From: Metallosphaera hakonensis JCM 8857 = DSM 7519
GTDB lineage: Archaea > Thermoproteota > Thermoprotei_A > Sulfolobales > Sulfolobaceae
DNA length: 64,000 nucleotides
Direction: 5' to 3'
Assembly: GCF_003201675.2 (NCBI RefSeq)
Contig: NZ_CP029287.2
Location: forward strand, 620,001 to 684,000
In this document: piece by piece, positions 1 through 64,000 of the stretch
Position numbering within the stretch: the first letter of the stretch is position 1
How the letters are laid out: each line of letters starts with the position of its first letter
The notes under the pieces: model-generated
What the model was told of the DNA's origin: nothing
What the model saw: the letters and a program-made list of their open reading frames with translations, nothing else
Databases searched by the model: none
Program-made: the position numbers and the translations under genes

Positions 1-503
1 TAGTGGTAGTCGGTGGAGGTAACTCTGCACTGGATGGTGCTGAGCTTTTGAGCAGATACGCCACTAAGGTGTACCTAGTGCATAGAAGAGAGGAGTTTAG
101 AGCTCAACCAATAATTGTGAAACTTGTAAAGGAAAAGCAGAATGTTGAAATGATTCTTAATTCAACTGTTAAGGAAATAAAGGGGGACAAGCTTGTAAGA
201 AAAGTAGTGGTTCAAAATCTTAAAACTGGAGAGGTTAGGGAAATAGACGCCAATGGAATATTCGTGGAAATAGGCTTTGAACCTCCCACAGAATTTGCTA
301 AAGTTAATGGGCTTGAGGTAGATGAACAGGGGTATATAAAAGTGGATGAGTGGACTAGGACCAATTTACCTGGAGTCTTCGCTGCAGGCGATTGCACCGG
401 CACATGGATCGGATTCAGGCAAGTTGCGACATCAACTGCCATGGGTGCTGTAGCTGCGCACGCAGCATACAACTATCTAAATGAAAGGAAAGGTAAAATA
501 TAA
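1..503 (+). CDS. trxB: Thioredoxin reductase, C-terminal part (cut by window edge)
   Basis: This is the downstream part of an FAD/NAD(P)H-dependent thioredoxin reductase; the FAD-binding N-terminus lies before the window. The visible part opens with the second dinucleotide-binding motif ([12 protein letters not shown]), followed by a [10 protein letters not shown] segment typical of NAD(P)H binding in the family. It ends with the FAD-contacting motif [10 protein letters not shown] and the [16 protein letters not shown] helix. The redox CxxC pair would normally sit just upstream of, or near, the window edge and is not visible. The protein would reduce thioredoxin-like proteins in the cytoplasm. 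The stop codon shares one base with the next start (TAATG), so the two genes are probably co-transcribed. Confidence 0.92.
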
Positions 504-1291
504 TGAGATCGATTCTCGAGAAAATTTCCGAAGAGGCTACAAAATACCTTAGAGAACTTAGTGGAAGAGAAGGGTTAGATAGGGTTTTAGGGACTCACGG
601 AGACGATACGACCAAAGTGATTGATAGACTGGCGGAGGATTTTATCCTTGAGCGCCTGAATTCTACTGGTTATAAAATAAACTATATAACCGAAGAAACT
701 GGTACAATCGATAAGGAAGGAGCAGAATACGTTGCAGTGATTGATCCTCTTGATGGGAGTACTAATTTCTTAAATGGGATCACGTGGGCTTCAATATCCA
801 TAGCCTTGTTTTCCTCGACTGGATCTCCCATTGCAGGTATAGTGGGTGAGATATTTACAGGAAAGACCTATTCATACGATGAAACTGGGGCTTACGTTAA
901 TGGAGTGAAACTTCAAGTATTACCTACACCTAAACAGAGGATAGTCCTTCCATATTTTGATAAAAATAGGCTTAGAGAGATATCCCAAATCCTATCTTCG
1001 ATAGATGGAGGTTATAAGATGAGGAATCTCGGTGCAGCGTCCCTAGATATGCTTCTAGTTTGCACTGGGAGAGCATACCTCTTCATTGATGTGAGAAATA
1101 AATTAAGAAATGTCGACATAGCCTCGTCCATGAATTTCTGTGAGAAAATGAACGTTCATCCCTTTAGCCTAGAAGGAAGCAAGCTAAATATAGACCTTAA
1201 AAAGGTGTCTGTTATCAAGGACGTTCTTGTAACTGCTGACCTTTCCCTCTCTCAGAGGATCTTATCAGCGTGGAAGGCTTCACCTTCTTAA
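503..1291 (+). CDS. Inositol monophosphatase / fructose-1,6-bisphosphatase family protein
   Basis: A 262-residue protein of the metal-dependent, Li-sensitive sugar phosphatase superfamily. The sequence shows EETG near residue 65 and the signature DPLDGSTNF near residue 81, which bind the catalytic Mg ions. The third metal motif, usually WDxAA, appears here as NVDIASS, a somewhat unusual variant. Archaeal members often hydrolyse both inositol-1-phosphate and fructose-1,6-bisphosphate; the substrate cannot be decided from sequence. The ATG overlaps the trxB stop by one base. The 3' end overlaps the convergent AAA ATPase gene by about 77 bases, a long overlap for this genome. Confidence 0.85.
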
Positions 1292-3029
1292 GGGACTCTA
1301 GAATATCCTCTCTCTGCAACTTTCTGTCGGTCTTACCTTTTATTACATCCTTCAATACCCTTATTTTAGCCTCTCTAGCCACGGCGGCCAAGTCAGCACC
1401 CGAATAGTTCTCTGTCATTTCAGCTATCTCCCTGCAACCTATCTCTTGGCAGTTCTCTGGGCCCACGTACTTTTGTAATATGTCTAATCTCTCCTCAACA
1501 TTTGGAAGTCCCATCTTCACCACAATATCGAACCTGCCTGGCCTCAAGAGAGCTGGATCTATTACCTTTATTCTGTTGGTCGTCCCTATAACTACCACTT
1601 CCTTTAAGTTTCTAATACCGTCCATCTCGGTGAGCAATTGGTTTACGATCTTAGATGACTCGGTGTTTCCCCTTTGAGTTCTTTTAGAGGCTATGGCATC
1701 GAGTTCGTCTAAGAGAATGATTGAGGGTCTGTTCTCTCTAGCTCTATTGAACACTTCCTTTATAGTTGCCACTGCTCCCTCGTAACCCTTATACATTATC
1801 TCAGCCACGCTCACCGTAATTAATTTCACATCCAACGTTCTAGCCAAGGCCTTCGCCATCATGGTTTTTCCCACACCCGGTGGACCATAAAGGAGTAAGC
1901 CCCTAATGGGTGGAACTTTCATCTGCTCCATGAGCTTAGCATACTTAAGTTGAAGTTCAAGAAGTTCCCTGAGTTCTTGTTTAACCTTGTCATATCCACC
2001 TATATCGTCGAGTGTGATCTTATCCTCTCCCTCTTTTACATCCTCAGATTTCCTTGATCTTCTCTCATAATCAAGTCTAAACTTTTCGAACTCTTCCAAC
2101 ATCTGTAGTGTTATACTCGGTTTATACCTCTGTATTATCTCAGTGAAGTCCTGCATTGTTATCTTTCTCTCGTTTTTGTTCTCCAAAGCCTCCACTGCAA
2201 CCTTTCTGGCTGCCTCCTGACAAATGTTTGCCAAATCTGCCCCGCTATATCGCTCAGTCATATCAGCTATTTTGGCAAGATCTACATCTGGAGCCAAGGG
2301 TTTCCCTGCACAGTGCACTTTGAGTATCTCAATTCTTGCCTGCCTATTCGGGGGACCTATGAAGATTAACTTATCGAATCTTCCGGCTCTTAGGAGGGCC
2401 TTGTCTAAGGTTTGGGGAACGTTGGTTGAGCCAACTATGATAACTCCATCGTCGCTATGCAAACCGTCTATCTCTGATAACATTAGGGACAGTAACCTAG
2501 GTGTCACCGAATCTCCGCTGTGCGTCTCCCTACGAACTCCTATCGTGTCAATCTCATCAAAGAAGAGAATACAGGGGGAGTTCTTCCTAGCGTTGGCAAA
2601 TAGCTCCTTCAATCTGGCCTCACTCTCACCGTACCACTTACTCATGATATCGCTTACATTAACGTAAATGAAGTTCAACTTAGCCTCCCCCGCCAAAGCC
2701 CTCATCATAAGGGTCTTTCCACAACCTGGGGGGCCGAATAGGAGAACACCCTTGGGGGGCCTTAATCCATAGGTCTTAGCTATTTCCTTATTTTTCAGGG
2801 GAAACTCTATGTATTCCTTGATCTCCTTTTTAACGTCCTCATAACCTCCAATTTCGTCCCATGAGGCCTTCTTCTCTTCCTCGTCCTTCTTCTTGGATTT
2901 TACCTGGACCTGGGATGCCCTCTCACTGGTAGTGAAATTGGTAGTAAATCTTTTAAACAGTACCATAAGTATGTAGACTATAATACCAAGTGCTATAAAA
3001 AGAATTAGCATTGTCTCAGTATAGTTCAT
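1215..3029 (-). CDS. Membrane-anchored tandem AAA+ ATPase (Cdc48-like)
   Basis: A 604-residue protein with one hydrophobic segment at residues 5-26 ([18 protein letters not shown]), a charged linker, then two AAA modules. The first has Walker A GPPGCGKT and Walker B LFFDEID; the second has GPPGVGKT and ILLDELD. Arginine-finger regions (RAGRFD, RPGRFD) and a helical C-terminal lid follow each. It lacks the Cdc48 N-domain and has no FtsH-type HExxH protease motif, so it is probably a membrane-tethered unfoldase or segregase that works with a separate partner. The extent of the second module and the SGADLA motifs argue for an intact hexameric ATPase. Its biological substrate is unknown. Confidence 0.88.
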
Positions 3030-3087
3030 TAAGATAGTGTTTGCGACGCCATATTTAAGTTGAAATAAAAATTAGTCAACACTTAGG

Positions 3088-4650
3088 CTAAATGTCTGGG
3101 ACCTTCCCTTGTCTTAGATCTAATATTACTTTCTGTGCTGAGTTGAACCCAGGAGCTCCGGTCACCCCTCCCCCTGGGTGAGTTCCAGATCCACAAAGGT
3201 AAAGTCCGCCGATGGGGGTGGAGTAGTTTTGGAGACCAGGTAATGGCCTGAATGCATAAAGTTGATCGGGAGTCATGTCAAGGTGAAAGATGTTTCCCTC
3301 TGTAATCCCAAACCTCCTCTCGATGTCCAACGGGGTTAGAACTTCGTATTTGATAGGCTTGAAATTTGGAGCGTATTCTCTTATTTTATTGATGGATAAA
3401 TCATAGATAACCTCTTTGAGATCGTCCAATTTGCTGGAATAAGGCAAATATTGACCGAAGATGGAAAATGAGAACTTTCCTGGAGGCGCTACTGTGGGAT
3501 CCACAGACGATTGTATGTTAATGGATAACCAAGGTTCCTTGGAATAACCAAAGACCTTGGCGTCCAGGAAGGCCTTCTCCACGTAATCAACTGAGGGTAG
3601 AATCAGCTCCGAGGCTACATGTTCGGGCCCAAGGCTCTTTCCGTTTCCAAAATCCGGTAACTCCTCGGTATAACCAACTATCTTAAATGACACCCCCTTG
3701 CTCTTAAGGGACTTGACTCTTCTAATGAAGATCTCATCCAACTCAACTCCTCTCAGGAGCTTGAGGAAAGTGGTCTTGGGATCAGCATTGGATATGACTA
3801 CCCTTGACTTGACAATCTTTCCGTTACTGAGTTGAATACCCTGTACCCTGTCTCCCTTTACGAGTATCTTATCCACTTGTGCTCCCGTGAAAATTTCAAC
3901 CCCGAGATGTTCCGCCGCCCTTTTCATAGCCTGAGTTACCCCGCCCATACCTCCCTTAACGTATCCCCAAGATCCCTTGATTCCGTTAGCTTCGCCCAGA
4001 ACATGGTGCGCCAAGACGTAGGCTGTTCCCGGCATTGAAGGGGATGCCATGGTTCCCACTACAGCGTCCTCCACCAGGGCGGCTTTAATTTCCTGGGATT
4101 CAAAGAACTCGTCCAGAAGAGAGGAAGCATCTTGAACTATTGACCTTAGGGAGATCATTAGCTCTGAAAGATCTACGCCTGGAACTTTCAGCAGGGGAAC
4201 TAAACTTTCCAAATCTTCAGCTGATGGTGGTGGGCTTAACATCAGCAAATCGACCAACTGGTAGAACGGGTCCCAAAACTTCAGCCACCTCCCATATACA
4301 AGAGAGTCCTTCTTTGAGAACTTCTCTATTTCCTTAGCTGTTTTCTGGGGATCGTTCCAGAGGGTCAAAGACTTTCCATTACCAAAGGGCACAAAGAGTC
4401 CTGGATCCTTAGTAATTACCTCTAGGCCGAACTTCTCCAGTTGGAGATCTCTAATTATTTTGGGTCTCAAGAGACTAAGCACGTAGGCCCCTGTGGACAC
4501 CTTAATCGAAGGCCATAATTCCTCAGTTACCGAGGCACCGCCTACGATATCTCTCCTTTCAAAAACAGCTACCTTAAGTCCCTGCATGGCCAGGTAAGCG
4601 GAGGCAACTAAACCGTTATGGCCTCCGCCCACTATGGTCACGTCATACAT
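3088..4650 (-). CDS. Phytoene-desaturase-like FAD-dependent oxidoreductase
   Basis: A 520-residue flavoprotein of the carotenoid/phytoene desaturase (CrtI/PYROXD2-like) family. An N-terminal dinucleotide-binding motif GGGHNGLVASAYLA is followed by an acidic strand end (VFERRD). The C-terminal FAD motif LCGSGTHPGGGVTGAPG is characteristic of this family. Length agrees with the family. No carotenoid synthesis genes lie beside it, and PYROXD2-type members often have other or unknown substrates, so a role in phytoene desaturation is not asserted. A 34-codon membrane-protein ORF ends five bases upstream of this start and probably shares its transcript. Confidence 0.85.
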   Translation of the reverse strand: MYDVTIVGGGHNGLVASAYLAMQGLKVAVFERRDIVGGASVTEELWPSIKVSTGAYVLSLLRPKIIRDLQLEKFGLEVITKDPGLFVPFGNGKSLTLWNDPQKTAKEIEKFSKKDSLVYGRWLKFWDPFYQLVDLLMLSPPPSAEDLESLVPLLKVPGVDLSELMISLRSIVQDASSLLDEFFESQEIKAALVEDAVVGTMASPSMPGTAYVLAHHVLGEANGIKGSWGYVKGGMGGVTQAMKRAAEHLGVEIFTGAQVDKILVKGDRVQGIQLSNGKIVKSRVVISNADPKTTFLKLLRGVELDEIFIRRVKSLKSKGVSFKIVGYTEELPDFGNGKSLGPEHVASELILPSVDYVEKAFLDAKVFGYSKEPWLSINIQSSVDPTVAPPGKFSFSIFGQYLPYSSKLDDLKEVIYDLSINKIREYAPNFKPIKYEVLTPLDIERRFGITEGNIFHLDMTPDQLYAFRPLPGLQNYSTPIGGLYLCGSGTHPGGGVTGAPGFNSAQKVILDLRQGKVPDI

Positions 4651-4654
4651 AGTT

Positions 4655-4759
4655 TCACTTCCTTGAACCTAGCCAAGATATCACTGACAGGACCACTGAA
4701 ACTGCAACGAGACCGATTGTCACATATGACAACGTGACCAAGATCTCAGCTATGGGCAT
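4655..4759 (-). CDS. Small single-span membrane protein, 34 residues
   Basis: A short ORF read on the minus strand from ATG at 4759 to TGA at 4655-4657. The translation starts MPIAEILVTLSYVTIGLVAV, continues hydrophobic through VVLSVISWLG and ends SRK. This is one clear transmembrane helix with a short basic tail, suggesting an N-out/C-in orientation. It ends five bases before the start of the phytoene-desaturase-like gene, so the two look like an operon. The T-rich stretch upstream (about 4765-4780) could be its promoter. No family is recognised. The uniform hydrophobicity and tight placement favour a real gene, but a random ORF of this length cannot be excluded. Confidence 0.5.
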   Translation of the reverse strand: MPIAEILVTLSYVTIGLVAVSVVLSVISWLGSRK

Positions 4760-4765
4760 GAAAGT

Positions 4766-4790
4766 AGGTTATTAAAAGTAGCTTTTAACA
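4766..4790. promoter_or_regulatory. Divergent promoter region for the small membrane protein/oxidoreductase and the phosphodiesterase
   Basis: The stretch TTATTAAAAG at 4769-4778 lies about 26 bases before the ATG at 4800, the spacing expected for a leaderless Sulfolobales mRNA on the plus strand. On the minus strand the same AT-rich stretch reads CTTTTAATAA close upstream of the ATG at 4759. Both promoters appear to be packed into about 40 bases. Confidence 0.5.
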
Positions 4791-4799
4791 CTAATCCTA

Positions 4800-5891
4800 A
4801 TGTCGATTATTTTCCCTAACTACAACAACAGCCTTTACTCTCTGGGATGTGGAGTAGCTAGCTGGCTAGGAGTCAAAACTCAATGTAGAAGTAAGTTCGA
4901 TCTAAGTGGGAATAAGTTAGTTCTCCTATTATTGGACGGCTTCGGATGGAATATAATGGAAAGGTCTTTGGGAGAAGTGAAGGAAGCCACCAAAATTCAC
5001 GGCATATTTCCGTCCACAACCTCAACTACTCTCACTACCATATTCACCGCCAGAACTCCAGCCGAACATGGCGTGCTTGGATACAACACATATGTGAAAA
5101 ATTTGGGGAGTATAATTAACACCTTAAGGTATACTCATCCCACCTCAAATGAAAGGGACTCACTGGCTAATGGTATACCGTTCGAAAAGGTATTTCCTAA
5201 CGCTAAGGGTTATCTTCACGAAGTAAAAGAAGGAACTGCTTCACTGTTACCATCAGGGATAGATAACACCGAGTTCACCAGGGTAGTACACGGACCAACA
5301 CAGGAAACCAGAACTTACCTTAACGTTTGGGACGCCTACGAATCTCTCAAGGATCTCATGGGGAAGGGAATAAGGTTCATTTACGCCTATATACCGGATA
5401 TAGACTCTCTAGCCCATAAATACGGCCCGTATTCTGAGCCCGTTATCCTGGCCACTAGGGAAATCTTCATGAGGTTCTTTTCCTTATTTAAAGAAAGGCC
5501 AGATTATACAGCTGTAATTACAGCGGATCACGGTCTCATTGACACTTCTCAGACCATTGAGATCGAAAAGGATCAAGACCTCATGTCCATGCTAGAATTA
5601 CCTCCATACGGTGACTCTAGGGCTCTTTTCCTAAGATCTAGGTATGATCTAAAGGTGTACCTGCAAGGTAAATATAATCTTAAGGTCTTCACCAAAGAGG
5701 AAGTCCTGTCACTTCTTGGCGGGGCGGAGAAGATTGTAGACGGTATTCCAGACTTCGTTGGAGTACCCCTGGATTACGCCTCGTATTTCTTCAGCTTTAG
5801 GGAGAAGTCAAATTACGCAAGGCTTAAAGGCCATCACGGAGGTCTCCTAAGGGAGGAATTAGAAGTACCCTTGGTGATAGTAAATGGTTGA
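4800..5891 (+). CDS. Type I phosphodiesterase/nucleotide pyrophosphatase family protein
   Basis: A 363-residue protein of the alkaline phosphatase superfamily. The first metal site is in LLLDGFGWNIM near residue 45. The nucleophile Thr lies in the FPSTTSTTLTT segment, followed by TPAEHGVLGYN as in phosphodiesterase/nucleotide pyrophosphatase enzymes. The later metal ligands are seen in YIPDIDSLAHKYGP, ITADHGLID and GHHGG. No signal peptide is evident, so it probably acts in the cytoplasm on a nucleotide or other phosphodiester. It overlaps the next gene, a phosphoribosyltransferase, by 8 bases, which hints at a role in nucleotide or cofactor turnover (inference). Confidence 0.82.
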   Translation: MSIIFPNYNNSLYSLGCGVASWLGVKTQCRSKFDLSGNKLVLLLLDGFGWNIMERSLGEVKEATKIHGIFPSTTSTTLTTIFTARTPAEHGVLGYNTYVKNLGSIINTLRYTHPTSNERDSLANGIPFEKVFPNAKGYLHEVKEGTASLLPSGIDNTEFTRVVHGPTQETRTYLNVWDAYESLKDLMGKGIRFIYAYIPDIDSLAHKYGPYSEPVILATREIFMRFFSLFKERPDYTAVITADHGLIDTSQTIEIEKDQDLMSMLELPPYGDSRALFLRSRYDLKVYLQGKYNLKVFTKEEVLSLLGGAEKIVDGIPDFVGVPLDYASYFFSFREKSNYARLKGHHGGLLREELEVPLVIVNG

Positions 5892-6423
5892 GTTCTTCAA
5901 TCCGACGTGGGAAGATATTGAGGAACAAATATTTAAAATAGCTAAAAGGATGGCGGACGATTCGTTTTATCCAGACGCCATAGTGGCAATTCTCACAGGG
6001 GGTGTGATTCCAGCAAAGCTCTTTGCCGACATACTTAACATGAAAAACATAAAATATATCGATATTAAATTTTACAGAGATGTTAATCAAACTGAGAGTA
6101 AACCAGTTATAAAGGCCGTTTACGTCAATGATCTAGAGAACAAGAAAGTACTAGTTGTGGATGACGTATCTGATACGGGAGAAACCCTAGAGGCAGTCTC
6201 CAACGTCATCTCCATGTTTTCCCCCAAAACGATCAGGACAGCAACCCTTTACGTGAAACCCTGGTCTAGGAAAATTCCCGACTACTTTGGAGAGGAAATC
6301 GGAAAGTGGATAATTTTCCCTTGGGACAAATGGGACGTAGTAAGGTCGAACCCAGAGGCGCCAGTCTCCAAGAAAGAAAAATATTTTGAGCTACATGAAA
6401 TTTTCTCTAGGAAGAGAAGCTAA
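5884..6423 (+). CDS. Phosphoribosyltransferase (purine-type)
   Basis: A 179-residue type I phosphoribosyltransferase. The PRPP-binding loop VLVVDDVSDTGETL is clear near residue 88. An upstream AILTGGVIPAKL segment corresponds to the PPi loop, and the C-terminal WIIFPWDKWD motif is typical of the archaeal/Gpt-like purine PRTases. It would transfer ribose-5-phosphate from PRPP to a purine base such as hypoxanthine, guanine or xanthine; the base cannot be assigned. The gene overlaps the upstream phosphodiesterase by 8 bases. Its stop overlaps the convergent mutase gene by 4 bases. Confidence 0.8.
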   Translation: MVEFFNPTWEDIEEQIFKIAKRMADDSFYPDAIVAILTGGVIPAKLFADILNMKNIKYIDIKFYRDVNQTESKPVIKAVYVNDLENKKVLVVDDVSDTGETLEAVSNVISMFSPKTIRTATLYVKPWSRKIPDYFGEEIGKWIIFPWDKWDVVRSNPEAPVSKKEKYFELHEIFSRKRS

Positions 6424-8081
6424 AAAATTATGGGTTCCCTATATTCACCCCACACTTCCCTCAAGGTAGTACTTATCTCTCCCACGGTGCATCCCTTCTT
6501 GATCGCGTCCAATACGAAGGGGAAGAGATTAACTGACTCGTTTTCTGCTGCCTTTCTAAGAGCGTTTAGCGAGTCCCTGCTTTTCATCTGATCCCTCTCA
6601 GACTTGTACCTCTTTAACCTAGCTAGCACTCTCTCTCTGACTTCTGGATTTACCCTAAAGACTTCCGTCGTTCCAATCCAATCTGGCTCATATGACATGT
6701 TCACCCCGACCCTTATCATATCTCCCTCTTCGATCTTCTTTTGAAGCCTATAGGCACTCTCAGCAATCTCGGCCTGCGGGAACCCCTTCTCAACCGCCTT
6801 CATCATGCCACCCATTCCCTCTACTTTCTCTATGATCTTCCATGCTCTCTCCTCTATTTCATCTGTAAGCCATTCAATGTAGTAAGAGCCAGCCAACGGA
6901 TCGACTGTCTCGGTGGATCCACTTTCATAAGCGACGATCTGCTGTACCCTTATGGCTATTTTAGCAGCTTTCTCACTGGGAAGAGCTACAGCCTCGTCAT
7001 AGGAGTTAACATGCAGACTCTGGGTTCCTCCCAAAGCTGCGGCCAGGGCTTGTATTGTGGTCCTAATGATATTGATTTCCGGTTGTTGGGCTGTGAGTTC
7101 TGCCCCTCCCGTCTGGGTATGGAATTTAAGGGTCAACGAATCGGGCTTTTTGGCATTGAACATGTCCCTCATGATCTTGGCCCACATTCTCCTGGCAGCC
7201 CTAAACTTGGCGACTTCCTCAAATAAATTGGTGTAACCGGCAAAAAAGAAGGACAGGGTTGGGGCGAAGTCATCAACGGGAATACCTCTCTCAGCAGTTT
7301 TCCTCACATACTCTATCCCATCCGCGAGAGTGAAGGCAACTTCAAGTACAGCGTCCGCACCTGCCTCTCTAATATGGTAACCGCTAATACTTATGGGGTG
7401 CCATTTTGGCACATTTTTATATGAGTATTCTATGACGTCCACAGCGTACCTCATGGAGGGCTCCGGGGGATAAATGTAGTTTTTCCTTGCTATATACTCC
7501 TTAAGGATATCGTTCTGAACAGTTCCGTCTATCTCATTGGGGTTTACTCCTCTACTCTCGGCCGTTGCAATATACATGGAAAGCAATTCCATTGCGGTAG
7601 CATTGATAGTCATTGACGTCGAAACCTTATTTAGAGGGATCTGGCTGGTAACTAGATCCATCTCCCTCCAGTGAAACATTGAAACCCCTACCACTCCCAC
7701 TTCAGTATAGGCAAGGTCGTTATCAGGATCCATTCCCAACTGGGTGGGAAGATCGAAAGCAGTACTAAGTCCCGTTTGTCCAGCCTCCAACAATTTCCTA
7801 AACCTAGCGTTAGTGTCCTCCGCGGATCCGAAGCCTGCATACTGTCTGATGGTCCAGATTCTCCCCCTGTACATGTTAGGATATATTCCTCTAGTGTAGG
7901 GATACTCTCCTGGAAAACCTATCTTCTCTTCATAATTTCCCTTCACATCAAGGGGTGTATATAGAGGTTTGATTTCTATGCCTGAATGTGTAAGAAACTT
8001 TGTTTTTCTCTCTTTCCTCTTTGATATCCAAGGAGTCAAATATTTGCTTTCCCACTCCTTAACCCTCTCTTCAGTAACCAT
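6420..8081 (-). CDS. mcmA1: Methylmalonyl-CoA mutase, large (catalytic) subunit
   Basis: A 553-residue protein matching the TIM-barrel catalytic part of methylmalonyl-CoA mutase. Family motifs include the PYTRGIYPNMYRGR entrance, QTGLSTAFDLPTQLGMD, SISGYHIREAGAD and THTGGAELTAQQPE-like segments (here HTQTGGAELTAQQPE). The cobalamin-binding domain is absent, as in archaeal two-subunit mutases where a separate about 140-residue protein carries it; that partner is not in this window. It interconverts (R)-methylmalonyl-CoA and succinyl-CoA, a step of the 3-hydroxypropionate/4-hydroxybutyrate cycle in Metallosphaera. It is transcribed divergently from the epimerase gene. A TATA-like box at 8103-8111 is placed for a leaderless mRNA. 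Confidence 0.95.
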   Translation of the reverse strand: MVTEERVKEWESKYLTPWISKRKERKTKFLTHSGIEIKPLYTPLDVKGNYEEKIGFPGEYPYTRGIYPNMYRGRIWTIRQYAGFGSAEDTNARFRKLLEAGQTGLSTAFDLPTQLGMDPDNDLAYTEVGVVGVSMFHWREMDLVTSQIPLNKVSTSMTINATAMELLSMYIATAESRGVNPNEIDGTVQNDILKEYIARKNYIYPPEPSMRYAVDVIEYSYKNVPKWHPISISGYHIREAGADAVLEVAFTLADGIEYVRKTAERGIPVDDFAPTLSFFFAGYTNLFEEVAKFRAARRMWAKIMRDMFNAKKPDSLTLKFHTQTGGAELTAQQPEINIIRTTIQALAAALGGTQSLHVNSYDEAVALPSEKAAKIAIRVQQIVAYESGSTETVDPLAGSYYIEWLTDEIEERAWKIIEKVEGMGGMMKAVEKGFPQAEIAESAYRLQKKIEEGDMIRVGVNMSYEPDWIGTTEVFRVNPEVRERVLARLKRYKSERDQMKSRDSLNALRKAAENESVNLFPFVLDAIKKGCTVGEISTTLREVWGEYREPIIF

Positions 8082-8102
8082 GAGGAATACCTAGATACAA
8101 GT

Positions 8103-8147
8103 TGTTTATACAGTATATAACCTTTGCTTTTTGCTTAAACTTAAATA
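8103..8147. promoter_or_regulatory. Divergent promoters of the mutase and epimerase genes
   Basis: On the minus strand, GTATAAAC (8103-8111) sits about 26 bases from the mutase ATG at 8081. On the plus strand, AACTTAAATA (8138-8147) sits about 26 bases from the ATG at 8169. This spacing favours 8169 over 8154 as the epimerase start. Two further TATA-like bases (TATATAA at 8114-8120) lie between. Confidence 0.55.
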
Positions 8148-8168
8148 GGAAAAATGGGCATTAACCGT

Positions 8169-8591
8169 ATGGAAACCCTAAGTATAGATCACGTTGGGAT
8201 CGCCGTGGAGAACATCGATGAGGCAATAAAGCTCTACATAGAGAAAATGGGCATGAAATTAATACACAGAGAGGAAATTCCGGATAGAGGTCTTAAGGTG
8301 GCATTTCTAACAGGAAAAGAAGGGGAAACTGCGGTAGAGCTATTGGAACCAATTAACCATGAGGATCCCAACAACACTGTCGCTAAGTTTTTGAAGTCCA
8401 GAGGCCAGGGCATGCATCACTTGGCAATAAAGGTGGAGGACATTAACTCCTCACTGAGAGAACTCGAAAACAAGGGGCTCACATTGATAGACAGGACGGG
8501 AAGGAAAGGAGCCAGGGGACATTTAGTGGCCTTTGTACATCCCAAGAGCGTCATGGGCCTTCTTCTTGAACTTGTTCAAGAGAATCATTGA
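8169..8591 (+). CDS. mce: Methylmalonyl-CoA epimerase
   Basis: A 140-residue vicinal-oxygen-chelate (glyoxalase fold) protein. It has the family start SIDHVGIAVENIDEAI, the metal-binding His of the first module, QGMHHLAIKVEDI in the second, and a C-terminal VMGLLLELVQ with the metal-binding Glu. It epimerises (S)- and (R)-methylmalonyl-CoA, the step directly before the mutase encoded next door on the other strand. An in-frame ATG at 8154 exists, but 8169 fits the family N-terminus and the TATA spacing better. Adjacency of epimerase and mutase is the arrangement known in Metallosphaera. Confidence 0.93.
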   Translation: METLSIDHVGIAVENIDEAIKLYIEKMGMKLIHREEIPDRGLKVAFLTGKEGETAVELLEPINHEDPNNTVAKFLKSRGQGMHHLAIKVEDINSSLRELENKGLTLIDRTGRKGARGHLVAFVHPKSVMGLLLELVQENH

Positions 8592-8656
8592 AACTTGTTT
8601 AAACTAAAGACGAAAATTTTATATTTTCTCAATCAAACATATAAATGTGATCAACG

Positions 8657-9169
8657 ATGCCTACTAAGAAATCAAAGGATATATTTAGTTACTTCGATGA
8701 TCTCGTGAGACAAATAGAGGAAGAGTTTGAAGCAATGGAGAGAGAGTTCTACAAAGCAGCAGAGAGAGGGGACGTAAAGACCTATGGTCCATATGTCTAT
8801 GGATTCAAGGTAACCATGGGGCCAGACGGCAAACCTGTGGTTGAAGAGTTTGGGAACGTGAAGAGGTTGGGAAACAGGCCATTACTTAGTGATGAGAGGG
8901 AGCCGATGGTCGACGTCATTGAGAAGAACGACGAGATAAGGGTAGTTGCCGAGGTCCCTGGAGTGGATAAAAACGACATTAAGGTCAAGATAAACGGAAA
9001 TCTCCTGGTGATATCCGCAAATTCTCAAGATAAGAAATACTATAAGGAGGTCGAATTACCAACGGCTGTTGATGAGAACAGCGCCAAGGCTAACTACAAG
9101 AACGGTGTCCTGGAAGTTGTACTAAAGAAGAAAGCAGTAGCTACTGGGAAGGATATAAAGGTCGAGTAG
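8657..9169 (+). CDS. hsp20: Small heat shock protein (Hsp20/alpha-crystallin)
   Basis: A 170-residue protein. The N-terminal 45 residues are charged and helical (IFSYFDDLVRQIEEEFEAME). The alpha-crystallin domain runs from about residue 80, with EIRVVAEVPGVDKNDIKVKI and the closing NGVLEVVLKKK. No clear C-terminal I-x-I anchor follows, only ATGKDIKVE. It would be an ATP-independent holdase chaperone that forms oligomers in the cytoplasm. A T/A-rich block TTTTATATTTT near 8614-8624 is a likely TATA element, giving a leader of about 10 bases. The 3' end overlaps the convergent ZPR1-like gene by 29 bases. Confidence 0.93.
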   Translation: MPTKKSKDIFSYFDDLVRQIEEEFEAMEREFYKAAERGDVKTYGPYVYGFKVTMGPDGKPVVEEFGNVKRLGNRPLLSDEREPMVDVIEKNDEIRVVAEVPGVDKNDIKVKINGNLLVISANSQDKKYYKEVELPTAVDENSAKANYKNGVLEVVLKKKAVATGKDIKVE

Positions 9170-9647
9170 ATTTAGTCTTATCGTTTTTTATGAAACTTGT
9201 CCCTGATGGATCATTAAGGATCAAAGTAAAAGAGATTTTACCGTTCATTGCATCTCTAATTTTTTCACAGTTCTTCTTCTTACAGAGTGATCCCACGTTA
9301 TCAATAATTATCTCCAATAATCCCCTAACAGTGGTTACGGTCCCCTGATAGGCGGATCCAGGCTGAACCTCCACCCCAAGCTCTGGAATAGTCAAGGTGG
9401 CGAATGCAGATCTATAGACGATAGAGGATAAGTCCTCATCGGTTGAGACCAAAAGCGAAAGCTCCATTGGTTCATTGGTCTCGTAGGGTTTCACGTCTCT
9501 GTAAAGGAAGTGACATTCGTTGCACTCCCAATTAGAGAGTAAAAGTTTACCCGTAGGGGTCTCATAAACGTAATCCTTAGCATTTAAGGTGTTCCTGCCA
9601 CATATTGGGCACTTAAATACCTCATCCATTATTAATTGTGGCTCCAT
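9141..9647 (-). CDS. ZPR1-family zinc-finger protein
   Basis: A 168-residue archaeal single-module member of the ZPR1 family. A four-cysteine zinc finger is formed by CPICG and CNECH near residues 13-46. The following domain, containing SSIVYRSAFATLTIPELGVEV and PGSAYQGTVTTVRGLLE, matches the ZPR1 beta-barrel. In eukaryotes ZPR1 binds elongation factor 1A; the archaeal role is not established. The ATG at 9647 was preferred over the in-frame TTG at 9656. The gene is divergent from a translation-GTPase-like gene, which is suggestive given the ZPR1-eEF1A link (inference). Confidence 0.88.
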   Translation of the reverse strand: MEPQLIMDEVFKCPICGRNTLNAKDYVYETPTGKLLLSNWECNECHFLYRDVKPYETNEPMELSLLVSTDEDLSSIVYRSAFATLTIPELGVEVQPGSAYQGTVTTVRGLLEIIIDNVGSLCKKKNCEKIRDAMNGKISFTLILNDPSGTSFIKNDKTKSTRPLYPSQ

Positions 9648-9708
9648 GATTCTCAACCAAAGTTTATTTGGTAATATAGCAAATATGATATTAGAGCGTA
9701 ACTAGGAT

Positions 9709-11271
9709 ATGAGATTTCCACGGGAGAACGATATTGGGAAAATAGAATATAAACTTATTCTGACTGATCTCAGTGAACAGAGACTTCAGGAACTAGCGAC
9801 TCAGATGAAGTTTAGGTTAGAGGAAGGAGGAGGTGAGGCTTTATATATAGTCGGTGTGAGCAACGAGGGAGAGGCCATAGGCCTCTCCAGAGAAGAGCTT
9901 GAGGAGACCATGAGAACTGTGGAGAGAGTAGCCTCAATGATTAGTGCCAAGGTGTCCCATAAGAGGGTGGTGATGGTCAAAGAGAATCATTACGTGGGAG
10001 AGCTTCTCATTAGGCTTCACAAGGACAGGATCCCGATTCAAGTTAATGTTGCGGTTATGGGTCACGTCAATGCAGGGAAAAGCACGCTAACCGGAAGCTT
10101 GATACTTGGTAAACTTGATGATGGAAATGGTTCCCTTAGAGTTGCGGTAGCAAGGTATCTTCATGAGGTGATAAGCGGTAGGACATCCTCAATCACCATG
10201 AGGTTGCTGGGCTTTGATTACTCTGGGAACCCTGTTAATCCCCAATGTAGGGACCCGACTGATGAGGCTGAGATTACACTAAGGAGCACTAAAACCCTGA
10301 GGCTCATAGACTTGGGAGGGCACGAAAGATATCTCAGGACAACTCTCAAGGGTTTAATGGGATATGACGTTGACTATGTCATGTTAGTGGTGGGAGCGGA
10401 CGACGGGCTAAGCATCATGGGAAGGGAACATCTAGCAGTGTCAACGGTGCTCAGGTTCCCTATATTCATTGTTATTACAAAGATAGATAAATTTCCAGAA
10501 TCACGCATTACTGAAATTATAAACCAGATTAAGGAGGTACTTAAGATACCTGGCATTAACAGGTTACCAATGACTGTGGAGGACGAGGGTGACATTCTTA
10601 ACGGAATCATTGGAATAAGGACTAAAAGAGTTGTACCCATCTTCAAAGTGTCAAACGTGACAGGTCAGGGACTAGACCTTCTCATTAAGTTCCTAAACAT
10701 GCTCCCACCCAAAAGGACAGTCCCGTCCTCTGATCCTCTAGTTTACATTGACGAGACGTACAACGTCCCAGGCGTAGGTCCTGTTGTACTCGGTTCAGTG
10801 ATAAGGGGCAAGATATCAACCAACGACAACGTTTTCATCGGTCCCAATAAGTACAGTGAGTTCAAGGAGGTTAGGGTAAAGAGCATTCAACTCAATAGGG
10901 TCTTTGTAGACTCTGTTGAGCCTGGTTCCATAGCGACCTTTGCCCTACAGGGAATTGACAGGGAGAGCTTGAGAAAAGGGATGGTACTCATCAAGACTCA
11001 ACCGAGGGCTGTAAGGAGCTTCTGGTCAAAGGTGATTCTTCTTCACCACCCAACAACAATTAAGGAGGGTTACGTTGCAACCATGCACCTTCATACAATA
11101 AGGCAGGCCGTGAGATTTTCCAAGATAGCTAGGGGATTACTTAGGACAGGAGACACCTCTGAAGTCCAATTGACCTTTCTGTTCAGACCAGAGTATGTGG
11201 AACCAGGTCAGATATTTGTGTTCAGAGAAGGGAGAACAAGGGGCTTAGGAATAATAACTAGGATTGATTAA
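9709..11271 (+). CDS. GTPBP1-like translational GTPase
   Basis: A 520-residue EF-Tu/aEF1A-like GTPase of the GTPBP1/GTPBP2 type. A family-specific N-terminal domain of about 110 residues precedes the G domain. G1 is GHVNAGKST near residue 119, G3 is DLGGHERY near residue 204 and G4 is ITKID near residue 257. Two beta-barrel domains follow. The G3 motif has DLGGH rather than the DxPGH of EF-Tu, as in GTPBP1. Eukaryotic GTPBP1 binds aminoacyl-tRNA and acts in translation and mRNA decay; an analogous archaeal role is plausible but unproven. It ends about 260 bases before a transposase gene. Confidence 0.87.
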   Translation: MRFPRENDIGKIEYKLILTDLSEQRLQELATQMKFRLEEGGGEALYIVGVSNEGEAIGLSREELEETMRTVERVASMISAKVSHKRVVMVKENHYVGELLIRLHKDRIPIQVNVAVMGHVNAGKSTLTGSLILGKLDDGNGSLRVAVARYLHEVISGRTSSITMRLLGFDYSGNPVNPQCRDPTDEAEITLRSTKTLRLIDLGGHERYLRTTLKGLMGYDVDYVMLVVGADDGLSIMGREHLAVSTVLRFPIFIVITKIDKFPESRITEIINQIKEVLKIPGINRLPMTVEDEGDILNGIIGIRTKRVVPIFKVSNVTGQGLDLLIKFLNMLPPKRTVPSSDPLVYIDETYNVPGVGPVVLGSVIRGKISTNDNVFIGPNKYSEFKEVRVKSIQLNRVFVDSVEPGSIATFALQGIDRESLRKGMVLIKTQPRAVRSFWSKVILLHHPTTIKEGYVATMHLHTIRQAVRFSKIARGLLRTGDTSEVQLTFLFRPEYVEPGQIFVFREGRTRGLGIITRID

Positions 11272-11449
11272 TTTTTGATAGAGTACATTCAGTGGTGTTA
11301 CACCAATTTTACTCATTAAGAGGAAATTTCTTAAACACGGTTATATCTCTCGTTAAGTTGGAGAAATACGTTCAATTACGATGTAATGAACGAGAAAGAT
11401 TGAATTAATTGCGAAGAAAGCGAGAGGAGACGTGTTTTCCCGCGTGCTG

Positions 11450-11471
11450 TAATACTAAATGTCTAGTATTA
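11450..11471. repeat. Perfect 8-bp inverted repeat (hairpin) upstream of the transposase
   Basis: TAATACTA (11450-11457) and TAGTATTA (11464-11471) are perfectly complementary around a 6-base loop. The site lies about 60 bases before the transposase start. It may belong to the left end of the insertion sequence or to a terminator. No matching copy was seen on the right side. Confidence 0.5.
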
Positions 11472-11529
11472 TCAAGTGGGGTGGAGTTGAGGGAGAAAAG
11501 ATTTAAGCGAGGGACCCCAGAGCCCCAAT

Positions 11530-12531
11530 ATGCAAACCATGTTAAGCGGAGTACAAGTTCCCGTGTACTCCCAAGAGAGGTTGGAGTCCCTCGCTCAAGT
11601 TATGGCATTGGAGCAGTTTAAACTTATCTCCCCCAATCCCGAGAAGCTGGTCCAGGCAGCTCCTTCCCTACTTCAGGGGAACAGGGGGAAGGACTACGTG
11701 TACCTCACGAGGTTGGGAGAGGGGTTGGGCTCGCTTGTGGGCAAGACCTTCACGTTCTGGGACCAGTGCGGGAAGGTGGGTAAGGGGAAGTTCGGGACCG
11801 TGCTTGCAGTCGACGAGAGCGGGCTCACGGTGGGGGAGAAGGGGGAGTTGGAGGCCTTGAGGGATGGAGTTGGGCTCATCCCGTGGAGGAGGAAGGGAGT
11901 GAAGGCCAGGAGCGTGGACTTAGTTCACCCAGTGAGGTGTTCCCTCATGCTCCAGTTCGCCGACCTGAGAGGAGAGAGCCCTTCCCTCTTCCTCCTCCAC
12001 TCGGTGCAAGAGGTCGTGAAGCACGTGGAGGTAGATTACGTGCTCGCAGACGCGGGTTTCCTCAACTTCCAGGTACTGAGGGAGATGCCCGTGAAGGTCG
12101 TGGTGAGGGGGAAGTCCGGGTTGAAGGGCTTTCAGCAGCTCTCCTCCCTTCGTCTCCAGGAGAGCGTAAGGAAGGTGGAAGACAGGACTTACGTGGCGTA
12201 CAGGGAGCTGGAGCTCGACGGCCTCTACTACTACGACGTGGTCTACGTGAAGGACAAGGAGAGGCCCAGGCACTTCACCTTCGTCACCAACTTCAAGGGC
12301 GACCCCTACACCATAGCTGAACTCTACAGGCTAAGGTGGCAGATCGAGGAGGGCTTCAAGGTAAGGAAGGCCAGGATAGAGCTGGTGAGGAAGCTCAGGA
12401 ACAAGGTCTTCCTCTTCCTCTACTACACGATACTGGACAACGCGTGGAACCTGTTCAACCGTGTCGTCTTCGGCTACATCACTCCAGGCAAGAAGTTCAT
12501 CTCCTTCGACTCCTTCATCAAACTTCTCTAA
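11530..12531 (+). CDS. DDE transposase, IS4-like
   Basis: A 333-residue transposase. Acidic residues are spaced as in the DDE catalytic core: AVDESG near residue 97, VLADAGF near residue 174 and YRLRWQIEEGFK near residue 273. The last fits the Y-(2)-R-(3)-E-(6)-K signature of the IS4 superfamily. The coding region is visibly richer in G and C than neighbouring genes and uses GTG, AGG, CTC and GGG heavily, which suggests recent arrival. A TATA-like GATTTAAG at 11500-11507 is placed for a leaderless start at 11530. The length and intact motifs suggest it may be active. The exact IS family name could not be assigned. Confidence 0.85.
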   Translation: MQTMLSGVQVPVYSQERLESLAQVMALEQFKLISPNPEKLVQAAPSLLQGNRGKDYVYLTRLGEGLGSLVGKTFTFWDQCGKVGKGKFGTVLAVDESGLTVGEKGELEALRDGVGLIPWRRKGVKARSVDLVHPVRCSLMLQFADLRGESPSLFLLHSVQEVVKHVEVDYVLADAGFLNFQVLREMPVKVVVRGKSGLKGFQQLSSLRLQESVRKVEDRTYVAYRELELDGLYYYDVVYVKDKERPRHFTFVTNFKGDPYTIAELYRLRWQIEEGFKVRKARIELVRKLRNKVFLFLYYTILDNAWNLFNRVVFGYITPGKKFISFDSFIKLL

Positions 12532-12537
12532 AAACCG

Positions 12538-12565
12538 GGGCGTGCAGGGTGGGCTATGCACGCCC
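12538..12565. terminator. Strong hairpin directly after the transposase stop
   Basis: GGGCGTGCA (12538-12546) pairs perfectly with TGCACGCCC (12557-12565) around a 10-base loop, starting seven bases after the transposase stop. It may be a terminator-like structure or part of the IS right end. There is no run of T directly after it. Confidence 0.5.
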
Positions 12566-12716
12566 TCCCAACCACGTGAGAAAAATTCAGAATCCACTGA
12601 TCCTGATCGAATATACTGGCTAAATATGTCTAAAAATACTTAAACATGTTATGTTTCATTATGTTTAATCAATATTTACTCTATATCAATCAATGATTAA
12701 AAGTACAAACTATATA

Positions 12717-13139
12717 TCATCTAGATGAACTTAATTGGTGAAACACCACTGGAGTACATTGAATTATTTGTCTTGAGACTTCTTCGGCCTGTTTTCCCAC
12801 AGTTGTAGCTAAAGCCTTAGCTAAGGACCCCTCCATTGAGTAATCTACATCCCAGTCTAGACTATCTCCCATTACACTTAGATTTGTTCTAATTAGAACA
12901 GTTAACCCTGGTCCATCTACCTGAAGTAAATTTGAAATTTTGTTTCCATTAACCACGTACTCCTTTACTTCTCCGCTAAGCTCAGCCCTCAGGGGACCTA
13001 TTCTGGCCTCAATGACGAACTTCTTACCCTCGATTCTCTTGATCCCAGGTAGGCATTCCAGTAAATTTCTTTCGTTGGAAAAAAAGGGGAGTGCAGTGGC
13101 CTCGCCCTTTATCTTTTCATGTCCCTTAAGCGAAGTCAT
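12717..13139 (-). CDS. CoxG-like SRPBCC-domain protein (second copy)
   Basis: A 140-residue protein of the CoxG/SRPBCC type. It contains LLECLPGIKRIEGKKFVIEARIG-like features at the position where CoxG proteins have a CLPGv motif, then beta strands and a long C-terminal helix. The start overlaps the stop of the upstream paralogue (ATGA at 13136-13139), so the two are translated from one mRNA. CoxG helps mature or anchor molybdenum-containing CO-dehydrogenase-type hydroxylases in bacteria. No such hydroxylase gene lies in the window, so the partner is unknown. Similarity to the neighbour suggests gene duplication. Confidence 0.7.
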   Translation of the reverse strand: MTSLKGHEKIKGEATALPFFSNERNLLECLPGIKRIEGKKFVIEARIGPLRAELSGEVKEYVVNGNKISNLLQVDGPGLTVLIRTNLSVMGDSLDWDVDYSMEGSLAKALATTVGKQAEEVSRQIIQCTPVVFHQLSSSR

Positions 13140-13561
13140 CTCTTTTCTACCTTGTTTCTAATGCATTCAAAAAGGTCCTGAATCAACTTGTTCACGGCTG
13201 GATCCATGAGTCTGGCTCCAACAGACGCTAGGACCCCAGCAACCTTAACCTCAGCGTCGTAGGTTAATTTCCCATCCTCAACTTTAACTTGGGCCACTAT
13301 GTCCACGTTACTATTTAACCCTGTGCCCTTTGCGGTAATTGTCATACCCTCCATGGGCTTAACGTTAGAGAAGGTCACTGTGGCTTTGTATTCGCCCTTG
13401 ATAAACCCTATCCCAGCAGAACCTACCACCTTGTAAGAGTCTCCGTCTTTTGTAATCGACTTTATTCCTGGAAAACAGGATGATACCTGCTCTGGATTGC
13501 TTAGAATGTTCCAGATGGTTCCCTTATCTACGTTAAGTCTCACATCTCCCTGATATTTCAT
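13136..13561 (-). CDS. CoxG-like SRPBCC-domain protein (first copy)
   Basis: A 141-residue member of the carbon monoxide dehydrogenase subunit G family. Family features are the opening GDVRLNVDKGTIWNILSNPE, SSCFPGIKSI near residue 30, and a closing amphipathic helix. The fold forms a hydrophobic ligand-binding cavity. It is followed by a paralogue with a 4-base overlap and lies divergent from a molybdopterin synthase fusion gene about 110 bases away, which fits a link with molybdenum enzymes (inference). Confidence 0.82.
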   Translation of the reverse strand: MKYQGDVRLNVDKGTIWNILSNPEQVSSCFPGIKSITKDGDSYKVVGSAGIGFIKGEYKATVTFSNVKPMEGMTITAKGTGLNSNVDIVAQVKVEDGKLTYDAEVKVAGVLASVGARLMDPAVNKLIQDLFECIRNKVEKR

Positions 13562-13670
13562 AGAGGAAACAGTGGAAGCTGAGGAAAAAAGCTTTGCATC
13601 GAATCTGTTCCGTATTTTACGCTTATACTACACATTTTAATCATGGTTACCCTATCATTTAGCTGGGAGT

Positions 13671-14360
13671 ATGAGAGTAAGGGTAAGATACTTTGCCTTG
13701 GTTAAGGACGTCACAAGCAAAGACATGGAGGAATTGAACACTGAGTGTGAAACTGTGAATTGCTTATTGAACGAGCTGGAGAGAAGGTATGGTCCTAAGT
13801 TCAGATCTCTTCTTCAGGGGCAGGTGTCAGGAGTTAAGGTCTTCACACTGGTTAATGGGAAAATGAACGTTGATACAATAAGGGAAGGGGACGAGATAGC
13901 TATTCTACCTCCGCCAGCAGGTGGGGATCTTAGGAGAGGTAAATTGGATATCCTTGAGGAGATAAAGCGGTTCAGGGCAGAGGCTCCTCCGGAAACTGGA
14001 TCCATGGTGATTTACGTAGGATTTGTAAAGGGAGTAGTTGAGGGACATCAGGTTTCTGATCTGATTTACGAATCCTACGATGAATATACAAGTAAGAGAC
14101 TTAAGGAAATTGAAGAGGAAATAAAAAGGAAATATCATGACGTTGTAAAAATCAAGGTTATTCATGCAATAGATAAAATGAAACCTGGGGACGACGTAAT
14201 CCTGATCATGGTTCTGAGTAGAGGGAGAAAGGACTCAATAGATGCAGTGAAGGAGACAATAGAGCTCGTGAAACATACCACTGGTATATGGAAACTTGAG
14301 GTCAGAGACGATGGAGAGTTTTGGGTGGTAGCTGGTAATACAAGGGTGAAAAGAGAGTGA
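13671..14360 (+). CDS. Molybdopterin synthase, MoaD-MoaE fusion
   Basis: A 229-residue fusion. Residues 1 to about 84 form a MoaD ubiquitin-like domain ending ILPPPAGG, which is the Gly-Gly tail that must carry the thiocarboxylate. MoaE follows from about residue 90, with the conserved FVGFVKG-type segment ([12 protein letters not shown]), YESYDEYT and the catalytic GIWKLEV region near residue 213. Together they would insert sulfur into precursor Z to make molybdopterin. Because the Gly-Gly is internal, either proteolytic cleavage, as known for mycobacterial MoaX, or another mechanism is needed. The stop overlaps the next gene's GTG start. Confidence 0.88.
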
Positions 14361-15697
14361 TCAAACCGACGGCTTTGGCAATTGGAGGGTTTGATACAGG
14401 AGGAGGGGCGGGGGTAGAGAGCGACATAAAGACCTTTGAGTCCTTAGGAGTTCACGGAGTAAGCGCTATCACGGCCATTACTTCACAAAACACGAAGGGG
14501 ATAAGGGATGTCCTTCCAATCGATCCTGACCATCTAAAGAGTCAGATAGATGCTCTACTGGACGATTTCCAGGTGAAGTCAGCAAAAATAGGCATGATAA
14601 TTTCCTCAAAGCAAATGGAGATTGTAGGAGATTCCCTATCAGGAATTCCTTTTGTCGTGGACCCCGTAATATTCGCCAAAGATGGAACTAAGCTAATCGG
14701 TGATGTGGACTCACTGAAGAAGGTACTCCTACGTAAGGCCTTGGTGGTCACCCCAAATGCAATTGAGGCCTCGATACTATCTGGAGTTAAGGTAAGTACT
14801 CTGGAGGATCAGATTAGGGCCTCCAAGTTAATACATGAACTATACTCTGTCCCCTTTGTGATTGTAAAGGGAGGACACATAGAATCAAATGAAAGTATTG
14901 ACGTAATGTTCGACGGTCATGAGATCATACAGTTGAGATCTCCAAGGCTCGATGCTAAGAACACACATGGAACTGGTAGCGTCTTTGCGTCCTCAATCTC
15001 AGCATTGATTGCCAAGGGAGTTGATGTGAAAAGTGGATTCAAAATTGCTAAACAAGTTGTTGAAGATAGTATAAGGTTCGGCCTACAGGTTGGAAAGGGA
15101 ATTGGGCCCGTGGACCCTATCGCTAGACTGGAGAGAAAAGCCATGAAGATAGACGTGATTCGAGATATGGAAAGGTTTGCTGAATTTGCTGAGGGTGAGA
15201 AGAATTTCCACTTGCTCATACCAGAGGTACAGTCCAACTTGGCACACTCGATTGACCCTAGCTACGTCACTGGACTTGAGGACATAGCCACATTTAAGGG
15301 CAGGATAATTAGGGAGTGGGGAGGAAAAACCAGAGTTGGAATGCCACCGAGCTTTGGGTATCCTACCCACACCGCAAGGTTACTTCTTTCAATAATCCTT
15401 AAGGAGAAGAAAGCAACTACACTCATGAACATAAGATATGATGAGAAAATTCTAAACGCTCTCAAGGCCATTGGATACGAGATTGTTGAGGTGGATAGGG
15501 AGAAAGAGCCCAAGGGACCCGAGGGAAGAACCATGAGCTGGATAATCGATTTCCTGTATGAACACCTGGGAAGAATACCCAACGTGATATTCGATAAGGG
15601 AATGGTAGGAAAGGAGGCCATGATTAGGTTATGGACTAACTCCATTGATGAAATGATTGACTCGCTTAGGTTAGTGATCAAGGGAGTGAGCCCATGA
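14357..15697 (+). CDS. thiDN: Bifunctional HMP-P kinase / thiamine-phosphate synthase (ThiD-ThiN)
   Basis: A 446-residue two-domain protein. The N-terminal 260 residues are a ribokinase-fold hydroxymethylpyrimidine (phosphate) kinase: [38 protein letters not shown] and the catalytic [13 protein letters not shown]. The C-terminal part from about residue 275 is a ThiN-type thiamine phosphate synthase, ending with [15 protein letters not shown]. The fusion joins successive steps of thiamine synthesis and is common in archaea that lack ThiE. Translation starts at GTG, overlapping the upstream stop by 3 bases, and the stop overlaps the next ATG by 4 bases. Confidence 0.92.
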
Positions 15698-16230
15698 AAC
15701 TGGAAAGACTCCTGGTGGGTTGCAAAAACCTTGTCAGAACTGGATGGATGCAGAGAGGAGTTCCACCATCAATAGGTGAGACAGTGGCCTCACATAGCTT
15801 TGAGGCAGCAGTAATCGCTTACGTTATTGCACAGAGGCTAAAGGAGCTTGGGCAAAGAGTTGATCCTGATCACGCTTCAGTGATAGCTCTATTTCACGAT
15901 GTTGGAGAGAGTCTCATAGGCGATCTACCCAAATGGGTGACGGACAGAATTGAAAAGACCAGTATCGAATTAGACGCTGTGGCCTCTCTGGGAGTCGGAG
16001 TACAACTATTTGAGGAGTATAATAGGAGAAACTCTCTAGAGGCCTTAGTAGCTAAGTTTTCAGAAATGATGGCAACGTACAAACAAGCCCTAAGATATAA
16101 GAGTCAAGGATATGAAGTGGATGAAATAATAGCTACTTACTCCTCCAAGTTAAATGAAATGTGGAGACTTGAGCCATTTTCTAGTTACAGAAAAGAACTT
16201 GAGGAGATTCTCTCCAACGATAACAAATAA
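15694..16230 (+). CDS. HD-domain phosphohydrolase (YfbR/5'-deoxynucleotidase-like)
   Basis: A 178-residue HD-domain protein. Metal-binding His and His-Asp are visible in ETVASHSFEAAVIAYV and ALFHDVGESLIGDLPKWV, the pattern of the YfbR/HDDC2-like 5'-nucleotidases. A later EMMATYKQALRYKSQG helix completes the domain. It probably dephosphorylates deoxynucleoside or nucleoside monophosphates in the cytoplasm; the exact substrate is unknown. It overlaps thiDN by 4 bases and ends about 40 bases before the pyrophosphatase, which has its own promoter. Confidence 0.85.
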   Translation: MKLERLLVGCKNLVRTGWMQRGVPPSIGETVASHSFEAAVIAYVIAQRLKELGQRVDPDHASVIALFHDVGESLIGDLPKWVTDRIEKTSIELDAVASLGVGVQLFEEYNRRNSLEALVAKFSEMMATYKQALRYKSQGYEVDEIIATYSSKLNEMWRLEPFSSYRKELEEILSNDNK

Positions 16231-16269
16231 TATTTAAGCGAAAGTCTTGAAAGAATAAGCGTGAGTATC

Positions 16270-16785
16270 ATGAATTTAGGTCCTGGAAAGAAGGCTCCAG
16301 AAGTCGTCAACGTTATGGTTGAGATACCAAGTGGGTCCAATATAAAGTACGAGTATGATGAGGAAGAGGGAGTAATAAAAGTGGATAGAGTTCTTTACAC
16401 ATCTATGGTTTATCCCTTCAATTACGGTTTCATACCAGGAACTCTTGAGGAAGATGGGGACCCAATAGACGTCCTAGTATTAACCAACTATCCCTTACTC
16501 CCTGGAACTGTTATCGAGGTTAGACCTGTTGGAGTTGTGCACATGAAAGACGAAGAGGGAGTTGACGAGAAAATAATTGCGGTACCAAAAGAAAAAACCG
16601 ATCCTTCATACGCAAGGATCAAGGATGTATCTGATATAGATGATGCTACTAAGAACAAAATCGTCCACTTTTTTGAACATTACAAGGAACTGGAGCCAGG
16701 GAAGTGGGTTAAGATCTCTGGCTGGGGATCAGCTGCTGAGGCTAAGGAGAGAATCACCAAGGCAGTCGAGAGGAAGAATAAGTGA
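16270..16785 (+). CDS. ppa: Inorganic pyrophosphatase
   Basis: A 171-residue soluble type I pyrophosphatase. The metal-binding signature [10 protein letters not shown] is near residue 60, and the conserved [11 protein letters not shown] and KDKTDPS-like ([13 protein letters not shown]) segments are present. It hydrolyses PPi to phosphate, pulling biosynthetic reactions forward. Length and sequence closely match Sulfolobus enzymes, whose N-terminus corresponds to the ATG at 16270; an in-frame GTG at 16261 lies exactly at the leaderless distance from the TATA-like TATTTAAG (16231-16238), so translation could begin there instead. The stop overlaps the next gene. Confidence 0.95.
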
Positions 16786-18053
16786 TGTTTTTTATTGATG
16801 CTCTCATTATTTTGAGTGCAATATTATCGTCCCTCTGGGTCTTACTCCAGGCATTTTACTTTACAAGGAAAGAAATAACGTGCAAGCATCACGAAAAAGG
16901 CAACTCGTCCGTCTCCATAATTGTGGCGATAAAGGACGAAGAGCCGTCTGTCATTAAGGAACTTATTGAGAATCTTTCGAGTTTAAACTACGAAAATTAT
17001 GAAGTTATAATTATTTCAGATGACAAAGAAGAAAGATTTAGAGAATTATCGACCCTATCGAGACCTCCTAACTTCAAGTTAGTAAGGAGGGACTTGCCAA
17101 GGGGTAGAAAGGCAGGAGCATTGAATTATGGTGTGTCCCTCGCAAAAGGCGATATCCTAGTTTTCCTGGATGCAGAGGCCAGGGTAGATCCCGATTTCCT
17201 CGTAGGAGTCTCCCATCACCTAGCTCGATCGCCGGCCCTTAGTTTAAGGTTAAGGGTAAGAGATCCCAAGAATAAGTTACAGAGGCTCTACTCCGGGATC
17301 ACTGAATTCTCCATGAATTCCCTATTCCGAGGTAGATATCTTAAGGGTCTTCCTGTATTTCCAAACGGATCCGCTTTCGCCATAAGATCAAAAGTCCTCA
17401 GAGATGTGGGAGGATGGAAAGAAGGGATAGTGGCAGAGGATCTAGAAATCGGAATAAGACTATACATGGAAGGTGTAGATGTGGAATACGTTGATGATGT
17501 AATTGTTGAAACCTTAGCTCCCTACTCGTGGAAGGATCTATTTATTCAGCTGAAGAGATGGGCCTATGGATCGGGTCAACTACTACCCTATAGCCTTCAG
17601 ATGGCCAAGAAAGGGTTAAGGGGAATAGAAGGGGCCATTTACGCTAACCAATGGGGAGTATATCCAGTGTTCTTGGTGGTTCTCTTGATTGCTGGGCTAT
17701 TATCACCGCTATTTTTCTCATCGGTTTACACATGGATTGGATCTCTCTCCCTTTTTCTAATTTCTACGTTAGTTTTCTCGGTGAGAAGTAATACTAAGGA
17801 GTATGACATTAGAATACCGACACTAATGATATCTGCATTTATTATAGGATATATTTCAGGGCTAATGAAAACTGGCTTCAATTGGAAGGTTACTCCGAAA
17901 AAAGAGGTATCAGAAGATGAGACATGGATACCGTTGGAGGTAAACCTTGTCTCTTTTATCTTTCTTGGGAGCGGGTTGATAGCGATGCAATACGAATTTC
18001 TTCAAGGTTGTATCTTGCTTATAATCTCACTTATACTCCTTGTCATACCGTGA
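16785..18053 (+). CDS. Membrane glycosyltransferase, family 2
   Basis: A 422-residue cellulose-synthase-like GT2 enzyme. A membrane segment at the N-terminus is followed by a cytoplasmic GT-A domain with SIIVAIKDEEPSV, the nucleotide-sugar motif FLDAEARVDPD, the catalytic AEDLEIGIRLYMEG and the acceptor-site QLKRWAYGSGQ (Q-x-x-R-W). At least four hydrophobic segments follow at about residues 275-420. It would transfer a sugar processively or onto a lipid at the membrane; the product is unknown. An in-frame GTG three bases earlier overlaps the ppa stop. The 3' end overlaps the convergent secretion ATPase by 11 bases. Confidence 0.88.
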   Translation: MFFIDALIILSAILSSLWVLLQAFYFTRKEITCKHHEKGNSSVSIIVAIKDEEPSVIKELIENLSSLNYENYEVIIISDDKEERFRELSTLSRPPNFKLVRRDLPRGRKAGALNYGVSLAKGDILVFLDAEARVDPDFLVGVSHHLARSPALSLRLRVRDPKNKLQRLYSGITEFSMNSLFRGRYLKGLPVFPNGSAFAIRSKVLRDVGGWKEGIVAEDLEIGIRLYMEGVDVEYVDDVIVETLAPYSWKDLFIQLKRWAYGSGQLLPYSLQMAKKGLRGIEGAIYANQWGVYPVFLVVLLIAGLLSPLFFSSVYTWIGSLSLFLISTLVFSVRSNTKEYDIRIPTLMISAFIIGYISGLMKTGFNWKVTPKKEVSEDETWIPLEVNLVSFIFLGSGLIAMQYEFLQGCILLIISLILLVIP

Positions 18054-19842
18054 CCTTTATTGAAGACATCCTGGCTACTTCTCTCATCGCTTCGTCGGAT
18101 CTGAGACTGTACTTGATAATGTACTTCTTTACCATTTTGTAACTCTCTGGACTCTGGACTATGTCCTTTGAAGTAGACATAAGACGCAAATAAAGGGCTC
18201 TCCTCTGTATTTCCTCTTTTGCCTCCTCAAGTGACCTACCTGACTCCTCTAACCTTGTTCTTAATACCTTAGCGTTATCTAGATCCAGACTTTGAGTATC
18301 AACCTTTGGATCCCAATTAACAACTCGCCTAAAATCAGAAGAAGTGACCAGTTCATCCACAGAGACTACCCGTCTCTTCAACTCAATCCTGTCACCTACC
18401 ATGACAGGCAACCTCCTAACACTGATAATGATATTATTCATTGGTATCCACTCAGAGGGGATATTTAGTGGAGGGTTCATTAACCTCTTTACTGCACTCT
18501 CTGAATCATGAGCGTGAAAAGTCGTGGCACCACCGTGTCCTGTTGAGAGGGCCTGAAACAGAATATAAGCCTCTGCCCCTCTTATCTCTCCAACCACAAT
18601 TATGTCGGGCCTATATCGAAGAGATAGCTTCAGTAAGTCCATCAAGCTTATCTCCTTGCTCGACTCACCATAAGCCTGTCTAGAATATAACTGGACCCAG
18701 TTCTCCTGGGCCAGTCTTATTTCTGGAATATCTTCGATTGAAACTATCTTTAAGGATTCCTTGGCAAGATTAAGGATCGAACCCAAGACGGTGGTCTTAC
18801 CTGCTCCAGTTACACCAATAACCATGAAAGACATTCTCAGGTCTATGGAATACCAGAGATATGCTGCTGTCTCTGGAGTCATCACACCGCTGTTGATCAG
18901 ATCAAGAATTGTTATGGGTCTATCGCTAAATCTTCTAATAACGAAGCTAGAACCTCTAGCACTAACTTCATACCTAAATGTAGCGGCTATTCTATCCCCC
19001 TTGGGAAGTATACCGTCTGCAATCGGGTTTGCGATAGATACGTTCTTTCCCGAAAGGGAAATAAGCCTTAATACAATCTGATCTAGAAGCTCTGGCCCGC
19101 TGATTTCCCTATCTAAGACCTTCATCACCTGTCCAATATTTAAGTTGGTCGGCACGTAATCATATTCTCTATGATATACGTATACTGGAAGGCCTATTCC
19201 GCTACATGAAATGTCCTCGACCTTGCTATCTGCCAAGAGTGGAGTCAAAATATTGTACCCGAACATATTCCTTAACAAGTAGTAGAGAGCTACCTTTCCT
19301 TTAGTGCTCAGTCGTGTTATACCACCTGCTTGACCCTGAATAAGCCCCATGGAGGGCATTTTCGCACTAGCATCAAGTATTATCTTAGCTATATCAACAG
19401 AGTCCTCTCTATTGAGTAAGGACCTCTCTATTTCCTTAATTAAGAAAACGTAGGCGCTAAATATGTTTTGGTCTATTGGAGGCTCTACTAAAACGTATCT
19501 ATATATTCCTTTATCTTGATCAAAGACGATAAATGTATGTGGATTTGCAATGGAAAGTTCAACGTTATGGGAGTTGAATGAAGATTTCACTGACTGAGGT
19601 ATAAGATTCAGCATGTCTACTTCATATTCTGAAATGATCTCGGGAAGCTCCTCGTAAGGTAGAGTGATGGGATAAAGGCTAATCGGTAAATCGCCTAGAT
19701 TAACCTGAGGTTGCGATGTATTAGGAGAACGCTTAAGAGGTCGTAAGGGAAAATTTAAATTCATCCTAATAGTAAAGTTCGAATCTTCTTTATAAATATT
19801 CTTCTTTTTCAGGTCTGGACAAATTAGGTCCAGCGGTCCCAA
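18043..19842 (-). CDS. Type II/IV secretion (type IV pilus-like) assembly ATPase
   Basis: A 599-residue GspE/PilB superfamily ATPase. Walker A is GVTGAGKTTVLGS near residue 337 and Walker B is IIVVGEIRGAEAYILFQALSTGH near residue 412, with His-box and Asp-box features of the family. The N-terminal 200 residues are divergent and probably contact the membrane platform. It would energise assembly of a type IV pilus-like filament. The platform protein is encoded upstream on the same strand, but an IS remnant lies between them. A TATA-like GATTAAAAAC at about 19860-19870 suggests the gene has its own promoter. The specific archaeal system (Ups, Aap, archaellum or other) cannot be assigned. Confidence 0.88.
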   Translation of the reverse strand: MGPLDLICPDLKKKNIYKEDSNFTIRMNLNFPLRPLKRSPNTSQPQVNLGDLPISLYPITLPYEELPEIISEYEVDMLNLIPQSVKSSFNSHNVELSIANPHTFIVFDQDKGIYRYVLVEPPIDQNIFSAYVFLIKEIERSLLNREDSVDIAKIILDASAKMPSMGLIQGQAGGITRLSTKGKVALYYLLRNMFGYNILTPLLADSKVEDISCSGIGLPVYVYHREYDYVPTNLNIGQVMKVLDREISGPELLDQIVLRLISLSGKNVSIANPIADGILPKGDRIAATFRYEVSARGSSFVIRRFSDRPITILDLINSGVMTPETAAYLWYSIDLRMSFMVIGVTGAGKTTVLGSILNLAKESLKIVSIEDIPEIRLAQENWVQLYSRQAYGESSKEISLMDLLKLSLRYRPDIIVVGEIRGAEAYILFQALSTGHGGATTFHAHDSESAVKRLMNPPLNIPSEWIPMNNIIISVRRLPVMVGDRIELKRRVVSVDELVTSSDFRRVVNWDPKVDTQSLDLDNAKVLRTRLEESGRSLEEAKEEIQRRALYLRLMSTSKDIVQSPESYKMVKKYIIKYSLRSDEAMREVARMSSIKVTV

Positions 19843-19952
19843 GAATATATGGCGTTTCCAGGTTTTTAATCTAATGACTTAGACCACATTAGCTCGTGGA
19901 TCACAAACCCTCACCAGCACCGTTAGGTAGATCCTCTCCTCAAGAATCTTGT

Positions 19953-20267
19953 TTATGATCCGGTTGTCCTCTTTATGGAAGAGATCAGGGACTCGGTCTT
20001 CTCGCGCTTGAGGTACTCGCAGAGATAGTCTAGGGGATTCCTCATGAGGGAGGTTTCCCTATATAGATGTGTATATAACGTTATTTTCCCGTTAAATCCA
20101 TAACCGTACACAGTAGCCCTCAGACCTTTTCCATCCCTTGAATAGAAATAGGAATCTGCCCAACGCAGGGTGTTATACGACTCGCACGCCAACTTCAACT
20201 GGGCCTTCAACGCCCTCAAAGTTCGTTCGTTAGTGTAGGCCCTAAATCTAAAACCCCACGTCGGCAT
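19953..20267 (-). pseudogene. tnpB: Truncated tnpB (IS200/IS605 or IS1341-type) fragment
   Basis: The ORF starts [20 protein letters not shown] and continues with a segment ([18 protein letters not shown]) typical of the N-terminus of Sulfolobales TnpB proteins. After about 50 residues it no longer resembles TnpB and ends at residue 104, with no RuvC motifs or zinc ribbon. Another short reading frame just beyond ([18 protein letters not shown]) may be a further fragment. It follows directly behind a left-end hairpin (20307-20350) that matches the one beside the intact element at 37.5 kb. This is the decayed front of a tnpB-type element stranded between two pilus genes. Confidence 0.75.
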
Positions 20268-20306
20268 TGGGAGAACTTTGAATGACAGATATTTGTCCTT
20301 TACTAC

Positions 20307-20350
20307 AAAGGGGGCCTATCCATCCCTGGTAAGGATCTTCCGCCCCCTTT
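20307..20350 (-). repeat. IS200/IS605-type end hairpin (remnant element)
   Basis: AAAGGGGGC (20307-20315) pairs with GCCCCCTTT (20342-20350). The loop side contains CTATCCATCCC, and AACCCCC follows. The same layout with near-identical bases occurs at 37500-37550, upstream of the intact tnpA-tnpB element, so this is the left end of a related element. Confidence 0.8.
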
Positions 20351-20432
20351 GAACCCCCATTAAGATAGATGATAATTCCACAAGAAAACCTGAATCGCCC
20401 ATTTCACGACGCCTAGATATCACTTACAAGGT

Positions 20433-22352
20433 TCAGCCAGATGGCGGTTGAGTTGGACCAAAAGTGAAGTGAACATGAACAATTATTATCATCAATATGG
20501 CTGTTATGACAACCATTATGGCTGCATGAACGAATCCTGTCGCGACTTTTCCCCTGCCGAGCTTTCCTACGAGTAAACCTGCAAAAAAGGCATTCAACAT
20601 CGAGGCAATGGCTGTAATATATACAGCTTGAGGAAGAAGAACCTTAGCAGCTCCTAATGCGCCTGTAGAGAATGCGTACGCGTTTCCAGTGATTAACCCT
20701 AAAATTGCAGCTGACAAGAGATTCACTGCGATTATGGAAATTATAACCCCAATATAGGGAGTGTACAAAAGTATCTTGACTTTGCTTTCATACTCCCTTT
20801 TTATTTTGATTTGAGTTTCAACTTGTTCAGCTAAACTTTCAATGCTATCAGGAGTCAGACTTCCAATATCTATCATATCGGCCATTGATACCAAGGATAT
20901 CCTTGAGGTGAAGTCTAGAATCTCTTCTGCACCCTTAAGGAAAGCGTCCCTCAGGGGATATCCCAAAGAAATATACGCATTTATCCTTTTTAAAATATAT
21001 GATAATTTGCCCATCTCTTGGCTATCTTTAATGTTTTTGATTATTGCCTCTGGTGATAAACCAGCCCTAATACCCTCCGATATTGCTCTAAGTAGATTTA
21101 CTACATAGGGATCGTATCCAGTCCCTTTCTTAAGCTCCCTAGATGTGGTAATAGCGGGAGGTATCGATGCAACTAAGAGAGCTATAGTCATAATGATAAC
21201 AACTGGAGTAACATTACTTATATTCCCAGTTAATGTCAAAAATGGAATTAGCTGCCTTGTAATTCCAAGTAAAACCAACATGAGCACAATGCCGACACCA
21301 AGCGATATGTAAAATACTTTGTAAGAGCTTATCTTCTTCTCTGGAAATCTAAGTTGAGATTGTTCAGCAAGTAATATAAAAACTCCATCTACGAGAGGCA
21401 GTATTAAGACGAGTATAGCGCCGAATGCGTTCAGAGGTATTGAACTTCCCACTATACTTGGAAAGAGAGCTTGAAGTAAAAGGATAAGAAAGAACGTAAT
21501 ATAGCCAGAAGCTAACCAGATAACATAGGTTTCTCCGACCCCAGACAATTTGTCAGCAGCTAGGGCTGCAGATAGTTCAAGCTGCTTTAGAATATCTTTA
21601 GCCTTAGCAGACACAGCATCTAACACAGGTGCTCCGCTCCTGACAGCTGAAACGTAGCTCACAAAGAAATCATTGAGAATCCTAGAAGGAGAGATCTTCA
21701 CCGCGTGAAGCAGGGCATCCTCAACGTTCTCTCCAAGAAAATTTATTCTCTTAGAAACGTACAGGATCACTTGGTTTATATAGTTAAACGCAATTGTTTT
21801 TGATATACGATCAAATAAAAGTCTAGGGCTAAGACCGGACTTAAGAAATATCGTAAACACAGCAGAAAAGGCAGCGGTCTCAGCATCTATCCCTATTCTC
21901 CTGTTCTCTATCCCTTGTGAAATATTGACGTTAAGCAAGAGATAGGTCACGGGAGGAATTATCACTCCAAACATTATGAGGATTAAGCTAAGTACGGCAA
22001 ACTTGGCCAACCTAAAGAGCAAATAAAACTTCACTAGTACGTAAAACCCTAGGAAGATAAGCACCACTGAGAACACAGAAGAAACCATGAGATAGAAGAA
22101 AATTTGAGCTGCAAACAATTGAGGATCGGTACTTAGACCGGCTAAGAGCAATTTTCTCTCTATACTCTTTGCCATAGACTTGACAATGCCAAGTTCATAG
22201 AAGTTGCCCATTATTCCAATGGATGAACCTGAGCTCTTAGGACCGCCCTTATTACCTCGTCTTAGCCCCTTAAATGCCATACCTATATACTTCACTCCAT
22301 GTTTAAAAATATTGGTCGTGTCTTTTTGATGACTACCATGAAAATTTTGCAT
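20433..22352 (-). CDS. Type II secretion F / TadC-like pilus membrane platform protein
   Basis: A 639-residue polytopic membrane protein with two T2SSF-type modules, each a cytoplasmic helical domain followed by membrane spans. Examples are SGLSPRLLFDRISK and AGLSPEAIIKNIKD, the repeated 'G..p..al' helices. About nine hydrophobic segments are visible, including several near the C-terminus (VKILLYTPYIGVIISIIAVN, HAAIMVVITAILMIIIV). It is longer than typical archaellum FlaJ. It would anchor a pilus-like filament and work with the GspE-type ATPase downstream. No pilin-like small gene with a class III signal peptide was found next to it. A TATA-like GAATAAATGA lies about 26 bases before the ATG. 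Confidence 0.85.
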   Translation of the reverse strand: MQNFHGSHQKDTTNIFKHGVKYIGMAFKGLRRGNKGGPKSSGSSIGIMGNFYELGIVKSMAKSIERKLLLAGLSTDPQLFAAQIFFYLMVSSVFSVVLIFLGFYVLVKFYLLFRLAKFAVLSLILIMFGVIIPPVTYLLLNVNISQGIENRRIGIDAETAAFSAVFTIFLKSGLSPRLLFDRISKTIAFNYINQVILYVSKRINFLGENVEDALLHAVKISPSRILNDFFVSYVSAVRSGAPVLDAVSAKAKDILKQLELSAALAADKLSGVGETYVIWLASGYITFFLILLLQALFPSIVGSSIPLNAFGAILVLILPLVDGVFILLAEQSQLRFPEKKISSYKVFYISLGVGIVLMLVLLGITRQLIPFLTLTGNISNVTPVVIIMTIALLVASIPPAITTSRELKKGTGYDPYVVNLLRAISEGIRAGLSPEAIIKNIKDSQEMGKLSYILKRINAYISLGYPLRDAFLKGAEEILDFTSRISLVSMADMIDIGSLTPDSIESLAEQVETQIKIKREYESKVKILLYTPYIGVIISIIAVNLLSAAILGLITGNAYAFSTGALGAAKVLLPQAVYITAIASMLNAFFAGLLVGKLGRGKVATGFVHAAIMVVITAILMIIIVHVHFTFGPTQPPSG

Positions 22353-22391
22353 TTAAATGAATAGATATACTATTCATCATTTATTCTACAT

Positions 22392-22560
22392 CTAATGGGA
22401 ACCCGGATTCGTCAGAGGCGTAACGTGCGACGCCCCATAGAGACTCCAAAGAGAAGGGATAGCGGATGTTGTTAATGGACTGCTTTAGGGAAAACTAAGG
22501 GAAAAGTTTCAACTGCCATAACAGATGGAGGTCTTCAGCCTCCTTGGCTTCATTTAGATA
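22392..22560. other. Structured, non-coding block of possible mobile origin
   Basis: This stretch upstream of the pilus platform gene has two short hairpins: GGCGT/ACGCC (22417-22434) and GGAGG/CCTCC (22527-22543). On the minus strand it contains interrupted short reading frames. The 22400-22435 part, minus strand, resembles the right ends of tnpB-type elements by general pattern only. It is best regarded as an IS or MITE remnant, or a structured RNA; nothing decides between them here. Confidence 0.3.
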
Positions 22561-22620
22561 AAAATAAATCTAAGCCCGGTGTCTGGAAATGTTTTTATCT
22601 GTTGTTGTACTTGATAGACT

Positions 22621-23139
22621 GTGGATGCCCTTCAAGTTCTTAAGGAACAATATGGTTTCACCGATGATGAACTTGAGTACGCAGTGAATAGGGCGAAGGG
22701 TATATTGATGGGATTTGCAATGGAATATAGGGCAAGACTTGTTTTAAAATCCATGAACTTTATTAATATTAAGTCGGTGGATCTTCCAACCCATGATATA
22801 GAGGCAGAGAGGGACGGGAACAAATACTTTGTTGAAGTAAAAGCAACCAAGAGATCACCCACCAAGGAGTATAGTGCCTATAAACTAGCAATGATAGCAA
22901 AGTTAACAGGGACACACCTGACCCTTTTAATGACACCCAAGCCAAACCTTCTAGTAACTGAGGAAGTACTAAGTGAGCCTAAGAAGGTCCTCTTGAACTT
23001 CTTTAGATTAGCACTTAATAATAAGACAGATGAACTAAAAAAATTTTTGGAGGATGAGAAAAATAAGAAAATAATCCAGTCCTATGATAAAGTTATTCTA
23101 TCTACTCTTCATGAAAAAATAGAGGCAATGTCAACGTAG
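22621..23139 (+). CDS. PD-(D/E)XK nuclease-like protein
   Basis: A 172-residue protein with an N-terminal helical part and a candidate PD-(D/E)XK core. The core shows E-x(3)-ARLVLKSMNF (helix), then HDIEAERDGNKYFVEVKATK: an Asp followed after a turn by E-V-K on the next strand, the classic metal-binding arrangement, with a KxxxR-like stretch after it. The C-terminal third is helical and lysine-rich. It is probably a DNA- or RNA-handling nuclease of Sulfolobales, but no specific family was recognised. The GTG start lies about 26 bases after the TATA-like TTTTTATC. The convergent neighbours are ribosome-biogenesis genes. Confidence 0.65.
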   Translation: MDALQVLKEQYGFTDDELEYAVNRAKGILMGFAMEYRARLVLKSMNFINIKSVDLPTHDIEAERDGNKYFVEVKATKRSPTKEYSAYKLAMIAKLTGTHLTLLMTPKPNLLVTEEVLSEPKKVLLNFFRLALNNKTDELKKFLEDEKNKKIIQSYDKVILSTLHEKIEAMST

Positions 23140-23162
23140 ATCTAGGAATCAGATTAACCAAT

Positions 23163-23705
23163 TTACTTAATGGGGAGCTTCCCCCTTGACTGAGAAGCTC
23201 TGTAGCTAAGAAGTTGTTGTTCTGCTCTGTCCAGAAATCTATACACGGTGGAATGTTCCCTACCTTTCATCAGCAACTCAAGGGCTTTCCTAGCAACAGG
23301 TATTTGCTCGTAAGTTCCCAGTAAAGTAACGTAGTGGTCTGAAATGACAACAGTTACCCCTGTGTATTCTTGGATGATTTTCTTAGTTTTACCGCCCTCA
23401 CCAATTATTCTTCCCTTTATTCTCGAAAGGGGTCCTCGATCCTTTGAAACCTGCTTTAGATCTATTATATCCATGATGAGCTCCTCCCCTAGAAGCTTAT
23501 ATGCGTCCGACACAGGAACCCCAAGACCTATCGCTCTTATAACTGAGACTACCTTTAACGCTTGATAGGGGTTCTGGTTCTTTGGATCAACTAGGAAATT
23601 TTTCTCTTTCTCGTTATAGATTATCTCAATACCCCCTATCTTGGAAAGCTCGGGTAAAAGGGATTTAACCAAATCTAACTTCTCATCTTGAACGCTTACA
23701 AACAT
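23163..23705 (-). CDS. KH-domain rRNA-processing protein (Dim2/Pno1-like)
   Basis: A 180-residue archaeal homologue of Dim2/Pno1 with two KH domains. The second has the loop RIIGEGGKTKKIIQEYTGV near residue 98, followed by a beta strand and the helix ARKALELLMKGREHSTVYRFL typical of the family. Archaeal Dim2 binds the 3' end of 16S rRNA and aIF2-alpha. It sits directly after rio1 and aIF1A on the same strand, a conserved archaeal cluster for small-subunit maturation and translation initiation. Only 3 bases separate it from rio1. Confidence 0.9.
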   Translation of the reverse strand: MFVSVQDEKLDLVKSLLPELSKIGGIEIIYNEKEKNFLVDPKNQNPYQALKVVSVIRAIGLGVPVSDAYKLLGEELIMDIIDLKQVSKDRGPLSRIKGRIIGEGGKTKKIIQEYTGVTVVISDHYVTLLGTYEQIPVARKALELLMKGREHSTVYRFLDRAEQQLLSYRASQSRGKLPIK

Positions 23706-23708
23706 TAG

Positions 23709-24461
23709 CTATCCTAAGGTAGAAGAAGTCAAAGAACTTAATAATTCTTCTACAGGTATTACCTCTATCCCACGACTCGAGAAAAACCTCGTCAGGTTAT
23801 ATAGATCCCTTATTAGGAGTTCACTGGCACCTTCCTCATCCAATGGCGTGGCTTGACCGACGTCTATGATATATGGAACTTCATCCTTGACCATTATATT
23901 GTACTCGCTAAGATCTCCATGAACTAGCCTAGCTATAGTGACCAAAGTCCTTATCTGAGAAATCAGGTCCTGATACATCTCGTTTGTAACTTCTTGAACG
24001 TCAACCAGTAGAGGAGCTTTGTTAAATTCGTCACCTATAAACTCCATAGCCAACACATTTTTTATTACTAAATATGGCTTCGGAACCCTTACTCCCGCTT
24101 GAAACATTCTGTTTAGATTACCGAATTCTTTCCTAGCCCAGCCGTATATTAATTCCTTCGTGCTAGTGAACCTTATATCCGCGCTTTTATCAAGGGACAC
24201 ATACCTTCTTAGAGCCCTTTTGTGTGAAGCAGTTGAAGTGTAATATATCTTAAGGGCTATAAATTTTCCATCCCTCAATTTAGCCGGATAAATCCTTGCC
24301 TCTTTTCCTGAAGCTATTGCCCCTAAAACTGATTCAATATTTAATTTCCTCATAATTTGGATTACTGCGAGTGAGGTGGAAGTATCGAAAGTGGAATCAA
24401 TGGTCTTGAACAAGTCTTCGTCCTTTTCTATCTTATCTTCTCCACCTCTGATACTGCTCAA
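23709..24461 (-). CDS. rio1: RIO1-family serine protein kinase
   Basis: A 250-residue atypical protein kinase. The nucleotide-binding loop is [25 protein letters not shown] near residue 45, which has the STGKEA-type loop of RIO1. The catalytic loop is [13 protein letters not shown] near residue 182 and the metal-binding loop is YIIDVGQA. In archaea and eukaryotes it acts in late maturation of the small ribosomal subunit. It overlaps the aIF1A gene by 4 bases and is followed closely by the KH-domain protein. Confidence 0.93.
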
Positions 24462-24784
24462 CCTCTGAGCTGATCAATGACATCCCTACTAATTACTTTT
24501 TCCTCTATAAGCTTCTTGATCTCATCGTTCATGTATTTATATACAACATCGGCCTTATTAGGCTGAAAGTCCCAGGGAGCAGCAAGAATTACATCTCCCT
24601 CCTTTATCCATGTCTTTTTCCTCATTCTTCCGGGGATTCTCGCAGTTCTTTCCTTACCATCAAGACAAGCTATAATTATATGTTCTGCACCAAGCATTTT
24701 CTTAACCACACATATGATCTCCCCTTCTTGAGGTCTAGGAAAGTCCCTCGAGGGCACCTGGTCTGTACGATCTTTTTTTGGCAA
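24458..24784 (-). CDS. eif1a: Translation initiation factor aIF1A
   Basis: A 108-residue OB-fold factor. It shows [41 protein letters not shown]-type core strands (residues about 25-68) and the closing [22 protein letters not shown]. It binds the small ribosomal subunit A site and promotes initiation. The start codon is TTG (rc of CAA at 24782-24784), giving the N-terminus MPKKDR expected for Sulfolobales aIF1A. It is the first gene of an aIF1A-rio1-Dim2 operon. Confidence 0.95.
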
Positions 24785-24994
24785 CTAACTAAACACCATT
24801 GGGTTTAAACCACGTCCAATACATTAAAAAGTTATACTTGTGGCCTAAAGCCTGTGCCTAGTGGGACTCGTCATTCACATTTAGACTTGATCAGAATTTG
24901 TTCGTCTCTGAGGTTTCCTAGTATAGACCCATAGGTAGCGTAATTTGGAGGCCAAGCGCAGAGCCACACCCAGTATATATCATGTTTTCTAGCT

Positions 24995-26182
24995 TCACAT
25001 AGGCTTCAATAGTTCCAACGCTATTGCAGTGGAGCCACCGGTCCCGTGACATATACTAGCTATTCCTCTGTTTCCTTTGAATCTACTTAGAACGTTAAGT
25101 AAGGTCACAATTATCCTAGCTCCGCTGGCGCCAATTGGATGACCTAAAGCTATTGAACCTCCAAATACGTTCAGGGTTTCGTATGACACGCCAAGATACC
25201 TGTGGAATAGAACGTTGTTGACTGCAAAGGCCTCATTATTCTCAAAGTAGTCGAATTGGTTCAGATTTACGTTCAACTTCGACAGAAGTTTCTTTACAGC
25301 GTATATAGGTGCCTCAGTAAACCTCCAACTCTCTATTCCCACCCACGAATATCCCATTATTCTTGCTAACGGCTCTATACCGTACTCATTCACAGCTTTC
25401 TTGCTCATTAGGATCATAGCAGCAGCTCCGTCCGAGATTTGGGAGGAATTCCCAGCAGTATGATAACCGTTTTCTGTAAAGGCCGGCTTTAACGAGTTTA
25501 GTTTCTCCATGGTTGTATCAGCTCTAATACCTTCGTCTCTCTCTAGCTTACCCTCGTCGAGTCTGACGGGTGTCACTTCAGACTGAAATAGACCCTTCTC
25601 CCAGGCCTGGTGAGCCCTTCTGTGGCTCTCGTATGCAACCTCATCAAGCTCTCTCCTCGATATGTCTCGTTCCCTAGCTACCATATCTGCCTCTTGTCCC
25701 ATTAACTTCATGTTAAAGGGATCGGTCAGCCCATCCATTAGCATGATGTCAATGAAGTTTAGAGTTTTACCCGACAGGGACTTGACCCCCCATCTCACAT
25801 CTGAATTTACCGCCAGCATGGATTGGCTCATGGACTCTATTCCGCCCGCTACGACCACATCGGCATCTCCTCCCTTGATCATTTGAGCCGCGTTGGTTAC
25901 GCTCATCATTCCTGAAGAGCATACCATGTCCACTGAGTAACCGTCGATTTCCCACGGAATACCAGCCTTAAGAGCGGCTTGTCTGGCCACATCCTGACCG
26001 TGTCCTGCCCTCAATACGTTTCCCATAATCGTAATCTCAACTTTTGAAGGATCCAGATTGGCTTTGGCCAGAGCAGACTTTATGGCTACAGCGCCTAGAT
26101 CCTGGGGCTTAACTGACTTTAAAGATCCGCCGAAACGACCTATTGGAGTTCTAACCGCCGAAACTATGTAAACTTCACTCAT
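24995..26182 (-). CDS. Acetyl-CoA C-acetyltransferase (thiolase)
   Basis: A 395-residue degradative/biosynthetic-type thiolase. The acylated Cys is in SVDMVCSSGMMSVTNAAQ near residue 88. The active-site His lies in GGSIALGHPIGASGARI near residue 348 and the second Cys in ASICHGTGGSTAIALE near residue 380. In the 3-hydroxypropionate/4-hydroxybutyrate cycle such an enzyme splits acetoacetyl-CoA into two acetyl-CoA. Unlike many archaeal thiolases it has no adjacent OB-fold DUF35 gene, and it retains the His of true thiolases. Intergenic DNA of about 210 bases separates it from aIF1A. Confidence 0.92.
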   Translation of the reverse strand: MSEVYIVSAVRTPIGRFGGSLKSVKPQDLGAVAIKSALAKANLDPSKVEITIMGNVLRAGHGQDVARQAALKAGIPWEIDGYSVDMVCSSGMMSVTNAAQMIKGGDADVVVAGGIESMSQSMLAVNSDVRWGVKSLSGKTLNFIDIMLMDGLTDPFNMKLMGQEADMVARERDISRRELDEVAYESHRRAHQAWEKGLFQSEVTPVRLDEGKLERDEGIRADTTMEKLNSLKPAFTENGYHTAGNSSQISDGAAAMILMSKKAVNEYGIEPLARIMGYSWVGIESWRFTEAPIYAVKKLLSKLNVNLNQFDYFENNEAFAVNNVLFHRYLGVSYETLNVFGGSIALGHPIGASGARIIVTLLNVLSRFKGNRGIASICHGTGGSTAIALELLKPM

Positions 26183-26215
26183 GGGCTCATCTCTCTTTGG
26201 TACAATTTAAACTTT

Positions 26216-27469
26216 TTAAACAACTGTCCCCCTAAGATCAAAAAATGAGGAATCGTCAATTCGAACATCATACCATTCTCCGAGTTTTACGTTTCTAAGG
26301 ATAACCGGGATGTAATTGATTGTCCTTCCAATCACTGTGTCACCCTTTCCCTTCTCTAGAACAAGCACTCTCATCCTCTTGCCCACATATTCCCTGTGAA
26401 CATCCCTGGAAAGTTCCTCGTAAAGGGACACAGCTCGCTTAAGCCTTTCCTTTTTAACTGGACCTGGGACCTGCTTCATCATGGAACTCCTAGTGTTTGG
26501 CCTCAGCGAATACATTGCAATGTGAATCCTTTCAAATCTCATTTCCTTCATTAGATTCAAGGTTTCTTCGAATGCATCGTCGTCCTCTCCTGGATGGCCA
26601 ACTATTATGTCGGTTGTTATATTCACCGGTGAAAACTTTTTCCTTATCTCCTTTACAAGGTATCTGAATTCATCAACGGTGTATTTCCTGTTCATTGCCT
26701 TAAGTGTCTCGTCGCTTCCGCTTTGAACCGGTAAGTGGAAGAACTTGTAAACCTTTGGATTATCCCATGCCTCAAGCAGCTGATCAAGTTGCCTCAATGC
26801 TAGCTCCGGTGTCATCATACCGACTCTTATCATGAAGTCGCCATCCAGTGAGGACACCTCCCTCACCAGGTCAGCTAAACCCATTCCTCCCATGTCCAAA
26901 CCATACGCAGCAGTATCCTGTCCTGTGAGCTCGATTTCCTTAGCCCCACGTTTAATCATTTCCCTAACCGTTTCAACGATCTTTCTTGGAGTGTAACTCC
27001 TCAAAGTCTTTCTAGCAAGCTTAGTTATACAGAAATTGCAACTTCCCGCGCATCCATCTGCTATGGGAAGTACGGAAATTAATCCCTCGAAGATTTTGGG
27101 CAGGTTCGATGGTGCCTCCCCATCAAGGCTAATTAACTTACCAGGACTCTCCACAGCCTTAACTATATCACCAATTGATTGGGGTCCAATCACAGAGGCA
27201 TTTGGTGATAGAGAGGACACCAAGCCCGGTTCCGCACCAGCTAAACAGCCAGCTACGATAAGTTTCTTACCGGTCCTGCTCAACTCAGCTATTCTCTTCT
27301 TCATCTTTTCCTCGGTCTCCATCCTAACAGCGCATGTGTTAATCACGAGAACCTCAGCGCTGTTTTGATCGTCAACGATTTCGTGCTTAGATTCCTTAAG
27401 TAGAGTCATCATTGAATAGGTATCTCCCTTATTCAGGGCACATCCATAGGTCTCAAAATATATTTTCAT
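26216..27469 (-). CDS. MiaB-family tRNA methylthiotransferase (archaeal, t6A-type)
   Basis: A 417-residue radical SAM enzyme. The N-terminal UPF0004 domain has cysteines in ETYGCALNKGD, NTCAVRMETEE and VAGCLAGAEP, which bind the auxiliary 4Fe-4S cluster. The radical SAM motif is CAGSCNFC near residue 149. A C-terminal TRAM domain follows (KRMRVLVLEKGKGDTVIGR). By resemblance to the archaeal/CDKAL1 subgroup it probably methylthiolates t6A37 in tRNAs. It lies divergent from aIF2-beta, among other translation genes. Confidence 0.9.
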   Translation of the reverse strand: MKIYFETYGCALNKGDTYSMMTLLKESKHEIVDDQNSAEVLVINTCAVRMETEEKMKKRIAELSRTGKKLIVAGCLAGAEPGLVSSLSPNASVIGPQSIGDIVKAVESPGKLISLDGEAPSNLPKIFEGLISVLPIADGCAGSCNFCITKLARKTLRSYTPRKIVETVREMIKRGAKEIELTGQDTAAYGLDMGGMGLADLVREVSSLDGDFMIRVGMMTPELALRQLDQLLEAWDNPKVYKFFHLPVQSGSDETLKAMNRKYTVDEFRYLVKEIRKKFSPVNITTDIIVGHPGEDDDAFEETLNLMKEMRFERIHIAMYSLRPNTRSSMMKQVPGPVKKERLKRAVSLYEELSRDVHREYVGKRMRVLVLEKGKGDTVIGRTINYIPVILRNVKLGEWYDVRIDDSSFFDLRGTVV

Positions 27470-27524
27470 CCCTCTTACTAGTCACAAATTTAACTCCGTG
27501 ATTATATAGAGTTAATCGATTTTC

Positions 27525-27947
27525 ATGTCGGAAAGAGACAAGCTTTACCAGACGTTGCTGGACAGACTTTACGCCAAGTTGCCAAAGAAGGATTTGGCGT
27601 CAGAAACACAGACCTTACCTACTCTCTCAATTATAAACGTGGGCAATACTACGATTATCAGGAATTTCAGCGAATTCTGTGATAGAATAAGGAGGGAAGA
27701 CAAACTATGCATGAGATATTTACTCAAGGAACTTGCTGCGGCCGGTTCGTTATCAGATAATGGACAACTAATTATCCAGGGCAAGTTCTCCTCATCAATT
27801 GTAAATACTTTCATGGATAGATTCATCAAGACCTACGTGCAATGCTCAACCTGTAAGAGCTTGGACACGGTTCTTGTTAAGGAGAAAAAAATATGGTATA
27901 TCCAGTGTTTAGCGTGCGGAGCCAAGAACTCAGTTAAGCCGTTATAA
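27525..27947 (+). CDS. eif2b: Translation initiation factor aIF2, beta subunit
   Basis: A 140-residue protein matching archaeal aIF2-beta. The core alpha-beta domain contains TIIRNFSEFCDRIRREDK and LLKELAAAGSL. The C-terminal zinc ribbon has CSTC and CLAC pairs (YVQCSTCKSLDTV, IQCLACGAKN). It is one subunit of the GTP-binding factor that brings initiator tRNA to the ribosome. It heads a plus-strand run of translation/RNA genes: DUF424, NMD3-like, rnhB and a TGS-domain protein. Confidence 0.95.
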   Translation: MSERDKLYQTLLDRLYAKLPKKDLASETQTLPTLSIINVGNTTIIRNFSEFCDRIRREDKLCMRYLLKELAAAGSLSDNGQLIIQGKFSSSIVNTFMDRFIKTYVQCSTCKSLDTVLVKEKKIWYIQCLACGAKNSVKPL

Positions 27948-27955
27948 GTGAGATA

Positions 27956-28252
27956 ATGAAAGTAGTCTTGAACGTTATTAGAGGAGAAGGTCACGTTTTC
28001 GTTAATATTTGCCAAAAAGAACATCTCGGCAAGGTGTATAAAGAAAATAAGGCAGTCCTAAACGTTAACAATGAGTTTTATGGGGGAGACGAAGTTGACG
28101 TCGACTACGCGTTAGGCTTAGTTGACGAAGCCACTGTAGTTAGCATCGTTGGAGAAACTATTATAGAGGAGGCGATCAAGAGGGGTTTAGTGCATAGGGA
28201 CTCGGTTCTCACGGTATCTGGGGTGAAGTTCGCTCAAATCTACAATCTGTGA
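27956..28252 (+). CDS. DUF424 family protein
   Basis: A 98-residue archaeal conserved protein. Features include the N-terminal strand VVLNVIRGEGHVFVNIC, GGDEVDVDYALGLVDEATVVSIVG and IEEAIKRGLV. DUF424 genes are commonly found next to aIF2-beta and NMD3 in archaea. A role with translation or RNA is inferred only from this neighbourhood. It begins 8 bases after aIF2-beta and overlaps the NMD3-like gene by 4 bases. Confidence 0.82.
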   Translation: MKVVLNVIRGEGHVFVNICQKEHLGKVYKENKAVLNVNNEFYGGDEVDVDYALGLVDEATVVSIVGETIIEEAIKRGLVHRDSVLTVSGVKFAQIYNL

Positions 28253-28950
28253 TATCCATGACCGGAAAGTTCTGCGTTAGTTGCGGGAAGGAAAACGTCG
28301 AACTAATAGGAAGACTTTGTCCTTCTTGTTACGTGAAAAGCAGGGAGATGGCTAGGGTACCCAAGAGCATAACCATAACGACATGCAGGTTATGCGGTTC
28401 AAGAAAAGTTAAGGGAAAATGGGTGTCTAGGGGCGATCCCATGGAGAAAATTGAGGAAGAGGTATTATGGTCTCTTACCTTGGATGAGAAAGTGAAGGAA
28501 TATCACATTGAACTCGGAAACACGTGGTCAGATAACCACGGTGGTAATCACTTGACTCTAAGGATTACGGGTTCCGTGGAAAGCGAAAGGTTTGATGAGA
28601 CTAAGGATATCCTTATAAAAAATGAAGTGAGCCTCTGCGATTCTTGTATGAAGAAGAGAGGAAAATATTACGAGGCAATAATTCAGTTGAGGTCAAAAAG
28701 TGGTGACGTGAAACTAGAGGAGAAGAGGTTCTTTGAGTCCTTCTTCTCAAGGGAGGAGATATCCAACCTCTCTGACGTAGTTGAGCTCAGGGAGGGAGTA
28801 GATTACTATTTTATCAACAGAACTGTGGCTAAGAAGTTGGTTGCAAGATTCACCAGTGAAGTGAAAGCAGACCTTAAGGAGAGTTATCAGGGAGAGAGAA
28901 TAAAAAGAGGTAAAAGGGATGCTAAACTAGTTATTTCGCTGAGGATATGA
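28249..28950 (+). CDS. NMD3-like ribosome-associated protein
   Basis: A 233-residue archaeal NMD3 homologue. Two N-terminal zinc-binding clusters are visible: CVSCGKENVELIGRLCPSC, then TCRLCGSRKVKGKW and LCDSCMKKRGKYY further on. Several beta-rich segments follow. Eukaryotic NMD3 is an adaptor for 60S export; in archaea a role in large-subunit assembly or tRNA-site binding is presumed. It overlaps DUF424 and rnhB by 4 bases each, so the genes are translationally coupled. Confidence 0.87.
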   Translation: MISMTGKFCVSCGKENVELIGRLCPSCYVKSREMARVPKSITITTCRLCGSRKVKGKWVSRGDPMEKIEEEVLWSLTLDEKVKEYHIELGNTWSDNHGGNHLTLRITGSVESERFDETKDILIKNEVSLCDSCMKKRGKYYEAIIQLRSKSGDVKLEEKRFFESFFSREEISNLSDVVELREGVDYYFINRTVAKKLVARFTSEVKADLKESYQGERIKRGKRDAKLVISLRI

Positions 28951-29573
28951 GACTGGGAGTTGATGAAGCCGGGAGAGGTTGCCTGATTGGACCAATGGTT
29001 GTGGCTGGAGTAGTCTTACGGGAAGAGGCTATGGAAAGATTAAGGAACGCTGGAGTAAAGGACAGCAAGAAGCTTACTAGGGCTCAGCGTGAGAGGTTAT
29101 TTGATTTGATAACCACAGAGAGTGACGCCTTAGCCGTTGCTAAGGCCCAACCCGATGAGATCGACTTGCATAACCTCAACTCCGTCACCTACTTAAAGGT
29201 GATACAGGTAATAGATTCTCTATCTTGGCTGAAACCAGACATGGTCACGGTAGACAAAGTAGGAAAGGAGATTGAGGTTATTAGGTTCATAGAGGAACTC
29301 GGTCTTAAATCCAATGTAATTCATAAGGCAGACGAAACGTTCATCGAGGCCAGTGCAGCCAGCGTTGTAGCTAAGGTAATTAGAGACAGACTAATTGACT
29401 CCATGAAGCAGACATATGGGGACTTCGGTAGCGGTTATCCTTCAGATAGGAAAACGGTGAAGTGGATCAAGGAACTGGTGGAGAAGGGAGGAGATCCACC
29501 GAATATTATAAGAAGAACGTGGAAGTTTTTACTAAAACATGCCCCAAGCTTCTACGTAGAGAAGGTGAGTTAA
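28947..29573 (+). CDS. rnhB: Ribonuclease HII
   Basis: A 208-residue RNase HII. The active-site signature is GVDEAGRGCLIGPMVVAG at the N-terminus. The remaining acidic residues are in VTVDKVG and HKADETFIEASAASVVAK. It removes RNA from RNA-DNA hybrids and single ribonucleotides from DNA. The ATG overlaps the NMD3-like stop by 4 bases, and its stop directly abuts the next gene's GTG. Confidence 0.95.
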   Translation: MRLGVDEAGRGCLIGPMVVAGVVLREEAMERLRNAGVKDSKKLTRAQRERLFDLITTESDALAVAKAQPDEIDLHNLNSVTYLKVIQVIDSLSWLKPDMVTVDKVGKEIEVIRFIEELGLKSNVIHKADETFIEASAASVVAKVIRDRLIDSMKQTYGDFGSGYPSDRKTVKWIKELVEKGGDPPNIIRRTWKFLLKHAPSFYVEKVS

Positions 29574-30647
29574 GTGGTTACAAATCTTCCCGCTGAGGCC
29601 AAAACTAAGTGGCTCAGAGTAATGGATGCTAAAACCCCAGAGGAGAAAATCAAGGCCATACAGGACTTCCTTAGTAGCGTCCCGAAACACAAAGGAACCG
29701 AAAACCTTGTTTATTGGGCTAAGAGACGTCTCTCCGAACTTCGAGAGGAAAGCGAGAAGCAGAGGAGGAAGAGTAAGGCCGGTGGCCTCTCTTTTTTCGT
29801 GGAGAAGGAAGGTGCAGGACAGGTCCTGGTCTTAGGGAGAGATGAGTTGAAAAATCAACTGATTAGAAAACTCACCAATGTAAAACAGGACCCCAAGGAT
29901 TATCCAGTTCCTGCCATGACGTTCTTTGAGGACTCGCCGATTCAGTTGGTTAATCCCCCGCAAATAATACTTGATTCAAGACTAATAGTGAGCAAAATAC
30001 TTGGCCTAGCGAGGAATGCAGATTCGATATTGTTTGTGGTTGAAGACCAGGAGGAATTTCAGAGAATGCGAGAATTTCTGGAAAACAATAACATACTTCT
30101 AGGGAAACCTAAAGGCAAGGTAGTAATTGAGAGGTTCAGAAGTAGTAAGGAAGGAATAAGAATAGTCATGCTGGGCCGTCTGGTGGGAACAACGGAAGAT
30201 CAAGTGAAGGAATATTTGAGCGAGTTTGGAATAAAGTCTGCAGTGGTGAAAGTGATGGGAGAGGTAAATCTAGATGACGTGGAAAAGTCCCTATTCGAGG
30301 CAATAGCGTTCAAACCTGCTGTCATTGCGTCAATAAAGCCATTTTCCATGTCCAATACACCAGTGGTTCCTATAACCAATCTAGATCTGCTTAAGCGTGA
30401 ACTCTTCCATAGCCTGGACGTAATAAGAGTGTACACAAAGGAACCCATGGAAGAGCCAACTACAGATCCCATGTTTATGAGAAGAGGATCCACGGTTTTA
30501 GATGTTGCACAGAAACTGCACAGTGAATTGTCGGAGAACTTCAAGTATGCTAGAGTGTGGGGAAAATCGGCCAGATTTCCAGGCCAGAGAGTCGGAGAAG
30601 ACCACGTATTAGAGGATAAAGATATCGTCGAAATTCACGTTAAGTAA
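29574..30647 (+). CDS. TGS-domain protein with degenerate DRG-like GTPase domain
   Basis: A 357-residue protein laid out like DRG/Obg-family GTPases: a helical N-terminus, a basic segment (RRKSKAGGLSFFVEKEG), a G-domain-like region and a C-terminal TGS domain (about residues 280-357, with VIRVYTKEP, RRGSTVLDVAQKLHSEL and a closing EDKDIVEIHVK). The P-loop position, expected as GFPSVGKST, reads VLVLGRDELKNQLIRKL and lacks GKS/T. The DxxG position is also lost (QIILDSRLI). It therefore probably does not bind GTP normally. The protein begins at GTG next to rnhB. A ribosome-linked role is inferred from DRG proteins and the neighbourhood. Confidence 0.72.
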   Translation: MVTNLPAEAKTKWLRVMDAKTPEEKIKAIQDFLSSVPKHKGTENLVYWAKRRLSELREESEKQRRKSKAGGLSFFVEKEGAGQVLVLGRDELKNQLIRKLTNVKQDPKDYPVPAMTFFEDSPIQLVNPPQIILDSRLIVSKILGLARNADSILFVVEDQEEFQRMREFLENNNILLGKPKGKVVIERFRSSKEGIRIVMLGRLVGTTEDQVKEYLSEFGIKSAVVKVMGEVNLDDVEKSLFEAIAFKPAVIASIKPFSMSNTPVVPITNLDLLKRELFHSLDVIRVYTKEPMEEPTTDPMFMRRGSTVLDVAQKLHSELSENFKYARVWGKSARFPGQRVGEDHVLEDKDIVEIHVK

Positions 30648-31052
30648 TCCTAACTGTCCTGAAAGGCAATATTGTATAATCTTATGTCATTATCCAGTAA
30701 TTTAATAGCATGATAATTTGCCAAGGAGATTGGTTCTCGTAATGCTCTTGGAGCCTCTTTTAATCTAATGATAAGTTCCTTATAACACATACCTTAAATT
30801 TACGTTTGGTTAAATTATTCAGATTTTTTCATTATACTGAGAGTTATACAAGATCTGGTCCCCAATGTTTCCGTAATACCTCATGTGAAGGACTCATCTT
30901 GACATAAAAGACGAAAAGGTAAGGGGGATTTCCCTGAAACGCTGCCAAAAGTTTTAGTAAATCCTTGAAAACTCTCATGTACAATATCTTATTCATGTAA
31001 AGATAAGCTCAACATTTTGCCTAAAATGTTTAAAAACTGAGATTTAAACGTG
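30648..31052. other. Intergenic region with one short candidate ORF
   Basis: About 405 bases between the TGS-domain gene and the convergent SRPBCC-like gene. It is AT-rich with no RNA gene recognised. A 50-codon minus-strand ORF (30844-30996) is listed separately. Nothing else could be supported. Confidence 0.5.
30844..30996 (-). CDS. Short candidate ORF, 50 residues, possibly an IS-derived fragment
   Basis: Read from ATG at 30996 to TAA at 30844-30846. The translation contains MNKILYMRVFKDLLKLLAAF and ends SHEVLRKHWGPDLV. The amino-acid composition looks protein-like (no rare runs, mixed charge), and it is too short for the usual ORF cut-off. It has no recognisable domain. It may be a small gene or a fragment left by a mobile element. 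No strong promoter is evident. Confidence 0.3.
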   Translation of the reverse strand: MNKILYMRVFKDLLKLLAAFQGNPPYLFVFYVKMSPSHEVLRKHWGPDLV

Positions 31053-31892
31053 CTAAGCCTGAGATTCATACTTTCTCTGACTAATGTCTATGGATTTGGA
31101 AACTTGTTCACTAGCCGAATCTAACGCTTTCTCCACGTCTATTTCGTAGGCTACAGCCACTCCTGACCCGCTTTCCATCACCAAACTAGCTAGCACGTCA
31201 TTACCAGTGATAATTTTGTTACCCTTTATCATTTTCATCATGGTGGGCTGACCGTTTATCACTTGAATGCTAGCCCTTAGGTTATTTCTCTTAATAATAA
31301 TGAAACCTGTAGTAATATTTTGAATCAACTGTCTTATCTTAGGCACAATCTCAGCAATGTCTCCCTCTATTCTTTGTACTTCAGCTACTGACATTCCTTG
31401 TTCTATTGTCTCTTCTTTAAAGTACAACTTCATGTAAGGGATGATATGCTCTTGAATGAAATGCTGAGCCAATTGAAAAGGACTTTTACCAACTAATTTC
31501 TCCAGAGCCGAGGACTTATAGTTCACATCTAGGCCTATTTTAATTGATGTGCCACTGTTAGTATCGTTGAGATAGAACTCCGCCTTCCATTCAAGTTTAT
31601 GATCATCGGTTTTACCGCTGTATGTTATGGTACTACCTGATACCTCTGGGCCTCTCATGTAACCCAAAACTACGTGGAGTTTGGTATCAGGTGTTCCAAA
31701 GACATAAAGAACTCTGAAGTCTCTTCCAGGTTTAATAAGCTTTCCAGGTGATACATATTCACCTGTTGCCTCATCAACTACCTGTAGTATACTTATGTGA
31801 CCCATGACTCCTGAGAACAGGAAAGGATCTAAGAGCGCAGATCTAACCTTAGCTTTGGACGCAGTTATTGAGAACTCATAGGTTTCTAACAT
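31053..31892 (-). CDS. SRPBCC/START-like domain protein of unknown function
   Basis: A 279-residue protein starting MLETYEFSITASKAKVRSAL, the typical opening strand and helix of a START/SRPBCC fold. A beta-rich region follows (DHKLEWKAEFYLND), then a long helix with SPFQLAQHFIQEHIIPYM. The C-terminal 100 residues form a second alpha-beta unit. Ligand and role are unknown. The ORF extends upstream to 32060, but ATG 31892 is preferred: it fits the fold start, and a TATA-like AAAATATAAAG lies at 31920-31930 with a short leader ending in AGGT. The neighbours give no clear clue. Confidence 0.62.
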   Translation of the reverse strand: MLETYEFSITASKAKVRSALLDPFLFSGVMGHISILQVVDEATGEYVSPGKLIKPGRDFRVLYVFGTPDTKLHVVLGYMRGPEVSGSTITYSGKTDDHKLEWKAEFYLNDTNSGTSIKIGLDVNYKSSALEKLVGKSPFQLAQHFIQEHIIPYMKLYFKEETIEQGMSVAEVQRIEGDIAEIVPKIRQLIQNITTGFIIIKRNNLRASIQVINGQPTMMKMIKGNKIITGNDVLASLVMESGSGVAVAYEIDVEKALDSASEQVSKSIDISQRKYESQA

Positions 31893-32349
31893 ACCTAATC
31901 TTTGAATAGCTAAGAATGCTAAAATATAAAGCTTGTTAATAATCTTTCGAACACTATTCGTAAAGTTCTCTACATAAAGAAGGAAATTCGGAAATCGATA
32001 TCGAGAATCGGGCCCTCCCCATATAGATTGCCTGGAAAACATCACTTTCAGGTATAACACGCGACTACTATTGAAGCCCAGGAAATTTTAACCACAACTA
32101 CTTTCCTGGTTTGGACGAATCTATCTCACTGGCTTTCAATCTTTAATCAGTAAAACTCTAGATAATCCGTTGCTGTAATCAATGGTATATCCTTACAACC
32201 TTTAAAACTACTTAGACTCGTCACCCTTTTGAAATTCACATGATTTACTTCTGTTCTTCCAGGCTCCTTATTACTACATTTTACGAGTATTATATAGGCC
32301 TCTTGTTTAAACCTGGTACTTTCATAATCCCTGTTTCAGTGAATCAGGA
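31893..32349. other. Intergenic region with promoter and an 8-bp inverted repeat
   Basis: This divergent intergenic DNA holds the TATA-like box of the SRPBCC-like gene (31920-31930) and a perfect inverted repeat CCAGGAAA (32078-32085) / TTTCCTGG (32102-32109), which may be a hairpin or operator. A GTTTAAAC near 32305 could be the TATA box for the plus-strand gene at 32350. No RNA gene was recognised. Confidence 0.4.
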
Positions 32350-32874
32350 GTGAGCGTAGATGTTGATAATGGATTATTCCCCTCCCAGACGGTAATGGAG
32401 GGATCTGGAGAAGCGGTTGCACATATAGTAGCAGCTGCCTCTGTACTCAAGTCTATGGGAGAATTATCCTTGGATGTCGTAGAGATTGTGAGAAAGTACG
32501 TAGATAACTGGATAATGAGCATGGTCCCTCTAGACTATATTCCTGGTATGGCTGAATACCTAGGTGGTAAGCTCAACAAATCGATCCTTGACGTCCCGAA
32601 CGAAGTGTCCGAGGAGGAGTTTGGTGAAACACTCGAGATAATAACCTCAGTGAAGAAATCTCTTGATATGGGAGAGATCCCATATAACTTTGGCGATGCA
32701 GAGGTTAGAATAGATAGAGTATTTAGAGGCCTAGGTCTGGACGCTAACGACTTCGGGAGATTCGTGGGGGAAGTGAATTTACTGGAGAAAATGAAAAGGA
32801 CTATAACGTTATTCGTCCTTGCTATAGGTATAGCTTCAGTACGTGATAAGTTATGGATAGTGGAATCTCAATAA
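32350..32874 (+). CDS. Helical protein of unknown function, 174 residues
   Basis: Not recognised. The predicted protein is mostly alpha-helical with no membrane segment apart from a mildly hydrophobic stretch near the C-terminus (TITLFVLAIGIASV). It is rich in acidic residues and has no obvious motif. The start is GTG at 32350. It overlaps the following C2H2-like zinc-finger gene by 22 bases, so the two probably act together. The downstream convergent genes are a VWA/MoxR pair. Confidence 0.6.
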   Translation: MSVDVDNGLFPSQTVMEGSGEAVAHIVAAASVLKSMGELSLDVVEIVRKYVDNWIMSMVPLDYIPGMAEYLGGKLNKSILDVPNEVSEEEFGETLEIITSVKKSLDMGEIPYNFGDAEVRIDRVFRGLGLDANDFGRFVGEVNLLEKMKRTITLFVLAIGIASVRDKLWIVESQ

Positions 32875-33167
32875 CTGCGGAGAAACTGGTTGAGGTGACC
32901 GCAAAGTACGCTTCTCAGATAGCAGTAAAGGAAGAAGAATACGTTAAGGCGGTGGGTTTCTCGTCTCGGGAAATGGGCCAAAGAGTGGTGAAGAGGGTAA
33001 GTTTCTGGTTAATTACTCAAAACTCGACTCTCCTTTATTGCAGGTTATGTAATAGGGGGCCTTTCACGAAGAGAGGAATGTTTCTGCATCTCACTAGGAT
33101 GCATCATTCTGAGATCAAACTGATGTTAGAAGAAGAGATTAAAAGGGAGATAAAAACTATACTTTAG
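32853..33167 (+). CDS. Small C2H2 zinc-finger protein
   Basis: A 104-residue protein with one C2H2-type finger near residues 66-86: YCRLCNRGPFTKRGMFLHLT followed by RMHH (C-x2-C ... H-x4-H). Helical segments flank it, and the C-terminus is a charged helix (EEEIKREIKTIL). Single C2H2 fingers are common among Sulfolobales and their viruses, usually in DNA- or protein-binding regulators. The function is unknown. It overlaps the upstream 174-residue gene by 22 bases. Confidence 0.68.
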   Translation: MDSGISITAEKLVEVTAKYASQIAVKEEEYVKAVGFSSREMGQRVVKRVSFWLITQNSTLLYCRLCNRGPFTKRGMFLHLTRMHHSEIKLMLEEEIKREIKTIL

Positions 33168-33170
33168 AGG

Positions 33171-34526
33171 TCAAGATTCAACTACTTTTAGAAGATCTCC
33201 TTGATCTAATCTGTATACCACGAGATAGTTATCTGAAACCCTCTTTAAGTCAGCGTTGTCTCCCCTTATCATCACGCTTATAAGTGTGGCGTTAGCTTCC
33301 TTTAAGGATCTCCTTACCGTAGTCTCTGCAATTTTATCTTCACCGTCGGTAAGTATTATAACTTCACTGACTCCCCTCACATGACCGTCCTTTATATCAT
33401 CGCAGGCAGACATAACCGATCTCGATATGTCCGTGCCTCCTCCTCCTCTTATTTTACCTATGTATTCGACCATCTTAATAACGTCCTTACTTTTAGCGCT
33501 CTTTATTACCTTTATCAGAGGATAAGGTATGTTATCAAAGAACCTCAAATAGAAGTCCCTATTCTCTCTCCTAGCCCTACTATATAGTGCGAGTGCTACT
33601 GCCTTAGCCCACAATATTTTCTCGCCGTCCATACTTCCAGACTTGTCGAGTAGAAGATAAATGGGTCCCCAGTTCTCCTTAATCTGCTTTTGGTAGAGGA
33701 GAAGTTGGCTTTCGGCCAGTTTCACATCAAACAACTCTTCAGGCAATGCAAGCTCTGAGGGAACTAACCTTTCAAGGTCCGATCCTTCCTCATAGCCATA
33801 CAGTTCTCCCCTGGCATACCTTGTGGTTCTCTTCTTGGTGAAGCTACCTAATTTTGGTATACCGCTAAGGAACTCTAGAATCTTCTTAATCTCAGTATTC
33901 CTGGCTAACCTTAATACGTCGTGAATGTCCCCCTCAAAAGTCATCATGGACCCTGTTCCGGCTCCGTTTCCCCCTACTATTCTTTGCATGTTCCTTACGG
34001 AATTGGCGTCCTCGGAGGCCTTGGCCATAGCCTTTTCGTGAACCTGCTTCATGAGTTTCCCTGATGCCTGGTTTTCCTGTTGTTGATTCTGGTTCTGCTT
34101 CCCCTCTTTCCCTTGAGTTCCCTTCATTATTCCATTGAGTATCTGCTCAGCAGCTTCTCTCTCCTCTTGGGACTGAGACGTCCTTCTTATCCTCTCTAGT
34201 TCTTCTATGAGGTTCTGAACGTAACTCACTGAAAGCGCCATACTAACTGCAGAGTTAGCAATTGAGTAATTCCTGTTTCTGTTAACAATCTCTGATGATA
34301 AAGTTAGATCCATCAGCGAATATTTTATACCGTCACTTTGCTCAACCTCTCCCTTAGTCTTTAGAATTGGCAAAGGCAAATAGTGGACGTAATAGGTGTC
34401 TACTAAAAACAGGGGATCAACATTGGACTCCTTTCCAGAGACTCTCCTTAGGGTGCTAAGTATCCTTTCCCCTCTATACTTAATCACGGGGCTATCGTAA
34501 TCTACACCTCTAAGGAGACCTGTCAT
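33171..34526 (-). CDS. VWA-domain protein (partner of MoxR ATPase)
   Basis: A 451-residue protein. The N-terminal 280 residues are helical with a glutamine-rich linker ([13 protein letters not shown]). The C-terminal von Willebrand A domain carries the MIDAS motif [13 protein letters not shown] near residue 296, the Thr in GGGTDIS and the Asp in ILTDGED. The layout resembles ViaA/CoxE-type proteins that work with a MoxR-family AAA ATPase. The ATPase gene lies directly upstream with a 4-base overlap. The pair probably forms a chaperone-like complex inserting metals or remodelling complexes; the client is unknown. Confidence 0.85.
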
Positions 34527-35668
34527 GTGTAAATCCCCAGCTTTCTACCTACTTTTTCCACCAACTTATCTATCTCTGACCCTACCTCTCTTGAGAACTC
34601 CTCTACCTTCTCGTCTCCGCTTTCTCTACCTAAGGAGATTACTCTATCTTTAGTGGCCCTTAGACTCCTAATCAGGTCTATCAGTCTAGGGTCTGACTCA
34701 TTGGCTGCATCCACATATTTCCCTGCCTCCTTAATATTATTGAATATTTCGTTCAGTTCCCTCATGTATTTTATTGGGGTCTTTAGTTCCTCGGAAAGCA
34801 AAGCAGAGACCTTTTCAAAATCGTCAAGCTCCCTGGGTGCAATGTACTTCAGCACCACTAGATCCTCTTCGGTTGCCTTCATCCTCGAGTTAAGTAAGGC
34901 GTGGGCTGAAACTATCTTCAGGACTTTACCCTTTCTCCTATCGGTCAAATGGACCCCTTTCTCCTCGAGCATTACATATAGCTTTAGTAATTTAGATTTT
35001 ATTTGACTTAAATCAACATCAGGCAACATACCATAAAGTCTGTCTAAGTCCTGGACCGTCATAACCGGTTCTTTTACTTTCCATTTCTCAGTAAATTCCA
35101 GCTCCCATGAAGAATCAATGAGGTCCTTCCACATATCCTCGCCAACAGGTTTAGCGTAATGCCTGAGCAAGAGACGATCGTAAAGAGCCTCAAGCTCGGG
35201 CTCGTCGGGTACCCTATTACTGGCGCTTATGAGGGTTCTCAACGGGACCTTAATTACATTATAACCATCGTAGATGACCCTCTCGTTGAGCAGAGATAGG
35301 AGAGCGTTAAGAATAGCGGAATTAGCGTTGAATATTTCGTCCAGGAACGCAAGTTCGCTCTCCGGAAGCCTCTCCTTCGTTATCCTCCTGTAAATACCTT
35401 GCTTTAATGCATTAACGTCAAGGGCTCCAAACAGTTCAGCCGGTTCCGTATACTTAGTTAATAAATACATGAAGAATTTAGCGTTCAATAAATCTGCAGC
35501 CCTCCTAGCAAGAGCCGACTTTGCCGTTCCAGGCTCCCCTATCAATACAATATGCTCTTTGGTGAGGAGTGCCAGGGTAAGAACCTTCGCCTCCTCTTCC
35601 CTTCCCACGAATGGGGAATAGAGGTTTTCCAAAAATTTTTTGGGAAGTTCAAGGAGTGATGTACTCAC
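34523..35668 (-). CDS. MoxR/RavA-family AAA+ ATPase
   Basis: A 381-residue AAA+ protein. Walker A is [15 protein letters not shown] near residue 40, then the MoxR-type [15 protein letters not shown] motif, Walker [25 protein letters not shown] and sensor 1 ISASNRVP. The C-terminal 150 residues are helical, as in RavA. It is encoded directly ahead of a VWA-domain protein, the standard MoxR-VWA partnership. A TATA-like AGCTTATAAAC at about 35700-35711 is the likely promoter. The client is not evident from neighbours. Confidence 0.88.
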
Positions 35669-35835
35669 TATTATTCTCCCTGTATTGATTAGGGAATTCT
35701 AGCTTATAAACAGAGGTTAAGAATTATGATAGTACTAAAATGTTTTATATTTTACATAATTTACCATAAAATTTAAGAATATCGTCTTGAACAATATGAC
35801 GTGACCATAGAAACTATCTAAGATTTTAGATTGTA

Positions 35836-35935
35836 GTGAACTACCCCGCCCTCACGACGGGGCATCTCCACCTCGCGATGGGGATTTCCTGCTTCTTCCA
35901 GGAAACTTACTATACACACCCTCAGAGAAGGGAAT
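35836..35935 (-). ncRNA. Probable omega RNA (TnpB guide RNA) region at the right end
   Basis: TnpB guide RNAs are made from the 3' part of tnpB and the right end, with the guide lying just outside the element. Here the last codons of tnpB and the following bases form GC-rich hairpins, CCCCG/CGGGG at 35844-35862 and a weaker ATCCCC/GGAGAT one within 35863-35888. The guide would be the flanking DNA to the left of about 35838. This rests on family knowledge plus visible hairpins; no transcript evidence exists. Confidence 0.45.
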
Positions 35936-37078
35936 GTACAGCAGAGGTCTCCTGTCCACAGGCTCTAAGGGCAGTCCCGACCCCGTATGAAGAATATTTA
36001 GAGAAGCGTTATAATCACGATCTATGGACCAACCGCAGTTGGGACAAGCAAACACGCGGTCTGCTAGGGACAGATCTTTCTTCACGTATCCACACCTAGC
36101 ACACGTCTTCGAAGTGTACGCTGGGTTCACTTTCACCACCCTCCTACCGGCTCTTTCAGCCTTGTAGGAGAGGTAGCTCATGAACCTGGAAAGGTTGGAG
36201 TGAAGGATATGCTTCCTCAAAGTTTTACTCTCGCTATCCTCTACCATCTCCTTCACGTCTAGATCTTCCACATAGACCTCGTCGTACTGTTCAACCAACC
36301 ACGAAGTTACCTTATGAATGAAATCGCTCATCAGATTCTTCGCGTGCTCGTGTAGTTTAACCAATTTCTCTCTGACCTTCTCATAGTTCCTCGACCCCCT
36401 CTTCTTCCTCGATAATGACCTTTGCAGGATCTTCATCCCCCTCTCAACCTTGTCGAAAACCTTAGGGTTCTCTAGTACAACCCCGTCTGAAGTGGTTACT
36501 AGCTTATCAACTCCCAGATCTACCCCCACCACTTTCCCAGCCTTGTCAAGGTGTTTCTTCTCAACCTCAACCTGAAATACCGCATACCAACCAGTGGCAC
36601 TCTTCTTTATTATTACTCCCTTTACCTTACCTTCCAAAGGCCTGTGGAAGAGGACTCTCATCTCACCTATTTTTGAGAGGATTAGTTTGTCTCCCTCCAC
36701 TTTGAAACCAGACTGGTTGTAATTGATGATCTTCATGATCTTCTTATGCCTCAATTTCCCAACTTTCTTCCCTTTCCTCTTCAGTTCGTGAAGAGCGTTG
36801 ATGTTGTACCATAGCTGGTTGTTCACCATCTGAAGAGCTTTGGAGTAAACTAGGTCTTTCCCATCTATTTTCAACCCTTTCAACATGTCCTGCGTGTCCT
36901 CAGGGGTTATCTTTCTTCCCTCCTTTCTTGCATTATTTACTGCATCTAACAACGCGTTGTACACTTTAGCTTCAATTTGCATAACCTTGAGGAATTTTTC
37001 CTCTACTTCTTTCGTTGGGTAAATCCTGTACTTGAACGAGAGTTGAATTGTATTATTCTTTCCCTTGGCTCTCCACAT
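35852..37078 (-). CDS. tnpB: TnpB RNA-guided nuclease (IS200/IS605)
   Basis: A 408-residue TnpB. The RuvC-like core is complete: VVGVDLGVDKLVT near residue 190 (Asp), VYVEDLDVKEM near residue 272 (Glu) and DRDYNASLNI near the C-terminus (Asp). The zinc ribbon has CARCGYVKKD and CPNCGWSID. The N-terminus KYRIYPTKEVEEKFLKVMQ is the usual RNA-binding start. TnpB cuts DNA guided by the omega RNA and helps maintain its element. It overlaps tnpA by 26 bases. Confidence 0.92.
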   Translation of the reverse strand: MWRAKGKNNTIQLSFKYRIYPTKEVEEKFLKVMQIEAKVYNALLDAVNNARKEGRKITPEDTQDMLKGLKIDGKDLVYSKALQMVNNQLWYNINALHELKRKGKKVGKLRHKKIMKIINYNQSGFKVEGDKLILSKIGEMRVLFHRPLEGKVKGVIIKKSATGWYAVFQVEVEKKHLDKAGKVVGVDLGVDKLVTTSDGVVLENPKVFDKVERGMKILQRSLSRKKRGSRNYEKVREKLVKLHEHAKNLMSDFIHKVTSWLVEQYDEVYVEDLDVKEMVEDSESKTLRKHILHSNLSRFMSYLSYKAERAGRRVVKVNPAYTSKTCARCGYVKKDLSLADRVFACPNCGWSIDRDYNASLNILHTGSGLPLEPVDRRPLLYIPFSEGVYSKFPGRSRKSPSRGGDAPS

Positions 37079-37448
37079 ACTTTCTCAACACCTCTAGCGT
37101 TACCTGTCCACTTGTCGCTAGGAAATATGATGGAGACCAGAAGTGTCCTTTCCACAATTTCTCCTTCACTTGTGGGAATTTTCTCTGTATTTCCCTAGAG
37201 GTAATGGTCTTGATGGCGTTTACGTATCTGGGTATGTTCAAGGTTGGTTTCGCCTTGAATAACATGTGAAAGTGATCCTTATCCACACCAATGTCCATGA
37301 CTTCAACTTCAAACGTCTCGCTTATCCCCTGGATTTGTTCTTTTAGAAAATTGATTATTTCCTCGCTCTCGAACACCTTCCTGCGGTACTTCACCACTTG
37401 GACATAGTGATAGTAAAGAGCGTAAACCGAGTGCGACCCTCTGTCCAA
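37053..37448 (-). CDS. tnpA: TnpA, Y1 HUH transposase (IS200/IS605)
   Basis: A 131-residue single-strand transposase. The HUH motif is DHFHMLFKA near residue 69, and the nucleophile Tyr lies in the C-terminal helix (EVLRKYVESQ). The N-terminus HSVYALYYHYVQVVKYRRKVF is typical of IS200 TnpA. The protein would excise and insert the element as single-stranded DNA, recognising the end hairpins. Length is normal, so it is probably functional. Confidence 0.92.
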   Translation of the reverse strand: MDRGSHSVYALYYHYVQVVKYRRKVFESEEIINFLKEQIQGISETFEVEVMDIGVDKDHFHMLFKAKPTLNIPRYVNAIKTITSREIQRKFPQVKEKLWKGHFWSPSYFLATSGQVTLEVLRKYVESQGKE

Positions 37449-37499
37449 TCTGTACCGCGTAATTACGCTAGTTTTTTGATAACTATAAAAATGTTTCTA

Positions 37500-37550
37500 T
37501 AAGGGGGCTATCCATCCCTCACGGAAGGGGACTTTCGCCCCCTTAACCCC
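37500..37550 (-). repeat. IS200/IS605 left-end hairpin
   Basis: TAAGGGGGC (37500-37508) pairs with GCCCCCTTA (37537-37545). The interior has CTATCCATCCC and AACCCC follows. It is nearly the same as the hairpin at 20307-20350, marking the left end recognised by TnpA. Confidence 0.8.
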
Positions 37551-37672
37551 ATAAGGTTAAAGTTATGTTTGGATAGAATATCTCATGCTTCCTATGATGA
37601 ACGCACTGACCAACTAATTTATATAGGGCGATTTCAAAGATTGAAATAACAAATCCGTGTGAGTCGAGATAT

Positions 37673-38146
37673 ATGGATGAAAAGATAGGAAACTTAAAAG
37701 GCGGAATGGAAAACGTGAATGTGACCGCCCGTGTTTTAGAAGTGGGTGATCAAAAGGTCGTTCAGACAAAGAACGGACCTAGAACAATACGCGAAGTGAT
37801 GGTTGGAGACGACACAGGTAGAGTTAAGCTCACCTTGTGGGGGAGTCAAGGAGATGAAGTTAAGGAAGGACAGATAATCAAGGTCGAGAACGCCTGGACC
37901 ACTGTTTTTAAAGGTCAGGTCCAGCTTAATGCAGGTAGCAGATCCAAGATAAGCGAGTCGGCCGAGGAGTCAATTCCAGAAGCTGATCAAGTTCCTGAAT
38001 CTACACCCACAGACGATTCGCCTCCTAGAAGAGGTGGGTTCAGAGGCAGAGGTGGAGGAAGAAGGAACTACGGCGGAGGCTACGGTGGCTTCGGCGGTGG
38101 CGGCTACAGAAGGAGGCCTAGAGAAGGCGGAGAGGAAGAAGAGTGA
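37673..38146 (+). CDS. ssb: Single-stranded DNA-binding protein, OB fold
   Basis: A 157-residue Sulfolobus-type SSB. One OB fold spans residues about 1-105 ([20 protein letters not shown], then [14 protein letters not shown]). The flexible tail is rich in Gly and Arg ([20 protein letters not shown]) and ends acidic (EGGEEEE), the part that binds partner proteins. It protects single-stranded DNA in replication and repair. A TATA-like AATTTATATAGG at 37616-37627 gives a leader of about 26 bases. Its stop overlaps the next gene's GTG start. Confidence 0.95.
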
Positions 38147-38481
38147 ACTTCGAAGAAGATAGAGAACCCCATGAAGATCATGAGCACTTTCAACCTTCTC
38201 TAGATTACGAGTCAATAAAGGACAAGAAACCCAGGAGAGAAGGGGAATACATAGAGAAAAGTGAGGACGGAGAGAAGTTCATCATAAAATTAGACGAGGA
38301 GAAGGTCTACGAGGTAGCAGCTGTAGCGTATTACATATGGGCTATGTGTGACGGAGAGAAGACTGTAGGGGATATAATCCAGGAGATCAGTCAGGAAGCA
38401 CAGGTCGATGAAACTCAAATTAGAGGCCCTATAGTGGCAGTCCTAGAACAACTTCAAGACGCAGCCCTGATAACCATTTAA
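38143..38481 (+). CDS. PqqD-like small protein
   Basis: A 112-residue protein. After an acidic, probably disordered N-terminus ([14 protein letters not shown]), the rest matches the PqqD winged-helix fold: [28 protein letters not shown] and QLQDAALI. PqqD proteins present peptides to radical SAM enzymes, but archaeal relatives fused or linked to other systems are common. No peptide-maturation enzyme is nearby. The GTG start overlaps the ssb stop by 4 bases, implying co-translation with SSB. Confidence 0.7.
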
Positions 38482-38505
38482 AAGTTTATTTTGTCTATTT
38501 TTCTT

Positions 38506-40152
38506 ATGCGAAATTTTGTGCCAGAAGAGAATTTGCCCAGCCCTGAGCAGGCTTTTAGTCTTCTTGTGGGCAACATACCTCCTAAAATTAAGGTCGCTAA
38601 CGTCGATATACTCGACGCTGTCGGGAAGATAACTGCTTCTCCAGTTTTTGCAAGGATAGATTATCCCCCATTCTCAAGATCTACAGTGGATGGTTATGCA
38701 CTGAAATCTAGCTCCACACCAGGAAAATTAAAAGTAGTTGACAAAATTTCTATAGGTGAGTGGAAGGATTTAAGGATCAAGGAAGATGAGGCCGTAGAGG
38801 TTGACACTGGATCCCCAATTCCACTTGGGGCAGATGCTGTCATAAAGATCGAAGAAACCAAACGAGAGGACCAATATCTTGTCTTAGATAGGAAAGTTAG
38901 ATTTGGGGCGAATGTGGCTTGGGTGGGAAGTGACATACCCCAGGAAACTGAGATTCTAGGTAAGTTTCATGAGATCTTGCCTGAGGATATCGGAACCTTG
39001 GCCTCGCTGGGTATAAAGAGCATTGACATCATAGAACCACCTAGTGTCTATATAATAGCTACGGGAGACGAACTGATTCAACCTGGGGATAAGCTTGTGC
39101 CTGGGAAAATTTACGAAAGTAACATTCACTTCCTAGCGTCACGCCTCAAACAACTTAAATGCAAGATTGCTGGGATGGAACTTTTGCCTGACGACAAGGA
39201 GAAGATCTCTCTCTCCTTGAGGAGAGCCGTAGAGACCGCGGATATAGTGATAACCACTGGAGGAACAAGCGCTGGAGAGAAGGATTACGTTCATCAAGCC
39301 ATTAGGGAGATGGGAAAAATTGTGATTCAAGGAATAAATACTAAACCTGGGAAACCAACTATTCTTGGGGAGATTAAGGGAAAACCTGTGTTCGGTCTAT
39401 CAGGAAACATTGTGGCTACAATCATGATATTTGATCAGTTGGTTGCTAGATATGTGGAGAAAGCCTCTGGAAAATCAGACGTAAAGAGGTATTCTTTTCA
39501 CGATAGAGTTAAGGCAACCGCCATCTTACCAATCCAGGCTGATAAGTATAGGACTACCAATATTCCTGTCTACCTCCTCAGGGATCAGAGAGGTTTCTTC
39601 GCGGTCCCGGTTCCCTTTGATAGCTATATGGTAGGAACCTTTTCCAGCTCGGACGGATATGTGACCTTATCTCCAGGGACCCTCATCAATGAGGGAGATA
39701 TGGTAGAGGTGTTCGTGAAGAGCATCGATAAGAGACCCTTAGTCCTGGGGGAAGAACATCCTGCCCTAAGGGGATTGGACCTCAGGAAAATCTTGCTGGG
39801 GACCGTTCCCGCATGTGCCGCCTTAAAATATAACGTGGGGGACGTTCTAATCGTGAGCGATTTGCTGTGCAACAAAGTTAAGGACTCCCTTGAGATTAAA
39901 CGGTGGATACTCGAAAGCGGTGAGGGTGACAATATAGGTTACCACGAGTGGATAGGAATGAGTAAACTCGTTAGTGATCCTGCAGTTAAATTGAAATCGC
40001 CATCCACTGCAAAACTTTTCCTGGGTAAGGGAAAGGTTATAGCACCAGAAGGATATATTCAGGGAACCAGACTAACTCAAGAGACCCTCAGGGTAGTTAT
40101 CAGGAATAAGGATCTGCAATTCTTGCAAGGAATATTTTCGGAAAATACCTAG
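38506..40152 (+). CDS. moeA: Molybdopterin molybdenumtransferase MoeA with shortened C-terminal domain
   Basis: A 548-residue protein. Residues 1 to about 405 are MoeA: SRSTVDGYALKS, SIDIIEPPSVYIIATGDELI, VITTGGTSAGEKDYV and GLSGNIVATIM. It inserts molybdate or tungstate into adenylated molybdopterin. The remaining 140 residues resemble only part of the periplasmic-binding-like (PBP) domain that archaeal MoeA proteins often carry, ending GYIQGTRLTQETLRVVI. This tail is shorter than usual. ATG 38506 was preferred over an in-frame TTG at 38491; a TATA-like AAAGTTTATTTT precedes it. Confidence 0.88.
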   Translation: MRNFVPEENLPSPEQAFSLLVGNIPPKIKVANVDILDAVGKITASPVFARIDYPPFSRSTVDGYALKSSSTPGKLKVVDKISIGEWKDLRIKEDEAVEVDTGSPIPLGADAVIKIEETKREDQYLVLDRKVRFGANVAWVGSDIPQETEILGKFHEILPEDIGTLASLGIKSIDIIEPPSVYIIATGDELIQPGDKLVPGKIYESNIHFLASRLKQLKCKIAGMELLPDDKEKISLSLRRAVETADIVITTGGTSAGEKDYVHQAIREMGKIVIQGINTKPGKPTILGEIKGKPVFGLSGNIVATIMIFDQLVARYVEKASGKSDVKRYSFHDRVKATAILPIQADKYRTTNIPVYLLRDQRGFFAVPVPFDSYMVGTFSSSDGYVTLSPGTLINEGDMVEVFVKSIDKRPLVLGEEHPALRGLDLRKILLGTVPACAALKYNVGDVLIVSDLLCNKVKDSLEIKRWILESGEGDNIGYHEWIGMSKLVSDPAVKLKSPSTAKLFLGKGKVIAPEGYIQGTRLTQETLRVVIRNKDLQFLQGIFSENT

Positions 40153-40191
40153 TTAGAAAAGCCTTTTACTTCTATACAATATCTGTCGAGT

Positions 40192-41127
40192 ATGCGTTCA
40201 GTGAGAGCCATAGCTTTCTCATCCTCTGCTAATCTTGGGGCAGGTTACGACATTCTTTCGATGGCCCATATGGCCTTTAGCGATACCGTATACGCAGAAA
40301 TAGTGAGCAGAGGAGAAAGGAAAGTTATCATAGAGTCTGAATCGGCTTTACCTGTGGATCCGGATAGGAATGCAGCCGGGGCTCCAGCTAAGGCAGTACT
40401 ATCTGAATTTGGTCTAGACTACGTGATCAAGATCAGGGTAATTAAGGGTATACCTTTCGGACTAGGGCTTGGTAGCAGCGGAGCGTCGGCGGTTGCATCG
40501 GTAGCTGCATTGAACAAATTACTCGATCTCAATTTGTCCTTAGAGGATATAGTTAGGTTTGCAGTATTAGGTGAGAAGGCAGTAAGTGGTTCCCCTCATC
40601 CAGATAATGTCGCCGCTAGTACCTTTGGAGGAGTAGTGGCAGTGACTTCACATAATCCCATAAAGGTTTCGAAAATCCCAGTGAACCTAGACTTCAGGGT
40701 AGCACTCGTCATCCCTAGGGTAAACACCGGTGAGGGTAAGACAAAGAAGGCTAGAGAACTAGTACCACAGATGATAGAGATTTCGAAAATGGTCGAGAAT
40801 TCAAGGTATCTATCGTCCTTCATATTGGGCCTGACCCAAGGCAACAGGGAGCTGGTCAAATATGGACTAAACGATAGTATCGTGGAAAAATCTAGGGAAC
40901 CCATGTATCCCCATTATCCAAAAATAAGGGAGATAGCCCTGAAACACGATGCGGTAGGTGTGTGCGTAAGTGGGGCAGGACCTACAACGTTGCTATTGTA
41001 CGACAACAAGACGGACCTTGAGTCAATAAAGAGAGAGGTCAGCCATACCTGTGAGCAGTTTGGCTTCATTTGCCAATTGGTTTCCACAGAGATAGGTGGG
41101 GGTGTGAGAGTTGAGGGACTCAACTAA
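40192..41127 (+). CDS. thrB: Homoserine kinase
   Basis: A 311-residue GHMP kinase. Motif 1 ANLGAGYDILSMA is near residue 14, the ATP-binding loop PFGLGLGSSGASAVASVAAL is near residue 90, and the third motif GVCVSGAGPTTLLL is near residue 260. It phosphorylates homoserine on the way to threonine and, in archaea, methionine. It overlaps the next gene, a cystathionine synthase/lyase, by 17 bases, which supports a homoserine branch-point operon. Confidence 0.9.
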   Translation: MRSVRAIAFSSSANLGAGYDILSMAHMAFSDTVYAEIVSRGERKVIIESESALPVDPDRNAAGAPAKAVLSEFGLDYVIKIRVIKGIPFGLGLGSSGASAVASVAALNKLLDLNLSLEDIVRFAVLGEKAVSGSPHPDNVAASTFGGVVAVTSHNPIKVSKIPVNLDFRVALVIPRVNTGEGKTKKARELVPQMIEISKMVENSRYLSSFILGLTQGNRELVKYGLNDSIVEKSREPMYPHYPKIREIALKHDAVGVCVSGAGPTTLLLYDNKTDLESIKREVSHTCEQFGFICQLVSTEIGGGVRVEGLN

Positions 41128-42235
41128 ATCAGTGAAGGAATCGATTGATCCCACTACCGGGGCAATAACCACTCCAATATATCAAACGTCGGCTTTTCTC
41201 TATCCGGAGGGAGAGAAATATAGATACTCTAGAGAGGTAAATCCTACTGTCTTGGAACTCGGAAAGAAGATAGCTGAACTTGAGGAAGCAGAGGCAGGAT
41301 TAGCGTTTTCTTCAGGTATGGGGGCTATCTCGACTACTCTATTGACCCTACTTAGACCCGGTAAAAGGCTTTTAGTACACTTGGATATGTTTGGGAGGAG
41401 TCTCAGATTCGCAAAGGACTACCTAACGTCCTGGGGCGTAAAGGTCGATGTGTCTCCACCCAAAGATAAGGACATGATGGAGATGCTCGGCAAAGGGTAT
41501 GACGTTGTTATGATTGAGAGCATAACGAATCCGCTTCTTAGGGTCATTGATGTAGAGAGTATTGGAAAGATTTGCGCAGAGACAGGTACAACGTTATTAG
41601 TGGATTCGACTTTTGCAACCCCCATAAACCAGAAACCTCTGCTGTATAACGCCTCATTAGTTATCCATAGTGCCTCTAAGTTCCTAGCTGGGCATAACGA
41701 TGTAATAACTGGTCTCATTGCAGGTAAGGGCGTACTTGTTAGAGAAATAGACCAAATGAGAAGGACTTTGGGTACGTCCCTTGACCCGCATCCCGCATAC
41801 CTCACCATAAGGGGAATGAAGACCCTTAAAATAAGAATGGATGTAATAAATAGGAATGCCTTGGAGATCGCAGAGTTCCTTGAGAGCCATCCCAAGGTTT
41901 CTAAGGTGTATTATCCAGGACTGAAGAGTCACGAGAGTCACAGCGTGGCCAGAAAGGTTCTAAAGGGCTATGGTGGAGTTGTAAGTTTCGAAGTTAAGGG
42001 AGGCAGCGAGCAAGCGTTAAAGGTAATGAAGTCCACTTCGGTCATAATACCTGCCCAGAGCCTGGGTGGAGTAAACTCTCTAATCTCCCACCCTGCTACC
42101 ATGAGTCATAGAACACTTTCGCCAGAGGAGAGAAAAGCCTCAGGGATTACGGATTCTCTTTTGAGACTGTCGGTAGGTATAGAGGACGTAGAGGACCTTA
42201 TCGAAGATCTAGACAAAGCCTTAGAGAAAATATAG
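41111..42235 (+). CDS. Cystathionine gamma-synthase/lyase family PLP enzyme
   Basis: A 374-residue enzyme of the Cys/Met metabolism PLP-dependent family. The PLP lysine is in VIHSASKFLAGHNDVITG near residue 194. Other signatures are FSSGMGAISTTLL and a C-terminal VNSLISHPATMSHRTL. The synthase and lyase activities cannot be told apart from sequence; the overlap with homoserine kinase favours synthesis of cystathionine or homocysteine from phosphohomoserine. The start ATG lies within thrB. Confidence 0.87.
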   Translation: MRDSTKSVKESIDPTTGAITTPIYQTSAFLYPEGEKYRYSREVNPTVLELGKKIAELEEAEAGLAFSSGMGAISTTLLTLLRPGKRLLVHLDMFGRSLRFAKDYLTSWGVKVDVSPPKDKDMMEMLGKGYDVVMIESITNPLLRVIDVESIGKICAETGTTLLVDSTFATPINQKPLLYNASLVIHSASKFLAGHNDVITGLIAGKGVLVREIDQMRRTLGTSLDPHPAYLTIRGMKTLKIRMDVINRNALEIAEFLESHPKVSKVYYPGLKSHESHSVARKVLKGYGGVVSFEVKGGSEQALKVMKSTSVIIPAQSLGGVNSLISHPATMSHRTLSPEERKASGITDSLLRLSVGIEDVEDLIEDLDKALEKI

Positions 42236-42317
42236 ATATCCAGATATCCAGTTCTCGTATCACCGGTTGATGGATTTTATGGGAAGATTTATTTCCTCGT
42301 TTCAAGAGGGATAAAAA

Positions 42318-42366
42318 GCCATACCTAGCCTACAGCCGCGGAACCACGGCAGAGTGAAGCTAGGGC
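42318..42366 (+). ncRNA. Candidate small structured RNA or terminator between convergent genes
   Basis: A compact, GC-rich nested hairpin lies between the cystathionine enzyme and sdhD. CCTAGC (42324-42329) pairs with GCTAGG (42359-42364). Inside, GCCG (42335-42338) pairs with CGGC (42347-42350) around CGGAACCA, and GCC/GGC may add an outer pair. A TATA-like AGATTTATTT (42284-42293) lies about 26 bases before a start near 42314, and a T-rich stretch follows. It may be a short RNA or a shared terminator; orientation is unproven. Confidence 0.35.
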
Positions 42367-42372
42367 CTCCTC

Positions 42373-42717
42373 TTATTTCTTTGGAGAGGAGTCAGACTTA
42401 ATCTTTAGAAGGAAGTCCTTAATCGTAGACATGTCATCGATAGCGTGTGGTTCGTCCGTCCTAATCCACATTATTCCCCCAGCAGCGTCTACAACTTCCC
42501 CATGTAATTTGAGGTCCTTTAACTTCTCTTTCCAGTTAAAGGGAATTTTGGAAATTACCAGTACGTAGAGCTCTCCAGTATTTCTTAGGTGTATCTTTCC
42601 CCAGAACAAGTCTTGTACCTTATATTCGGCTTCCTTGGCGAAGGGCTCTTTTCCAGGCCTCTCGGAAACTTCTCTCCAAGCTCCCATCTCTCCACCAATT
42701 TTACTTATTTCTATCAT
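42373..42717 (-). CDS. sdhD: Succinate dehydrogenase subunit D (Sulfolobus type)
   Basis: A 114-residue protein without clear membrane spans, found last in the sdhABCD operon. Sulfolobus succinate:quinone reductases have an unusual small fourth subunit, and this matches it in size and place. Sequence motifs are not diagnostic. It overlaps sdhC by 4 bases. Confidence 0.8.
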
Positions 42718-43586
42718 GTTATTCCCCTCTCCTCCAAGGCCTTCATGGCTATTTTGCTCAAACCTAGTTCCTTAGGGCTAATTCCGAAGGAGATAGCTAA
42801 GAGTTGCGTAACATACATAGTTGGTAAAGTCCAGCTAGTCTTAAACTCCTCCATAACCTTGAACTGGGTCACGTCTAATTGAAGATGACACAGGCTACAT
42901 GGATGGATCATGATATCAGCCCCAGCGGTCCTAGCTGAAGATAGTACGTTGTAGGCTAGTTTCAATCCTCCCTTAGGATTACTCCCCATCAATGGGAAAC
43001 CACAACATGCAGTGGCCATTGGAAACCTCACTGGGGTTGCGCCAGTGGCGGAAACTAGATCTTCCAGGCTATGGGGTTTGTACGCGGACTCGAAACCCAT
43101 GATCTGTTCAGGCCTTAGCATTTGACATCCGTAGTAGGTCCCAACTTTAAGCTGAGATAGGGGCCTGGTAACGTGAGACTTTATCTTCTCAACCCCTACG
43201 TCTCTGACCAAAACCCACACTATATGTTCCGCGTCCACGGTGCCCTTGTATTCTATTGAGGCCTCCTTTAATCTGCTATCAACTTCTTTTCTCAATTCCT
43301 TGTTCTCCTTGTAATTATTGACTGCAAGCCTGTGACTTTGTAGGCAAACGCTACACGGAGTTGCCATCTTGCTAAGTCCCATCTTCTCCACCTTCGAGAG
43401 ATTCCTAAGATTGAGCGACGCGTGGGCTTTCTCGTCGTATTCGTCTAGGAAGCCCCCTCCGCAACAGTTCCAATCCTCTACTTCAACGAGCTCTAAACCT
43501 AGAACCTCTGCTACCTTTTTAGTAGCTATATCCACGTCCTTTGAGAGACCGTGGGTGGCGCATCCAGGATAATAGGCTACTTTCAT
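42714..43586 (-). CDS. sdhC: Succinate dehydrogenase subunit C, cysteine-rich (HdrB-like)
   Basis: A 290-residue protein with two CCG-domain cysteine clusters: YYPGCATHG with DWNCCGGGF and PCSVCLQSH, then YYGCQMLRP with [10 protein letters not shown] and [10 protein letters not shown]. These resemble heterodisulfide reductase subunit B and probably bind an unusual Fe-S centre. It replaces the usual membrane-spanning cytochrome b subunit, so the complex is peripherally bound. Overlaps with sdhB and sdhD indicate one operon. Confidence 0.92.
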
Positions 43587-44551
43587 TCCTTTTCACCCAT
43601 TAATTTCTGAATCTGAGCAATTTCACTTACCTTCTTCTCCTTAATTAATGCGAAACTCATTTTTCCGTTTCTCATTGTATACAACATATCAGTTATTGCG
43701 GTTGCAAGACCATATGTGGTAAGGTAAACCTTAGCCTCCTCTAATTTTCCTGTGTCTCTTATGCTCTCGTAAATTGCCCTGACGTGCTTTTCACCGGTTT
43801 TAACTACTTCCGTTTTGTCCTTTAGGAACCTTGTTTGGGCCCTAGTCTTCTTTATGGTGGTCACTGGTTCCACGTCCCTTGGACAGACGTTAAAGCACTG
43901 GTAACAGTAAGTGCACCTCCACGCGCTATCTCCTAGGATTTTCAACCTTTCATCGTAGATAGTATCCCTGGGATCTGCGAGGAACCTATAACCCTTAGCG
44001 TGAGCTGCGGGTCCTAGAAACTTGGAATCTATCCTGACAGCTGGGCAAGATGAAACGCAAAGACCGCACCATATACATTGGGCAAACTTCCATAACTCCT
44101 TTTGATCCTCAGGCCTTAGTCTGCTCTCAGCGTTTCCTTTCAAGACCTCCTCGCTAGGATAAAGTCTGGGCTTGACTGTAAACATCCGGGCATAGAAATC
44201 ATCCATGTCAACTATTAGATCCTTTTCGACTTTGAAGAAGTCCATGGGTTCCACTGTTATTTGGTTCGATCCGTATTTCTTGACCATGTCTAAGGCCAAG
44301 GTTTTACACGCCAACCTGGGCTCTCCGTTAATTTTCATTGCGCAGCTTCCGCAAACTGCCATGTGACAAGAGGCCCTGTAGGCAATGGTCGGATCTTGCT
44401 CGGTCTTCACTCTTCGCAAGACCTCTGTCATTTGTGTGAACCTATCGACCGAGAGCTTGTATTCGCTCCAGTACTCTCCCTTCTCCTGGTTGTACCTCTT
44501 TACCTTTATGACAACTTCCGTTTGTTCCAAGTTAGATTGTTCCTGGACCAT
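43583..44551 (-). CDS. sdhB: Succinate dehydrogenase iron-sulfur subunit
   Basis: A 322-residue protein, longer than bacterial SdhB. The 2Fe-2S ferredoxin part has [22 protein letters not shown] near residue 60. The other clusters are in [14 protein letters not shown] and [14 protein letters not shown]. It passes electrons from the flavoprotein to the C subunit and quinone. It follows sdhA by one base and overlaps sdhC by 4 bases. Confidence 0.95.
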
Positions 44552-44552
44552 C

Positions 44553-46253
44553 TTAGTACACCCTCGCCTCTGGTTGCCATCTAGTCAATGTAACGGGCTT
44601 GTAACCGATCTCAACTTGATTTCCCTTCAGATAGGCTATAGTATGCTTGAGCCAGTTCTTGTCGTCCCTCTCGGGATAGTCCGTCCTAAAGTGAGCTCCC
44701 CTAGATTCTGTTCTAACCAGGGCAGCTTTGGATATCACCACTGCCAAGTCCATCATATTCCTTAACTCCAATGCATTGAAGAACTCGGTATTGTAGACCT
44801 TGCTCTTGTCGGTAACGTACATTTCCTTGACTTGGGTCCTCATCTTCTCCACTTCTGAAAGCCCAGACTTAAGCAAGTCTTCGTTCCTGAAAATCCCCAC
44901 ATCGTCCCACATGACCTGACGAAGTTTATTTTGAATCTCACCGAAGTGGATTCCCGACTCACTCTTCACAAAGGAATAAGCCTGTTCCAAGAGTTTCTCT
45001 GCTTCTCCTTCTAAGGTAGTTGAAGTTGACTCATTGTGAGTCCTTAAATACTCTACCACAGTCCTCCCTGTCTCCCTACCAAAAACCAGAGTTTCAAGAA
45101 GAGAATTGGAACCTAGTCTATTAGCTCCGTGGACTGACACGCAAGCAGCCTCTCCTGCAGCAAAGAGCCCCTGAAGATCTCCGTTAGTCCCAGTTATATC
45201 CACATCTACGCCTCCCATATAGTAGTGCTGTGCTGGTCTCACTGGAATGGGTTCCTTAGTCGCATCAACTCCCGCAAAATTCATCGCTGCTTCGTAAGCT
45301 AGCGCTAGTCTCTCCTTGATGTAACTCTCGCCTAAGTGAGTCAAGTCTAGTCCTACGTAATTTCCTGGGAACCCTCTACCCTCTCTTATCTCAATGATAA
45401 TGGACCTTGAAGCAATGTCCCTAGGAGCTAGATCCAGTTTTTTAGGAGCGTACCTGGCCATGAATCTCTCTCCCTTATTATTTCTAAGAATGCCGCCCTC
45501 CCCCCTGGCTGCCTCACTGATAAGAATATCCGAAGGATATAGGGCAGTGGGATGGAACTGAACGAACTCTGGGTCCTTGAGTGCTGCTCCGGCTCTTAAT
45601 GCCATGGCATATCCATCCCCAGTGTTTATGTACGCGTTTGTTGTGTGAGCGTACAACATTCCCATGCCGCCTGTAGCCAACACCACGGCCTTAGCCTTAA
45701 AGAGGGATGGTTCCATTGACTTCATTTCCATGGCCAATACGCCGGCAACTCTCTTCTCATCTAGGACTAGATCCAATGCGAACCACTCGTTGAAGAAATC
45801 AACCGAAAGTCCTGAAACTCTCTCAAACAGGGTATGAAGTAGAGCCATTCCAGTCTTATCTCCCACGAACCTTGTTCTAGGATAGGTTTGCCCGCCAAAA
45901 TATCTCAGGGCCACTCTGCCGTCAGGTTGTCTATTGAATAATGTCCCCCATCTTTCCATTATCTCGACTATCTCTCCCGATTTTTGAGATAGAAGCTCGG
46001 CCGCGTCCTGATCAACTAGGTAGTCCCCTCCCTTTACAGTGTCATAGGTCATATAGTCTGGGTTATCATTGGGATCTGAGTTTCCCTTCACGTATGCGGC
46101 TATTCCGCCTTCAGCGGAGGAGGAATGGGATCTCGTTGGGAAAACCTTGGAAATCACGGCAACACGATATCCAGCCGATGCGATCTCATGCGCAGACATT
46201 AGTCCGGCTAGTCCTCCCCCTAAAACCACGGCGTCGTAAAGAAGTTTGTCCAT
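44553..46253 (-). CDS. sdhA: Succinate dehydrogenase flavoprotein subunit
   Basis: A 566-residue flavoprotein. The FAD-binding motif [14 protein letters not shown] is near residue 12. The covalent-FAD His region is [13 protein letters not shown], and the catalytic segment is [21 protein letters not shown]. It oxidises succinate to fumarate in the TCA cycle and in respiration with quinone. A TATA-like ATTCTTAATA (about 46273-46283) lies 26 bases before the ATG, so it heads the operon sdhABCD. Confidence 0.96.
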
Positions 46254-46284
46254 ACAAAAATCACAATAGATACGTTATTAAGAA

Positions 46285-47079
46285 TTACTTCAGGAGTAGT
46301 TCGGATAGGTTTTTTACCACAAACCTCGGGTAAATACCTGTCTTTTCTACGTCTGATGGCTTAGAGATCCCAGTCAGGGTAAGTACTGTGTCCGCACCCA
46401 TATCATTACCCATCTTTATATCTGTCTCCAATTGATCCCCGATAACCAGAACTTTCTTCAGGTCACTAATCCGTGTCAACTCCATTGCCACCTCAACTAT
46501 CCACTTGTTGGGCTTACCTGCAACGAAGTCGGGTTCCCTCCTCAATGCATACATGAGAGCATTAGCCAGTGCACCTGCTCCAAGCCTTAATCCATCCCTA
46601 GATGGCCAGAGCCTGTCCATGTTGGTCACCACGAACTTAGCCCCTGCCCATATACATCTCATGCCTATTGACAGCTTGTCGTACGTTACTAACCTATCTA
46701 GGCCGAGCACAACGGCATCGGGGATCTTCTTTTCTGCCTCAGAAGTAATCAGTACGTCGAAGCCCGCATTTCTAATTTCCTCAACTAGACCCTCCTCTCC
46801 AATCACGAATGCCTTCTTCACATTCCATGATCTCTTCATGTAAAGGGCTGCCGCTAATCCACTGGTTATTATGTCATTGGGCTCTATGGGTAACCCTAGG
46901 TAGTTAAGTTGCCTCGCAAGAAGTACTCTACTGAACCCTGAATTATTGGTAACTAGGACAACCTTCCTACCTTCGTCCATCAACTTCCTCAAAGGAGTTA
47001 TGTTTTCCCAAATGGGTTCACCTTCCATCAAGAGCACTCCGTCTACATCGCTTATGATTAGATCGTAATCTAGCTCCAT
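46285..47079 (-). CDS. HAD-superfamily phosphatase (NagD/PGP-like)
   Basis: A 264-residue HAD hydrolase of the NagD/p-nitrophenylphosphatase type. The catalytic Asp pair is in [13 protein letters not shown]. Motif II is [11 protein letters not shown] and motif IV is [23 protein letters not shown] cap domain separates them. It probably dephosphorylates a small metabolite such as phosphoglycolate or a nucleotide. It overlaps the upstream 98-residue gene by 10 bases. Confidence 0.87.
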
Positions 47080-47366
47080 TTCGAGATCATCTCTATTTTT
47101 CTCCTAATCTCATTTCCCGTGATTCCTTGACCGAGATCGAACATAAAGAGACCTTCAGGATTATATAATGCGCTCTCGCAAGTCCATTTTCCTGGGAAAG
47201 GTCTCATGATCTTTACGTACCTGCTTCTACCCTCAAACAAGAAAAGCAAAATCTCACCGAAATCCTTATCCTCTACGAAATACATGGTACATTCTCCGAG
47301 GTCATTTCTTATAACCTTCTTAGGAGTTAGCCCAGAGAGATCTATTTCAATCATTTTTTTACCCAC
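47070..47366 (-). CDS. Conserved small protein of unknown function, 98 residues
   Basis: Not recognised. A soluble, mixed alpha-beta protein with [20 protein letters not shown] and [17 protein letters not shown]. No membrane span or known motif is seen. It overlaps the HAD phosphatase start by 10 bases and lies divergent from the DUF2070 gene, with a short shared promoter region. It was judged real by its operon position and codon pattern. Confidence 0.65.
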
Positions 47367-47383
47367 TCCTCTTGTGTTACCAC

Positions 47384-48985
47384 GTGGATTCAGAAAAACT
47401 AACTAGAAACTACTATTCGAAGTTCATAAGATTACCATCCACTGAGGCATTATCAGTCTGGGTCGGAGCAGAGGTAGTTCTCTCATATTTAAGATCCATA
47501 TCGGACGGTTTCGGTTACTTAGCAGGATTTCTTATGTACTTGGCGCTTTCGTTGGCCACTCTTCACAAGAGAGTGAAGACTTTCTTGGCAATGATGGGAA
47601 TGTTCGGTATTGTTTACTTAGTAGTGTCGTTTTTCCCAGAAGTGATATCTTTCTCCTTCGGCCTTTTCGTCCCACTGATAACCTACATAATGTTGATAGA
47701 CTATGGGGATCTGACTTCTCCTGGCTTGGCTACGGCCACAGGGCTGATCTCCGCCCTTCTTACTTACCCGACGAACATTGTCCTTGTGGTTGTCTACTAC
47801 CTCATAATCGGTATATTCTCTTACACTTATCTCGTTCTAGTTAACAGAAAGGGGAGAAGTATAACGGGGTTTTCGTCGCTCAGTATTGTCAGACCTTTCC
47901 TTAGGGCAATGAGCTATAAAAGAGGGGAGGAGGTTGAGGGATTTCTAGAGAAGATCTCTACCAATTTCAATACATCGGTTCTGGTTCTAAAGCTGGGTGA
48001 AGTGTTCATAGTCCTTCCCAGAATTCATTACGGGATGTACGGAGAAGTCGGTAGTTCACTCTTCCCATATCAAATAGAAAGTGCTCTTGGGAGGAGGACT
48101 CTAGTGTTTCACGGTCCAGGAAGTCATGAGCTAGACTTAGCCTCAAAGAGGGACTCCATGAAGTTAGCGGAGGAAATCTCGTCTAAAGTTGGGAGTGAAA
48201 AGTGGGAAAAGATTAGGTTTGGAGGAATAATGTTTCTTTCCCAAGACCGTTTCAGGATGACCTCCTTAGTATTTGATAAAATTATGTTGAATTTCACTGA
48301 GAGACCTAATTACGGCATAGATGATTTGCCTGGAAATTTATGGGACGAGATCCTAAGGAGCAGGAACTTCATAATCGATTGTCACAATGAGTCGTTGAAG
48401 GAGGAGATAGGTCATAAAGATGAAAGAGTCTTAAGGGAATTCGTCTCTAAAAGGATAATTCCAACAAAGGAGACGCCTCTTCAAGTGGGATACGGTGAGG
48501 CCGAGTTATCCACAAGTTGTGAAGGGCTATGTAGCAAAAGGGTAAAGGCTCTAGTTCTCGGAGATAAAGAACATAAGGTGTTGATTCTCTATATATTCGC
48601 CAACAATGCCAATGAAGAAACTGGAAAAATGATACAAGAAAGGTTCAGAAACAAATACGATAGAGTCATTCTTGTAACACCTGACGATCATTCGTGCACA
48701 GGAACGACTTTTGGAAACCTTTACTCCCCGGCTGAGCCCTGCCCCATGGCAGTAGATGCCCTGGAAAAGGCCGTAAACGAGGCCGAGGCCGACTTCAAGG
48801 AAGTAGAGGCAGAATACATGATAATTTCCACGAAAACAAAAGTGATAGGAAAATTCATTTCTTCCATGGTAGAAGGGCTGGAACAAGTAGGAAATTTCGC
48901 TATGAAAACCTTTTGGATTCCGGTCATATTCCCATACGTCTTGTTGATAGTAACCTTACTTGGAGATTACCTTATCAAACTCTAA
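47384..48985 (+). CDS. DUF2070 family membrane protein
   Basis: A 533-residue protein. About six hydrophobic segments in residues 25-165 are followed by a large cytoplasmic domain of about 330 residues, then a final C-terminal span ([17 protein letters not shown]). The soluble part contains FIVDCHNES-like ([10 protein letters not shown]) and [13 protein letters not shown] motifs typical of DUF2070, with His/Asp residues that could bind metal. The function is unknown. GTG 47384 lies about 26 bases after a T-rich TATA-like stretch, favoured over TTG 47372. Its 3' end overlaps the convergent GGR gene by 30 bases. Confidence 0.85.
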
Positions 48986-50317
48986 AATTAGCTGTTTCAC
49001 ATCGGCCCTCCATCTTTGGAGCTGATCTGGACTGGATGGATAATTCCTGTACATACCCTTTACATCCTTCATGTATTGGGCCACGTTTTTCAGCTTATAC
49101 AGAAGTGAAGGCTTTCCTAGTCCAGCTATAACTCTCATCGCCTTATCTGCAACAGAGAGCTGTAGATCACCAGTGGTGCTGGCCTCGAGAAGATCTTCCT
49201 CTCTTATGACCTTTTTCCTCATTCCGTAGTTTATATCATCGTCGCTTAGCTTTTGCAGGAACCTTCTAAAGAGTTCAAGGCTAGCCTGCTTCGCCCCATA
49301 TCTCTCGTTGTAGCAAATGTTGGTTTCCCAGAGCGATATAGAAGAGAAGTCTCCCTTCTCAAAGGCATTAAGTGTGGACCTTGCTGCGCAGAAGCCCGAT
49401 ATCATCGCTGATCCCTTACCTCCACCGTGAACTGGGTTTGCAGTGTAACCAGAGTCACCTATTACAATTATGCCGTTCCAGACCAGGGTATCCAGCGGCC
49501 TCCTTGTGGGAACAAGAGCCCCACCTTTTACTATCATTCTGTTCCTGTCTATATCAGCACCGTAATCTTTCCAGAATTTCTCGTAATAGGTGTATATACT
49601 TGGATATCCCATACCCCCCTGTATACCAAGTCCTATATTCACCTTGTCTCTTCCCTTTGGGAAGTACCACCAATAACCTCCTGGAGAGGTCGTTTGATTA
49701 ATGAATATCTTCAAGTAGCCTGGATCCGCTATCTCGTCTCTGGTGTAAGCGACTTCCCTATAGGCTATATCCGTATCCTTCTCATCCATGTCCTCTGAAA
49801 CTGGTATCTCTTGGGGAAGTTTGCTCCTAAAGCTCCTTGAGTAACCCGTAGCCTCAATGACCATTCTGCTTCTTACTTCGATTTGCTCCTCTTTTCTCCT
49901 ATCAAATATCACTGCTCCCCTCACGAAGCCGTCTTCCAGAATAGGCTTCATTGCGGTAGTCATGTCCATTACTTCTACCCCTCTATCCCTAGCCTCACCC
50001 AATATCCTCTGGGTGTATGCTGGGGCATTTATTTCGAAGCCTTCCCCTTTCACAGTCCACTCCGTCGACATGTCCGGACTGTACAACTTGATTCCCTCTA
50101 TGCGCTGTTCCAACTGCTCGCCTTCTGGATAGGGCATACCTAAGTTGTCAAAGTGCTCCTTACTCACCGCATCACCGCATGGCTTGTCCCCTATTCTACT
50201 CCATGGTTTACTATCGATCAGGAGTATCTTTAACCCCTTATTGGCCAAGTGCCAAGCTGCAGTGGATCCAGCAAATCCTCCACCAATTATTAACACATCA
50301 TATGTAACTTGTTTCAA
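48956..50317 (-). CDS. ggr: Digeranylgeranylglycerophospholipid (geranylgeranyl) reductase
   Basis: A 453-residue flavoprotein, the same length as the studied Sulfolobus enzyme. It has the FAD motif [17 protein letters not shown], the family's [12 protein letters not shown] loop near residue 45 and [17 protein letters not shown] near residue 230, with [14 protein letters not shown]. It reduces the double bonds of geranylgeranyl chains to make saturated archaeal ether lipids, possibly with a ferredoxin. It supports the lipid-related content of this part of the window. Confidence 0.93.
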
Positions 50318-50356
50318 AAATATCCCTAAACCTACATTCTGATCTAAAATAAAAAA

Positions 50357-50755
50357 CTACTTACAATTGTCCTTTACTATTCCTATTTTTATCGAGCTAG
50401 GTAGATTACCCATTAGTTTTGACATAGCGAATTTGCTTTCCTCATCACAGTAAGTCATAATCCCATCGGCCCCAAGCTCAGTTACCTTCTCAAGGATTTT
50501 CTTGGTTTCATCAGGCCTCCAAGTGTAGACCACCAGACCGAGATCAATGTTATCAAGAATTGCCTCCCTAGCGTTAGCGAGCACCTGCCAGTGAGGAAGT
50601 TGAGAAACAACGTTGATGAATATCTTTCGGAAACCTAAGGTTCTGGCATCTTTCATAATCTTCCTGAAAATCTCGGTTAAGGTGTCTTCTCTAACCTGTA
50701 CTAGAACAAAAAGCGATTTATTTCTTAAGTCGACTGACTTGCTTTCAACATCCAT
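50357..50755 (-). CDS. Conserved protein of unknown function, 132 residues
   Basis: Not recognised. It looks like a small Rossmann-like alpha-beta domain, with strands such as KSLFVLVQV, KIFINVV, LGLVVYTWRP and DGIMTYCDEE between helices. No catalytic motif is certain, though several Cys and Asp residues cluster near the C-terminus. It is a single gene between GGR and the divergent 93-residue gene, so context gives no clue. Confidence 0.6.
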   Translation of the reverse strand: MDVESKSVDLRNKSLFVLVQVREDTLTEIFRKIMKDARTLGFRKIFINVVSQLPHWQVLANAREAILDNIDLGLVVYTWRPDETKKILEKVTELGADGIMTYCDEESKFAMSKLMGNLPSSIKIGIVKDNCK

Positions 50756-50814
50756 GAATAAATGAAAACCCTGGGACTAATATTAATGATGTATCCTCAT
50801 AGGACGGTTATACT

Positions 50815-51096
50815 ATGGCCCAATTTCATTTCTCTTTTAACTTTGAGAGACAATATATTATTGTGATAGTTCAGATTATTTACAAAACTTTCACTCCAGA
50901 GATCAAGAAAATAATTAGGAGAGTAAGGAGGATAAGGTCGGTTGAGGAGGTTCTGTTCAGTAAAGGTGACAGAAACATGATCGTAGCTGATGGGCTAGTG
51001 GCTTGGGAAGAGGGACAGGGAGATCCAATTGAGGGCATATATGATATTAAAATAATGAAAAGCCTGCTGGAAATAACTCCACAAATTAGTGGGTAA
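50815..51096 (+). CDS. Small protein of unknown function, 93 residues
   Basis: Not recognised. The N-terminus is aromatic and hydrophobic ([20 protein letters not shown]), then a strongly basic stretch ([13 protein letters not shown]) and a mixed C-terminus. The basic patch suggests nucleic-acid contact (inference). The ATG start is preceded by an AT-rich region. Its end overlaps the convergent phosphoesterase by 11 bases. Confidence 0.5.
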
Positions 51097-51625
51097 TGCT
51101 CCTCGTGTAGTGGGAGGAATCAGTTATTACAACATACCCCCTCGTCTCCGGTGGGAACTCCCTGGTCACCCCGCCAGCATAAATTACCCTCGCAAGCTTA
51201 TCCACCTCCAGCCTTTTATGTTGTCCAATCACGAGCCAATCCCAGGGCCCCGCGCCCACCGTTTTTCTCAATTGATCGATATCCCCCTGATGACCGTGAA
51301 TTATGTAGTACTTAATGGAAGAAGCATCAGCTATATACATCGTTGTCCCTATAATCTCCTCCCTGTATCTGGGCTCTGCCATTATACACTTCAGAGCGTG
51401 AGGATCCATATCCCCCTGAATATACACAAGTTGGGCCCACGGTGCTATGCTCCTAATTACGTACAGGACGTCTATAACCCTTGGGCACTCGTAATCCCAG
51501 TAACACTGGGTAGTATCTCCATTGAGAACTATGGTCTCTGGCTCCTCTTTTTTTATGACATTGGATAGTACGCTCTCAATATGTGGTTCTGGGAACCTGA
51601 TGTTACTTAGAATAAGGATCTTCAT
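51086..51625 (-). CDS. Metallophosphoesterase-like protein
   Basis: A 179-residue calcineurin-like phosphoesterase of the YfcE/MJ0936 type. Metal and catalytic motifs are degenerate at the first site ([12 protein letters not shown], where D-x-H is expected), but [27 protein letters not shown] and GQHKRLEV are present. The weak first site means activity is uncertain. It overlaps the asparaginase-type gene by 4 bases. Confidence 0.75.
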
Positions 51626-52437
51626 ATGGGATCATCCTCGTCAAAGAGCACCTTAATTCCATTACTCCACCTAATTCCTCTTGGCATAGCGCTGGTATTA
51701 AATAATGCTGAGGCGAATCCTAGGTGATCCAAAGCAATTAGCCCTAGGTTGTCCTTACCGAAGGTCTCTGTGAACTTGCTAATCACTGCCCTAACAGAAT
51801 CCTCAAGCGGATATCCCATTGCTCTCAGGATATCTATTTCCTTAGCTGGAAGGAACTTCAAGATCAACTCACCTATCCCTGTACTAGAGACTGCTATTCG
51901 AGAGGTGGCATAGAATCCCGCCCCTGGAATGGGGGAATCGCCCACGCGTCCAGGTAACTTACCCTTGATCCCACCGGTGCTAGTTCCGGCAGAGAGATTA
52001 CCCTGCTCGTCCAGTGCCACCGCTCCAACGGTATCACCAGAAGGTGCACTGCCCGATGTGAGCACTTCCTCCCAGATAGTCCTGACCATGAGCACGTGTT
52101 TACCCTGTTTCAAAACTTCATAGGCCTTCTTAATTGGGTTCCTTGTCCTAATCGAAGCCACAGATCCCACAGATAATGTACTCCCGTACATTACCCCTGC
52201 ATCCATCTCAACTCCCTCCTCGGAGTTCCTAACGCTTCCCCTCCCAGCATTAAAGATCCCGCTATCCTCCATTGTGGCCACAGCCTCGACCACTGCCTCA
52301 AGGGAACTTCCCCTTCTGAACTCCAGGTATCCCCTCTCCAGTGACTCTCTTAGTACCTTAACTGCCTTTTCCTTATCCGTGCTCCTCCATGATCCTGCTC
52401 CTCCGTGAATAAGTAACATCGGTGGGGTGTATTTCAT
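51622..52437 (-). CDS. Asparaginase / isoaspartyl peptidase, T2 family Ntn-hydrolase
   Basis: A 271-residue Ntn-hydrolase. The N-terminal half begins [10 protein letters not shown], typical of plant-type asparaginases. The self-processing site is [23 protein letters not shown], where the Thr of GDTVG becomes the N-terminal nucleophile, near residue 138. It would be cleaved into alpha and beta chains and hydrolyse asparagine or isoaspartyl dipeptides. It is shorter than the usual 300 or so residues but retains the motifs. Confidence 0.88.
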
Positions 52438-52482
52438 GGATTCATGTTACCATTAGATATTTTTATCTTTACTAATACGTGT

Positions 52483-52995
52483 ATGTTGGTTCAAATGAAG
52501 GACTGGCAAGTGGCTGGCGTATCTCTGCTGTTAATTCTGTTACCCGTTCTACCCGCCCTCGCTGATAATTTCCCCGCGTTTCTTGGTGCTTCAATAGTAG
52601 GATTTGGGATAGCGGTCTACTTTTTCTGGACCTATAAACCATGGGCCAACAAGGATAACGCCGTTGTCTCCCTTTACTTCACAGGCATTTTCTCGTTCGG
52701 CTTGGCTCTAGCAGTCTTCTTGGTGTTACCCCTTCATCCTAGACCCTACGGAATTGTATCCATTGTGGAGTCCGTTCCATTCTTCATTTCCTTCTATTTC
52801 GCAACCAAGACCATATGGAGGGGATTGTTCAAAAGGGACATTCTTTACCTGGCAGATGGTTATTTTGCCTTTGTGTTAACAATCCTAATAGGGGCTATCA
52901 TAGGGAGATTCCTCCACAACTTTTACGAACTGATAGTCCTGTATACAGGTTTTCTTACAATGGGCTTTATACTGATGTTTTACTTCAGAAAGTGA
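52483..52995 (+). CDS. Multi-span membrane protein of unknown function
   Basis: A 170-residue protein with about five hydrophobic segments, for example VAGVSLLLILLPVLPAL and GIFSFGLALAVFLVLPL. No family is recognised. The ORF extends to 52444, but a TATA-like ATTTTTAT at 52459-52466 favours starts at 52483 or 52495. It ends 12 bases before the GGR-like oxidoreductase, so they may share a transcript. Confidence 0.65.
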   Translation: MLVQMKDWQVAGVSLLLILLPVLPALADNFPAFLGASIVGFGIAVYFFWTYKPWANKDNAVVSLYFTGIFSFGLALAVFLVLPLHPRPYGIVSIVESVPFFISFYFATKTIWRGLFKRDILYLADGYFAFVLTILIGAIIGRFLHNFYELIVLYTGFLTMGFILMFYFRK

Positions 52996-53007
52996 AAAGG
53001 TGTTCTC

Positions 53008-53997
53008 ATGAAGCTGGCAGTTGTGGGGGGAGGGCCCGCCGGAATCTCTCTGGGATGGTTTCTCAAGGGCACTAAAATAGAGTCCACGGTATATGAGGGT
53101 TTAGACGATGTAGGGAAGAAACCTTGCGCCTGGGGTGTATTACGCGGAATAGAGAACTATGTAGACATACCAAAAGAGACCATATACAGTAAGATAAGGG
53201 GATTTAGGATATTTCTGGACAATAAGTTAATTTCTGAGGTTAGGGACGAGGAAACCCTAGGATATATTGTGGATAAACCCCTCTTCCTTAGGAAACTTGG
53301 GGAGAAGATAGATCTAAGGCTTAACTCCAAGGTTGTACTAGACCACGGGAAACTTTTAGTGAACGGGAAACCGGAGGAGGCGGATAAGGTGATCCTTGCC
53401 ACCGGTCATTACTCTCTATCTAAGGACGTTACGATCCCCGCACTCCAGTACATAACGGACCTTAATTACGACCCTGAAATGGTGGACATGTACTTCTATT
53501 CCGACCTCTTGGGGTATGGGTGGATCTTTCCAGATCCCAAGGGAGCCAAGATAGGTGTAGGAGGATATGCGAGCGTAGAATTCATCAGGGAGAAAATGAA
53601 GACCATCACGTCCGGTAGAATTTTAACTCAACACGGGGCGAGAGTGGCAGACTACGGGGTATTTGAGGATAGACTCAACGGTTCGTACATAGGGGAGGCT
53701 CTGGGCACAGTTTATGCAGTTACCGGAGAGGGCATTCGACCTTCCATAGTTTCTTCCAAAATCATGGCAGACGCCCTGCTGGAGGACAAGGACTTCGGTA
53801 AGGAATTCAGGAAAAGCAAGTTGCATTGGACCCTTCAGGTTCATGCTTCAGTAATAAAGAGAGCCAAGGAATCCAACTCCGTGAGAGGGCTGGAGAGAGT
53901 ATTACTTAGGGCTGATCCCAAGCTTGTTGTCAAGTTCGCGATGGGTGATTTTGGGAAATTAGATCTTATTAAACTGTTTGGGAGTGCTATATTATGA
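53008..53997 (+). CDS. Geranylgeranyl-reductase-like FAD oxidoreductase
   Basis: A 329-residue flavoprotein. The FAD motif [15 protein letters not shown] is at the N-terminus. The loop [12 protein letters not shown] near residue 35 corresponds to the KPCG loop of geranylgeranyl reductases. [18 protein letters not shown] near residue 170 matches the family's YFP motif. It is shorter than GGR (453) and lacks its C-terminal part, so its substrate is probably another isoprenoid or lipid. It overlaps the Lrp-like regulator by 4 bases. Confidence 0.8.
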
Positions 53998-54452
53998 CAG
54001 AATATTATTATCTAGATAACGTTGATAGGAAGATCCTCAATATCTTGCAAAAGGACTCTAGAACTCCCTTCTCCAGGTTAGCGAAGATGCTTGACCTAAG
54101 CGAGTCCACGATACACATGAGAGTAAAGAGGCTGGTTAAGGAGGGAGTAATTAAGAATTTCGGTATAGAGATAGACTTAGACCGTATCGGTCTAAACGTT
54201 CTGGCTTTCATTCTGATTAAGGCAGAACCTAAGAAGTATGAGGATATCCTGAGGAAGTTAGAGGAGATGAAGGAAATCTACGATATCTATGACGTAACCG
54301 GCGAGTACTATGCCCTACTTAAGGTGAGAGTCAGGTCTAGGGAAGACCTGGCAAAAGTCCTTGACTACATTGGGAAACTTGAAGGTGTCACATCCACGTA
54401 TACCATGGTTGCATTGAGAACCATAAAGGAGAAGAAGAATCTAGACGAGTGA
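53994..54452 (+). CDS. Lrp/AsnC-family transcriptional regulator
   Basis: A 152-residue regulator. The N-terminal helix-turn-helix is in [23 protein letters not shown] and [17 protein letters not shown]. The C-terminal RAM/Lrp ligand domain contains [10 protein letters not shown] and [16 protein letters not shown]. Such proteins bind DNA as dimers and octamers, often sensing amino acids. Its co-translation with the flavoprotein suggests it may control that locus (inference). Confidence 0.92.
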
Positions 54453-54491
54453 GCTAAGTCTTTTTTAATTAGTTAAGTTTTCATGTTTTCC

Positions 54492-55301
54492 ATGAGCTCT
54501 CAAAATAGGGCCCAGATAGGAGTCATTGGCGGTTCCGGACTTTATGATCCAGATATCTTCTTGAATAGAAGAGAGATTAAGGTGTTCACTCCATATGGCG
54601 AAACCAGCGATTTAATAACTTTAGGTGAGATGGAAGGCAAATCCGTTGCTTTCCTTCCACGACACGGAAGAAGACATAGAATTCCACCCCACAAGATAAA
54701 TTACAGGGCAAACATGTGGGCCCTGAAGGAACTAGGGGTGAAATGGGTGATTTCGGTTTCCGCTGTGGGGAGCCTTAATCTACAGTATAAGCCTGGAGAC
54801 TTCGTTGTACCAGATCAATTCATAGACATGACAAAGGGCAGACAATATACCTTTTATGACGGCCCAGTGGTGGCTCACGTCTCCATGGCCGAGCCCTTCT
54901 GCAACTCATTGAGGAAAATAGTAATCGAGAGTGCCGAGAGACTTAAGATAACTACTCATCCGAAGGGAACATACATTTGCATAGAGGGGCCGAGGTTCTC
55001 TACCAAGGCAGAGAGCATTGTATGGAAGGAGGTATTTAAGGCAGACGTCATTGGAATGACCTTAGTACCTGAGGTGAACCTAGCATGTGAAGCTGAAATG
55101 TGCTACTCCACCATAGCTATGGTCACGGACTATGACGTGTTTGCAGAGATTCCAGTTACCGCTGAGGAAGTAACAAAGGTCATGTCAGAGAACACATCCA
55201 AGGCCAAGAACCTTTTAAGGGAAATCATCAGGTCTTTGCCAGAGAAACCTGACGAAAGAGAGTGTTCCTGTTGTCACTCCCTGAAGACAGCTCTAGTGTG
55301 A
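54492..55301 (+). CDS. mtnP: S-methyl-5'-thioadenosine phosphorylase
   Basis: A 269-residue phosphorylase close to the Sulfolobus enzyme. Signatures include [46 protein letters not shown] and [19 protein letters not shown]. It ends with the conserved cysteine-rich tail ([12 protein letters not shown]) known to form disulfides in the thermostable enzyme. It splits methylthioadenosine from polyamine synthesis into adenine and methylthioribose-1-phosphate. ATG 54492 lies 26 bases after TTTTTTAATTAG and fits the known N-terminus better than 54483. Confidence 0.95.
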
Positions 55302-56044
55302 TATCCAAAATCAAGCCCGTTAACCTCAACTTACCCAATTTCTCTGCGGTGGTTTACGGGTACGGGATGGAACTTCCGGCCTACACTTTAGCCCGAGGTA
55401 TGATAGCTCTCTCTGGAAAACCCGTAAACCTACTGGGTCTCTACGACTTCCTACTTCTGGATCTTCCTTACTCGGAGGAGAGCCCCATATTGCTGGTTAA
55501 TGGGGAGATGGAACTAAAGGAAATTGAGAATGTTGTCCGTCCGCTCGGAGTCAAGGGTCTCCTCATTACCTGCAATGATAAGAGCGAGTCCCAATTAAAA
55601 ACTGTGTTCCTCAAGGGAGATATGTGTGAGGTGAACCTTTCATTTTCCCTCGTTTCATGGCTAACTAAGAACTTCTCGTCTCCAAGAACCAAACGTCTCA
55701 CTGAGGAGCTAGATCTCACCGATCTGGGATCTTGGTTAGGAGAGATAATGAAGGAGATCGAACCCTCCCTCGATTTCGTGTTATCTCCTGTTCTGTTACC
55801 TGCCCTCAATCTAATGAGGGAGAACCAGGGAAACAAGATAAAAGGATTTTACGAAAAGGACTTTTCTGACTCCAACGTAATATACACGGGAGTAGACTCC
55901 ATGATGGGGAGAAGAACTGCACATCAAATTAGGGCAATGGGAAAGATAGCCAAGGAAGTGGTTATAAATACGGACCCACTGACTGCTCCTATATATTTAA
56001 GTATCATGTCTTACATTTTTAAGAATAGAACTCAAGGAAGTTGA
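55298..56044 (+). CDS. Protein of unknown function, possibly SIS-like
   Basis: A 248-residue protein. Segments such as [20 protein letters not shown] and [15 protein letters not shown] suggest a Rossmann-like fold, weakly resembling sugar-isomerase (SIS) domains, but no family could be fixed. GTG 55298 gives a 4-base overlap with the MTA phosphorylase gene; an in-frame GTG at 55262 would overlap by 40 bases. It ends 6 bases before the prenyl synthase gene, so it sits inside a three-gene run. Confidence 0.55.
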
Positions 56045-56050
56045 TGCGAT

Positions 56051-56899
56051 TTGGATCTAATGGAGTTTTGGTTTAGGAGCAGGTCCGTTATAGATGATTT
56101 GGTGGAGAAATTTCTGAGGGAGTCCAGAGACTGGGAAGTCATGGAAATGTCCAAGTACATCATGAGAGATGGAAAGAGATTCAGGGGGACCCTTATGTTT
56201 CTATTCAATGGAGCCCTCGGAGGCGAGGAGAAGGAAGCTTATCCTGGGGCTCTAGCCACTGAAATACTGCATTCTGCGTCCTTAGCGCTGGACGATATAG
56301 TTGATTACGACGAAATAAGAAGGGGAATGAAGGCTGCTTGGGCCGTTTACACTAACAGGAAAGTGATATTTGTCTCCAATTATCTCATTCCAACGGCCCT
56401 TAACGTGATATCGGTCTATGGGGATAAGGCCCTAAGAATCAGTGTGGATCTATGGAAGGATACGGCCGTAGGGGCCCTCAAAGACATGTACGGCAAGGAC
56501 GAGGACTACATTCGGACTGTGGAACTCAAGACTGCGTCCCTCTTTAAACTTCCCGCCATGCTTTCTTCATTCTCCTCAGGTCAAAGTCAATATCTCGATA
56601 CCCTTATGGAAGCTGGGAAGGATCTAGGGGTAATCTATCAAGTCATAGACGACTACGTGGACTGCGTAACCCAGGAGAAGGAGAAGTTGGTTGGGAGCGC
56701 GAAACAGCTTTATAACTTAACCTCAGGGAAATATGAATCGTTCGTTAGATTAAAATACAGTGAATACAAGACTCACTATGAAGGGCTACTGAACTCGCTC
56801 CCTCTCAAAGAGGAATATAGGGACCAACTGATCGCTCTTCCTGATTTTCTAGCGTTCGGTCTGATGGGAGAAGCTGGAATAAAGAATAAAATATTTTAG
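56051..56899 (+). CDS. Hexaprenyl (polyprenyl) diphosphate synthase
   Basis: A 282-residue trans-prenyltransferase closely resembling the Sulfolobus hexaprenyl diphosphate synthase in length and in the N-terminal pattern (xxxEFWxxxxxxID). The first Asp-rich motif is [16 protein letters not shown] near residue 82, and the second is YQVIDDYVD near residue 197. It adds isopentenyl units to allylic diphosphates, probably for the quinone side chain. Translation begins at TTG. Both Asp motifs are intact. Confidence 0.88.
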
Positions 56900-56922
56900 G
56901 ATAACGGCTCTACGAGGATAAT

Positions 56923-57813
56923 TTGACTAAGATAGCAGTAATTCATAAATCGCAAAAAGTCACGGAAGCTTCTAAGCAAATTCTGCTCGAAATAAAGTCA
57001 CGCGGACATACGGCATATTACATTAGGGTCTCAAAAATTAACTCGTCCATCGGCACTGAAAGAGGAATAACTTACTCGGGTAGAAAGCTGGAGATTGACG
57101 GAGCCTTTTTGCGGAACTTGGGATTTCTGACCACCATAGAACAGATGATAAGGAGAGTGGACATGTTAGGGGAAGTAGAGGAATCTGGGGTAGTGACCAT
57201 GAATAGGGTTAGATCAATGCTCCTGGCTAGGGACAAGTACGCAAGCATCTCCAAGTTAAACAAGGCAGGGATACCTGTTCCAAAGACGGCCCTGGTAGAG
57301 GATCCCTTTGAAGTTATGAGACTGACTGAGGAGTGGGGCGAAGTTGTGATAAAACCCTTAGTTGGAAGCCTAGGCTTGGGCTCGGTTAAGGTCTCGGACC
57401 CGGACATAGCATTTCGCGTTGCTAAGTCCATACTCTCTGTGAATCAACCTGTCTACGTTCAGAAATACATTAAGAAACCAAATCGAGACATTAGAGCCTT
57501 CGTTGTTGGAAATAGACTTTTGGGTAGCATTTACAGGATATCCCAGGAGAACTGGAAGACGAATGTAGCTCAGGGAGCCTTGGTTCAGGCCATTTCACCG
57601 GCAGACCTGAGGGAAATCGAGGAGTTAAGCGTGAAGGCCACTGAAACCCTGAGGCTCGATTATTCCGGGGTAGACATAGTTGAAGACCTAGAGGGCGGTT
57701 ACAAGGTTCTAGAGGTCAATGGAGCCCCTCTGTGGAAGGGATTTCAGACCGCAACTTCACTGAACCCGGCAAAATATATTGTGGATCTTATCCTAGATAA
57801 GGTAAGGAAATGA
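56923..57813 (+). CDS. RimK-type ATP-grasp ligase
   Basis: A 296-residue ATP-grasp protein. ATP binding is by [13 protein letters not shown] near residue 145, and [20 protein letters not shown] is near residue 187. The metal-binding end [24 protein letters not shown] is near residue 246. It joins an amino acid, often glutamate, to a carboxylate such as on a cofactor or protein. LysX, MptN and RimK are all related; LysX is less likely because no lysine-pathway genes surround it. The start is TTG. Its stop codon lies inside the C box of a C/D RNA candidate. Confidence 0.85.
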
Positions 57814-57863
57814 GGATAAGCAAAACCGTCTGACTCGTGATGTTGAGCTCTCGCCCTGATCCA
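57807..57863 (+). ncRNA. Candidate C/D-box guide sRNA
   Basis: Boxes in order: C ATGAGGA (57810-57816), guide of 13 bases, D' CTGA (57830-57833), 3-base spacer, C' GTGATGT (57837-57843), guide of 12 bases, D CTGA (57856-57859). The spacings are those of archaeal C/D sRNAs. GGA before the C box can pair with TCC after the D box as a terminal stem. C and C' deviate by one base each from RTGATGA. The D' guide would pair with ACGGTTTTGCTTA, and the D guide with GGCGAGAGCTCA; targets are not identified. Confidence 0.6.
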
Positions 57864-57892
57864 GGTTTCCTGGTTCCCTTGTTCTGGGGAAT

Positions 57893-57957
57893 ATAGATAA
57901 TTGTCTATATACCCCCCTTGCAAACCCTTTTATATTATGTTAACCCATAGACAATTA
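57893..57957 (+). promoter_or_regulatory. TATA box flanked by two operator-like repeats
   Basis: ATAGATAATTGTCTAT (57893-57908) is a near-perfect palindrome. ATAGACAATT (57947-57956) is the reverse complement of bases 57899-57908. Between them lies a TATA-like TTTTATATTA (57928-57937). A leaderless start at 57962 would follow about 28 bases later. The arrangement suggests a regulator binding on both sides of the promoter. Confidence 0.45.
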
Positions 57958-57961
57958 GAGG

Positions 57962-58042
57962 ATGATTGAAATGATATACGTGTTATATTATAGGACCTCA
58001 ATGGATTTGGATGAATATATAACTACGTCCGCATTAGGTTAA
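57962..58042 (+). CDS. Very short ORF behind a regulated-looking promoter
   Basis: A 26-codon ORF, MIEMIYVLYYRTSMDLDEYI followed by TTSALG and TAA. It begins at the leaderless distance from the TATA box at 57928-57937. It overlaps the 3' end of the convergent corrin methyltransferase by 9 bases. It could be a small protein, a leader or a truncated gene. Nothing else supports translation. Confidence 0.25.
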   Translation: MIEMIYVLYYRTSMDLDEYITTSALG

Positions 58043-58558
58043 TCTTTTTATGGAGACCGTAAAGTAGCCGTTACCGCACCTTATACTTGAGCTCGTATCT
58101 CCCTTCATTAAGACGTACGTGTCTGCCTTGTATAAGGTAGGATCCACATCTCCAGGCGAGATGAGAACTCTTTCCTTACCTAAGGAAATGGGAGTCTTGT
58201 GTAAGGAGGAGCACCATGAGAAGGAGGTTATACCAGGAACTACCTCTTTGAGTTCTGCGAACTCCGCAAGTCTGTAAACCGAGCTATAAAATCCGGGATC
58301 TCCTAACGTTACGTAGACCACGTTATTGTAGGACTTCACTTCTTCCAGCAATTTCAGGTACTCTGATCTATCTCGCCTCACTGGAAGTTGAAACTCAAGT
58401 ACCTCCTTCCCTTCAAGATAAGGCTTAACGGCATTTAGGGTTAGCCTTCTAGAGGATACCGGAACAACTACAATGTCCGCACTCCTGATTAGTCTTAGGG
58501 CCTTCATGGTCACAAGCTCAGGATCGCCAGGTCCCACCCCAACTCCATAGAGGTTCAT
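58034..58558 (-). CDS. cbiL: Precorrin-2/cobalt-precorrin-2 C20-methyltransferase-like, shortened
   Basis: A 174-residue SAM-dependent corrin methyltransferase. The N-terminal motif LYGVGVGPGDPELVTMKALRLI near residue 3 is typical of CbiL/CobI, and VYVTLGDPGFYSSVYRL near residue 82 with VVPGITSFSWCSS matches the family. CbiL is usually about 220-240 residues, so the C-terminal part is reduced. It would methylate C20 in cobalamin synthesis. It overlaps cbiF by 4 bases. Confidence 0.78.
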   Translation of the reverse strand: MNLYGVGVGPGDPELVTMKALRLIRSADIVVVPVSSRRLTLNAVKPYLEGKEVLEFQLPVRRDRSEYLKLLEEVKSYNNVVYVTLGDPGFYSSVYRLAEFAELKEVVPGITSFSWCSSLHKTPISLGKERVLISPGDVDPTLYKADTYVLMKGDTSSSIRCGNGYFTVSIKRLT

Positions 58559-59307
58559 GGGGATCTACCTTTCCTGAATGAGTGAGTGAAGCCTGGGAAG
58601 TAGAGGTCACTCCTCTCATGCCCATTATACCTTAAGCACTCACTAACTATTATAAGAGCAGTCTTTGTAATCTTGTAATTCCTTACCAAGTCCTCTAGGT
58701 CCGAAATCCTCCCCTTAAGGACCAGTTGGTCCTTCCATCCGGCCCTATAGACCACTGCAGCCGGAAAATCAGGTGGGAAAACCCTAAGCAATTCCTCCTG
58801 TACCTGTCTGACCAAATGTATGGAAAGGAATATCACCATGGTTGAATTTCTCTCGACTATCATTTTTCTCTCATATTTTGTCCGTTGAGGTAACCTGGTT
58901 ATGATAATGGATTGAGGACCTCCAGGGCATGTTAGCTCCATACCCAGGAGGGACGCTGATAATTGGAATGAACTCACCCCAGGAACTATCTCAGCCTCTA
59001 TCCCCTCCTTTCCCAGTAAGGCTATCTCCTCACTTATTGCCCCGTAAATAGATGGATCTCCATCGTGAGCTATGCAAATCCTCTTACCATCAGAAACGCC
59101 CTCCTTGACCTTTTGGATAATCTCCTCCATGGTCATTGACGAAGTGTCAAAGCTCTCCTTACCTTTGAATAGGTCCTTTACTTCTTCGCTGATCAGGGAC
59201 CCCGTGTATAGAACAAGGTTACAGTCCTCCAATCTCTTCATTGCCTTCATAGTTAGTAATTCAGGGTCCCCCGGCCCGACTCCCAGAATAGTAACCTTTG
59301 GATTCAC
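58555..59307 (-). CDS. cbiF: Precorrin-4/cobalt-precorrin-4 C11-methyltransferase
   Basis: A 250-residue corrin methyltransferase. It shows VTILGVGPGDPELLTMKAMKRL, the CbiF-type LVLYTGSLISEE and AHDGDPSIYGAISEE, then VPGVSSFQLSASLLGMELTCPG. It adds a methyl group at C11 of the corrin ring. With the neighbouring CbiL-like gene it forms part of cobalamin synthesis, needed by methylmalonyl-CoA mutase. It overlaps the SPFH gene by 4 bases. Confidence 0.9.
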   Translation of the reverse strand: MNPKVTILGVGPGDPELLTMKAMKRLEDCNLVLYTGSLISEEVKDLFKGKESFDTSSMTMEEIIQKVKEGVSDGKRICIAHDGDPSIYGAISEEIALLGKEGIEAEIVPGVSSFQLSASLLGMELTCPGGPQSIIITRLPQRTKYERKMIVERNSTMVIFLSIHLVRQVQEELLRVFPPDFPAAVVYRAGWKDQLVLKGRISDLEDLVRNYKITKTALIIVSECLRYNGHERSDLYFPGFTHSFRKGRSP

Positions 59308-60113
59308 GTTCCCTCTTTATTAATACCTTGGGTTTTTTTAAGGCTGTTTACCAGCGCCAGAGAGGTCGAGAGGGTGGGATAAATCTCCTTCTCTGCCGGG
59401 ACGACCACGATCAAACCTCCCCTTTGTGAAATATCCGAAAGCGTCTCCAAAAATCTCAACTGAAGGGCCATTGGGTTCGTTTGATAGGATTTAGAAGCTT
59501 CAGCCAGGATAGTAGATGCCTGCCTCTCACCTTCACTCAATATTACCTTAGCCCTCCTAAGTCGCTCGGCCTCGGCCTGCTTAGCTATAGCAGTGAGAAG
59601 ATCGGGTGAAAGTTTGATGTCCCTCACCGTAACCGCAGTGACCTTAACCCCCCAGGCCTCCGTATAGGAATCGAGGATTTCTTGGAGTTTCTTATTGATC
59701 TCCTCCCTTTTGCTCAAAACCTCATCTAGCTCCATTTGTCCTATTATATCCCTGAGGGACGTCTGCGATATGTTCAGAACCGCCATGTTGTAATTTGCAA
59801 CCATGGAGACGGCCTTCATGGGATCAACCACCTTGTAATAAACCACGGCGTCTATGGAGACAGTGACGTTATCCCTTGTAATGGTGGTCTGTGGAGGAAT
59901 GTCCACGGTTCTAACCCTAAGATCAACTACGAGGGGCTTATCTACGAACGGAATGAGGAAAATAATCCCTGGACCCTTCAAAGCCAGAATCCTTCCCAGT
60001 CTAAGAACTACAGCCCTCTCCCACTCCCTTACTATCCTGAAAGAAAGTGCTACGAATACCAGAATGATAATAAGGAGAAAGACTAATCCAATCGCATCTG
60101 CAATTAAAGACAT
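59304..60113 (-). CDS. SPFH/band 7 (stomatin-like) membrane protein
   Basis: A 269-residue stomatin-like protein. One N-terminal span (GLVFLLIIILVFVALSF) is followed by the SPFH domain with REWERAVVLRLGRILALKGPG and TVRDIKLSPDLLTAIAKQAEAERLRRA. It would form oligomeric rings or microdomains at the membrane. Stomatins often pair with an NfeD protein; an NfeD-like gene lies about 1.5 kb away across a thermopsin-like gene. A TATA-like TTTTTAACT lies about 26 bases before the ATG. Confidence 0.92.
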   Translation of the reverse strand: MSLIADAIGLVFLLIIILVFVALSFRIVREWERAVVLRLGRILALKGPGIIFLIPFVDKPLVVDLRVRTVDIPPQTTITRDNVTVSIDAVVYYKVVDPMKAVSMVANYNMAVLNISQTSLRDIIGQMELDEVLSKREEINKKLQEILDSYTEAWGVKVTAVTVRDIKLSPDLLTAIAKQAEAERLRRAKVILSEGERQASTILAEASKSYQTNPMALQLRFLETLSDISQRGGLIVVVPAEKEIYPTLSTSLALVNSLKKTQGINKEGT

Positions 60114-60176
60114 GTGTATAAGTAGGCTAAACTAAGTTAAAAATATCGATTCAACATTTTTTCTAAGGATCCGCTA

Positions 60177-60227
60177 TTGCCTCTATCGACCAATGAAAGC
60201 TAATGAGTTTTCTCGAAATAGAGGCAA
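60177..60227. repeat. Perfect 10-bp inverted repeat upstream of the SPFH gene
   Basis: TTGCCTCTAT (60177-60186) pairs with ATAGAGGCAA (60218-60227), and CGA/TCG adds inner pairs. The stem lies between the thermopsin-like stop and the SPFH promoter. It could be a terminator of the former or a regulatory hairpin. Confidence 0.5.
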
Positions 60228-60361
60228 GTTAAGCGCTAGGGTCTCAGTGTAAAGGAGAGATTTGACCTTGGATATGGAAGAGCATAGATCCGCAGGAGGG
60301 CTTCAAAGACTTATATGTCTAAATTAAGGCAACGGAATCCTTATACTTAACTTCAGGAAGC

Positions 60362-61642
60362 TTAGGTCCACTTTCGTACCGCAAACGCCGAGACAAGTAT
60401 GCCAGCACTTAATCCTCCAATGATCTCCAGGAGGAGGTAATTAACCGAGGTTTGCCCTTTGTACTTGACGTGATTGAAATCCGAACTTAGGGCCTTCTTG
60501 AAGTTGTAGCTCTCTAGGAATTTAACCAACGAGTTAAACGTGGAGGTCGTAGCAGATATCAGATGATTTAACTGCGGAGAGGACAAAGCATAGGACGATG
60601 AGAGCGAGTAATTGCCTGGGAAATACACTTCGTAAAAGCTCTGCGTAACGTTAGTGAACACTACCTCTCCGCTTCCATTGGTTAAACCTTGATATACAGG
60701 GACAAGAGAGAGCCCCTTCAACTCTCTGATCTCGACCTCTTGACCAGGAAAAGTGTAATTATCATAGGAGAGTTTGACGATTACGGTGTAGTTCATCTGA
60801 GTAACTTCCACCTTTGGAGGAACGGGCCAAAGGACTGAGGGTGAATTAACTCCCCGGTTAATGTTAGCGTAGGGTGCCTCTATGTTTTCAAGATTGGGAG
60901 AAGACGCAACACCATAGGCCGACTCCGCCGTGTCCAGTCCAACAGATAGGGCTGAAGGCACTATGGTCATCTGACCTTCCTGAAGAAAATATAGCTCTTG
61001 CGTACCTGAGGCCGTCATATCCACCGAACTACCACCGCCTGGACCTCCCCAGACCATCTCCAGGTCGTTGGGCAGTCCGTTAGCTGAAAGGCCACCGATC
61101 TTAAACTGTCCTGGAAAAGGTAGGCTTAGAAAGACCTTACTTTCACCGTTAACCGAGTAACCGAACTGCAGGGAAGAGGAGGAATTCATGAACAGTCCCA
61201 GGGAGACTGGCAACTTCACGTTAAAGGTAGGCCCGGTGTAACAGTAAACCCCAAGTCCCTCAAAGGTAGTTGTGTTCAGAACCAAGGTAGTAAAGGGGCC
61301 CGTAAGATTCCAAAAATTGACCACCATGGTAACCTGAAACGTTGAGTCGTTTACCTCATGAAATAACATGACGTCCTGTGCCCAGTAGGATCCATTCAAC
61401 ATAGCGTTCAGTTGAAGAGATGCGTTCCCATATTGGAACGGCTGGCCTGATATGAAGGACCTTCCTATACTTAGGGAGGAGAGGTTCATCACACCTAAAA
61501 CATACGGGGTGTAATAGGTTGAGAACAACGGAAAGAAGCTCATTCCCACTGGAAAGGATACCCCGACCTGGGCCTGAACGCCAAGAGGGACAATAACGAA
61601 CAGAACTATTAGGAATAATAAACTCAGTGAAAGGGAGAGCAT
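60362..61642 (-). CDS. Thermopsin-family (peptidase A5) secreted/membrane protein
   Basis: A 426-residue protein. The N-terminal signal peptide (SLSLLFLIVLFVIVPLGVQA) is followed by a large extracellular part with many N-x-S/T sites. Thermopsin-type features are SYWAQDVMLFHEVNDSTFQV, VNFWNLTGPF and NDLEMVWGGPGGGSSVD. A C-terminal span (EIIGGLSAGILVSAFAV) anchors it. Thermopsins are acid proteases of Sulfolobales that act outside the cell. The membrane anchor is unusual compared with secreted thermopsin. It is divergent from the NfeD-like gene with only about 40 bases between starts. Confidence 0.83.
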   Translation of the reverse strand: MLSLSLSLLFLIVLFVIVPLGVQAQVGVSFPVGMSFFPLFSTYYTPYVLGVMNLSSLSIGRSFISGQPFQYGNASLQLNAMLNGSYWAQDVMLFHEVNDSTFQVTMVVNFWNLTGPFTTLVLNTTTFEGLGVYCYTGPTFNVKLPVSLGLFMNSSSSLQFGYSVNGESKVFLSLPFPGQFKIGGLSANGLPNDLEMVWGGPGGGSSVDMTASGTQELYFLQEGQMTIVPSALSVGLDTAESAYGVASSPNLENIEAPYANINRGVNSPSVLWPVPPKVEVTQMNYTVIVKLSYDNYTFPGQEVEIRELKGLSLVPVYQGLTNGSGEVVFTNVTQSFYEVYFPGNYSLSSSYALSSPQLNHLISATTSTFNSLVKFLESYNFKKALSSDFNHVKYKGQTSVNYLLLEIIGGLSAGILVSAFAVRKWT

Positions 61643-61647
61643 AAATA

Positions 61648-61676
61648 TGTTTTATAATGTCTGTCGTCAATAAAAT
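61648..61676. promoter_or_regulatory. Overlapping divergent promoters (thermopsin-like and NfeD-like genes)
   Basis: GTTTTATAATG (61649-61659) lies about 26 bases before GTG 61681 on the plus strand. On the minus strand, AATTTTATTG (about 61665-61674) lies about 26 bases before ATG 61642. The two TATA elements lie side by side, and each falls inside the other gene's transcription start region, so the genes may compete or be co-regulated. Confidence 0.5.
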
Positions 61677-61680
61677 TTTT

Positions 61681-62046
61681 GTGGCTCACGCTTATGTAAT
61701 TCCGGTTATAATCATTCTGGTTCTAATCATAGCTCTGATTCTTACGGGGTACATTTCGGATCCCGTTGTCGTAGTACCATCGTTGGCAATTATAGGATTT
61801 TTATCATATAGAATAGTTTATGTAATTACGAAGACCCGAAAACGAAACTTGTTCATGTATAAGGGAAAGGTCGGAAAGGCCATAGAGGACATTCCCAAGG
61901 GAAAGGTTGGGTACGTGGTTGTGGAGGGCGAATATTGGGAGGCAGTAGCACTGGAGGACATAAAGAAGGACGAAATGGTGAGGGTTGAGGACATGAGAGA
62001 TTTAAAACTTCTAGTTAAGAAGAATGCTGATGAAGCTATCATTTGA
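61681..62046 (+). CDS. NfeD-like membrane protein
   Basis: A 121-residue short NfeD. Two hydrophobic segments (IPVIIILVLIIALILTGYI, VVVPSLAIIGFLSYRIVYVI) are followed by a C-terminal OB-fold domain (GKVGKAIEDIPKGKVGYVVVEGEYWEAVALEDI). NfeD-type proteins work with SPFH/stomatin proteins, and such a gene lies nearby on the other strand. An ORF from ATG 61657 exists, but the promoter spacing favours GTG 61681. Confidence 0.8.
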   Translation: MAHAYVIPVIIILVLIIALILTGYISDPVVVVPSLAIIGFLSYRIVYVITKTRKRNLFMYKGKVGKAIEDIPKGKVGYVVVEGEYWEAVALEDIKKDEMVRVEDMRDLKLLVKKNADEAII

Positions 62047-62302
62047 GACCTTGGAGAAGCTCTTGGGTTCCGGCAAGTACCATCTCCTGACAGACGATGA
62101 AACTAGGTTAGTATATTACCCCCCAGATATTGGGGAGGCATCAGGAGAGGAGGGAGGGCCTGTGAGAATCATGGAGATAACATTAAAGAAAGAAGATGAT
62201 GGTTACGAAATCGTTAAGGGACTAGTAAAGGAGAATGAAAAGGTAGTTAAGGAGATCAGCAGGGACGAACTTGAGCTCTGGCTTCAATTCATAGAGGGGT
62301 AA
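62030..62302 (+). CDS. Small protein of unknown function, 90 residues
   Basis: Not recognised. The predicted protein is acidic (KKEDDGYEIVKGLVKENEKV), helical at both ends and without membrane segments. It overlaps the NfeD-like gene by 17 bases (or 23 from an alternative ATG at 62024) and ends 2 bases before the GGCT gene, indicating one operon. Confidence 0.6.
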   Translation: MKLSFETLEKLLGSGKYHLLTDDETRLVYYPPDIGEASGEEGGPVRIMEITLKKEDDGYEIVKGLVKENEKVVKEISRDELELWLQFIEG

Positions 62303-62304
62303 CT

Positions 62305-63114
62305 ATGTTCATTTTCGTATATGGAAGCTTAAGATACGGTTTCGAGTTACATCATTATCTCAGGAAGGCCAGGTTCGTGGGACTTGGATACGCCGAGAAC
62401 TACGATATGTATGACTTGGGAGGATATCCAGGAGTTGCCAAGGGAGATGGCAGGATTTGGGGAGAGGTTTACGAGATAGATCAGAGGACTTTAGCCCTTC
62501 TTGATCAGGTAGAGGACTACAAGGGAGAGGAAGACGACCTGTACGTTAGAGAAACCACTACGGTATTCTTTGACGAGAAGAGATTACACAAACTTGATGG
62601 TGTGTATCTCTATAGATATAACCAAAGCATCAAGGACAGAGAGGAGATTTCCAGTGGGGATTACTCTCGATGGGTCGGAATGCCCGTTATTGTTAACCTC
62701 TTTGCCTATGCTGAGAACACGAACTATGAAGTCCTGAGCGAGAGGGGAGTAAAGGAGATTCTTAGGGAAACCAACTCCATCCTTCCTGGTTATAGAATGA
62801 TCTTTAATGTGCCGTGTAAGTACGGAATGTGCGCCAATTTAAGGGAAGACCCTAAGGGGAAGGTATGTGGCTACGTATACATGCTAATTGAGGATTACCT
62901 GAATACCTTGGATAAGGCGGAAGGTCATCTCATCAAATACGTAAGGAAGACCCTAAGGGTTGTAGACGATCAAGGAAAGGAGTACTTCGCCGTAGCCTAC
63001 GTGTCTGATCAAGATGAGGGCAATGGAACTCCGTCGGATGAATATAGAGCCATTATATTAAAGGGTTTAGCGAGAAGATGGAAGGGGGAGTGTATTAGCA
63101 CTGGCCTTCAGTGA
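62305..63114 (+). CDS. Tandem gamma-glutamylcyclotransferase-like protein
   Basis: A 269-residue protein with two GGCT/AIG2-type domains. The first begins FIFVYGSLRYGFELHHYL and has GEVYEIDQRTLALLDQVEDY, with the acidic residue after it. The second begins YRMIFNVPCKYGMCANLR and has VCGYVYMLIEDYLNTLDKAEGHL. GGCT folds cyclise gamma-glutamyl amines or similar groups. The second copy has a changed start, so the pair may be one active and one structural domain. Its stop codon lies inside the C box of a C/D sRNA. Confidence 0.75.
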   Translation: MFIFVYGSLRYGFELHHYLRKARFVGLGYAENYDMYDLGGYPGVAKGDGRIWGEVYEIDQRTLALLDQVEDYKGEEDDLYVRETTTVFFDEKRLHKLDGVYLYRYNQSIKDREEISSGDYSRWVGMPVIVNLFAYAENTNYEVLSERGVKEILRETNSILPGYRMIFNVPCKYGMCANLREDPKGKVCGYVYMLIEDYLNTLDKAEGHLIKYVRKTLRVVDDQGKEYFAVAYVSDQDEGNGTPSDEYRAIILKGLARRWKGECISTGLQ

Positions 63115-63162
63115 TGACTACTTCCCAGCCTGAGTAATGATGAGTCCTTTAAGTACTGACTG
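63109..63162 (+). ncRNA. C/D-box guide sRNA with a 16S rRNA target
   Basis: Boxes in order: C GTGATGA (63111-63117), 12-base guide, D' CTGA (63130-63133), 3-base spacer, C' ATGATGA (63137-63143), 12-base guide, D CTGA (63156-63159). All four boxes are perfect. CAG before and CTG after form the terminal stem. The D guide GTCCTTTAAGTA pairs over ten bases (ACTTAAAGGA) with the universally conserved 16S segment around E. coli 909-918; the fifth base from box D falls near position 912. The C box overlaps the upstream gene's stop. Confidence 0.88.
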
Positions 63163-63177
63163 GAAACTTGTGAAGGC

Positions 63178-63324
63178 TTTAACTCCCCGGTTAAAGACCG
63201 AAATTCATCGTATGTTGCATCGTAACAGCACTAGGGATCTCTGTTGCTTAGCTCTTAGCGTAGAAAAGTCTTTTCAGGTAGAATATGCAGTGTTGACGAA
63301 ATTAGTTTTTAACTCCCCGGTTAA
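63178..63324. repeat. Pair of 17-base direct repeats
   Basis: TTTAACTCCCCGGTTAA occurs at 63178-63194 and again at 63308-63324, 130 bases apart. The 16-base core TTAACTCCCCGGTTAA also occurs at 60846-60861 inside the thermopsin-like gene. The core has TTAAC/GTTAA inverted ends. The second copy contains the stop codon of the pterin dehydratase gene. Confidence 0.75.
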
Positions 63325-63614
63325 CTAGTCAACGTTTTGCTCAATTCGTCTAGTTTCTCGGCTAACCTGATATCCAGTTCGGTGACTCCACCCTCATCAT
63401 GAGTCGTGAGATGGATAACGACCCTGTTGTAGTATATGCAAACGTCTGGGTGATGATCCAGGGAGTCAGCAACTGGTTGAATCATGGTCAGAAATTTCAC
63501 AGACGTGGCGAAATCCCTGAATTTGAACTCCTTTACTATCATGTCTTTCTCCAACTTCCATTCTGTTAACTTAAGAAGGGCCTGCCTAATTTGATCCTCA
63601 GATAGTTTCGCCAT
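63321..63614 (-). CDS. phhB: Pterin-4-alpha-carbinolamine dehydratase
   Basis: A 97-residue PCD/DCoH protein. The active-site motif is SLDHHPDVCIYYNRVVIHLTTH near residue 49, and GGVTELDIRLAEKLDEL closes the domain. It dehydrates 4a-hydroxytetrahydropterins; in archaea its partner hydroxylase is often unclear, and roles in molybdopterin or folate chemistry have been considered. A TATA-like ACATATAAG about 26 bases before the ATG indicates a leaderless mRNA. Length is normal. Confidence 0.93.
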   Translation of the reverse strand: MAKLSEDQIRQALLKLTEWKLEKDMIVKEFKFRDFATSVKFLTMIQPVADSLDHHPDVCIYYNRVVIHLTTHDEGGVTELDIRLAEKLDELSKTLTS

Positions 63615-64000
63615 GAATATCTGTTGATCCTCGGACTCTTATATGTTGTTTATTATAACGTGAACTCTCTTACAGTATAAAAGCAACGTTTCTCCTAGAT
63701 CTATTCCCTAAAAAAGCAAGGCCCAATTAATAAATGAACACGTGATCTTGATTCAATAATGGGTAACACCAGACAAGGAGTAATATTGAGCTGTCTAGCT
63801 GTCCCAGTGAAGTTGCATTGTTTTTTACTAAAGCAGAGACTTCGAGTTAACAAGTGTGTTTGGCTAATTTAGAACGATTTCTTTGGAAGCCGAATTACAG
63901 GTTACGAACGAAACTCTGAATATTCGCTGTCTCTCTCCCATCTTCGTCTGAAGTTAGGGTATAGCAATAGAGGAAACATTGCGTCTATACTGTACAATCG
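63615..64000. other. Window end, no gene recognised
   Basis: About 385 bases upstream of the pterin dehydratase. It holds that gene's promoter and, on the plus strand, a 38-codon ORF from 63759 preceded by a TATA-like AATTAATAAAT (63725-63735). No domain, RNA or repeat was supported, and the remaining bases may belong to a gene beyond the window. Confidence 0.4.

Follow-up and report, generated by a model that had tools for sequence, protein, structure and literature searches.

A DRG-family pseudo-GTPase in Metallosphaera hakonensis with a putative GTP-independent role at the ribosome

The gene at 29574-30647 of the window, by which we mean the whole 64,000-nucleotide stretch of Metallosphaera hakonensis DNA analyzed here, runs on the forward strand from a GTG start through 357 codons to a stop, and its product is best explained, as far as sequence can tell, as the DRG protein of its archaeal lineage turned pseudo-GTPase. 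This reading rests on the retained DRG architecture and on the loss of the nucleotide-binding motifs, which is shared by every member of the family sampled.

Domain layout, nucleotide motifs and constraint

A preliminary description of this DNA had ascribed to the protein a DRG layout and a good TGS domain, and both were borne out. Searches with phmmer against solved structures aligned residues 24-354 with yeast Rbg2 (E 4.6e-27, the best match) and residues 21-354 with yeast Rbg1 (E 1.4e-25), the predicted fold matches both, and Pfam places the TGS domain (E 9e-18) at residues 284-355 (30423-30638). The DRG order of helix-turn-helix (HTH), G domain, S5D2L insert and TGS is present, with the HTH aligned by sequence and lying outside the structural superposition. 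In the model the HTH spans residues 22-67 (29637-29774), its turn lysine K40 being encoded at 29691-29693, and it follows an N-terminal extension, MVTNLPAEAKTKWLRVMDAK (29574-29633), which is supported by alignments, counts and the model, is predicted to form a helix at residues 7-18, and begins in relatives with the conserved start M(V/P)TNLPAEAK. The S5D2L-like insert at about residues 186-243 (30129-30302, boundaries approximate) gives a partial, sub-threshold match to the Pfam DRG insert family MMR_HSR1_Xtn (24 bits, cut-off 35.2). The Pfam GTPase domain MMR_HSR1 has no match in the 357-aa protein at E <= 1; for comparison, the same model reaches 84.7 bits on a DRG from Nitrososphaeria and 61.5 on one from the same order that carries GKS. 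All of these features lie on the forward strand, as do the degenerate motifs described below.

Alignment to other DRGs shows what has become of each nucleotide motif. The G1/P-loop, GFPSVGKST in canonical proteins, is reduced to GRDELKN (residues 88-94, 29835-29855), one residue short of GxxxxGK[ST]; the switch I/G2 stretch TNVKQDPKDYPVP (residues 101-113, 29874-29912) is 6 residues below the usual length in relatives; DLPG at G3 (DxxG) has become NPPQ (residues 127-130, 29952-29963); and NKID at G4 (NKxD) has given way to SIKPF, within ASIKPF at residues 252-257 (30327-30344), in a shortened stretch from which G5 is gone too. The preliminary description had reported that the P-loop and DxxG positions no longer carry GKS/T or the G3 pattern, which is correct and common to all 28 genomes of the window's own family (f01), which we take to be Sulfolobaceae. 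In these 28 genomes GK[ST], DxxG and NKxD are all absent, and every one of them has a P-loop shortened by one residue, as against 0 of 180 others, so the loss of the motifs cannot be put down to chance. The switch-I stretch is likewise 10 residues long in 28/28 and 16 in 174 of the 180 others (two f33 genomes also have 10). For the G4-G5 stretch the median length is 40 residues versus 59, a shortening of about 19. Asn127 is found in all 28 members, and the pocket-adjacent residues G88, T101, N127 and P129 are invariant within the family. Relocation of the motifs within the protein was rejected, with a Walker A motif found nowhere in any of the 28 proteins; a relaxed GxxxxGK-like string occurs in 3/28, a stray DxxG in 5/28 and an NKxD-like string in 2/28, none at the expected positions.

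The structure model was built on an alignment of 31 related DRG locus sequences, a construction that favours a DRG fold, and reached a mean pLDDT of 81.8 and a pTM of 0.62; the alignment-free model was poor (pLDDT 44) and usable only at the N-terminal helices. The best Foldseek matches of the model were Rbg1/Rbg2, including the ribosome-bound structures 7rr5 and 7nrc (best E 2.1e-23), with a loose global superposition on Rbg1 (TM 0.56, rmsd 16). VIA-align superposed 277 residues on Rbg1 at 28% identity (Z 19.5, rmsd 7.3), the HTH falling outside the aligned range. Strong domain matches together with a loose superposition indicate that the domains fit while their relative placement does not. 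Compared with DRG structures, as the preliminary description had proposed, the model still shows a G-domain fold. Strand 82-88 stands almost directly before a helix that starts at residue 90, which in the model would leave little room for a phosphate-binding loop. With motifs and loops gone in 28/28, a G-domain fold predicted and a low dN/dS in one pair, the earlier suggestion of a pseudo-GTPase is well supported at the sequence level.

Purifying selection on the gene was observed in the one pair of genomes in which it could be measured. Whole-gene dN/dS was 0.013 for G102-G084, the sole unsaturated pair; in six of the seven whole-gene pairs dS was saturated and no ratio was obtained. Split by part, the values for this pair were 0.010 (N-terminus), 0.005 (first pseudo-G segment), 0.019 (insert), 0.057 (G4-G5) and 0.005 (TGS). 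Mean identity within the Sulfolobaceae family is highest in the N-terminal part (0.80) and TGS (0.75), followed by the insert (0.63) and the two pseudo-G parts (0.58, and 0.37 for G4-G5). The conservation profile of the GKS-bearing families is similar (0.44-0.50 in G4-G5), which supports a shared use of contact modules and does not mark the pseudo-GTPase off from them. In the archaeal protein the likely ribosome-contact modules (HTH and TGS) are kept and the switch is given up.

Some pseudo-GTPases bind nucleotide through a non-canonical pocket, and the protein might by such means remain a ligand-regulated switch. The G-domain fold of the model, the four invariant pocket-adjacent residues and the tight constraint on the pseudo-G domain's first half (0.005 in G102-G084) would all fit this explanation. 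However, the P-loop has lost length and in the model the strand before it runs almost straight into the following helix, switch I and the G4-G5 stretch have lost length as well, and the G4-G5 segment has both the lowest mean identity and the highest dN/dS (also 0.15 and 0.19 in two other computable pairs), so that we regard retained nucleotide binding as quite unlikely. That the gene is simply decaying, with no function left, could be argued from the lost catalytic motifs and shortened loops, but the full-length open frame in all 28 family genomes, the low dN/dS of the unsaturated pair, the nearly invariant N-terminus and the conserved operon position make this barely conceivable. A pseudogene or assembly error was rejected on open frames in 28 separate genomes and on the low dN/dS (one pair).

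Copy number, distribution and history of archaeal DRGs

The DRG protein appears to be the only one in its genome. In the single contig of 2,544,115 bases, two TGS proteins exceed the family cut-off, this DRG and a YchF-like protein of 400 aa at C1:1344464 with intact motifs including the P-loop. A second, canonical DRG was sought by protein, by TGS family and by DRG insert family, and these searches gave only the YchF-like protein; four other PF16897 matches in the genome fall below the cut-off and cover only profile positions 57-104. The possibility that the 357-aa protein is itself a YchF was also rejected, as it aligns full length with DRG and the genome encodes the separate YchF-like protein; the NCBIfam YchF model gives it 33 bits against a cut-off of 387, over residues 271-354 only. 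YchF/OLA1 proteins resemble it in their OBG-family G domain and TGS (Z about 14) but differ in the N-terminal and inserted parts.

Our survey covered 256 genomes (G000-G255), with DRG extracted from 208; 9 gave no match, and 39 with matches were left out, among them 15 of the 19 genomes of f17, a family taken as Nitrososphaeria via G220 (LN890280) and similarity. The genomes in which DRG was not detected (G007, G076, G098, G100, G127, G179, G192, G211 and G214) carry YchF-like TGS proteins, except for G100, which has nothing over the cut-off, and several of the nine are incomplete. In G007, G192, G211 and G214, reported to be 95-99% complete, only YchF-like TGS proteins were found. Since DRG went undetected in genomes of this completeness, it is not needed universally and seems dispensable in some lineages.

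Motif retention differs strongly among the groups surveyed. All three motifs are present in the four f17 genomes sampled (of 19), and the 80 named loci, which by title are Nitrososphaeria or archaeal MAGs, are all canonical (78 by pattern, 2 by eye). Among the 176 genomes outside the Sulfolobaceae family and f17, GK[ST] is found in 161 and NKxD in 151, with DxxG in 3. The switch-II DxxG is accordingly absent from 173 of these 176 DRGs, most of which keep the P-loop and NKxD; proteins of this kind may, to judge from the motifs they retain, bind GTP without switching. Five of the 176 genomes are without any motif, namely three of f19, G208 and G173. Within the GTDB order of the window, families other than its own retain GK[ST] in 113/113 and NKxD in 110/113, with DxxG in 2/113. 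The question raised earlier, whether the motifs are missing throughout the Sulfolobales, receives a divided answer: they are lacking in 28/28 of the protein's own family, but GK[ST] is kept in all 113 DRGs examined from the rest of the order. From these order-wide counts motif decay appears to be stepwise and to reach beyond the Sulfolobaceae.

A close canonical comparison is the Nitrososphaeria DRG (e.g., Nitrosotalea devanaterra LN890280, L291), which is homologous, has the TGS and the insert and is about 30% identical, but which carries GLPSVGKS, DLPG and NKID, as do the 80 named loci, and is without the N-terminal extension. The GKS-bearing DRGs of other families of the order (e.g., L026) share the extension and TGS, the better-matching ones being about 46-53% identical, and show linkage to RNase HII in several families; they differ in keeping the P-loop and, nearly always, NKxD, while sharing the absence of DxxG (111/113). 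The extension (M[VP]TNLPAEAK...) was found by pattern in 198 of 204 non-f17 sequences, and inspection by eye shows a variant of it in 5 of the 6 misses; in the sixth, G015, a long reading frame lies upstream. It occurs in the non-Nitrososphaeria Thermoproteota DRGs, and neither the Nitrososphaeria DRGs that we examined nor the fragment of yeast Rbg1 compared here has it. Nearly invariant within the Sulfolobaceae family, the extension (29574-29633) characterizes the non-f17 DRGs as a group.

A tree was inferred from 102 sequences after removal of the motif columns, by a quick method with SH-aLRT supports only; it included 12 of the 28 Sulfolobaceae members and left out the two DxxG-bearing f09 genomes counted in the survey, G064 and G070. 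The 12 Sulfolobaceae rows form one clade (support 100) nested among GKS-bearing archaeal DRGs, and the simplest reading of these sequences is that the whole pocket was lost once, on the stem of the family. One long branch (2.16, support 100) parts all non-f17 archaeal rows from f17 and yeast. The tree requires 2 changes for DxxG and at least 9 for GK[ST], counts that alone do not separate gain from loss; their direction rests on the canonical Nitrososphaeria and yeast as the only outgroups. P-loop decay has recurred, being complete in f19 (3/3 sampled) and in G208, with a change of Lys to Arg in several families. The f19 loci L184-L186 and the G208 locus L190 have wholly lost the three motifs and stand apart from Sulfolobaceae on the tree. 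The Lys-to-Arg change (GRS) is seen in L148, L149, L153, L155, L161, L162, L166 and L204, which belong to several families.

These observations could be joined in a tentative history, to which we give somewhat less than even weight, in which the DRG of most Thermoproteota is no GTP switch. Loss of DxxG would fall on the same long stem branch as the origin of the N-terminal extension, turning the protein into a constitutive ribosome binder. The pocket, no longer needed, would then have been dismantled repeatedly and independently, fully in Sulfolobaceae and f19, largely in G208, and by Lys-to-Arg replacement in other families.

Gene neighbourhood and proposed role at the ribosome

The DRG gene closes a tight run on the forward strand that opens with aIF2-beta (27525-27947) and continues with a DUF424 protein (27956-28252), an NMD3-family protein (28249-28950, overlapping DUF424 by 4 nt) and ribonuclease HII (28947-29573), which abuts the DRG gene; all gaps and overlaps in the run are under 10 nt. 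The company of aIF2-beta, DUF424, an NMD3-like protein and RNase HII given in the preliminary description was therefore accurate. The same gene order was found in all 16 Sulfolobaceae loci with enough flank, and NMD3, RNase HII and DRG are present in the other 12, whose flanks are shorter. Downstream of the run, ORFs of 335, 174 and 104 aa (31053-33167) have no Pfam match over the cut-off, and among the loci examined their homologues were detected beside DRG only in some genomes of the same genus, in which the 335-aa ORF has the opposite orientation. Further on, a MoxR-type AAA ATPase (bpMoxR, E 4e-61) adjoins a VWA-domain protein on the same strand (33171-35668), and an IS605 OrfB/TnpB-type protein occupies 35852-37078 with an open frame of 408 aa.

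RNase HII stands directly upstream of DRG in 28/28 Sulfolobaceae loci and in 27/88 others (55/116 overall). Its presence in 27 of the other loci suggests that the pair is probably older than the family. The constancy of this same-strand arrangement could be taken to mean that DRG and RNase HII are partners in the metabolism of DNA or RNA and that DRG does not act in translation. However, in many other DRG-bearing lineages the linkage was not found (0/12 in f06, 0/9 in f03 and 0/4 in f17), and the DRG homologues for which data exist work on ribosomes, so that we consider such a partnership very improbable.

Work on yeast describes how such homologues sit on the ribosome. Rbg2 places its TGS on the small subunit (h5/15), its HTH and G domain on the stalk base, sarcin-ricin loop and H89, and its S5D2L on A-site tRNA (PMC8040806). 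HTH and TGS are reported as essential and S5D2L as less so (PMC3510508, PMC8629797). Section 11 of the review PMC8629797 describes the lysine at the apex of the HTH turn as hydroxylated in eukaryotic DRGs and the domain as touching the 60S subunit. In our own alignment this apex lysine appears to correspond to K40, which is invariant in 208/208 genomes.

With yeast Rbg1/Rbg2 (human DRG1/DRG2; OBG-family GTPases) the archaeal protein shares the order of HTH, G domain with S5D2L, and TGS, and the HTH-turn lysine. Unlike them, it is without GxxxxGK[ST], DxxG and NKxD, is shortened in the P-loop, switch I and the G4-G5 stretch, and has an extra N-terminal helix. A further possible difference concerns the DFRP partner, which recruits Rbg1 to polysomes in yeast (PMC3510508): its domain, PF16543, has no match in the genome, and 14 control genomes likewise gave 0 over the cut-off, so prokaryotes may generally be without it, or the search may have been too insensitive.

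On the strength of DRG homology, the operon of translation factors and the conservation of HTH and TGS, a structural role on the ribosome is plausible for the protein. We infer, with moderate confidence and by analogy for its binding, site and action alike, that it is a DRG without a GTP switch acting in the A-site region. It would dock as yeast Rbg1/Rbg2 do in the factor-binding region beside the A site, so that the HTH and pseudo-G domain would contact the stalk base and sarcin-ricin loop of the large subunit, TGS would contact the small subunit, and the S5D2L insert would lie close to A-site tRNA; there it would brace ribosomes that are slow or stalled, independently of GTP. Its residence would be set by affinity and by competition with elongation factors and not by GTP hydrolysis, and the lineage-specific N-terminal helix would perhaps add a contact that replaces the switch.

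The yeast data also bear on this proposal from the other side. An S79N mutation in the P-loop of Rbg1 abolishes activity in vivo, and GTPase activity is called absolutely required (PMC3510508), and a GTPase-domain mutant has weaker ribosome binding (PMC8629797); given these defects, a DRG that does without GTP must work at least partly differently. Against a GTP-free brace also stand the conservation profile shared with GKS-bearing families, the equally tight constraint on TGS and on the early part of the pseudo-G domain in the G102-G084 pair, the failure to detect DRG in some nearly complete genomes, and the failure to detect DFRP here.

A different role at the ribosome would be that of a large-subunit biogenesis or quality-control factor working with NMD3, a pseudo-GTPase placeholder on the pre-50S particle and not an elongation factor. 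Its gene lies in the same compact run as that of NMD3, which in eukaryotes is a factor for 60S maturation; the Lsg1 GTPase that releases Nmd3 is reported to be missing from archaea (PMC8481954), and OBG-family relatives function in biogenesis (PMC8629797). Nevertheless, yeast lacking both Rbg1 and Rbg2 is described in the same review as having an unchanged total number of ribosomes, the run also includes aIF2-beta and RNase HII and is thus not specific as operon company, and NMD3 was undetected beside DRG outside the Sulfolobaceae family, a weak point given that most of those loci are short-flanked. We therefore hold a biogenesis role to be unlikely and prefer action in the A-site region.

Searches of open-licence PubMed Central papers turned up no archaeal DRG without nucleotide motifs, though an earlier description elsewhere is possible; the main text of the S. 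islandicus essential-gene paper has no mention of TGS, GTPase, GTP-binding, NMD3 or RNase HII. The sources consulted present archaeal DRG as single-copy and conserved, and according to a 2021 review DRG homologues share highly conserved G motifs (PMC8629797). DRGs span archaea to humans, and the finding that in Sulfolobus-like archaea the sole DRG found has no GTP site suggests that part of the job of DRG is GTP-free. These organisms are tractable model archaea with a motif-less sole DRG and with graded intermediates around them, and in them one could study cleanly the GTP-free work of DRG on the ribosome, the manner of its departure, and the question of whether its function is driven by hydrolysis or only regulated by it.
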